From positions 1 through 25,004 of IMG/VR virus record IMGVR_UViG_3300025070_000215: a DNA stretch of 25,004 nt; one strand, written 5' to 3'. Positions 1-25,004 of the stretch are shown here, piece after piece. The position numbers and the translations under genes are program-made. This stretch comes from a virus. A model generated the notes under the pieces. That model was not told where the DNA came from and searched no databases. It was given only the letters and a program-made list of their open reading frames with translations. Each line of letters opens with the position of its first letter. Positions within the stretch are counted from its first letter, which is position 1.

Positions 1-908
1 TAGGAATCGATATTGTTTCTCGCAAGGTTGTATCGATCACTGAATGTGAAACGATTAAAATAGTTTGGGTTCTCCTGTTGAACTTTGAGGAGTTGTGCAG
101 CAATGGAGAATGCATAGTTTGCATGTGCACCCTTGTCTTCGTTATATTCGTAAACGATTGTCGCATTAGCCGCAGTCTCTGTCAATGCACCGTAGTTTGG
201 ATGAATGACAATACATTGGTTTTTGATTGCTTCGATCATTGCAATACACGATGTCTCTTTCCAGATGTTTGGATAGAGAAAGATGTGAGACTTCTTCAAA
301 GCTTCCAAGACAACATCATTGGGTTGATGCCCATGATAGGTCATTTTTTCGTGGTTTTCGATTCTTTCGAAAAGAGGTTTGTATGGTTCGTCCCTCTGTT
401 CCCAACCGTAAATCCCAAAAGACGAATAAACATCCAAATGAATATTAGGAAAATGCTGAGATAGAGAATCAAAAATAGGAACGAGAAGCTCCAAACCCCT
501 ATGAGGAGTAGTGTGATAAATGAAACGAATTGTTTCCACATCTTTTTGATAAGGGTCATATTGTGTTTCCACTGCATTGTAGATTACGGTACTCTTCGAA
601 TAAGGGATACCAAACCTATCTATGTATTGGTCACGTTGCCATGCAGAGACAAAGACAAAGTGATCAAACTTTTGCCATCCACCATTCGCAAGAATATTAT
701 TCTCTGGATCTTCTGCAAGATCGTGGCAGTACATGATGTTCAATACATCATCGAACAATTGACGTGGACGAGAAAAGTGAATTGCAACTTTATCCAACCA
801 CTGTGGGTCTACATTCTTGATAACTCGTTCACGCATCATTTCTGTGCCACCAAACGAGTTTTTAGATAGTTCAGAATCAATCACTTGACCTTTATATACT
901 ACGCTCAT
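1..908 (-). CDS. Glycosyltransferase, GT4-like (3' end cut by window edge)
   Basis: An open frame of at least 302 codons starts at ATG 908 with an AAGGA ribosome site 7 bases upstream and runs off the left edge without a stop. The N-terminus has GGTE at residues 20-23, as in many GT-B glycosyltransferases. The C-terminal half has the pattern expected of a nucleotide-sugar-binding GT-B domain: a yHTTPHRGLE start, then YHGHQPNDVVLEALKKSHI, FLYPNIWKETSCIAMIEA and HPNYGALTE. The glutamates in WKETSC and MIEA match the E-x7-E type motif. It probably transfers a sugar to a phage or host glycan or to modified DNA; the acceptor cannot be read from sequence. It lies just downstream of a second glycosyltransferase and is probably co-transcribed with it. 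The fold and class are fairly secure, the substrate unknown. Confidence 0.82.
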   Translation of the reverse strand, partial: MSVVYKGQVIDSELSKNSFGGTEMMRERVIKNVDPQWLDKVAIHFSRPRQLFDDVLNIMYCHDLAEDPENNILANGGWQKFDHFVFVSAWQRDQYIDRFGIPYSKSTVIYNAVETQYDPYQKDVETIRFIYHTTPHRGLELLVPIFDSLSQHFPNIHLDVYSSFGIYGWEQRDEPYKPLFERIENHEKMTYHGHQPNDVVLEALKKSHIFLYPNIWKETSCIAMIEAIKNQCIVIHPNYGALTETAANATIVYEYNEDKGAHANYAFSIAAQLLKVQQENPNYFNRFTFSDRYNLARNNIDS

Positions 909-919
909 AATTTTTCCTT

Positions 920-1678
920 TTAGTAATCTATTGTGTTGTTTTCGAATATTTCATCCAGACTGAGGTTTCTGCCTGTATTCTCCCACCATGCTCTAATGGT
1001 ATGATAGGATCTTATAGACGCTTGAACCTGTGCGTTTGGACTGAAGATGTTGTTTGATGTGAACTCCGTCACATTGTGGTTAAACAGTGGAAAGGTAAAT
1101 ACTCTGTCAAACCCCCACAAGACTGCGTTCTCTAAAGACAACGCCGCCCCAACGGGCATTCTATAATGTATCGTGTCATCCCCCTGATTGAAATAGAACT
1201 TAACTAACTTAGTTGCATATCTACGTTTTAACATGTAACACTGAAGTCCATGATCTTGTTGTTCACGTTTACGAGGAACCATGTTAGGAGTTCCTTCGTG
1301 TACGATACCTAATTGTAGTGCGCCCCACTTTGTACCCATCCTTGAGAGAAACTCTTCGAAGGTGAAGTTCCAGTGTTGGACTGTAGAGAAATCCACGTCA
1401 TCTTCCATGAACAGACCAACCTCTTCGTCCGTTTCTTCTAACCATGTTTTGATTGTGAGTAGGTGTGAGGTTGTTGTACCCTTGTCGATCCAGTAAGGTT
1501 CGATCATGGCATCACAGAAGGCTTTTACATTGGAGTTTTCATACCGTTCAAATTGATAAAACCGTACAAGGTCTACACCCAATGCACTAAGCGCATTAGA
1601 CATATACTCTCGACGATCCTCGCATTCTTTGAGGTTCACAATATTAGGCCGGGGTATACCGACTAATTTCTCAACCAT
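920..1678 (-). CDS. Glycosyltransferase family 25-like protein
   Basis: 252 aa, ATG start with GGAAG 8 bases upstream. The N-terminus carries the GT25 signature NLKECEDRREYM (residues 15-26), followed by GTTTSHLLTIKTW (67-79) with the Ser-His pair, and the acidic metal-binding motif FMEDDVDF (90-97). GT25 enzymes (LOS/LPS beta-galactosyltransferases and related) use nucleotide sugars with a DxD-like site. The region after 110 (LQLGIVHEG, CYMLKRRYATKLV) fits the second half of the domain. It is followed after 11 bases by the GT4-like gene, so the two probably act in one glycosylation route. No membrane segment or signal peptide is seen, so a cytoplasmic enzyme is expected. The acceptor is unknown. 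Confidence 0.8.
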   Translation of the reverse strand: MVEKLVGIPRPNIVNLKECEDRREYMSNALSALGVDLVRFYQFERYENSNVKAFCDAMIEPYWIDKGTTTSHLLTIKTWLEETDEEVGLFMEDDVDFSTVQHWNFTFEEFLSRMGTKWGALQLGIVHEGTPNMVPRKREQQDHGLQCYMLKRRYATKLVKFYFNQGDDTIHYRMPVGAALSLENAVLWGFDRVFTFPLFNHNVTEFTSNNIFSPNAQVQASIRSYHTIRAWWENTGRNLSLDEIFENNTIDY

Positions 1679-1696
1679 TACGAACTTCCATATTAA

Positions 1697-1915
1697 TTAG
1701 TTGTCAATACCATTTGCGATAAGATCATTTACTAAGAGTACTACCATGTCTACGTCTGCTTGTGTACATGGTGGGATTTCCTTTTTGTACATACCGATTA
1801 TAATTTGGTCTTCAATCTTTGATTTGTTCGCTTTGCCTTTTACAAAGGGTCTGTGATAATCATTAAACAAGATATGAAAAACCATTTCGCCATGTTGTTC
1901 AGCTGTCAGTTTCAT
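1697..1915 (-). CDS. Small hypothetical protein (72 aa)
   Basis: The frame is open further upstream (to 1981), but the ATG at 1915 is chosen because a GGGAGAG ribosome site lies just before it and it gives a normal 17-base overlap with the end of the kinase gene. The protein begins MKLTAEQHGEMVFHILF, is mixed helical, and has no membrane segment. It has a PPCTQADVDMVVLLVNDLI C-terminal helix. I do not recognise a family. It sits between the dNMP kinase and GT25 genes, with only 18 bases to the latter, so it is co-transcribed with them. Confidence 0.6.
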   Translation of the reverse strand: MKLTAEQHGEMVFHILFNDYHRPFVKGKANKSKIEDQIIIGMYKKEIPPCTQADVDMVVLLVNDLIANGIDN

Positions 1916-2537
1916 CTTCTCTCCCGATGACCATTTCGTATATTTTCTCCAAGGAGTGATGGAATCCAGAAAGGGTTCCATTATTATATATGCGATAGGT
2001 GGTCAAAGGCATCTCAGTTTCTAGTAGATACTGAGTTTGAAAGTCTGATTTATATCCATTGATGAATTCTTTAATACAGTAACCGTTAAAGTATCGGCGG
2101 GAATCATGTTCGTATGTGCAACCATCTCGTACGAGTTGGACGAGAAGAATATTATCTGCACCAATCTTATCAATGATAGGTTCAAGTTCTTCTACAAAAC
2201 CACCGTCACTGATAACGTACTCGTTGCCAATGTCAAGTTCTTCTGCGACCTTGTCACCAAAAAATGACTTACCATATTTTGGTTTGATAACATCTTCTGA
2301 TGTGTGGATCATTGCCTCTCGACGAGACATTCCACGAAGTTCATCTTCTGGACGTTCTTTAGTAGAACGGTCATTAAAACCATCCATGAACCATATAGTA
2401 TCAACATCAAACTCATTGATTGTTTCCTTAAATAGTTGGTGTTTAAAACTAAGATGTGCAAAACCACGTCTCTTGAAATAAGACGCTGCTTCGTCCTTAC
2501 CCGATTTGGGTGGGCCATTAAAGATAATAATACTCAT
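1899..2537 (-). CDS. Deoxynucleoside monophosphate kinase (T4 gp1-like)
   Basis: 212 aa. The N-terminus is a strand plus P-loop, IIIFNGPPKSGKDEAASYF, with Walker A at residues 8-15 (GPPKSGKD). The overall plan (P-loop, GMSRREAMIHTSEDVIKP, then VISDGGFVEEL and LLVQLVRDGCTYEHDSRRY) matches the phage dNMP kinase family typified by T4 gene 1, which phosphorylates dGMP, dTMP and 5-hydroxymethyl-dCMP to diphosphates. It is slightly shorter than T4 gp1 (241 aa). In context it would complete the precursor pathway with NrdA/NrdB and ThyX found further right. The start is ATG directly after the stop of the 60-aa gene upstream. Specificity for a modified base cannot be judged from sequence. Confidence 0.78.
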   Translation of the reverse strand: MSIIIFNGPPKSGKDEAASYFKRRGFAHLSFKHQLFKETINEFDVDTIWFMDGFNDRSTKERPEDELRGMSRREAMIHTSEDVIKPKYGKSFFGDKVAEELDIGNEYVISDGGFVEELEPIIDKIGADNILLVQLVRDGCTYEHDSRRYFNGYCIKEFINGYKSDFQTQYLLETEMPLTTYRIYNNGTLSGFHHSLEKIYEMVIGREDETDS

Positions 2538-2720
2538 TTACTCTTCCCAGTGTTTCAACAACTCGGCGTCTGAACCGTGTCCTTTAGTTTTAATATAACC
2601 ATCTTTGATAAGTCGGTCAATAAGTGCGCCTACAGTTTGTTCCATATTTCTACTGTTACCGATATACCAACCGATACCTGTGCCTGCAACATATGTCAAT
2701 AGTAACCATATCGTTTCCAT
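2538..2720 (-). CDS. Small single-pass membrane protein
   Basis: 60 aa. An N-terminal hydrophobic stretch (residues 3-20, IWLLLTYVAGTGIGWYIG) is followed by a short soluble tail with MEQTVGALIDRLIKDGYI and a charged end. A clear AGGAG site stands before ATG 2720. The stop abuts the ATG of the dNMP kinase, so translation is probably coupled. Proteins of this shape (one membrane helix plus a short amphipathic regulatory-looking tail) are common and unnamed in T4-like marine phages. Function unknown. Confidence 0.7.
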   Translation of the reverse strand: METIWLLLTYVAGTGIGWYIGNSRNMEQTVGALIDRLIKDGYIKTKGHGSDAELLKHWEE

Positions 2721-2728
2721 GAGGTCTC

Positions 2729-2956
2729 CTAGAACTTGTCGTTTACTATACTACTTATTTCAGATGAGAATGCCTGTCTCCACTCATCATCCGTAATACC
2801 TGCCAAGAGGAACGTTCGGTCATTCTCATTCAGATAAGGCATAGCATCCATGATACTTGCGTATCCCTTCTCCCACAATTCATAATCTTTTTCTTTCACT
2901 TTTACCTCACGTGTGCGATAGATACCTGTGAGGGAACTCTTACGACTGATCTGCAT
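2729..2956 (-). CDS. Small hypothetical protein (75 aa)
   Basis: The frame extends to 3013, but ATG 2956 is preferred because AAGGAGAAAG lies immediately upstream; it overlaps the end of the RuvC-like gene by 17 bases. The protein starts MQISRKSSLTGIYRTREVKV and continues with a charged helical part and an acidic-aromatic core (MPYLNENDRTFLLAGITDDEW). The end is SSIVNDKF. No family recognised. A candidate promoter within the upstream gene (3040-3067) would place its start site about 75 bases ahead of this gene. Confidence 0.6.
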   Translation of the reverse strand: MQISRKSSLTGIYRTREVKVKEKDYELWEKGYASIMDAMPYLNENDRTFLLAGITDDEWRQAFSSEISSIVNDKF

Positions 2957-3506
2957 TTTCTTTCTCCTTGACAAAACCGTGTTTTGCGATATAATATGCG
3001 TCCACAATGTCACTGATAGGGTTCCATTGTTTAAATGATATTATACCAACTTTTTCACGAATGTCAACCCCTGTTTCAGAAAAAAATGCATCATACATCT
3101 TTTCTTTTGTCGCATTACCCTTTCCTGTTGCGAATTTTTTGATCACAGTCGGAGCATGAACCGCTTGTACCATACCTGCTTTGTGGATCTGATACTTGAG
3201 ATGCCCTGCGTTCTCCGCAATTTGAAAGACACGACCAACTGCACCGAAAGCATAACCTTCGATGTGTGCGTCTGTAACATTATGTTTTTTGAGGATATTG
3301 AGAGACCAGTCTGAAAGTTTTTCGAACCTTTCGATGTCGTGGTCATATTCGGGATACATGGTTGCATTGAATTGTTTTTCTGGATGCAACAATTTGTCAC
3401 GTTTTACCATATAATAAAACTGACAGTTTTTGTAATCCCACGTGTCACCTGAGTGTACACATATGGCAGGTGAAGTCAAACTATAATCTATGCCTGCTAT
3501 GTTCAT
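2940..3506 (-). CDS. RuvC-like Holliday-junction/branched-DNA endonuclease
   Basis: 188 aa, ATG with GGAG 8 bases upstream. The RNase H-like fold of RuvC resolvases is visible: strand one GIDYSLTSPAICV with the first catalytic Asp at residue 7, a middle IEGYAFGAVGRVFQIAEN with the second acidic residue, the conserved PTVIKKFATGKGNATKEKM helix region, and a C-terminal SDIVDAYYIAKHG with the closing acidic pair. Phage RuvC-like enzymes cut branched replication and recombination intermediates before packaging, a job done by the unrelated gp49 (endonuclease VII) in T4 itself. Whether this phage also carries gp49 cannot be seen here. The reading frame contains two sigma-70-like promoter matches on opposite strands (see findings). 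Confidence 0.8.
   Translation of the reverse strand: MNIAGIDYSLTSPAICVHSGDTWDYKNCQFYYMVKRDKLLHPEKQFNATMYPEYDHDIERFEKLSDWSLNILKKHNVTDAHIEGYAFGAVGRVFQIAENAGHLKYQIHKAGMVQAVHAPTVIKKFATGKGNATKEKMYDAFFSETGVDIREKVGIISFKQWNPISDIVDAYYIAKHGFVKEKENADQS
2968..2995 (+). promoter_or_regulatory. Candidate plus-strand sigma-70 promoter, antisense to the RuvC-like gene
   Basis: TTGACA (2968-2973), a 16-base spacer and TATAAT (2990-2995), both hexamers perfect. It reads rightwards, antisense to the RuvC-like gene. It is inside coding sequence, so it may be chance, but a double-perfect match is rare. Confidence 0.35.
3040..3067 (-). promoter_or_regulatory. Candidate intragenic sigma-70 promoter
   Basis: On the minus strand TTGACA (3067-3062), a 16-base spacer and TATAAT (3045-3040). 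The spacer ends in TTGG, giving a TGn extended -10. It lies inside the RuvC-like frame and would begin transcripts for the 75-aa gene and everything to its left (kinase, glycosyltransferases). Confidence 0.5.
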
Positions 3507-3535
3507 AATAAAATCTCCATGTCTAATAGAGATAT

Positions 3536-4273
3536 TTAGGCCCAGTTCACCACCTTGTCGTGAGTGGGTTTTTCTTCTTGTCTTAGTCTATGATGTTTAG
3601 ATCCTTCTGCACTGTAACACCAATCTTCTTTATAACCAAGACCCATCATAAACCAAACGTCTTCGTCATTGTAGAAAACTTCATTTACGTTTTCGTCGTT
3701 GAGGATGAAACATCCACAGAAACCACTTTGAACTCCATAGTGGTCTGCAATGATACTAATAGCATATGCATTAGTCATGGACGCCTGTATTGACTTTGTC
3801 TTCTTCGCCTTAGAACCTTCTTCCTTATCATAGTGGATGAACTGATCTGGTGAATATCTGAAGAGAAGGAGATAAGGCGCCATGACTTGCATGTTGAAGG
3901 TCATAGTTTTAGCATGTTTTGCCAACACACTGAAACCCTTTTCCTTCATTTTAAAATCTTCGATCTGTTGTTCGAATAAAGATAACTCATGATACAGTGT
4001 AGAAATGCCATACTCACCCTTCTTACGACTGTCAAACATCTTTCGATAACGTTTATCTTCTATAGTTTGCAGACAAACCTTTCGTTTGTCGAACGAATAT
4101 TCAGGGCCAAAGACATCGATTGCATAGTGATAATCCCCATTGAATACAGGCGTCGACTCGACTGACTCTTTGAGGATCTTTTCTATTAGTTCTTTATCTG
4201 GTATTTGGTCTTGTTTGAAACAGGCAGTTTGATAACGATTTCTCAGTGATTCATAATATTCATGTTCATTCAT
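3536..4273 (-). CDS. Nitroreductase-fold (FMN-dependent) protein
   Basis: 245 aa. Features that recall the nitroreductase family: an N-terminal NRYQTACFKQDQIPDKELIE block resembling the R-R-S-x-R-F...I-P-x-E-x-L start, N-G-D-Y-H-Y-A-I-D-V-F-G (FMN-side strand), MAPYLLLF mid-protein, and near the end ASMTNAYAISIIADHYGVQS GFCGCF followed by VWFMMGLGYKED, which is the expected helix, turn and ALGYP-like motif. Such enzymes use FMN to reduce nitro-compounds, quinones or flavins, but some homologs have other roles, and residue-level conservation is weak here. The start ATG shares one base with the stop of the membrane gene upstream (TAATG), indicating coupled translation. An alternative is a fold relative without flavin activity. 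Confidence 0.6.
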   Translation of the reverse strand: MNEHEYYESLRNRYQTACFKQDQIPDKELIEKILKESVESTPVFNGDYHYAIDVFGPEYSFDKRKVCLQTIEDKRYRKMFDSRKKGEYGISTLYHELSLFEQQIEDFKMKEKGFSVLAKHAKTMTFNMQVMAPYLLLFRYSPDQFIHYDKEEGSKAKKTKSIQASMTNAYAISIIADHYGVQSGFCGCFILNDENVNEVFYNDEDVWFMMGLGYKEDWCYSAEGSKHHRLRQEEKPTHDKVVNWA

Positions 4274-5100
4274 TAAATAGAGTCCATCTTCACTATATCT
4301 TTAGGGTCAATGTAAGAGACGTTCTTCTTAGATCGTCTCACTGGTGGTTTCCTCTGTTCTTTGATTGCCTTGGTAGACGTGATCAATAGGATAACCGCAA
4401 GGGGATCGAATACGAAGATGATGAGTAACATAACATATCTAATCGCATCCCCTGTCATTTCTTCTGCCCTGTCACCATAGACGAGTTCAGCAATGTACTT
4501 AATAGGGCCGACTTCTACCTCGTATGCACGAATGTTGATTTTGATGTCTGCAATATCTTCGTTGTATTCATCGATTTTGTTATACGCTTCATCAATCGCA
4601 GCGTTCAACTGTGCACGTTGTTCTGTCTGATCCTTACGTGCATTCAATCCTCTGGTAACTGCACCAAGTTCATTGTACTTGTCTAGTGCAGTGTCAAGAT
4701 CGTCGAGTGTTTTATTTGCACGTGCGATAGTTGTGTTTTGACGATTGATTCTGTTTTCAATACGTTCTATCTGTGCCTTGTACTCACCACCAGACGCACC
4801 AGTTTCGATATGCGCTTTTGATAAGTATCCGAAAATACCCATTGACGTAATAAGCATAAGTACTAATACTGCGAGTAACAGATAAAGTTTACTGAAAAGA
4901 CTTACTGACTTCCAGTAGATGTGCAACCATACTGCACTTACGAGTTTACCTAACTCTAATATAGATGCCATTATGATTACTGCAAGTTCTGCACCTGCAA
5001 AAATAGTTGCGAGACCTATTACAGAAAAGTAGGCCGCCACAACTGCAATTGCAATTGAAGTGATCAGGGTGGTGAATTGCATGAAGCGGTTGAAAAACAT
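4273..5100 (-). CDS. Integral membrane protein with central coiled coil
   Basis: 275 aa. Three or four hydrophobic segments: about residues 8-32 (TTLITSIAIAVVAAYFSVIG), 38-58, 72-94 (LYLLLAVLVLMLITSMGIFG), then a long charged coiled coil (about 105-200, with YKAQIERIENRINRQNTTIA), and a last hydrophobic segment near 222-243 (MLLIIFVFDPLAVILLI). The C-terminus is basic (KPPVRRSKKN). The plan suggests a bundle in the inner membrane with a coil domain on one side. I recall similar proteins from T4-like marine phages, unnamed. It could act in superinfection exclusion or host membrane takeover, but nothing proves it. It is the first gene leftward of the divergent intergenic region 5101-5169. Confidence 0.72.
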   Translation of the reverse strand: MFFNRFMQFTTLITSIAIAVVAAYFSVIGLATIFAGAELAVIIMASILELGKLVSAVWLHIYWKSVSLFSKLYLLLAVLVLMLITSMGIFGYLSKAHIETGASGGEYKAQIERIENRINRQNTTIARANKTLDDLDTALDKYNELGAVTRGLNARKDQTEQRAQLNAAIDEAYNKIDEYNEDIADIKINIRAYEVEVGPIKYIAELVYGDRAEEMTGDAIRYVMLLIIFVFDPLAVILLITSTKAIKEQRKPPVRRSKKNVSYIDPKDIVKMDSI

Positions 5101-5113
5101 TTTAGTAGTCCGT

Positions 5114-5141
5114 TTATTACTTTTATAAATACTTATGTAAA
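5114..5141 (-). promoter_or_regulatory. Weak candidate leftward promoter of the membrane-protein gene
   Basis: Minus strand TTTACA (5141-5136), a 16-base spacer and TAATAA (5119-5114), in the divergent intergenic region 5101-5169. One mismatch in the -35 and two in the -10. It would supply the left-hand minus-strand genes. Confidence 0.35.
5124..5131 (+). promoter_or_regulatory. T4-type late promoter for the plus-strand gene
   Basis: Exact TATAAATA on the plus strand in the divergent intergenic region, 38 bases before the ATG at 5170, with an AGGAG site (5157-5161) between. T4 late promoters consist of this octamer at -10 without a -35 element. Position and orientation fit. Confidence 0.8.
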
Positions 5142-5169
5142 CTTACAATCCAGTTTAGGAGAATGAAAG

Positions 5170-5496
5170 ATGTCTGTCATACAAACAGTGACTTATGTAA
5201 ACACCAGTGATGTGAATTACGCCAACGAAGATGATGCAATTGCAGCGATCAGAGATATCTGTATTGCAAGTGGTGACTCTGATCACCTTAATGCTTTAGA
5301 GTCTGCAGCTATTACTGGAGATTTCTTTATTGAAATCACGTTCAACGAATCAACACAAACAATGGAGTTCGAAAGAACTTGGTTGAACTCTGCATGGGAT
5401 GATTACCGTGGTGCATGGCCTGCAGATACAAACGTAAACAAAACAACGTTGGAAGCAGCAGGTTGGACTCTATCAGAGACTATCGCCACGATCTAG
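5170..5496 (+). CDS. Plus-strand late gene, hypothetical (108 aa)
   Basis: The only convincing plus-strand gene. ATG 5170 follows AGGAG by 8 bases; an earlier ATG at 5163 is in another frame and stops after 15 codons. The protein is acidic and mixed alpha/beta: YANEDDAIAAIRDICIASGD, then FFIEITFNESTQTMEFERTW, and a small C-terminal domain with AAGWTLSETIATI. No membrane segment or known motif. Its own canonical late promoter makes a virion or assembly role plausible. Its last 24 bases overlap tail-to-tail with the HAD/PMM-like gene on the other strand. I do not recognise the family. Confidence 0.8.
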   Translation: MSVIQTVTYVNTSDVNYANEDDAIAAIRDICIASGDSDHLNALESAAITGDFFIEITFNESTQTMEFERTWLNSAWDDYRGAWPADTNVNKTTLEAAGWTLSETIATI

Positions 5497-6186
5497 TGTC
5501 TTCAGTATTTCCCAAGTGTCTTTCCAGTCTTTGACTGCAAAAACTTGTTTTGATTTCAAATGTACGGAAAGGGGATAGTCATTACCCCCTTGTTCCATCC
5601 TATCTCCAAAGAAATAGATCTCAGAATATGGAGCGTCGAAGTCATCTAGGATTTGCGACTTGTCTCCACCTTTTCTGTAGATATCTATTCCTGTTTCCCC
5701 ACCAACTGCAGCAGTGATAGTAGGGAACTCCATATTAATTTGAAGTGCTATAGACTCACGTTCTCTAGTTGCCTCGTCATGTTTAATATAGAGTTTTCTT
5801 TCACCCAGTGTACAGTTACGTCCAACGATACTGAAGTTGATTGTACCCCTGCGTTCTTCGATGTGGTTACCTGTGCGTAATGGAAACGAACTACTTTGTA
5901 ACCACCCATGCATTAAGTCATACAACTCTTTGGGCGGTTCAAAAGATTTAGTGTTAACACGTTTTCCTTTAAAGAAGACATCGTTACCAGAACAGTTATA
6001 AACAGTCACAACTTTTTCACATAGTTCTTTACCCAACTGCTCAAGAGTTTTTGGGTAATCAGAACCAGTTACTAACCACACTTTTTCTCTGTCGCAAAAA
6101 TCAAGAAACCAATCCAGAAATTCTGTATTGATCTTTGAACGACTAGGTGTGAGTGTCCCATCTACATCGAAGATAAATCGTTTCAT
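5473..6186 (-). CDS. Phosphomannomutase-like HAD enzyme (eukaryotic PMM type)
   Basis: 237 aa, close to the 246-254 aa of eukaryotic PMM. HAD motif I is FIFDVDGTLTPSR with nucleophile Asp7 and acid/base Asp9. Next come LVTGSDYPKTLEQLGKELCEKV, the RRGTINFSIVGRNCT segment that matches the cap-domain substrate-binding motif of PMM (RNGMLNVSPIGRSC type), then GIDIYRKGGDKSQIL, and motif IV YFFGDRMEQGGNDYPL, which is nearly diagnostic (FFGD...GGND). PMM converts mannose-6-phosphate to mannose-1-phosphate for GDP-mannose synthesis, which would feed the glycosyltransferases at the left end. HAD phosphatases such as sucrose-phosphate phosphatases are the alternative, but the cap motifs favour PMM. Its ATG overlaps the stop of the 30-aa ORF by ATGA. 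Tail-to-tail overlap with the plus-strand late gene. Confidence 0.8.
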   Translation of the reverse strand: MKRFIFDVDGTLTPSRSKINTEFLDWFLDFCDREKVWLVTGSDYPKTLEQLGKELCEKVVTVYNCSGNDVFFKGKRVNTKSFEPPKELYDLMHGWLQSSSFPLRTGNHIEERRGTINFSIVGRNCTLGERKLYIKHDEATRERESIALQINMEFPTITAAVGGETGIDIYRKGGDKSQILDDFDAPYSEIYFFGDRMEQGGNDYPLSVHLKSKQVFAVKDWKDTWEILKTLDRGDSL

Positions 6187-6275
6187 AACGTTTTATATAC
6201 CCACCTCGTACTAGGGTGTGAACCAAACTCTCGTGCGTACACAGTGTTGCCCACTCTTTCAAAAATTAAAGTCAT
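6183..6275 (-). CDS. Very small ORF (30 aa), overlapping both neighbours
   Basis: A 30-codon frame starting MTLIFERVGNTVYAREFG and ending RWVYKTL. Its ATG overlaps the stop of the DUF6356 gene by ATGA, and its stop overlaps the ATG of the PMM-like gene by ATGA, so it fills what would otherwise be an 85-base gap exactly. This double 4-base overlap, typical of translated genes in this genome, is the main evidence. The sequence is beta-rich. I do not recognise a named family. Confidence 0.6.
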   Translation of the reverse strand: MTLIFERVGNTVYAREFGSHPSTRWVYKTL

Positions 6276-6472
6276 GTTTTATTCCTATCTTTAACGATAT
6301 CTTTCATTACAGTTGAAGCAGTCTTCGTGAAAAAACGTGGTGCGACTGCATGAACTAATACGACTGGAACGAGTAGTTGCAGCGTAACTGCAATCTTTAG
6401 TGCCTTCCCCATATGTTGAAGTCCAGTCTCACCCACTTCTTCTAAGTGAGCCTTGCACTGTTTGCTAAACAT
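6272..6472 (-). CDS. DUF6356 family small membrane protein
   Basis: 66 aa. It matches my memory of the DUF6356 pattern: a start such as F..HLEEVGETGLQHMGKAL (residues 9-25), a hydrophobic middle (LQLLVPVVLVHAVAPRFF) with the invariant HAxxPxxF, and an end TKTASTVMKDIVKDRN. The family is found in marine alphaproteobacteria and their phages, with unknown function. One membrane helix is likely. AGGGAAAG precedes the ATG. It sits between the 34-aa basic peptide and the 30-aa ORF in the PhoH operon. Confidence 0.75.
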   Translation of the reverse strand: MFSKQCKAHLEEVGETGLQHMGKALKIAVTLQLLVPVVLVHAVAPRFFTKTASTVMKDIVKDRNKT

Positions 6473-6577
6473 TTACTTTCCCTGTCCTCTATATTTTTTA
6501 CGTACATTCCCTTTACGTAAAAGTTTTGATCGAACCGATTTGCCAATCGATGTTTTCTTTCTTACACGGCGTTGCAA
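6473..6577 (-). CDS. Very small, strongly basic protein (34 aa, TTG start)
   Basis: A 34-codon frame that starts with TTG 3 bases after the PhoH stop; AAAGGAG is 8 bases ahead of the TTG, and the stop lies directly before the ATG of DUF6356. The peptide reads LQRRVRKKTSIGKSVRS... and ends VRKKYRGQGK, with about half of all residues Lys or Arg. The TSIGKS and KKYRGQGK motifs are familiar to me from small proteins of T4-like marine phages. It may bind nucleic acid or ribosomes; this is inferred only from charge. No better start exists, because a TAA lies 2 codons upstream in frame. Confidence 0.68.
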   Translation of the reverse strand: MQRRVRKKTSIGKSVRSKLLRKGNVRKKYRGQGK

Positions 6578-6580
6578 GTA

Positions 6581-7252
6581 TTATACTCCTTTTATTTTCA
6601 TTTGTTCTTTAACCATAATGTAATCTTTCACAAGATCAGATCTTACGATGTCTTCCCATGTGAATTCAATCACTTTAAACCTATCGAGCATTTTCATAAT
6701 CTTGATAAATTTACTGATCCCTTTTTTGTCTGTATCCCAGTGGAAATCAGACTGGTAATAATCACCACAGAGGATGAGTTTAGTATTCTCACCTACACGT
6801 GTTATGACAGAGTCAAGTTCGTGGAAGTTGAGGTTCTGCATTTCATCAACTACGATGATTGCATCGTCCCACGTCAATCCCCTAATAAAAGATGTGGATT
6901 CAAACTGCACTTTCTCACTCACTTGAAGTCCTAACCATGCATCAGATCTCCCAAAGAGTTCTGCAGTGATGCCAATGTAGGGACGAGTGTATGCGTCTTT
7001 CTTTTCCTGTTCATCGCCAGGCAAGAATCCCATATCTCTTGTAGGTACGACTGAACGTACGACAATAACCTTCCTATATGGAGTGTTTCCATCAAACACA
7101 TCTTTCAGTGCAAGATACAATCCAAGGAAGGTTTTACCTGTACCTGCAGATCCTGCAAGTACCAGATTGTTTCCTCTTTCCCAAGCATCAAACGTTAGTT
7201 GTTGATTGTCTGTAAGAGGACGAATTTTTTTGAGTTGAGGAAGTTTATTCAT
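6581..7252 (-). CDS. phoH: PhoH-like P-loop ATPase
   Basis: 223 aa. Walker A is GSAGTGKT at residues 34-41, and Walker B is AIIVVDEMQNL around 130-140. The rest follows PhoH: KVIVVRSVVPTRDMGFLPGD, the helicase-like GENTKLILCGDYYQSD (sensor region) and an arginine-containing VRSDLVKDYI end. PhoH is a conserved marine-phage auxiliary gene; it is ATP-dependent, is induced by phosphate starvation in bacteria, and its precise job in phage is unsettled. It overlaps the upstream 72-aa gene by 8 bases. Length and motifs are intact. Confidence 0.93.
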   Translation of the reverse strand: MNKLPQLKKIRPLTDNQQLTFDAWERGNNLVLAGSAGTGKTFLGLYLALKDVFDGNTPYRKVIVVRSVVPTRDMGFLPGDEQEKKDAYTRPYIGITAELFGRSDAWLGLQVSEKVQFESTSFIRGLTWDDAIIVVDEMQNLNFHELDSVITRVGENTKLILCGDYYQSDFHWDTDKKGISKFIKIMKMLDRFKVIEFTWEDIVRSDLVKDYIMVKEQMKIKGV

Positions 7253-7463
7253 CTAGTTCGTATGGAGTAACTCCATCAGCTGTGATATCGTACGGAATGC
7301 ACAGCGCCTGTTGACCATTTGGAAAATACCCTCTGCGTCCAGATTGGGCCGCACCAAGTTCTTCTCTGGCTTGAAAGCATGTCACCATAGAGGGATATTC
7401 ATCATACGTTTCCGCATAAGACACCCCACCATAAAGATAGACGAATACTAATACCCACGTCAT
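7245..7463 (-). CDS. Small secreted/periplasmic protein
   Basis: 72 aa. An N-terminal hydrophobic stretch ends in VSYA-E (cut after A17 likely), consistent with a signal peptide. The mature part has two cysteines (TCFQAREELG and QALCIPYD), which may form a disulfide, and a GYFPNGQQALCIP block. Such proteins occur in T4-like marine phages without a known function. Its start overlaps the stop of the coiled-coil gene (ATGA), and its end overlaps PhoH. Confidence 0.65.
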   Translation of the reverse strand: MTWVLVFVYLYGGVSYAETYDEYPSMVTCFQAREELGAAQSGRRGYFPNGQQALCIPYDITADGVTPYELDE

Positions 7464-7687
7464 TGCATTTCCTCAATATTTTTTAAAACAGTTTTGAGAC
7501 GAAAGAGAACATTAGGATCTGAGATAATTTCATCAGTTGTAACTGCTTCCAATGTCTCCATCAACATAGTATTCTGTCGTCTAATTAATTCATTTTCAAA
7601 AACGAGATCTTTGTTTTCTCTAACCAACTCGTTCTTTTCTAATTGCAGTTCACCAACTGCTTCTTCTCTGAGTTTTCTACCTGCCAT
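7460..7687 (-). CDS. Small coiled-coil protein
   Basis: 75 aa. Residues 5-48 are a continuous charged heptad-type helix (GELQLEKNELVRENKDLVFE...), followed by DEIISDPNVLFRLKTVLKNIEEMQ. No membrane segment. The start lacks a good ribosome site, so translation is probably coupled to the glutaredoxin stop 3 bases upstream. Family unknown; it is likely to dimerise. Confidence 0.65.
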   Translation of the reverse strand: MAGRKLREEAVGELQLEKNELVRENKDLVFENELIRRQNTMLMETLEAVTTDEIISDPNVLFRLKTVLKNIEEMQ

Positions 7688-7690
7688 AAC

Positions 7691-7951
7691 TTAAATCGGT
7701 TGATCCCCGAATCCCCCCATATGATCTTCAATATATTGCGCCCATTCAGAGTAATGTCCAACGTACTTTTTATTAACAAAGACTAGTGGTAAATTGTAAT
7801 ACTCTGCAACACCGACATACGACTCAAGTTCGTCACGATATTGTTTATACGTGATGTTCTTGTACTCGTAGTCATATCCATATTCCTTTGAAATCCGCAT
7901 CGCCTTCTCACAGTTAACGCAGTTCGGAGTTCCAAAAATTTCAACCATCAT
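7691..7951 (-). CDS. Glutaredoxin-like protein (CVNC active site)
   Basis: 86 aa. VEIFGTPNCVNCEKAM places a C-x-x-C pair at residues 11 and 14, followed by YDYEYKNI and NLPLVFVNKKYVGHYSEWAQYI, which holds the cis-proline and the glutathione-side strand (LPLVFV). Two ATG codons begin the frame. It is a thiol-disulfide exchange protein. This is the second glutaredoxin of the window; the other is next to nrdB and is the better candidate for ribonucleotide reductase. It overlaps the upstream 65-aa gene by 11 bases. Confidence 0.82.
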   Translation of the reverse strand: MMVEIFGTPNCVNCEKAMRISKEYGYDYEYKNITYKQYRDELESYVGVAEYYNLPLVFVNKKYVGHYSEWAQYIEDHMGGFGDQPI

Positions 7952-8138
7952 CTGTTACCAAACTTTCTAGATATTCTTCTGCTTTCTGCAAATCAGTTTG
8001 GAGCGATCTCTTTGTCTGATTAGCTATAAGAAAATAATTCTTAGTATCTTCGTGATCAGGCCCTAATTCAATTTCTGACTGAATTGCCGTTTTATACTTT
8101 TCCAAATACGTATGAAATTTATTTCTTAGAGTTGACAT
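7941..8138 (-). CDS. Small helical hypothetical protein
   Basis: 65 aa, almost all helical and charged (KFHTYLEKYKTAIQSEIELG, TKRSLQTDLQKAEEYLESLV). No membrane segment or cysteine. It overlaps the glutaredoxin gene downstream and the 118-aa gene upstream by 20 bases or less, so it belongs to the same operon. No family recognised. Confidence 0.55.
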   Translation of the reverse strand: MSTLRNKFHTYLEKYKTAIQSEIELGPDHEDTKNYFLIANQTKRSLQTDLQKAEEYLESLVTDDG

Positions 8139-8475
8139 CTTTCTTTTTCTCCCAACAATCTTGAATACTTTCTAATTTCTTTTCCGTTGTCCATTCCAAC
8201 AGGTATGAATTATCACGATCAAACAACTGAAGAGCTCTTTCTTCATCAAGAATAAAGGTATCCACAATCTGTTCACCCAACCATTTTTGAGAGAACTCTT
8301 TTGATTCTTCGCATGTGACTGCGTCTTCTGCCCAAGGAACGATCTGTTCTGGATGATCCTTCAGACTAATGGTTGTATTCTTTTCTTGTAGTTTACTCAC
8401 AGGCATTACATACCGTTGCCTGAATTGAGATATGACTGTCACGACAGCATATTTGTCTTGTTCTTGATCTTTCAT
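8119..8475 (-). CDS. Hypothetical protein (118 aa)
   Basis: ATG 8475 (MKDQEQDKYAVVTVISQF) is chosen over ATG 8511. A GGAG sits 5 bases before it, whereas ATG 8511 lies only two bases downstream of the -10 of the promoter at 8513-8541, so its start codon would not be on that transcript. The protein is a beta-rich N-terminal part (VVTVISQFRQRYVMPVSKLQ), then an acidic middle and a helical, lysine-rich end. No known family. Confidence 0.62.
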   Translation of the reverse strand: MKDQEQDKYAVVTVISQFRQRYVMPVSKLQEKNTTISLKDHPEQIVPWAEDAVTCEESKEFSQKWLGEQIVDTFILDEERALQLFDRDNSYLLEWTTEKKLESIQDCWEKKKDVNSKK

Positions 8476-8512
8476 AAAATCTCCGCACGTTGTAAATTTC
8501 AAATCATCCATA

Positions 8513-8541
8513 ATTATATCCTACATTAAAAGTCTTGTCAA
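8513..8541 (-). promoter_or_regulatory. Consensus sigma-70 promoter
   Basis: Minus strand TTGACA (8541-8536), exactly 17 bases, TATAAT (8518-8513). The -35 contains the TGA stop of the 67-aa gene. The predicted start near 8506 leaves about 30 untranslated bases before ATG 8475, with a GGAG site inside. It would drive the PhoH/PMM part of the block. Confidence 0.8.
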
Positions 8542-8741
8542 GTCTTTTTTGCCATGAGTTTTGCTTTTAACGAATCCATCTCTGATGTGGCAACATTCTT
8601 ACGAGCCTGACTCTTTGGTGTTAGAGGGGGAATGTCATCAGTGTTGGGTTTGGATGGTGGGTTGTTGTAGTATCCAGTACGAACACGCAACTCCTCTATC
8701 CTAACCTTCAAGTCCCTGATGGTTTTCTCCCTCTCATCCAT
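8538..8741 (-). CDS. Small hypothetical protein (67 aa)
   Basis: 67 aa. It starts with a coiled-coil-like MDEREKTIRDLKVRIEELRV, then a proline-rich linker with PPSKPNTDDIPPLTPK, and ends with a helix (EMDSLKAKLMAKKT). The ATG shares a base with the stop of the DUF454 gene (TAATG). No family recognised. The tail overlaps a perfect -35 box. Confidence 0.55.
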   Translation of the reverse strand: MDEREKTIRDLKVRIEELRVRTGYYNNPPSKPNTDDIPPLTPKSQARKNVATSEMDSLKAKLMAKKT

Positions 8742-9160
8742 TATTTAAACCAACCCAGTTTTTCACCTGCATCAATTCGTCTCTGCGACTCTTCTTTTGA
8801 GCCAGGAAATCTCCATGCCCATGTCACAATTAATGCGAACAAGATGAACAGGTATAAGGTTGCCTTTGGATTGCCTGTACCGAAATACATTGCCGCCAAG
8901 GATGTTGACATTACTGCCATCATCAAATACTTTGCCTTCTGTGGATATACTTTATAAGTCTGCCACTCTGTGATAAACGGGCCAAAGGTCTTATGGTTCA
9001 TGATCCAGTTGTGGAACTTCTCACTAGACTTTGCGAAACAGAACGCTGCACCTAGAATAGGAGTACTCCAAGGAATGCCTGGCAGAATAACTCCCAGATA
9101 AGCAATACCTAAACACAGGATACCACAGACAAACCAAAACGCCTTTTTAATTTTACTCAT
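8741..9160 (-). CDS. DUF454 (YbaN-like) inner-membrane protein
   Basis: 139 aa. The DUF454 signature is clear: LGVILPGIPWSTPILGAAFCFAKSSEKFHNWI, then FGPFITEW and later YLFILFALIVTWAW. Two or three membrane helices. E. coli YbaN has the same shape, and no activity is known. ATG 9160 is used because AGGAAAG lies before it; an in-frame ATG at 9217 would add 19 residues and starts 1 base after the PP-loop gene's stop, so it is a possible alternative. It is the fourth product after nrdB in the operon. A host-derived origin is likely (inference). Confidence 0.75.
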   Translation of the reverse strand: MSKIKKAFWFVCGILCLGIAYLGVILPGIPWSTPILGAAFCFAKSSEKFHNWIMNHKTFGPFITEWQTYKVYPQKAKYLMMAVMSTSLAAMYFGTGNPKATLYLFILFALIVTWAWRFPGSKEESQRRIDAGEKLGWFK

Positions 9161-9218
9161 TTTACTTTCCTTTTCCCAGATCCTCTTTCCAAAGAATGCT
9201 GATTCTAATTGATTCATG

Positions 9219-9905
9219 TTATAATCTTTTCTGTACTTCGTTGAGGGCCCATTCCCTCTCGTAATCCCACCAACACTTACCACATGGTTTATTTCCATTG
9301 GTTGGTGTGGTGCACGAAACTGTTTGATGAAACAATTTCATTTGTTTAAAGTCTTTGTAACATTGTATTACAAATCTTTTATCTATATTCTTGAATGGAG
9401 TAGTCTCTAAAGGCCAGTCATCCCATGCACTTTCTGACTCACTCATGTAATTTGGTATTCTACGAATCCTCTGGTTACTCACCGTTTTTGGCCAACTGTT
9501 CTGCACCTTGTATGGTGGCCCAAGAGTTATCCCAGTAATGTGTCTCGTGAATGTTGCACCTGCAAGCGCCTTCCTGAGTTTTGTGATATAATCCATTTTG
9601 TTATCCTCACCATTAGAATTAAACACTGTAGAGATAGGCCACTTGATATCTACAGTAGGAAATTTTCTGATAAGAGTAGGGAGAGTTTTTACGGCGGCAT
9701 TAGAATCATGTGGTACATGAATGTCATACCCATTGTAAGGTTGTATAGAAGAATTTAGTTTTAGTTTCTTGATTGTGTTTGCAACAAGGTAACATAACAT
9801 AAGACTATCTGCACCGCCTGACATGGCAATACCAATAATATGTCCATCCCAAAAATCTGGATCTGGTAGAATATCTACCTTACCAAATTTGTTTTCATAA
9901 ATCAT
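9219..9905 (-). CDS. PP-loop ATP pyrophosphatase, QueC/ExsB-like
   Basis: 228 aa. A PP-loop SGGADS occurs at residues 29-34 in [17 protein letters not shown]. The middle is divergent. The C-terminus has a zinc-site-like patch [18 protein letters not shown] (Cys 198, 208 and 211), similar in layout to QueC, which has four cysteines; here a fourth is replaced by Trp/Asp. QueC makes 7-cyano-7-deazaguanine, the precursor of queuosine and of deazapurines in some phage DNA. Other PP-loop members activate carbonyls for amidation or thiolation, so the substrate is open. Its ATG overlaps the ALAS stop by ATGA, suggesting the two proteins are made together. Confidence 0.7.
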
Positions 9906-11095
9906 AACAAAACTTTCTTCAAGGCTTGAACGAGTTCCACCATCATCACATCATCATGGAATGGGGTTGGTGCAATTCGCAATCTTTCGGTTCCTTCTTC
10001 GACAGTGGGATAATTAATAGGTTGGATATAAATCCCATGATTATTTAGAAGATCGTCAGATGCTTCTTTACACTTGAATGCATTGTTTACCATCACAGGA
10101 ACGATATGAGTACAGGCACTCTCATGTACTGGAATGCCTGCGTACTTCAACATTTCTTTTAGGGTGCTTGCTCTTTCTTGATGGACTTGACGGATGGTAG
10201 TGTGGTCACTGAGATATTTGATTGAGGCGATTGCTCCAGCGCAGATGACGGGCGAGATACTTGTTGTAAAGATGAACCCAGAAGCCAAGGCCCTAATAGC
10301 GTCAACGACAATACTATCCCCAGCAATATAACCACCTTGAACCCCAAAGGCTTTTCCCAGTGTTCCATTTATAATATCTACCCTCTCTACTAAACCTAAC
10401 TTTTCACAATAACCACCACCAGTGTCTCCATATAGACCCACTGCATGTACTTCATCGATATAAGTGATTGCACCATATTTATCTGCAAGATCACATATTT
10501 CTTCAATTTTCCCTACGTCACCATCCATAGAATACACAGATTCAAACACGACACATGGAGTTTTGTTTTCCATCTGTGCCAGTTTGAGACAGTGTTCTAG
10601 ATCTTCCATGTTATTGTGTTTGAAGATCATCTTACTCGCACGACTATGTTTCATACCCATAATCAATGAGGCATGATTCTTGTCATCTGAAATAAATCTT
10701 ATGTTGGGGATGATACGACTGAGTGCAATGAGTGACCACTCATTTGCAACATATGCACTGGAGAATAATAGTGCACTTTCTTTTTGGTGGTGTTGTGCAA
10801 GAACTGCTTCAAGTGTCACATGATAATGTGATGTACCACCGATATTTCTGGTTCCACCAGAACCTGCACCAGTCTGATCTAGTGCGGTATGCATGGCATC
10901 AATAACATATTGATTTTGTCCCATGCCGAGATAGTCATTAGAACACCAGTTAACAATGTTTTTTGGTGCATATTTTCCATACCAGATTGAGCGGGGAAAC
11001 TTCCCCCGCTCTCTGAGTATATCGTTGAAGACTCTATATTTGCCTTCGGTTTTAAATTGATGAATTACGTCTTCAAAATAATCTTTTGATATCAT
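9902..11095 (-). CDS. hemA: 5-aminolevulinate synthase (ALAS)
   Basis: 397 aa, a full-length fold-type I PLP enzyme that condenses glycine and succinyl-CoA to 5-aminolevulinate (C4/Shemin pathway). Alphaproteobacterial ALAS motifs run throughout: [54 protein letters not shown] (Asp214, His217), GTLGKAFG (Schiff-base Lys248) and [11 protein letters not shown] with [11 protein letters not shown]. The catalytic Lys, Asp and His fall at the positions known for the Rhodobacter capsulatus enzyme. Other members of the same fold (KBL, BioF) lack the INYPTV and [10 protein letters not shown] combination. The start ATG follows the Grx stop with 39 bases between and a weak ribosome site. It appears in the nrd operon as an auxiliary metabolic gene. 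Strong hairpins lie upstream (11112-11133) and within the 5' coding part. Confidence 0.92.
10989..11011 (-). other. Stable stem-loop in 5' part of ALAS gene
   Basis: GAGCGGGG / CCCCGCTC, an 8-bp perfect stem with a 7-base loop, 84-106 bases after the ATG. It lies inside coding sequence; function unknown. Confidence 0.5.
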
Positions 11096-11111
11096 TTTTT
11101 CGCTTTACCAT

Positions 11112-11133
11112 TACTCTAGAATATCTAGAAGTA
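11112..11133 (-). other. AT-rich hairpin between Grx and ALAS genes
   Basis: TACT and CTAGA pair with TCTAG and AGTA around an ATA loop with one bulged base. Intergenic, no T run; it may separate expression of the two genes. Confidence 0.35.
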
Positions 11134-11134
11134 T

Positions 11135-11365
11135 TTAGGCTGCCTTCTTGACATACTCCATGAACTGTTCATACCCACCAATCGAATGTCCATCAACTTT
11201 AATTTGAGGGAAAGTTCTTGCAGATGGGAACATGGATAACATTTCGTCACGATTAAAGTCCACACCAAGTTTCTTATAGGTAAAATTCATATGTTGAATT
11301 TCCGCAAGATTAATTGCCTTCGTGCAATATGCACAATTGTCTTTACCGTATATTTCTACTGTCAT
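11135..11365 (-). CDS. Glutaredoxin (CAYC), probable ribonucleotide reductase partner
   Basis: 76 aa. VEIYGKDNCAYCTKAI puts the C-x-x-C at residues 11 and 14; TFPQIKVDGHSIGGYEQF contains the cis-proline and the GG-hx glutathione motif. This is a classic glutaredoxin. Its start overlaps the NrdB stop by ATGA, so it is co-translated with the reductase subunits and is the likely electron donor to the C-terminal CxxC of NrdA. T4 nrdC is the functional analogue. The length is normal for a Grx. Confidence 0.9.
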   Translation of the reverse strand: MTVEIYGKDNCAYCTKAINLAEIQHMNFTYKKLGVDFNRDEMLSMFPSARTFPQIKVDGHSIGGYEQFMEYVKKAA

Positions 11366-12495
11366 AAGCTGAACCCCTTGAATGTTTCGTCTGATACGTC
11401 TTGTTTAGTTCCACCAGAAACATAAGATGTAATCTCTGTCTCTTGTGGTGCGACTTGGACTTCTGCACCTGAGATCCACTTCTGTGTCCAAGGAAGAGGA
11501 TTGTTTTTAACATTGTAAGGAGATTCAAGATCAACGTGTTTCATACGTCGAGTGCAGATATACTCAATATAATCACTTAGTAAGGCTGCGTTAAGACCAA
11601 TCATGGAACCATCTTTAAACAAATAGTTAGCCCATGCTTTCTCTTGGTCTACTGCGTCGACGAACATTTTAATACATTCGTCTTTTGTTTCTTCTGCGAT
11701 CTTTGCAAAGTCTGGATCGTCTTTATTCTTGAGTGTACGTAACATCAACTGAGTAGAACCCAAGTGAAGGTTCTCATCACGTGCAATCAATTTAATGATC
11801 TTCGCATTACCTTCCATCTTCTTGAGTTCTGCGAATGCCCATGAACATGCAAAAGATACGTAAAAACGTACGCCTTCAAGAATGTTCACACTCATCAATG
11901 TCAACCAAAGAAGTTTTTTCAGTTCGTAGAGATCTACTTTCACATTACGTGTGCCATTAATCTGATGTGTACCTTCACCTAACAAGTTGTACCACATACT
12001 CATTTCAATTAATTTGTCGTAATAGTAAGAGATATCATCTGCACATTCAACAATCTCTTGGATGTCCATAAGTTCATCAAAGACTTTACTTGGGTTGCTG
12101 TACACGTTACGAATGATGTGTGTGTACGAACGACTGTGGATTGTCTCAGAGAATGTCCATGTCTGTATCCAGTTCTCAATCTCTGGTAAACTTACAATAG
12201 GTGCGAACGCCTCTACGGGCGCACGACCTTGTACAGAGTCCAATAGGATCTGTCTCTTTAGGTTACTTGTAAAAATATGTTGTTCATGTTCAGTAAGACT
12301 TTTGAAGTCCTTTGCATCCTTATAGATATCAACTTCCTCTGGACGCCAGAAGAAACCAAGTTGACTATCAGTCAGTTTATCAAAGGATTTGTATTTCAAC
12401 TGATCATAACGTTGAATGGTTGGGCCCCCTGTGGGATCCAAAAACATTTTTACTTTTGTGTGATCTGCTTTGTTTTGTGTGTCAAAAACGCCCAT
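11362..12495 (-). CDS. nrdB: Ribonucleoside-diphosphate reductase beta subunit (class Ia)
   Basis: 377 aa. Residues of the diiron-tyrosyl centre are present with a constant offset of 2 from E. coli NrdB: Asp86, Glu117, His120 and radical Tyr124 in TFSETIHSRSYTHIIRN; the second half has GVRFYVSFACS and IARDENLHLGS. ATG 12495 is preferred to ATG 12537, because an AGGGA site precedes it and the product then begins like E. coli NrdB; the longer form would run into the end of nrdA. The C-terminal FKGFSL would dock to NrdA. It makes deoxynucleotides for phage replication. It is followed by a Grx gene with ATGA overlap. Confidence 0.94.
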   Translation of the reverse strand: MGVFDTQNKADHTKVKMFLDPTGGPTIQRYDQLKYKSFDKLTDSQLGFFWRPEEVDIYKDAKDFKSLTEHEQHIFTSNLKRQILLDSVQGRAPVEAFAPIVSLPEIENWIQTWTFSETIHSRSYTHIIRNVYSNPSKVFDELMDIQEIVECADDISYYYDKLIEMSMWYNLLGEGTHQINGTRNVKVDLYELKKLLWLTLMSVNILEGVRFYVSFACSWAFAELKKMEGNAKIIKLIARDENLHLGSTQLMLRTLKNKDDPDFAKIAEETKDECIKMFVDAVDQEKAWANYLFKDGSMIGLNAALLSDYIEYICTRRMKHVDLESPYNVKNNPLPWTQKWISGAEVQVAPQETEITSYVSGGTKQDVSDETFKGFSL

Positions 12496-12505
12496 TTCTT
12501 TTTCC

Positions 12506-14824
12506 CTATATCGTGCAGCTTTCGCAATAATCGTCATATTCTTCGTCCGAACCTTCGAACTCAGATCGTTCTATCGGTGTCTCTTGCATCATCTTGTCGA
12601 CATCAACTTCGCCCTGACCGTCATACGTATTGAAGTAGTACAGTTGTTTTCCACCGTACTTGTAAAACATTAATACGTGTTGCAACATCTCACTCATAGA
12701 AATTTTTTCATTCTCTGAGAAGATAGGGTTATAACTGGTGTTGATACTAATACCTTGGTCAATATATTTCTGTAGTACAGCCATAATTTTAAGGTAACCT
12801 ACAGGAGACTTTTGATCCCATAGGAGATCATATTTATTCTTTAATCTTTTGTACTCAGGCACAACTTGTTTCAAAACGCCATGTTTTGACTGTTTTACTG
12901 AAATCAATGAACGAGGTGGTTCGATACCATTCGTCGCATTTGCAACCTGCGCACTTGTTTCACTAGGCATCAACGCCATCAGAGTAGAGTTTCTGATACC
13001 AGTCTTCTTCAACTGATTACGCAGACTCTTCCATGGCATACGTTCTTTATGTTTAACCAACTCATCAAGATCAGTTTTGTATGTCATGTTTGGTGTGATA
13101 CCATGTCCATATTTTGTTTCCATAACACCACTTGGTGCGCCCTTCTCAGCTGCGAGATCTGCAGATGCTTTGATCAGATAGTATGACCATGCTTCAGCGT
13201 ACTCATCAATCAGTGACAAACCTTGTGGGGTGATGTCCTGATAAGTCAAATCGTTTTTCGCCATGAAGTATGCGAAGTTAATAATGCCCACTCCAAGAGG
13301 TCTACGTTTCTCCGTAGAGAGTTGTGCCGCAAGGATAGGATAGTTCTGATAAGACAACAACGCATCCAGTCCACGAACAGCGAGAGTACAGGCACGTTCA
13401 AAGTCTCTTGGTGAACGAACATTACCCCAGTTGATTGCAGACAGTGTACAGAGACTAATCTCACCATCAGGGTCATTTATATCATGTAATGGTTTGGTTG
13501 GCAAGTCTATTTCGGCACAAAGATTCGATTGTCTGATTGGTGCAACCTCTGGTAGGAATGAACCATGATCATTTGCATTGTCTACGTTCTGTAGATAGAT
13601 ACGTCCTGTGTTCTTACGCTCTTCCATAAAGGAACTGAACAAATCAATTGCCTTGATAGTTTTCTTACGAAGTCGTGTATTACGTTCTGCACGTTCATAG
13701 ATTTCTTTGAAGGCATCTTGATCTGCAAAGAATGCATCATACAAGCCAGGCACGTCACTAGGAGAGAACAAAGTAATGTCACCACCAGAGATGAGACGTT
13801 CGTACATGAGTTTGTTGAACTGCACACCATAATCCATATGACGCACACGGTTCTCTTCTGTACCCTTGTTGTTCTTCAATACCAACATATCTTCGACTTC
13901 ATAGTGCCAGATAGGATAGTAGATAGTCGCCGCACCACCACGAACACCGCCCTGTGAACAGGACTTAGTTGCAGACTGGAAGTGTTTGTAGAAAGGAATG
14001 ATGCCTGTATGGTATGCGTCACCTTTACGAATGGGAGATCCAATCGCTCGGATCTGACCACCACCGATACCAATACCTGCTTTCTGACTTACATATTTGA
14101 CAATAGAAGAACTAGTTGCGTTGATACTATCAAGGCTATCCCCAGACTCAATAAGAACGCAAGAGGAAAACTGACGCATAGGCGTACGGACACCGGCCAT
14201 GACGGGCGTAGGAAGGCTAATATCGTGTAAACTAATAGCGTCATAATAATCTTTCGCCCATTTTAATCTTTCTTCTTTAGGATAGTCTGCGAACAACGTG
14301 GCTGCAATTAATGCATAACACATCTGTGGAGTCTCAAAGATCTCTCCTGTGACACGGTTCTGACATAGGTATTTACCACGTAGTTGTTCCATGGCAACAT
14401 ATGTTAGGTTCTCATCACGACCATGTTTGATGAATGAGTCAATCTTTGCCCACTCTTCGTCATTATACTTATCTATAAGTTCTTCATCATAGAAACCACT
14501 TTCGATGTTCCTGACAACCAATTCCTTTACAGTGCATGGTTCGTACTGGCCATATACTTCTTTACGAAGTGCATAGTTAATCAAACGTCCACCAACGTAT
14601 TGGTAGTTCGGTGTGTCCTCATCAATCAGATCAGCCGCAGCCTTGATTAACGTCTCTTGGATTTCCTTCGTCGTTATACCATCATAAAATTGAATTTGAC
14701 TTTTAATTTCTACTTCACTTGGACTTACACCAGTGATGTCATCACATGCGTGAAAAACTACCTTGTGAAGTTTTTCGATGTCGAGGAGTTCTTTAGAGCC
14801 GTCTCTCTTGGTTACTTGCGTCAT
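12506..14824 (-). CDS. nrdA: Ribonucleoside-diphosphate reductase alpha subunit (class Ia)
   Basis: 772 aa. An N-terminal ATP-cone (TKRDGSKELLDIEKLHK) is followed by the catalytic barrel. Redox and catalytic residues map with a steady offset of 3 from E. coli: Cys222 (FSSC), Cys436 and Glu438 with Asn434 (SNLCAEI), Cys459 (SLCTLS), the YY pair in LYYFNTYDGQ, and a C-terminal CESC (767 and 770) for re-reduction by glutaredoxin. All the expected residues are intact, so the enzyme should be active. The ATG follows an AGGA site. An intact ATP-cone suggests dATP feedback control is kept, which is a point to check, since some phage NrdAs have lost it. Confidence 0.95.
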   Translation of the reverse strand: MTQVTKRDGSKELLDIEKLHKVVFHACDDITGVSPSEVEIKSQIQFYDGITTKEIQETLIKAAADLIDEDTPNYQYVGGRLINYALRKEVYGQYEPCTVKELVVRNIESGFYDEELIDKYNDEEWAKIDSFIKHGRDENLTYVAMEQLRGKYLCQNRVTGEIFETPQMCYALIAATLFADYPKEERLKWAKDYYDAISLHDISLPTPVMAGVRTPMRQFSSCVLIESGDSLDSINATSSSIVKYVSQKAGIGIGGGQIRAIGSPIRKGDAYHTGIIPFYKHFQSATKSCSQGGVRGGAATIYYPIWHYEVEDMLVLKNNKGTEENRVRHMDYGVQFNKLMYERLISGGDITLFSPSDVPGLYDAFFADQDAFKEIYERAERNTRLRKKTIKAIDLFSSFMEERKNTGRIYLQNVDNANDHGSFLPEVAPIRQSNLCAEIDLPTKPLHDINDPDGEISLCTLSAINWGNVRSPRDFERACTLAVRGLDALLSYQNYPILAAQLSTEKRRPLGVGIINFAYFMAKNDLTYQDITPQGLSLIDEYAEAWSYYLIKASADLAAEKGAPSGVMETKYGHGITPNMTYKTDLDELVKHKERMPWKSLRNQLKKTGIRNSTLMALMPSETSAQVANATNGIEPPRSLISVKQSKHGVLKQVVPEYKRLKNKYDLLWDQKSPVGYLKIMAVLQKYIDQGISINTSYNPIFSENEKISMSEMLQHVLMFYKYGGKQLYYFNTYDGQGEVDVDKMMQETPIERSEFEGSDEEYDDYCESCTI

Positions 14825-14840
14825 AGTTGATCCTAATGTT

Positions 14841-15536
14841 CTAGTTGTTAATGTAATTGTCTGCGAGAGGGAATATTTCAGTAATTGCCTTACCTACTGC
14901 CTTCGCAAGTTCCATATGTTCTTTTTGTGTACCATTGGCAGAACGCAAGTCAACGTAATGAATCCACGAACGGATTGTTGCGTTTGCATATAGTCTTGAT
15001 ACAGTCAAACCTTCTGGCAGTAGGGCACGTGCTTGTTCTTTTGCAATACCCTGTTCAACTGCCCATTGGTAGTTCTTCTTCACCAATTCAATTACACCAG
15101 TCTGTTTACGATTCCACTCAGCAATCAAGTCTTGGTTCTGCTGATTGTCAATCAAGGAGGGGTCACCTTCTATTTCGATAGAGTTCTGGCGGTTCTTTGG
15201 ATCTTGTAAACGACATTCACGTTTTACGAATTCCAGTTCTTTTACAGGATCAGCATATCTCTGAGAAAATTCTTGAAAACACATAGAACGATGTCGTAGT
15301 AGTTGTCTTGCAATATCACGAGTTGTTTCAATTTCGATACATGCGTTCACCATTTCAAACGGTGACCAATGTTTATGTTTTGCAAGGTAGTTGAGTAATT
15401 TGTCTGAAGTCTTAGAGTTCAGTTGGTTATCGGGGTTAGATACTCTGGCACAGTATGCAATCAAGTCCTGTACATCGTCTAATCCAATGATGCTGTCCTT
15501 GATAGGTTGACTGCAAGATATTAATCTAACTTTCAT
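14841..15536 (-). CDS. thyX: FAD-dependent thymidylate synthase
   Basis: 231 aa. The ThyX signature RHRx7S is present at residues 81-91 (RHRSMCFQEFSQRY), with IETTRDIARQLLRHRS before it and SRLYANATIRSWIHYVDLRS near the end, the region for dUMP binding. ThyX methylates dUMP using FAD, NADPH and methylene-THF and replaces ThyA in many marine phages. ATG 15536 with GGAG 6 bases upstream is preferred to the GTG at 15548 that precedes it in the same frame. It overlaps the primase stop by 4 bases and leads into nrdA with 16 bases between. Confidence 0.93.
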   Translation of the reverse strand: MKVRLISCSQPIKDSIIGLDDVQDLIAYCARVSNPDNQLNSKTSDKLLNYLAKHKHWSPFEMVNACIEIETTRDIARQLLRHRSMCFQEFSQRYADPVKELEFVKRECRLQDPKNRQNSIEIEGDPSLIDNQQNQDLIAEWNRKQTGVIELVKKNYQWAVEQGIAKEQARALLPEGLTVSRLYANATIRSWIHYVDLRSANGTQKEHMELAKAVGKAITEIFPLADNYINN

Positions 15537-16546
15537 GTTCTTCTCCACTTTTGTAATCTAAAGGTTGCTTCTAAACCTTTGAACGTATTGTCACGTATTA
15601 TATCTTCGACATTTGACATGCCATTTAGATACATCTCATTTATGTCTTTACCGACTGTCGAAGTCTGTTCAGGCCAGATACAAATTCTGTATCCTTTGTT
15701 GATCACCTTCTCCATTCGTTTGTGTATCTCTTTGTTGCGTGGTTCTGCGTCAAAGACAAATACAGCATTCTCAATATTATCGAAACCGTCGACGTTTCCT
15801 TCAGCGCCTGCCATCGCAACCGCATTCGAGAGGAATAAACTGTCAATAGCTCCTTCAACAACATGATACTCTTTACTAAAGTCAACAGTATCGAGACCGA
15901 AAACCTTTGGACGATCTTCGAACATTATAGTCAAATAACGAAGACCATTAGGATCAAATCCACGTGCCGATACCCCAAATACTTTACCGTTTTGATCAAT
16001 GAATGGGATAATTAGGCGAGGATCGTCCTTCTCTACGTTGTCGAATTTATTAGGTATAATTCCGTTAATCCATTTCTTGAACGTCTTGGTATAATACAGA
16101 CGATAATGGTGACGTGCCGGAATGTGTCTCTTACTTATATATCTTTTGATTGCGTGATTGTGATGCAACTGAGAGACTTTTTTTATAGAACGTAGGGGAT
16201 TTTTCTTTAGAACAGTCAGTTTCTTTTCGGTAGTATCTTTGAAAGAAAAAGGTTCTTTTTTATCCTTTTTGATAAACTTCTCAGCCACCCAATCATTGTA
16301 CATGAGGTGGTCTACAGTCTTGAGGAAGTTGGAGAAGTTGTGACTGGCGCCACAGTTGTGACAATAGTAGAAGAACTTGTTCTCCTTCTCTAACAACCAA
16401 CCACGTGACTTACTGCGTGACTTCTGAGAGTCACCGCAGATAGGACATCTAAAGTTTATCTTGTAGGGATTTGTGTTGCGTATGCGAAAGTTCTGTAAGC
16501 GCCCAGACAACATCTGGGCGTACTGAAGATCTGTAAAGTCAACCAT
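15533..16546 (-). CDS. DNA primase, T4 gp61-like (zinc finger plus TOPRIM)
   Basis: 337 aa, near the 342 aa of T4 gp61. Zinc-binding cysteines at 34 and 37 (RCPICGDS) and 62 and 65 (YYCHNCGAS) open the protein. A lysine-rich linker follows. The TOPRIM core is YHVVEGAIDSLFLSNAVAM (Glu) and AVFVFDAEPRNKEIH (Asp-x-Asp-like). It synthesises RNA primers for the lagging strand, working with the phage helicase. ATG 16546 lies downstream of an in-frame TTG at 16564; neither has an obvious ribosome site, and the ATG gives the usual start. Preceded by the consensus promoter at 16586-16614, with a predicted RNA start only about 33 bases before the ATG. Confidence 0.88.
   Translation of the reverse strand: MVDFTDLQYAQMLSGRLQNFRIRNTNPYKINFRCPICGDSQKSRSKSRGWLLEKENKFFYYCHNCGASHNFSNFLKTVDHLMYNDWVAEKFIKKDKKEPFSFKDTTEKKLTVLKKNPLRSIKKVSQLHHNHAIKRYISKRHIPARHHYRLYYTKTFKKWINGIIPNKFDNVEKDDPRLIIPFIDQNGKVFGVSARGFDPNGLRYLTIMFEDRPKVFGLDTVDFSKEYHVVEGAIDSLFLSNAVAMAGAEGNVDGFDNIENAVFVFDAEPRNKEIHKRMEKVINKGYRICIWPEQTSTVGKDINEMYLNGMSNVEDIIRDNTFKGLEATFRLQKWRRT
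16500..16520 (-). other. Stable stem-loop in 5' part of primase gene
   Basis: CGCCCAGA / TCTGGGCG, a perfect 8-bp stem with a 5-base loop, starting 26 bases after the primase ATG. No T run follows, so it is not a terminator. It could slow translation or protect the message. Confidence 0.5.
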
Positions 16547-16585
16547 AATATAAAAAGTATCCAAGTGTGTTTAACTGTTAGAGAG

Positions 16586-16614
16586 ATTATAACACTAGAT
16601 TAAAGCTTTGTCAA
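16586..16614 (-). promoter_or_regulatory. Consensus sigma-70 promoter before primase
   Basis: Minus strand TTGACA (16614-16609), 17 bases, TATAAT (16591-16586). The -35 box contains the TGA of the preceding gene. It is the obvious driver of the primase-thyX-nrdA-nrdB-Grx-ALAS operon. Host polymerase should recognise it, which points to early expression. Confidence 0.85.
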
Positions 16615-17072
16615 CCATTAAAAGGCAGAAAGTCCAAAGAAATTATGCCTAGGATAAAGATAATTGTGCCTGCGACTCCCATACCGTACCATCTGGCACG
16701 TTCTAGATCGACTACACGGTCTTCTAACGACTGGATCTTTTCGAATACCTCATTGATACCGTCCTCGTCCACAGAGGAGACCTTGGCGAGTGCATCACGA
16801 AATTCTATACGTGTATCATCCAATTGGTCTGCCAATACAAGACGTGCTTCAAGCTGAGACTTGGTGTTCTCATCAATCTTGGCATCAAGAAACTTTATTT
16901 TTTGATTAGCGTTAACATTCTTCTGTTCTTGAACTGCCAGATCTTTTGCAATCCCAGCCATAGCGTCGACAGTCTCATCAACCTTGTTGAAGAAACGCTC
17001 GATTTGACGGATGTCTTTTTTAATTAAAGCAATGTCTATTTTTAATTGGTTTAATTCTTCTGACAAGTTCAT
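16611..17072 (-). CDS. Coiled-coil protein with C-terminal membrane anchor
   Basis: 153 aa. ATG 17072 (MNLSEELNQLKIDIALIKKD) is used: an AAGGGGA site precedes it, and the longer frame from 17114 would have to begin within the terminator hairpin at 17092-17111. Long heptad-rich helix (residues 2-120), then LERARWYGMGVAGTIIFILG with one C-terminal membrane helix. A tail-anchored coiled coil could hold something at the inner membrane; no family recognised. Its stop codon is embedded in the -35 of the next promoter. Confidence 0.68.
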   Translation of the reverse strand: MNLSEELNQLKIDIALIKKDIRQIERFFNKVDETVDAMAGIAKDLAVQEQKNVNANQKIKFLDAKIDENTKSQLEARLVLADQLDDTRIEFRDALAKVSSVDEDGINEVFEKIQSLEDRVVDLERARWYGMGVAGTIIFILGIISLDFLPFNG

Positions 17073-17091
17073 TCCCCTTGATGGAATTGAT

Positions 17092-17111
17092 AAAACCCCT
17101 AATCGGGGTTT
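17092..17111 (-). terminator. Rho-independent terminator
   Basis: On the minus strand an AAACCCC stem, GATTA loop, GGGGTTTT. A seven-base perfect stem is followed by a short T run, after the o-spanin gene (stop at 17158) and before the ATG at 17072. It ends the late transcript of the spanin cluster. The remaining intergenic bases hold an off-consensus GATAAATA and TATACT (see rejected items). Confidence 0.65.
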
Positions 17112-17157
17112 CATTTGTTACGCAAATAATAGTATACCTAATTACTAAGGATATTTA

Positions 17158-17541
17158 TCAAGGGGAAGGTTTCACAGCGTCCTCATAATACAAAATAATT
17201 TCACCTTGTTGCTTTATATATCGTCGCAGTTCAGAAATATTAAGGGCAAGGTTCTCATAATCTTTAACTGAGAATGCAACAAACGCACGATTACCATTAA
17301 CACTTTCGAACTCCTCTAAGAATTCGTCAATGTTACCCTCATTAACGACATATAGTCGTGTGTCAGATAAGTTAATCGGTTTTGGACGTGCTACTGTCGG
17401 AATTGTCGTCTTCTGTATCTCCGTCACCGTCACTACTTTCGGTTCTGGAGTCACCAGACTGCAACCAGTTAGGCAGAGGAGCGTTCCCACTACCACCAGT
17501 GTCTTGTTCCAACTCACGCCATAATTTTGCTGTCGCACCAT
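17158..17541 (-). CDS. Outer-membrane spanin lipoprotein (o-spanin), partly overlapping the i-spanin
   Basis: 127 aa. ATG 17541 with an AGGA site 7 bases upstream. The signal peptide has a lipobox L-T-G-C with Cys27 as the lipidated residue, then a proline-containing mature part of about 100 aa (EPKVVTVTEIQKTTIP...). The first 170 bases lie in another frame of the gene for an N-anchored coiled-coil protein. This overlapping pair is the arrangement of two-component spanins (Rz/Rz1 and T4 pseT.3/pseT.2). Spanins fuse inner and outer membranes in the last step of lysis of Gram-negative hosts. The mature domain is larger than most o-spanins, so it is the less certain of the pair. Confidence 0.7.
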   Translation of the reverse strand: MVRQQNYGVSWNKTLVVVGTLLCLTGCSLVTPEPKVVTVTEIQKTTIPTVARPKPINLSDTRLYVVNEGNIDEFLEEFESVNGNRAFVAFSVKDYENLALNISELRRYIKQQGEIILYYEDAVKPSP

Positions 17542-17863
17542 TCATAGATCCTTCAAGATCAGCAGGGTCTTTCAAAGCCCTTGCAGTTAAATTATGTCTC
17601 TGGAGTTTTAGACGGAGATCGTCTCCGTACTCTTCCGCTCTCTGAAGATTATTCTGTAGACCCTGATTTAACTCATTAAGTCTTTGTGTATCTTCTTGGA
17701 GAGTTTTGATGCTTGCCTCTGCAGTCTGAACTGCAACTTCCATCTTAGCCACGTTTGCACGTGCAGTTTCTAAGTCTGATTGAAGTTTGGTTACGTATAG
17801 GTAACCCACCCCGCCGGTAGCGAGGACTACAATTACTGCAGCAATTTTAATTGAGGCAAACAT
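17372..17863 (-). CDS. Inner-membrane spanin (i-spanin)
   Basis: 163 aa. One N-terminal membrane helix (residues 5-25, IKIAAVIVVLATGGVGYLYV), a periplasmic coiled coil of about 60 residues (DLETARANVAKMEVAVQTAE...), then a low-complexity, Ser/Asp-rich tail that overlaps the o-spanin frame. N-in/C-out topology is as expected for i-spanins. A weak ribosome site; the start lies 11 bases after the stop of the gp67-like gene. The tail may be shaped more by the overlapping frame than by its own function. Confidence 0.72.
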   Translation of the reverse strand: MFASIKIAAVIVVLATGGVGYLYVTKLQSDLETARANVAKMEVAVQTAEASIKTLQEDTQRLNELNQGLQNNLQRAEEYGDDLRLKLQRHNLTARALKDPADLEGSMNGATAKLWRELEQDTGGSGNAPLPNWLQSGDSRTESSDGDGDTEDDNSDSSTSKTD

Positions 17864-17874
17864 TCATTTAACGA

Positions 17875-18177
17875 CTATTCGTCGTCCTCATCTTCGTCTT
17901 CATCGTCGTCAGACTTTTTCTTCTTCTTAGGCATTTCATCATCATCTTCGTCTTCATCAGACTCCATGTCATCTTCTTCTTTGACTTTGCCTTCGTCGAG
18001 TTCTGCGTCGATCATGTCCTCTACGGACTCTTCAACTGATTCCTGTGCATCAACCATTTCTTGATACTTTGCTTCTAGTGCAGTCTGTACACGTCCAGAA
18101 ATTTCATCCGCAAAATCTTTTTTCATTTGCATTGGATTATTCGCTAGTGCCGACTGAATAATACTTTCTACAGACAT
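17875..18177 (-). CDS. Acidic prohead core protein, gp67-like
   Basis: 100 aa. A helical N-terminal part (SVESIIQSALANNPMQMKKD) ends in a very acidic tail with D/E runs broken by PKKKKKS. Size, acidic tail and a late promoter directly upstream fit T4 gp67, a core scaffold protein cleaved during head maturation. I rely on composition and context, since the sequence itself is low in complexity. In T4 the gene lies with 20, 68, 21, 22 and 23; here the neighbours are different. Other acidic proteins are possible. Confidence 0.55.
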   Translation of the reverse strand: MSVESIIQSALANNPMQMKKDFADEISGRVQTALEAKYQEMVDAQESVEESVEDMIDAELDEGKVKEEDDMESDEDEDDDEMPKKKKKSDDDEDEDEDDE

Positions 18178-18204
18178 TGTTATCTCCTAATAAAAGTTAA
18201 TTGT

Positions 18205-18630
18205 CTACTTATTTATAAATTGGGCAAAATCTTTTCTTTTAGAACGATTTTTCTTAACCCATCTGCGTTGTTGTGCCTTAGTAAAGCCAGGCTCTCCTTG
18301 TGCACCAACTCCCAGTCCAGCGACTTTACCACCACCTACATTGTTAGCAGGTTCTTCTTTAAGTCTCTTTTTCATACGTTTGTATCTGGGTGCGTTCATT
18401 TCAGTCTCAACATCTAAGACTGCTTGAACAAACTCCATGAGGTTTTTCATGGCATATTCGTAATTATCATAGTTCTCCATCTTCAAAAAACGCATTGCGT
18501 CTGCATGATCCTTGGCGATCTTCTTTTTCAAAGTCTCAAGGTTCAAACGACCATAACCCTGAATGAGTACTTCAGGGTTTGACCACTCTTTGGCAGTCTC
18601 TGGTTTTCTGAATATGGTTCCCTTTGCCAT
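18205..18630 (-). CDS. Conserved phage protein, basic C-terminus (141 aa)
   Basis: 141 aa. It begins MAKGTIFRKPETAKEWSNPEVLIQGYGRLN, has a helical middle, and ends with a Gly-rich turn then FTKAQQRRWVKKNRSKRKDF. AAGG precedes ATG 18630. I recall relatives with the same W-S-N-P-E-V opening in other T4-like marine phages, unnamed. The basic end may bind nucleic acid. It may be a head-assembly protein because it abuts the late-promoted gp67-like gene. Function unknown. Confidence 0.65.
   Translation of the reverse strand: MAKGTIFRKPETAKEWSNPEVLIQGYGRLNLETLKKKIAKDHADAMRFLKMENYDNYEYAMKNLMEFVQAVLDVETEMNAPRYKRMKKRLKEEPANNVGGGKVAGLGVGAQGEPGFTKAQQRRWVKKNRSKRKDFAQFINK
18210..18217 (-). promoter_or_regulatory. 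T4-type late promoter for the gp67-like gene
   Basis: Exact TATAAATA on the minus strand (plus strand TATTTATA), with its last base 32 bases before ATG 18177 and an AGGAG site between. It overlaps the end of the 141-aa gene. Confidence 0.8.
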
Positions 18631-18639
18631 TACTTTACC

Positions 18640-18837
18640 TTATACGTCTGCAGTTAATTCGAATTCCACTGATGTCAAGCCAGGCGTAATACCCCTGTTA
18701 CGAAAGTACGTGTCGAAATCCGACCATCTAATTGTTCCACTAGATGGGATGCCAGGCGCCACCCCATAATATTCTCTAATCGCATGGGGTGTACTACCAC
18801 CAAAATACCTTGCGATAAATGCCATACCAATTGCCAT
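18640..18837 (-). CDS. Small conserved protein with PHAIREYYG/GIPSSGTI motif
   Basis: 65 aa. It contains the motif FGGSTPHAIREYYGVAPGIPSSGTIRWSDF (given in parts), close to the P-H-x-I-S-E-Y-Y-G...I-P-S-S-G-x-I...S-D-F pattern that recurs in phage structural proteins, often in tail or neck components. No catalytic residue is visible. An AAGGA site is 8 bases before the ATG. A structural or assembly role is inferred from that motif and from the late-gene setting. The promoter at 18902-18930 could serve it. Confidence 0.55.
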   Translation of the reverse strand: MAIGMAFIARYFGGSTPHAIREYYGVAPGIPSSGTIRWSDFDTYFRNRGITPGLTSVEFELTADV

Positions 18838-18840
18838 AAT

Positions 18841-19221
18841 CTATTCCTTCTTTAGTAGAGGATTCAAATATTCACATTCAAATCTCTTTAGTGACTCCTC
18901 TATTATATCATCATTGACTTCTTCTGTCAACAGCGAATCATCACTAAAGTGTTGCCATTCTCTAATTAAAAACAATGCAGCCGCATAGGATGCAAGTTTT
19001 GATTGTCCGCCAGGGACTTTTGCAAGTATTTTTTTGAGGTTCAATATCATGAGATCGAAGATCCCAAACGCATCACGTTGAGCTTTCTTCAGAAAGTTCT
19101 TTCTCTTGATAAGGATCTTACCCTTATCATCTATGATACCCTGTTCATATGCAGGCCACTTGTCAAATGGTGTGACAAGTTTCCTTATGAAAGAATATAC
19201 TAGAAATAAATCGACTACCAT
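18841..19221 (-). CDS. Conserved phage protein (126 aa), LVYSFIRKLVTPFDKW type
   Basis: 126 aa. Conserved-looking core: FLVYSFIRKLVTPFDKWPAY, EQGIIDDKGKILIKRKNF, then a helix LNLKKILAKVPGGQSKLAS and YAAALFLIREWQ. I recall homologs in several T4-like marine phages, without assigned function. No membrane segment. Its ATG shares one base with the stop of the upstream gene (TGATG), so translation is coupled. An 8-bp hairpin lies 41-63 bases into the gene, and a consensus promoter lies near its 3' end. Confidence 0.7.
   Translation of the reverse strand: MVVDLFLVYSFIRKLVTPFDKWPAYEQGIIDDKGKILIKRKNFLKKAQRDAFGIFDLMILNLKKILAKVPGGQSKLASYAAALFLIREWQHFSDDSLLTEEVNDDIIEESLKRFECEYLNPLLKKE
18902..18930 (-). 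promoter_or_regulatory. Candidate intragenic sigma-70 promoter
   Basis: Minus strand TTGACA (18930-18925), 17 bases, TATAAT (18907-18902), inside the 3' part of the 126-aa gene. It would begin transcripts about 60 bases before the 65-aa gene and the late cluster to its left. Confidence 0.45.
19158..19180 (-). other. Stem-loop in 5' part of the 126-aa gene
   Basis: ACTTGTCA / TGACAAGT, an 8-bp perfect stem with a 7-base loop. It lies within coding sequence, 41-63 bases after the ATG. Confidence 0.4.
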
Positions 19222-19595
19222 CAGATTTCCTTAAGTACTTGAATTATATGCCTGTCTGCATTGATACTATCTTGATGTATTCCAATGCCATCATACCGTA
19301 TGATTGTTGGCATATAGTTTAAGTACTCTACAAAAGGTTTTAAATATTCGTGGTATTCAGGCAACTTCATGAATAACATGGGCGTTCCCTGTTCCCCAAA
19401 CACATTATATATGATTATCATATGATTCAGAATCAACCTTTCCTTCAACTCGTTCTCTTGTCTATATCGACCAAAGAGTTTCCTGAGATATTGGAAACGT
19501 TTCATGTCTTCCTCGAATTCAGATATGTCTGAACAGTGAGGATTCTCATAGTGTTTCATTGCATACATTAAAAAGGTTGATTCTGTTAATATCAT
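19221..19595 (-). CDS. Conserved phage protein (124 aa)
   Basis: 124 aa. It opens MILTESTFLMYAMKHYENPH, continues SDISEFEEDMKRFQYLRKLF, then KERLILNHMIIIYNVFGEQ and ends in a helical IRYDGIGIHQDSINADRHII. It looks alpha-helical and globular. I have seen similar proteins in other myoviruses of the T4 type but cannot name the function. The upstream gap of 22 bases has no strong ribosome site, so read-through from the virion gene is likely. Confidence 0.7.
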   Translation of the reverse strand: MILTESTFLMYAMKHYENPHCSDISEFEEDMKRFQYLRKLFGRYRQENELKERLILNHMIIIYNVFGEQGTPMLFMKLPEYHEYLKPFVEYLNYMPTIIRYDGIGIHQDSINADRHIIQVLKEI

Positions 19596-19617
19596 AATTT
19601 AGGTAACTACTTCCAGA

Positions 19618-20181
19618 TTAACTATCTGCAACTGTTGCGTCTTCGTCACCAGTTGTTCCAGTCAAACCTGCGTCTCCAGCATCTGCTGAAGTCTTACGCA
19701 TTGCAACCAGTGGTTCGATGCGTCTGCGTGTGTTACCATTCTGATCAGTATATTCTACTACACTATTCCAACCTGCAGTACGGATACCTTTATTACGGTT
19801 ACTTTCTACTGCGGCCTCGTCTTGGTCAACGAAGAACAGATCAGCAGGTGCAACTTGAATAGTATCTTCAGTACCATCACCAACGTTAGTGATGTTTACC
19901 TGTGTACCTGCATTCGCATTTGACAACGATGTTGCAAGTTTAACTGTGTTTTCGTCTTCACGAATGATAAAATACATTTCACCATCTGTAAGACCAACGA
20001 TTGGTGTTACGTTTGATGCATCATATCTTATTCTTACGCCTGTTTCCAGTGCGTGATTTGGTAGAACGATAGTGTCCGCTACTGCACTTACTACTGCAGA
20101 ATCGGATCCATCGATTGTGAATACTGGCGTTTCGAACTTTGGTGCGTCCGCCAGAGTATCAGTGTCTCCCCATTGTGGCAT
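19618..20181 (-). CDS. Probable virion structural protein
   Basis: 187 aa. The N-terminus is MPQWGDTDTLADAPKF, then a beta-rich domain with VLPNHALETGVRIRYD, GLTDGEMYFIIREDENTVKLA and TQVNITNVGDG, which matches a domain repeated in phage fibre and tail proteins. The C-terminal part has RTAGWNSVVEYTDQNGNTRRRIEPLVAMRKT, reminiscent of small capsid or tail-associated proteins of marine myoviruses. An AAGGAG site precedes it, and the ATG shares one base with the stop of the 710-aa gene. Its precise location in the virion is unknown. Confidence 0.68.
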   Translation of the reverse strand: MPQWGDTDTLADAPKFETPVFTIDGSDSAVVSAVADTIVLPNHALETGVRIRYDASNVTPIVGLTDGEMYFIIREDENTVKLATSLSNANAGTQVNITNVGDGTEDTIQVAPADLFFVDQDEAAVESNRNKGIRTAGWNSVVEYTDQNGNTRRRIEPLVAMRKTSADAGDAGLTGTTGDEDATVADS

Positions 20182-22313
20182 TATTCTTCTCCTTGGTTTT
20201 GAAATTCTTTTTCAACAATTTTCGAGATCATCTCGTCTTTGCTCATTTTCTTAACCTTATCTATGTCGGCATCGCTTTCATGCTTTTGATAAAGTTTCAT
20301 CAATTCCACTGGCGGCATTGTTTTAAGTTCATTATATCTGTTTGCAACTTCATCAGATTTTTCTTCTGTTTTAGTTGTTTCTGCAAGTCTCTTACTTAGG
20401 GTATTCTTAAATTTGGTTTTAAAAGAACTTTCTTTAAACACAACTGGTACAGATATAGATGCTTGCGTTTTAGGATCAAGAATCATCATACGTTCTTTAC
20501 CCTTTGTTGCATTCTTAAAGTCTTTGTGAACCTTGCGGAAGTCTTTCTTAGAGATATGGACTTTACCGCCCTTGTACTCATAGTTTTTTGCTTCTTCTAA
20601 TTCTGGTTCAGTATTGACTGTTTCTTTCTTGTCCCAAGGCGCCTTCTTAAGAGTTACTTTTGATTTACCCTTTTTAGAAGTCGCAGATACCTTTGCAAGT
20701 TTTTTTGCAAGTGCCATCTTTTTAGATTCTGTGTGGTAACCTTTGTTATCACAATGATCACAACCTTTACCTCCGCACTCAGGGCACTCCACCTTCTCTT
20801 CGTTCTGTCTCTTTAGAACTGCAGCGACTTGTGGATGGTCTGACAAACCCTTTTTGATTTTATCGATTGCCTTGACTGCACCTGTCATGTTACCACCAGC
20901 ATATCTTTTATCTGATGCAACACCAATTGCCATCTTAACCTCTTTAGGTGAGAATGACATTTTCTCATCAAGTGTTTCCTCATTCAAAGGACGACCCATT
21001 ATTTTATCAGATGCCTTTTGACTTAGAGGTTTTTTGAGTTTAACAATCTTCAGAGTGTTCTTATCTTTGATTGACATAGGTGGACGTTGTGCAGATGCTT
21101 TAGATTGTTTAACACCATCTTCAGATGATGCCATTGCAACAACTTTGTTACCGTCTGCAGTGTTGATAAGCGCATGAGTGTTCTTCATCTCTTCCATGCA
21201 AGAACCTTCATGGACTTTACCACAGTGCTCACACATCTGTGCAGCTTCCTCTAGTTCTTCTTTCTTCAACAACTTCATTGCAACGTTTGCAAGTTGAGTT
21301 GCTTTCATCTTGTCCATCTTCGCCTTGTTCGCATCATTTACTTTGTCGTAAATCTGCGTAACTGCAGAAGCAGTGAACATGTCAACCATAACACCGTCGA
21401 TTTTCATCGCCTGTTTTTTGTCAACGATTTGTTTCATTGCATCAACAGTTTTAGATGCCTCGTCAAGATCGATGTCTTCACAGTTATATTCTTTACCTGC
21501 AAACATAAAGGTCTTTTCACCTTTTGCCTTCGCAGCTTTTGCAGCCATGATAAACCCACGTTTACCTTCTTCGACTTCCGCTTCAGTTACGATAGCCTGT
21601 GGAGAGTAATCCTCACCCATAACCATCTTCTTAACCATTGCATGAAATGCATCATCTGCTTTGACAGGATTCTGAATCTTCTGTCTGATCTTACGGTGTT
21701 CTGGGCCACCATCTAGTTTCTTGTACAGTTTATCAAACGCTTTCTTCTGCGCTGAAGTCATCTCTTTTGCTTCACGAATACTGACACTAAACAACTTTTC
21801 TGCTTGGGGTACACCGATTTGTTTTGCAACTATATCGATGATCTTATCACGTGGTTCTGTATCTTGATCGTTAGTAAACTTCGCAAGACCCTTTGCATCA
21901 CCCTTTTTCATCATCGCCACTGCTTTCATGAAATCTTTCTTATCGATTCCACCAGACTTCTTGGCATATGATTCCAGTTCTTTAGCGGCAGACTTCATGT
22001 CACCTTCACTGAGGTCTACCGCATCAGACTTTTTTACAGATTCGTCTTTCTGATCTTTGGCCATAGCTTTACCGATTGCCTTGCGTCTCTTGTGCAAGAA
22101 CTTATCAGAACTGTCTATATCCCCATCGTTGTCGATATCTTTATCTTTACGATCTTTGAATTTCTTTTTCGCAGCTTTAGGATCTGCTTTGTCCAGACCT
22201 TCGCCGTCATCAGACTTGTCGTTTGATGCGTCTTCTGCTGTGTTCTTTTTCTCTTCTAGTTTCTGGTTCACCAGAGTACCGAAAAGACTGTCTATTTTAT
22301 CTTTAAAGTCCAT
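20181..22313 (-). CDS. Large lysine-rich mosaic protein with repeated LxE junctions
   Basis: 710 aa, very charged. It is a chain of short modules: EF-hand-like DIDNDGDIDSSD (residues 59-70), helices, a GKEYNCEDIDLDEA segment (274-286), CEHCGKVHEGSC (361-372), a CPECGGKGCDHC zinc-knuckle (510-521) resembling DnaJ-type CxxCxG, and a SDKRYAGGNMTGAVKAIDKI module. At most module ends sits a T4 prohead-protease-like (I/L/V)xE followed by a small residue: LSE-G (103), IRE-A (181), VTE-A (244), LDE-A (285), LEE-A (356), LNE-E (445), LDE-K (450), LEE-A (574), LAE-T (645). I infer a protein cut in the maturing head. An AAGGA site precedes the ATG, with a late-like octamer upstream. A purely scaffolding role is an alternative. 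Confidence 0.7.
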   Translation of the reverse strand: MDFKDKIDSLFGTLVNQKLEEKKNTAEDASNDKSDDGEGLDKADPKAAKKKFKDRKDKDIDNDGDIDSSDKFLHKRRKAIGKAMAKDQKDESVKKSDAVDLSEGDMKSAAKELESYAKKSGGIDKKDFMKAVAMMKKGDAKGLAKFTNDQDTEPRDKIIDIVAKQIGVPQAEKLFSVSIREAKEMTSAQKKAFDKLYKKLDGGPEHRKIRQKIQNPVKADDAFHAMVKKMVMGEDYSPQAIVTEAEVEEGKRGFIMAAKAAKAKGEKTFMFAGKEYNCEDIDLDEASKTVDAMKQIVDKKQAMKIDGVMVDMFTASAVTQIYDKVNDANKAKMDKMKATQLANVAMKLLKKEELEEAAQMCEHCGKVHEGSCMEEMKNTHALINTADGNKVVAMASSEDGVKQSKASAQRPPMSIKDKNTLKIVKLKKPLSQKASDKIMGRPLNEETLDEKMSFSPKEVKMAIGVASDKRYAGGNMTGAVKAIDKIKKGLSDHPQVAAVLKRQNEEKVECPECGGKGCDHCDNKGYHTESKKMALAKKLAKVSATSKKGKSKVTLKKAPWDKKETVNTEPELEEAKNYEYKGGKVHISKKDFRKVHKDFKNATKGKERMMILDPKTQASISVPVVFKESSFKTKFKNTLSKRLAETTKTEEKSDEVANRYNELKTMPPVELMKLYQKHESDADIDKVKKMSKDEMISKIVEKEFQNQGEE

Positions 22314-22355
22314 TGTTTTATCCTTAAGGTTATTTGGATCGTTAATTAACTATAT

Positions 22356-22625
22356 CTATTTATGTTCTATAATATTGATGTGAAGTTCGTCAACGCCCTT
22401 TATAAGTCTGTGGTACACACCACGTTCTATTCTGAAGGTTGTTCCCTTTCTGATGAGGAAGGGCAAACATCCGTCGAACTGGAACTGCCATCCGTTCCCA
22501 TCAATGACACGTACTGTTCTGTCGTAATGATCTCTGTGCCAAACATAGTCATCCCGTAAATGGTCAAACCGTCTTGACCCCCCATCATCACGAAATGGCC
22601 TACCAAAAGTAATCTCCGCCACCAC
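22356..22625 (-). CDS. Cupin-like small protein (GTG start)
   Basis: 89 aa. The product contains DDYVWHRDHYDRTVRVIDG, GNGWQFQFDGCLPFLIRK, GTTFRIERGVYHRLIKG and a closing beta strand (DELHINIIE). The H-R-x6-R / YHRLIKG pattern in an all-beta setting resembles small cupin-like proteins of phages. It starts with two GTG codons (22625, 22622) after an AGGA site and overlaps the upstream gene by 26 bases. Substrate or metal are unknown. Confidence 0.62.
   Translation of the reverse strand: MVAEITFGRPFRDDGGSRRFDHLRDDYVWHRDHYDRTVRVIDGNGWQFQFDGCLPFLIRKGTTFRIERGVYHRLIKGVDELHINIIEHK
22357..22364 (-). promoter_or_regulatory. Late-promoter-like octamer before the 710-aa gene
   Basis: CATAAATA on the minus strand, one base off TATAAATA, 43 bases before ATG 22313. 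It overlaps the end of the cupin-like gene. Plausible because other late promoters here have the same geometry, but it carries a mismatch. Confidence 0.5.
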
Positions 22626-22992
22626 TTAATCCTAACTGTTTTGCATATTTCGGTAGACGACACGCCCAATATCCAGGCGTCATCTTATCGGTCTTAGTAT
22701 CACAACTATGACGACTTGCAAATGCACGTGCTGCATCTCTGTCACCAATCTTAGATGTCAATCCACCCTTTTCATCCCCAAATGTTATCTTTCTGACATT
22801 ACCTGTCTTCGGATCCTTTACATAAACAACATACTTTTTGCCATCCCCACTATTTCTTTTTGGAGAGTTGAGTTCTGGTTCTTTCTCTTCACATACGATA
22901 GGATCTATTTCTATCATAGGAGATTCGAGGGGAACTGTTACCCCCTCGTACAAACCAAAATTTTCTACAGTATATTGTTTAAAACGTTTCAC
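22600..22992 (-). CDS. Protein with T4-internal-protein-like N-terminus and phage virion domain
   Basis: 130 aa, GTG start that overlaps the nuclease stop. It opens MKRFKQYTVENFGLYEG, similar to the capsid-targeting sequence of T4 internal proteins (MKTYQEFIAE), with a possible prohead-protease site LYE-G after residue 16. The main domain is GKKYVVYVKDPKTGNVRKIT, then DRDAARAFASRHSCDTKTDK and MTPGYWACRLPKYA, a recurrent marine-phage domain (DUF5872-like, from memory) with two conserved cysteines. It ends in a Gly-rich tail with an aromatic end (GGDYFW). A packaged or virion protein is the best guess. It adjoins an SNase-like nuclease. Confidence 0.65.
   Translation of the reverse strand: MKRFKQYTVENFGLYEGVTVPLESPMIEIDPIVCEEKEPELNSPKRNSGDGKKYVVYVKDPKTGNVRKITFGDEKGGLTSKIGDRDAARAFASRHSCDTKTDKMTPGYWACRLPKYAKQLGLSGGGDYFW
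22926..22948 (-). other. Stem-loop in 5' part of the 130-aa gene
   Basis: CGAGGGG / CCCCTCG, a 7-bp perfect stem with a 9-base loop, 44-66 bases after the start codon. It spans the predicted LYE-G cleavage codons. Confidence 0.4.
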
Positions 22993-23423
22993 TTTACAAC
23001 ACCTTCCAGCATTAGACGTTCTCTGTTCTTCATATGTAACGCCTGAACTTCTTCTTTAGATCCACCAAAGTAAGGGACACAATGCCCTGCGGCGGTCATC
23101 TTTTCAGTGAGTCTTTCCTCACCATCATCTAAGAGGAAGTCTCCCAAGATGCGACCAAACTTACCTTTTTTGTCTTCACCAGACTTATCGATCTCAGTCT
23201 TCAGAATCTGATGACTACCAACAGGCATATGATCTTTTACCCATTTCTTTGCAGCCATACCGAACTTCTTTTCGACCTTATCTCTCGTACGTGACTCTGG
23301 AGTATCAATACCCATAATACGTACACGTTCCTTCTTTAACCATACACCAAAACCTAGATCGATGTCCACATCTACTGTGTCACCGTCTACTACACGAAGG
23401 ATTTTAACTTTGTATTCATACAT
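22989..23423 (-). CDS. Staphylococcal-nuclease-like (thermonuclease) protein
   Basis: 144 aa. KILRVVDGDTVDVDIDLGFG and RVRIMGIDTPESR hold the catalytic residues. Arg35, Asp40 and Glu43 fall on the same numbers as in staphylococcal nuclease, and KFGRILGDFLL carries the second arginine (91). The fold runs to the RLMLEGVVK end. No signal peptide, so it would act in the cytoplasm or in the virion. It degrades DNA or RNA with Ca2+ in the family, but phage homologs may serve in host DNA breakdown. It starts next to the stop of the 51-aa gene. Confidence 0.88.
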   Translation of the reverse strand: MYEYKVKILRVVDGDTVDVDIDLGFGVWLKKERVRIMGIDTPESRTRDKVEKKFGMAAKKWVKDHMPVGSHQILKTEIDKSGEDKKGKFGRILGDFLLDDGEERLTEKMTAAGHCVPYFGGSKEEVQALHMKNRERLMLEGVVK

Positions 23424-23579
23424 TTACTCTGACTTCCACATTGTCCATGCACCGTAGAAGATTGCGGCATATGCGATTAGATCTACAGGAACTAGAATCA
23501 TTGCAACACCTGTTGCAACCAATACTGCTCCATCCCATGTGGTACGTTCAGTTAAACGTTTTGTAATCCAGTTAATCAT
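23424..23579 (-). CDS. Small membrane protein (51 aa)
   Basis: A 51-codon frame beginning MINWITKRLTERTTWDGAVL and containing one or two hydrophobic stretches (AVLVATGVAMILVPVDLIAY, AIFYGAWTMWKS). Its stop codon lies directly before the ATG of the nuclease gene, and a GGGAG site stands upstream. It fills the only gap of more than 100 bases in this part of the window. Small proteins with the WDG...YG-x-W-T-x-W-K-S pattern are familiar in T4-like marine phages. Function unknown; a holin-like role is conceivable but not supported. Confidence 0.68.
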   Translation of the reverse strand: MINWITKRLTERTTWDGAVLVATGVAMILVPVDLIAYAAIFYGAWTMWKSE

Positions 23580-23590
23580 TTAGTTACTCC

Positions 23591-25004
23591 CTATTTTCTT
23601 CTTTGGTTTCGGAGAATGTTTTCTCTAATTCTCTGCGAAAACCTCTGAGGTTCTGTCGTCGGCTTCTCGCCAGGCGTTTCAGTTTTATATTTCTTCGTAG
23701 TCTCTGGTTTCCCCAACTCAAGTACTTTACTCTCTTTCACGTCCAAACCTTCACGAACCATTACAATATCCTTTTCAAATAGTGAAGCTGTTTTTGAAAG
23801 ATCTTCCTGATCTTTGCTCTCTACCATACTGTTAATCATTTTACCTAAATCGTCTTCTGTGATACCACGTTGTGCTTTCACAGAGGCAATCCATTTTTTC
23901 GCCATTGGAGACTTGGGTTCTTTTGCAACCCATTTCTTCATTTGTTTATATGCTTTGGTTGCACCCTTCTCAAAGTCTGCACCTTCTGAGTTATCAACGA
24001 TCTGCATGTTCGCACCAAACAGTGATGAGAACTTACCAATGTTGTTCTGTACTGCATTCCACATCTTGGTTACTTCTTTCGCACCAAGTGTTCTAGAACG
24101 TTTTTCATCACGTGAGATTGCAGTCTCCAAGTTTGTGTTTACGAAGATCATTCCTACTTCATAACCCAACTTCTTAAGTGACATCGCTTGGTTTGCAATT
24201 TTCTCGTAATCCTTACCAGTACCGTCAATTACCAGACCAAGTCTACCTGCGAGTGCAAGTGCCTGTTTTTTGTCAGTAAGTGCTTTCGCCTTTGCACGTG
24301 CATCCTGTCCTTTAGCGGTGAAGATGTCTTCTGGTGTTGGTTTCAAATCAACTTTTTTCAACTGCGCTTCGAAGGCAGGATCTGAGTTGATCAGTTTCAA
24401 TCCCATTGAAGTCAATGCAGTCTTACCAACCATAAATGATTTACCACTGCCTGGCCCACCTGCGAGGAACACTGCCTTAAAGATGCCAGGATCGTTTACA
24501 CCTTCCTCTAGTGTTTCCACTGATTCTACGTAACCCTTGTCACCTTTTTTCTTACCATGATTCATAACCTTTTTACCAAGTGGTGTGAGGTTACCTTTCT
24601 TGTCATACATTTGGTTGACAAGTTTTTTCTCGGCGGCAGTCAGTTCTACTACAAGGTCACCATAAGATTTCTTGTTTGCTTCTGCCTCTTTGATGATGGC
24701 GTCAAACTGATCATCAATGTTTTCTACTTCTTCCCCACGTAATGACGCAAGTGAACGTTGAGTAGATGTCATTGTACGTACTGGTTTCTTACGTCCAGTC
24801 TTTGTACGACCCATAGCATCGTTGTGTGCTCTATCTTTTGCACGTTGAACAGCAATAGAGTCAACACCAATTTTAGGTGCTCTTTTACGTCTAGGTGCTT
24901 CATCCAAGTCTTCCTTGTACATGTTCAGTTCGTATTTTTTACCGTCCATGTTGTACACTTGGATCTGTACAGCTTTCTTACCAGACTTATCCATCAAACG
25001 ATAT
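23591..25004 (-). CDS. Mosaic LxE protein with zeta-toxin-like kinase domain (5' end beyond window)
   Basis: The frame is open to the right edge with no ribosome site before the first ATG (24994), so it is treated as 5'-truncated; 467 codons follow that ATG (residue 1 here). A P-loop kinase domain spans about 165-378: AVFLAGGPGSGKSFMVGKTA (Walker A 179-186), LINSDPAFE, GRLGLVIDGTGKDY, VNTNLETAISRDEKRS and IVDNSEGADFEKG, the order seen in zeta-toxin/AAA kinases. LxE-type sites flank the segments: LDE-A (32), IKE-A (103), LEE-G (164), ITE-D (380). The rest is basic low-complexity sequence. Zeta-like kinases phosphorylate UDP-N-acetylglucosamine or other small substrates; the target here is unknown. 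The domain assignment is good, its role uncertain. Confidence 0.72.
   Translation of the reverse strand, partial: YRLMDKSGKKAVQIQVYNMDGKKYELNMYKEDLDEAPRRKRAPKIGVDSIAVQRAKDRAHNDAMGRTKTGRKKPVRTMTSTQRSLASLRGEEVENIDDQFDAIIKEAEANKKSYGDLVVELTAAEKKLVNQMYDKKGNLTPLGKKVMNHGKKKGDKGYVESVETLEEGVNDPGIFKAVFLAGGPGSGKSFMVGKTALTSMGLKLINSDPAFEAQLKKVDLKPTPEDIFTAKGQDARAKAKALTDKKQALALAGRLGLVIDGTGKDYEKIANQAMSLKKLGYEVGMIFVNTNLETAISRDEKRSRTLGAKEVTKMWNAVQNNIGKFSSLFGANMQIVDNSEGADFEKGATKAYKQMKKWVAKEPKSPMAKKWIASVKAQRGITEDDLGKMINSMVESKDQEDLSKTASLFEKDIVMVREGLDVKESKVLELGKPETTKKYKTETPGEKPTTEPQRFSQRIRENILRNQRRK

Follow-up and report, generated by a model that had tools for sequence, protein, structure and literature searches.

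A viral 5-aminolevulinate synthase lacking the haem-feedback histidine, and its DUF454/YbaN-family neighbour

Viral 5-aminolevulinate synthases (ALAS) have been described in aquatic phages, where they are associated with hemO and pcyA/X (Wegner et al. 2024, Nat Commun 15:8783; PMC11480375). The vALAS of CB_2 complements E. coli ST18 and forms 5-ALA (PMC11480375), and a 2026 estuary study counts viral alaS as one of the viral auxiliary genes that are transcribed (PMC13390420). Because viral ALAS, its neighbours and its activity are published (PMC11480375), a finding of this type is already known in kind, and the copy analyzed here is, taken alone, one more well-placed example. Relative to the main text of PMC11480375, the new elements are the linkage of ALAS to DUF454, the absence of His342 from 211 of 211 viral ALAS and the apparent adoption of a phage ALAS by the Neisseriaceae bacterium PsAf.

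The viral ALAS and its haem-feedback site

The window (the whole stretch of 25,004 nucleotides that was analyzed) encodes an intact 397-aa ALAS on the minus strand (11095..9902). The initial annotation had placed a 397-aa ALAS with complete catalytic residues at exactly these boundaries, leaving the strand unstated, and both model scores and residue numbering bear the identification out. The protein scores 553 bits against the TIGR01821 equivalog model, more than 200 bits over the cut-off of 338.55, and falls under the respective cut-offs of the KBL, BioF and SPT models; no PHROGs family covers it. It shares the active site of the R. capsulatus ALAS (HemA, 2BWN), with 51% identity over 382 aligned residues: the PLP lysine K248, D214 and H217 carry identical numbers in both proteins, and R21, N54, T83, N85, I86, H142, S189, T245, S279, T365 and R374 (R. 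capsulatus numbers) are likewise shared. The 14 catalytic or substrate positions show no variation across the 211 viral ALAS compared.

The two enzymes differ, however, at His342 and Cys400, which Wegner et al. name as haem-feedback residues frequently lost in viral ALAS (PMC11480375). In the window ALAS the position of His342 is occupied by Lys, and the protein terminates ahead of Cys400. A histidine was found at this position in none of the viral ALAS examined (0/211), so that loss of the feedback histidine is general in this set; its absence from all viral ALAS is not reported in the main text of PMC11480375. This consistent loss gives sharper outline to the view that the entry enzyme carried by phages is deregulated. 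The window gene resembles the vAlaS of Wegner et al. in enzyme, catalytic residues, separate phage clade and missing haem-feedback residues, one relative being active, as well as in standing alone, or in a "broken cassette", with respect to hemO/pcyX. It differs from them in lying in a primase-thyX-nrd-grx row, after which come a QueC-like gene specific to this lineage and DUF454.

Gene row, haem oxygenase and bilin reductase

The minus-strand row begins with a DnaG-like primase (15533..16564; weak CHC2 zinc-finger match to PF01807, under cut-off) and continues with the thymidylate synthase gene thyX (14841..15548; PF02511), the ribonucleotide reductase genes nrdA (large subunit, 12506..14824; PF02867) and nrdB (small subunit, 11362..12537; PF00268), a glutaredoxin gene that is the upstream neighbour of ALAS (11135..11365; PF00462), ALAS itself, a QueC-like ORF, DUF454, small phage genes, a second glutaredoxin gene and phoH. 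The single-strand order from primase to ALAS agrees with the nrd operon placement proposed in the initial annotation, which had also called the operon early and consensus-promoted. A sigma-70-like consensus promoter is indeed present upstream of the row (16586..16614, minus strand; TTGACA-17-TATAAT with TG before the second hexamer, 12/12 match), and L004, a 94%-identical relative, has a site at an equivalent distance upstream of ALAS; for the timing, we infer that ALAS may be read early from this primase promoter, 5.5 kb upstream. Three perfect TTGACA-N17-TATAAT sites were observed in the window versus 0.02 expected, all on the minus strand. The second (8513..8541, 12/12 match) lies downstream of DUF454 and is directed away from the cassette, and the third, also an exact match, is at 18902-18930. 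Similar sites are present in close relatives of this virus. A candidate T4-late promoter in the gap between glutaredoxin and ALAS was rejected, as CTAAATAC has a single occurrence in the window, no more than chance predicts, and the 117-kb contig described below shows no enrichment of it.

The weakly QueC-like ATP-pyrophosphatase ORF between ALAS and DUF454 (9219..9905, minus strand) overlaps the ALAS stop (ATGA), and its match to PF06508 (22.3 bits, cut-off 22) is confined to the C-terminal 57 residues. Besides the identical L002 and L003, a QueC-like gene occupies this place in 1 of 79 loci. It is limited to this virus, for which reason it was rejected as a conserved ALAS partner, and it is a recent insertion.

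An IMG/VR contig of 117,770 bp (3300006990_000013, here G001) covers essentially the whole window at 99.96% identity and belongs to the same virus. It encodes a T4-like baseplate hub/lysozyme, a DNA polymerase, an SbcC-like protein and a DnaB helicase, together with four tRNAs (Arg, Pro, Trp, Gly), tRNA genes being absent from the 25-kb window. Two Nol-like carbamoyltransferase genes (phrog_1601) are seen in L421, a record of the same virus, at 890-2224 and 13992-15587. On the ALAS strand, G001 also carries a haem oxygenase gene (hemO, 76297-76680) and a PcyX-type bilin reductase gene (76943-77488), the product of which is nearest to phage PcyX 5OWG (4e-34, versus 1.6e-17 for PcyA). ALAS, hemO and pcyX therefore share one genome without being contiguous, the latter two lying about 30 kb from ALAS. 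The combination of ALAS with haem oxygenase and bilin reductase is shared with the hemO-pcyA-alaS island of Bradyrhizobium ORS278 (as cited in PMC11480375), which differs in gathering the genes into a single island that also has a phytochrome gene and in encoding PcyA, whereas this virus has them ~30 kb apart and a PcyX-like enzyme. Among 36 ALAS contigs, hemO and bilin reductase co-occur in the identical 11, all of which contain DUF454.

These observations are, with high probability, best explained by a functional, unregulated viral ALAS that feeds haem and bilin production and has DUF454 as a proposed membrane partner, an explanation that draws on the observed gene identity, residues, phylogeny, linkage and purifying selection. 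During infection the viral ALAS would make 5-aminolevulinate from glycine and succinyl-CoA, and its synthesis of 5-ALA is most likely, as supported by homology and by the published assay of a relative. Since the haem-feedback site is missing, 5-ALA supply would be unregulated and haem would not halt tetrapyrrole flux. Judging from gene content, the phage haem oxygenase would probably open haem, with release of iron, and PcyX would reduce the opened haem to bilin; DUF454, made beside ALAS, may reside in the inner membrane and help to handle haem, its precursors (porphyrin) or iron.

A tenable but less probable target is cofactor haem or B12 rather than bilins, with ALAS sustaining host respiratory haem or cobalamin during infection, as proposed by Wegner et al. 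for non-phototrophic hosts (PMC11480375). Neither hemO nor bilin reductase was detected in 25 of the 36 ALAS contigs, including a contig of 147 kb (G003), and ALAS is thus found also where no bilin branch was detected; many of these 25 contigs are, however, fragments. Moreover, the present virus does possess hemO and PcyX, which consume haem, and no cobalamin or late haem genes were recognised among the window genes scanned.

Linkage of ALAS to DUF454/YbaN

The DUF454/YbaN-family membrane protein of the window comprises 158 aa from an ATG at 9217 (8741..9217, minus strand; ORF open from 9298) and is a clear match to PF04304 (97.8 bits, gathering cut-off 35.1). In loci fetched by ALAS alone and grouped at 82% identity into clusters that are non-independent events, 23 of 31 ALAS clusters have a DUF454 gene no further than 10 kb from ALAS, and in 18 of these it is on the same strand and within 1 kb. 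The two genes usually overlap or abut, often by a four-base overlap. No neighbour of viral ALAS is more conserved than DUF454, which ranks first by ALAS clusters among neighbour families within 6 kb, followed by an epimerase-like family (21) and nrdA/nrdB (19). Their order and strand differ among lineages, with DUF454 coming first and ALAS ~410 bp on in L153, L156, L159 and L190, and with DUF454 on the opposite strand, 0.5-4 kb from ALAS, in others. From the DUF454 side, 56 of 80 viral loci (a set seeded from ALAS-linked members) have an adjoining ALAS; the other 24, many of them fragments, have no detected ALAS in their record, and in two of these hemO and bilin reductase lie beside DUF454. 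In a 266-kb phage contig (L181, 8759-10420) with no ALAS detected in its record, DUF454 divergently adjoins a hemO-bilin reductase pair.

The viral DUF454 proteins are under strong constraint. The AlphaFold model is helical (mean pLDDT 82, pTM 0.53) and has no match in the PDB at E ≤ 0.001. No known function was found for the family, and the DUF454 neighbours in about 30 alphaproteobacterial loci display no haem theme or enrichment. DUF454/YbaN receives no mention in the main text of Wegner et al. (PMC11480375).

Much of the linkage pattern could stem from one ancestral linkage. Viral DUF454 forms one clade versus the sampled alphaproteobacteria (100/98), for which a single ancestral association with ALAS is sufficient, and a single-clade topology for all phage ALAS is not rejected (p-AU 0.56). 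Nevertheless, we find it doubtful that DUF454 simply belongs to the syntenic core of this phage group, its linkage to ALAS being inherited and functionless: the linkage persists across differing positions and strands, DUF454 accompanies more ALAS clusters than do the nrd genes, and a search of the isolated phages in INPHARED returned only weak partial DUF454 matches (≤39% identity) in records resembling bacterial carry-over. The association of DUF454 with ALAS is a strong lead to the role of a widespread membrane family without known function.

Could the module serve iron release instead, with ALAS feeding a haem turnover that mobilises iron or recycles host haem, and DUF454 acting as an iron or haem membrane protein? 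The family is iron-linked: E. coli ybaN belongs to the Fur regulon (PMC7157518, PMC10164565), a member is up-regulated in Avibacterium under iron restriction, and DUF454 adjoins hemO in L181. DUF454 also occurs near T11SS loci that hold haem oxygenase, both occurring often and significantly around T11SS loci of cluster 1 (haem oxygenase 137/1111, DUF454 118/1111), the known cargo of which includes haemophores (PMC12282271). The viral members differ in forming their own clade and in adjoining ALAS. We consider this iron reading unlikely, since haem that is made and then broken down yields no net iron and a module for iron only would have no need of ALAS.

Phylogeny, a louse symbiont and the host

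A first tree combined phage, alphaproteobacterial, other bacterial, KBL and BioF sequences, and a second added human ALAS2. The window ALAS falls within a phage ALAS clade (support of 99 in the quick tree and 100/99 in the careful tree), and SH-aLRT support of 100 separates ALAS from the KBL and BioF rows, so the placement inside KBL or BioF that the initial annotation had named as counter-evidence is not seen. The gene is under purifying selection and kept functional, with dN/dS of ~0.10-0.13 versus three nearer relatives (L004, L005, L009) and lower still versus L011, a more distant relative with saturated synonymous sites; the earlier view that it is no passive relic thus holds. Although ALAS, KBL and BioF belong to one alpha-oxoamine synthase superfamily, it is extremely improbable that the gene is just a relic carried passively or that it codes for a KBL/BioF-type acyltransferase; this reading is contradicted by the fully supported split in the tree, the 14 invariant positions (n = 211) and a dN/dS of ~0.1. 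The nearest alphaproteobacterial ALAS is from Pelagibacteraceae (60% identity), near which two smaller phage ALAS lineages are also placed, and relatives are encoded on at least 560 IMG/VR contigs.

One bacterial sequence nested among the phages is of particular relevance. Neisseriaceae bacterium PsAf, a louse symbiont (host Polyplax serrata; PMC9376444), encodes an ALAS (WNLJ01000010.1, 6001-7185; L205) that groups with 11 phages (100/98) and is 73% identical to that of L079. Its context is bacterial and chromosomal, between patatin and efflux genes and near LptD and PdxA, and PsAf appears to have domesticated a phage ALAS gene; a phage-clade ALAS in PsAf is absent from the main text of PMC11480375. 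The draft genome contains hemB, and within this draft, which may be incomplete, no GluTR N-domain, no HemL above cut-off and no DUF454 were found. Replacement of the C5 route by the phage-type ALAS is therefore likely rather than proven. The case suggests that phage auxiliary genes can take over a core host pathway. We give about even chances to the joint proposition that DUF454/YbaN is a fourth, previously undescribed component of a phage tetrapyrrole module (ALAS and DUF454, with or without haem oxygenase and bilin reductase), a membrane protein that handles haem, porphyrin or iron and is needed when 5-ALA synthesis escapes haem feedback, and that at least one bacterium, PsAf, has domesticated a phage ALAS as a substitute for the C5 route.

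The initial annotation, which was right about a genuine functional ALAS and made no mention of prior publication, hemO/PcyX, DUF454 or the lost feedback site, had taken the gene to mark an alphaproteobacterial host. This is not supported, given the ALAS-clade genes in Bacteroidota, Actinomycetota and Burkholderiales bins and a valaS phage assigned a gammaproteobacterial host by prediction (Wegner et al., PMC11480375), and ALAS is therefore not a host marker. Host assignment was also attempted through the DNA polymerase, for which the best isolates (cyanophages and phage C48C1) are ~44% identical, and through NrdA, for which the best isolate is 62% identical; both were rejected, the isolates having unrelated hosts. 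In INPHARED, no isolated phage has this ALAS gene above 35% identity. Some apparently bacterial ALAS were not counted as such because they probably lie on phage contigs that ended up in bacterial bins, being nested in the phage clade with DUF454 alongside, and such seemingly mis-binned contigs would mislead host inference. They comprise ALAS-DUF454 pairs in Rhodobacteraceae Water_Bin34 (L202, L206, L260), Neomarinimicrobiota RS350 (L203) and Flavobacteriales SAT2756 (L204). ALAS-clade genes were further observed in many Chitinophagaceae/Bacteroidota bins and two Actinomycetota bins (L222-L257), beyond the textbook alphaproteobacterial range.

Follow-up and report, generated by a model that had tools for sequence, protein, structure and literature searches.

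Genes and modules at the locus

The window analyzed here is the whole 25,004-nucleotide stretch of IMG/VR record IMGVR_UViG_3300025070_000215, which originates from a marine T4-like phage. On the minus strand, positions 20181-22313 encode a 710-amino acid protein with an ATG start (hereinafter P0001) that consists of a string of short modules (hereinafter a train), with [ILV]xE triplets at most of the module borders. A second train is encoded upstream of P0001, and a small protein is encoded between the two. The features are as follows (arrows after Glu denote putative cleavage points; CTS, capsid-targeting N-terminus):

22251..22313, minus strand: residues 1-21, MDFKDKIDSLFGTLVNQKLEE↓, candidate head-targeting propeptide (L19, E20 and E21 all invariant in six orthologues)
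22005..22250, minus strand: residues 22-103, acidic/basic linker and EF-hand-like module DKDIDNDGDIDSSDKFLHKRRKA, with matches to phrog_22379 and phrog_4359; ends VDLSE103↓G
21771..22004, minus strand: module F (SGGIDKKDFMK...), residues 104-181, ends VSIRE181↓A
21582..21770, minus strand: module G (FDKLYKK...), residues 182-244, ends AIVTE244↓A
21459..21566, minus strand: module J (AKAKGEKTFMFAGKEY), residues 250-285, ends IDLDE285↓A
21246..21458, minus strand: module A (QAMKIDGVMVDMFTASA...), residues 286-356, ends EELEE356↓A
20979..21206, minus strand: end of the CEHC segment and module C (MKNTHALI...), residues 370-445, RPLNE445↓E, then ETLDE450↓K
20592..20963, minus strand: modules B (SDKRYAGG), L (CPECGGKGC) and E (ALAKKLAK), residues 451-574, ends PELEE574↓A
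20379..20591, minus strand: module I (YEYKGGKVHISKKDFRK...), residues 575-645, ends KRLAE645↓T
20184..20378, minus strand: C-terminal module P, residues 646-710, with a weak resemblance to Rho_N (E=0.014, below the cut-off)
22600..22992, minus strand: small protein with a CTS-like start (V/MKRFKQYTVENFGLYE↓G), phrog_7595
23591..25004, minus strand: C-terminal part of the second train, truncated at the end of the window

The second train is complete in a twin contig (L002:668-4720, 1351 aa), where a cytidyltransferase domain at the head of the protein (phrog_3041 match) is followed by modules and by a P-loop kinase of the zeta-toxin/AAA_33 type. Only DUF5824 and Zeta_toxin exceed the Pfam cut-off in this protein, with AAA_33 just below it, and 528 phage records match the cytidyltransferase domain. 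P0001 itself has no Pfam match above the cut-off, and no gp20-gp23 gene was recognized beside it in the window. A scan of the minus strand of the window for the T4-late promoter TATAAATA yielded a single match, at 18210-18217, and none upstream of the P0001 gene.

P0001 contains 13 [ILV]xE triplets (E21, 103, 181, 244, 249, 285, 356, 369, 445, 450, 574, 645 and 701), and in every case the next residue is A, G, E, K or T. An earlier note on this DNA had counted at least nine such motifs, mostly followed by the same residues, and all five Glu residues that it singled out (E103, E181, E285, E356 and E574) are found at these positions. Two of the 13 triplets may not be real sites because KVHE369 sits within a Cys/His segment and IVE701 reads IVD in the relatives L006-L009.

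Compared with shuffles of its own composition, P0001 is not significantly enriched in [ILV]xE (13 vs 9.0, P=0.09); the excess is greater for [IL]xE (10 vs 5.5, P=0.04) and LxE (8 vs 2.9, P=0.006), and greatest for [ILV]xE followed by A, G, E, K, T or S (13 vs 4.7, P=0.0006), a value that is partly post hoc, the flanking class having been taken from the earlier note. The unremarkable total of [ILV]xE means that the strength of the case had to rest on the placement of the sites. We dropped raw LxE enrichment as proof, given that ordinary proteins exceed their shuffles as well and that the P0001 total is not significant.

Module borders and hydrophobic-x-Glu sites

A single scan of IMG/VR detected homologues of P0001 in 64 loci, a few of them full-length orthologues and most with one or several of the modules in other contexts. 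P0001 belongs to a large mosaic family of marine T4-like phages, in which modules of approximately 30-90 aa are gained, lost, exchanged and reordered. The orthologue comparison proposed in the earlier note places sites at module swaps, insertions and deletions, with several gains, losses and swaps beginning or finishing at a site. In particular, L005 carries an extra module after residue 450 that is bounded by TLDE↓ and VTE↓; the same protein lacks the CEHC segment, and the junction of a second insertion in it falls at GYH/TESKK, a point without an LxE in P0001. In L006-L009, residues ~376-505 are missing and modules F and G occur in the reverse order.

For a systematic count, 53 mosaic proteins were grouped via shared short homologies, ignoring LxE, and a breakpoint, defined as an end of homology at which the context switches, was scored when it fell within 3 aa of a motif. 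The [IL]xE motif was found at 73 of 299 homology starts (22.4 expected) and at 70 of 333 homology ends (25.3 expected), about three times the expectation; the counts are not independent, so the nominal z values of approximately 9-11 are not to be taken as probabilities. Where the end of the query falls on a site, the end of the partner also does so in 72 of 138 and 92 of 148 cases (15 and 16.5 expected, respectively). LxD and LxK are not enriched at breakpoints (0.8x and 0.9x, respectively; range 0.8-0.95x), and in ordinary proteins from the same contigs the enrichment is ~1.2-1.4x, from few data.

The behavior of individual modules in fresh contexts, that is, outside those that suggested the idea, was examined for modules A and N. 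A site lies close upstream of module A in 26 of 28 distinct new contexts (null 10.9, sd 2.3) and downstream in 27 of 28 (null 10.3). Module N is directly followed by a site in 30 of 39 contexts (null 6.8), and the segment after it is a different module in each context. These module N sites have V, I, M or L at P3, a variable residue at P2 (K, D, N, E or S) and frequently A, E or G at P1'; Glu at P1 and the set of residues at P3 are conditional on the search motif, such that the frequency is the test. In a separate count, module F has a site upstream in 13 of 13 contexts and downstream in 12 of 13. Thus, a cleavage motif stands at the module borders and is kept when the neighbor changes, the hydrophobic-x-E pattern persisting even where the module across the border is unrelated.

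There are two exceptions to this rule. No site separates modules B, L and E of P0001 (residues 451-574), and the EF-hand segment in the relatives has an upstream LxE in only 2 of 16 cases (2.0 expected), which rules it out as a site-bounded module. The earlier note had placed the sites mainly at changes of module and had proposed, on this basis, a polyprotein that is cut into small pieces in the head. Across the relatives, the coincidence of sites with borders is far beyond chance, and the comparison fits a polyprotein, but the EF-hand and CPEC modules, both named in that note, break the rule.

The finding of sites at the points at which modules are exchanged, gained or lost, together with the retention of the motif beside unrelated modules, supports the polyprotein interpretation. 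The same observations bear on the alternative that P0001 is an uncut multidomain protein that functions as a single chain, within either the head or the cell, and in which the LxE stretches are flexible acidic linkers and recombination joints. Other Glu-containing patterns are also raised at the borders (~1.2-2.4x, with [IL]xE the strongest), indicating that borders are Glu-rich in general, and LxE is not depleted inside unselected homology segments (68 vs 61.6 expected), both as would be expected of an uncut chain. A linker, however, does not require a hydrophobic residue at the second position ahead of Glu, and yet this residue is kept when both neighbors change; LxD and LxK show no such enrichment; and the versions of the modules that are encoded as separate genes carry this site as well, following a targeting-like N-terminus (see below). 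Furthermore, the leucine codons vary across the sites of P0001 (CTA, CTC, CTT, TTG and TTA), indicating conservation at the level of the protein and not of a DNA repeat, and a recombination repeat at the joints, which we had considered in its own right and which the codons do not support, does not account for the pattern. On balance, we regard the uncut chain as unlikely. An apparent tenfold scarcity of LxE within the cores of modules (3 vs 31) was set aside: the cores had been drawn between sites by the analyst, which biases the count, and unselected segments show no depletion.

Structure models

The AF2 model of full-length P0001 has a low overall confidence (mean pLDDT 46.7). The confident blocks within it are interrupted at residues 1-99, 180-183 and 234-250, and these breaks adjoin E103, E181 and E244/E249; the folded block of module F starts at approximately residue 100. 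When modelled on its own, with its ends placed essentially at its sites, module A is predicted with confidence (pLDDT 89, pTM 0.75), which fits an autonomous product. Against PDB, the full-length model had no match with E <= 0.001 and the module A model, which may nonetheless have a known fold, had no convincing match; the best matches of module A in the viral library are unnamed phage proteins.

Prohead protease, targeting-like N-termini and separate genes

The T4 prohead protease gp21 cuts after L/I-x-E (PMC9026906). An S77 prohead protease is encoded by all five complete isolates considered (Melnitz, HTVC008M, phiM12, C48C1 and S-RIM8) and also in contig G003. The twin contig L002 (117.8 kb) has no match to the protease, gp17, gp18, gp20 or gp23, and hence does not contain the head region. 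In Melnitz, the known head substrates gp23 (AFLSE↓A) and gp22 (AELEE↓A) share the motif of the trains; the corresponding site in T4 gp23 is SFLTE↓A. At P3 of the train sites, V and M are common, which departs from the L/I-x-E rule of T4 gp21 and counts against cleavage by an enzyme of this specificity.

In the T4 capsid-targeting propeptide, residues 4 and 7 matter for entry into the head and residues 8 and 10 for processing (PMC9026906); T4 ipII and ipIII start MKTYQEFIAE↓A. Canonical CTS are present at the N-termini of Syn9 gp184 (MKKFSAFLSE↓A), P-RSM4 191 (MKKFNAFLIE↓A), Melnitz_15 (MQGFKTFLSE↓A) and S-CREM2 gp154 (MKNFSSFLTE↓A), and DLP6_66 starts MMKFTQFLAE↓S. Among the Melnitz ORFs, a strict CTS pattern has 6 matches (0.3 expected), 4 of these in the module cluster; in HTVC008M, the strict pattern has 0 matches. 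A looser pattern is concentrated in the clusters of both phages: 6/18 vs 18/187 in the rest of the Melnitz genome (P=0.01) and 7/19 vs 16/171 in HTVC008M (P=0.003).

The N-terminus of P0001, MDFKDKIDSLFGTLVNQKLEE↓K, is conserved and, in the AF2 model, helical with low confidence over residues 3-24, and might serve as a head-targeting propeptide; yet it is not a canonical T4 CTS, which is a point against the packaging of P0001.

Several components of the trains are encoded elsewhere as separate genes. The P-loop kinase that ends the second train corresponds to HTVC008M gp129 (MIPFILKE↓GLYDP...), the basic RRxAK module to Melnitz_17 (MKKFSE↓LTSELIE↓R) and HTVC008M gp142 (MRTYRAFKKDPDVVE↓A), and the TGHRPGTTPQQWG module to C48C1 CDS90 (MITFKKYLEE↓), these equivalences coming from side-by-side reading of the sequences, with tblastn backing the long train. 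Module A alone forms a 66-aa ORF in L027 that lacks a propeptide.

The one family member reported in virions is S-CREM2 gp154, a cytidylyltransferase annotated 'virion protein' and a homologue of the domain that heads the second train. In the accessible part of the S-CREM2 report, gp154 is identified in purified virions by mass spectrometry (3 peptides, 11.2% coverage), carry-over being left possible by the authors, and a targeting sequence or processing of the protein is not discussed (PMC10665884). Head targeting is thus backed indirectly, by the CTS-like N-termini in the clusters, the S77 protease in the five isolates and the S-CREM2 virion report.

A putative packaged polyprotein

Taken from the sequence comparisons, the most probable interpretation of P0001 is that of a packaged polyprotein cut in trans by a gp21-type protease, and we consider it likely. 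Under this scenario, the P0001 chain would be carried into the prohead core, and during head maturation the phage's own S77 serine protease would cut it after the hydrophobic-x-E couplings. The cuts would free small, mostly basic domains that are retained in the head and are probably delivered into the host together with the DNA, like T4 IPI-III and Alt. The couplings would double as cassette borders: any module with its own site should fit between any two others, such that phages could trade packaged proteins via fusion and recombination.

A different fate of the pieces is conceivable, namely, that the train is a prohead core scaffold like T4 gp22, gp67 and gp68, which is cut to clear the head and the fragments of which have no later function. 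The T4 core proteins are indeed cut at several L/I-x-E sites, with most of the fragments leaving the head (PMC9026906), and P0001 resembles such material in being Lys/Glu-rich, with long low-confidence stretches in the structure model. However, the sites of the trains are spaced by modules rather than densely repeated as in gp22 and track the module borders; the modules are conserved, module A being predicted to fold alone; and the trains hold enzyme-like, shuffled domains, the cytidyltransferase and the P-loop kinase among them. The genome position differs as well: the module clusters of Melnitz and HTVC008M follow the helicase and precede the primase, well away from gp20-gp21-gp22-gp23, where core proteins would be expected. 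A role as core material therefore appears improbable.

The proposed polyprotein would operate in the manner of the T4 internal-protein system, but with many cargoes in a single chain; P0001, the N-terminus of which is not canonical, is at most a candidate member of that class. As with IPI, IPII, IPIII and Alt of T4, propeptides of the form M-K-x-F/Y-x-x-F-[LI]-x-E↓A are found in the clusters of the relatives, the same protease family is encoded by the complete relatives, the cargo is small and basic, and the gene content is variable. Unlike the T4 cargoes, each a separate protein with a terminal propeptide, the trains fuse many cargoes with a site at most of the borders and have V and M at P3 in addition to L and I.

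The nearest concept to the trains is that of polyvalent proteins (Iyer et al. 2017, PMC5512222), which are multidomain, rearrange fast and are thought to be delivered with the DNA; a polyprotein analogy was drawn by these authors themselves. The P0001 family likewise combines at least two distinct domains in one chain that are rearranged between genomes. The release of polyvalent proteins, in contrast, is attributed to embedded peptidases (PMC5512222), whereas cutting of the trains would occur in trans, by the prohead protease; a Pfam search of P0001 and the second train found none of the embedded peptidase or effector domains that mark the polyvalent class. This difference also weighs on the possibility that P0001 is a polyvalent protein delivered whole and processed, if at all, by proteases of the host after entry. 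There are precedents for injected phage proteins with several domains, some of which are delivered unprocessed (PMC5512222); however, no peptidase domain was detected in P0001 or the neighboring train, and the site pattern matches the substrates of the phage's own head protease, leaving delivery of the intact chain highly improbable.

Two other comparisons can be drawn. In phiKZ and SPN3US, the prohead protease cleaves head proteins on the C-terminal side of a Glu that ends a short motif, as proposed for the trains, and cargo is ejected; unlike the trains, those of SPN3US mainly have single long propeptides and an AxE motif, and module trains are not described in the part of the literature on this phage that was accessible. 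The virion cytidylyltransferases of cyanophages, as exemplified by S-CREM2 gp154, belong to the enzyme class of the first domain of the second train but, in contrast to the latter, gp154 is a separate protein of 286 aa. A literature search with subscription journals mostly outside its coverage uncovered no description of polyproteins joined by LxE sites in T4-like phages from the sea.

Packaged trains as a possible general system

A broader proposition, which we favor only slightly over its negation, is that marine T4-like phages possess a general packaged-polyprotein system, in which interchangeable cargoes, each ending in a prohead-protease site, follow a single propeptide, are cut in trans within the head and co-injected, and evolve via cassette exchange. 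If this is the case, many 'hypothetical proteins' of very abundant ocean viruses would be head cargo delivered at infection, and hydrophobic-x-E couplings combined with a targeting N-terminus would provide a rule for predicting injected phage proteins from metagenomes. The prohead protease would gain a second use, as a polyprotein processor, and the changing packaged repertoires of these phages would receive an evolutionary account.

The domain of the small protein encoded at 22600-22992 appears fused at the C-terminus of Melnitz_18, and CTS-like pieces are found in internal positions in Syn9 gp186 (LLTFKQFNE↓G), P-RSM4 193 (LLTFNQFHE↓G) and L025 (TMKRFGTFMNE↓A); under the general system, these pieces would be scars of gene fusion.

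Internal propeptide-like stretches and train-like genes in relatives

Stretches resembling the T4-like N-terminal capsid-targeting propeptide (CTS) occur inside proteins of relatives of the virus, and a protein resembling the trains (mosaic proteins of small modules joined by hydrophobic-x-E couplings) and a separate-gene version of a module are found in isolates (slash, candidate prohead-protease cut):

L096 (Syn9), 5530-6258: gp186, internal LLTFKQFNE/G
L097 (P-RSM4), 4549-5538: protein 193, internal LLTFNQFHE/G
L025, 3396-5051: protein with internal TMKRFGTFMNE/A
L087 (S-RIM8), 3600-5375: gp147, train-like cyanophage protein, couplings LEE/G and FDE/A
L088 (Melnitz), 65855-66520: separate P-loop kinase gene, CTS-like start MKTFAE/LQE/GVYDPNIF...

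The internal stretches in the first three proteins are possibly scars of gene fusion. The gp147 gene adjoins the small terminase gene, within the late head-tail genes, and the Melnitz kinase gene is distant from the module cluster.

Other features of the window

22989-23423, minus: Staphylococcal-nuclease homologue (PF00565)
18930-18902 and 16614-16586, minus: perfect sigma-70 consensus promoters by sequence match (TTGACA-17-TATAAT, extended TG)
17875-18177, minus: 100-aa protein with acidic tail, sites VEE/, LDE/ and VKE/
9902-11095, minus: putative 5-aminolevulinate synthase-like protein, 397 aa
5473-6186, minus: match to PF03332 (E=7e-29), the family of eukaryotic-type phosphomannomutases

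The nuclease homologue, located between both trains, has an N-terminus without a CTS-like start. The train lies upstream of both promoters on the minus strand. A family search with the 100-aa protein gave no match; by eye, its composition is like that of T4 gp67. The 397-aa protein, as judged from its sequence by eye, reads like 5-aminolevulinate synthase, a PLP-dependent enzyme of the haem pathway. The eukaryotic-type phosphomannomutase match is located in phage DNA.
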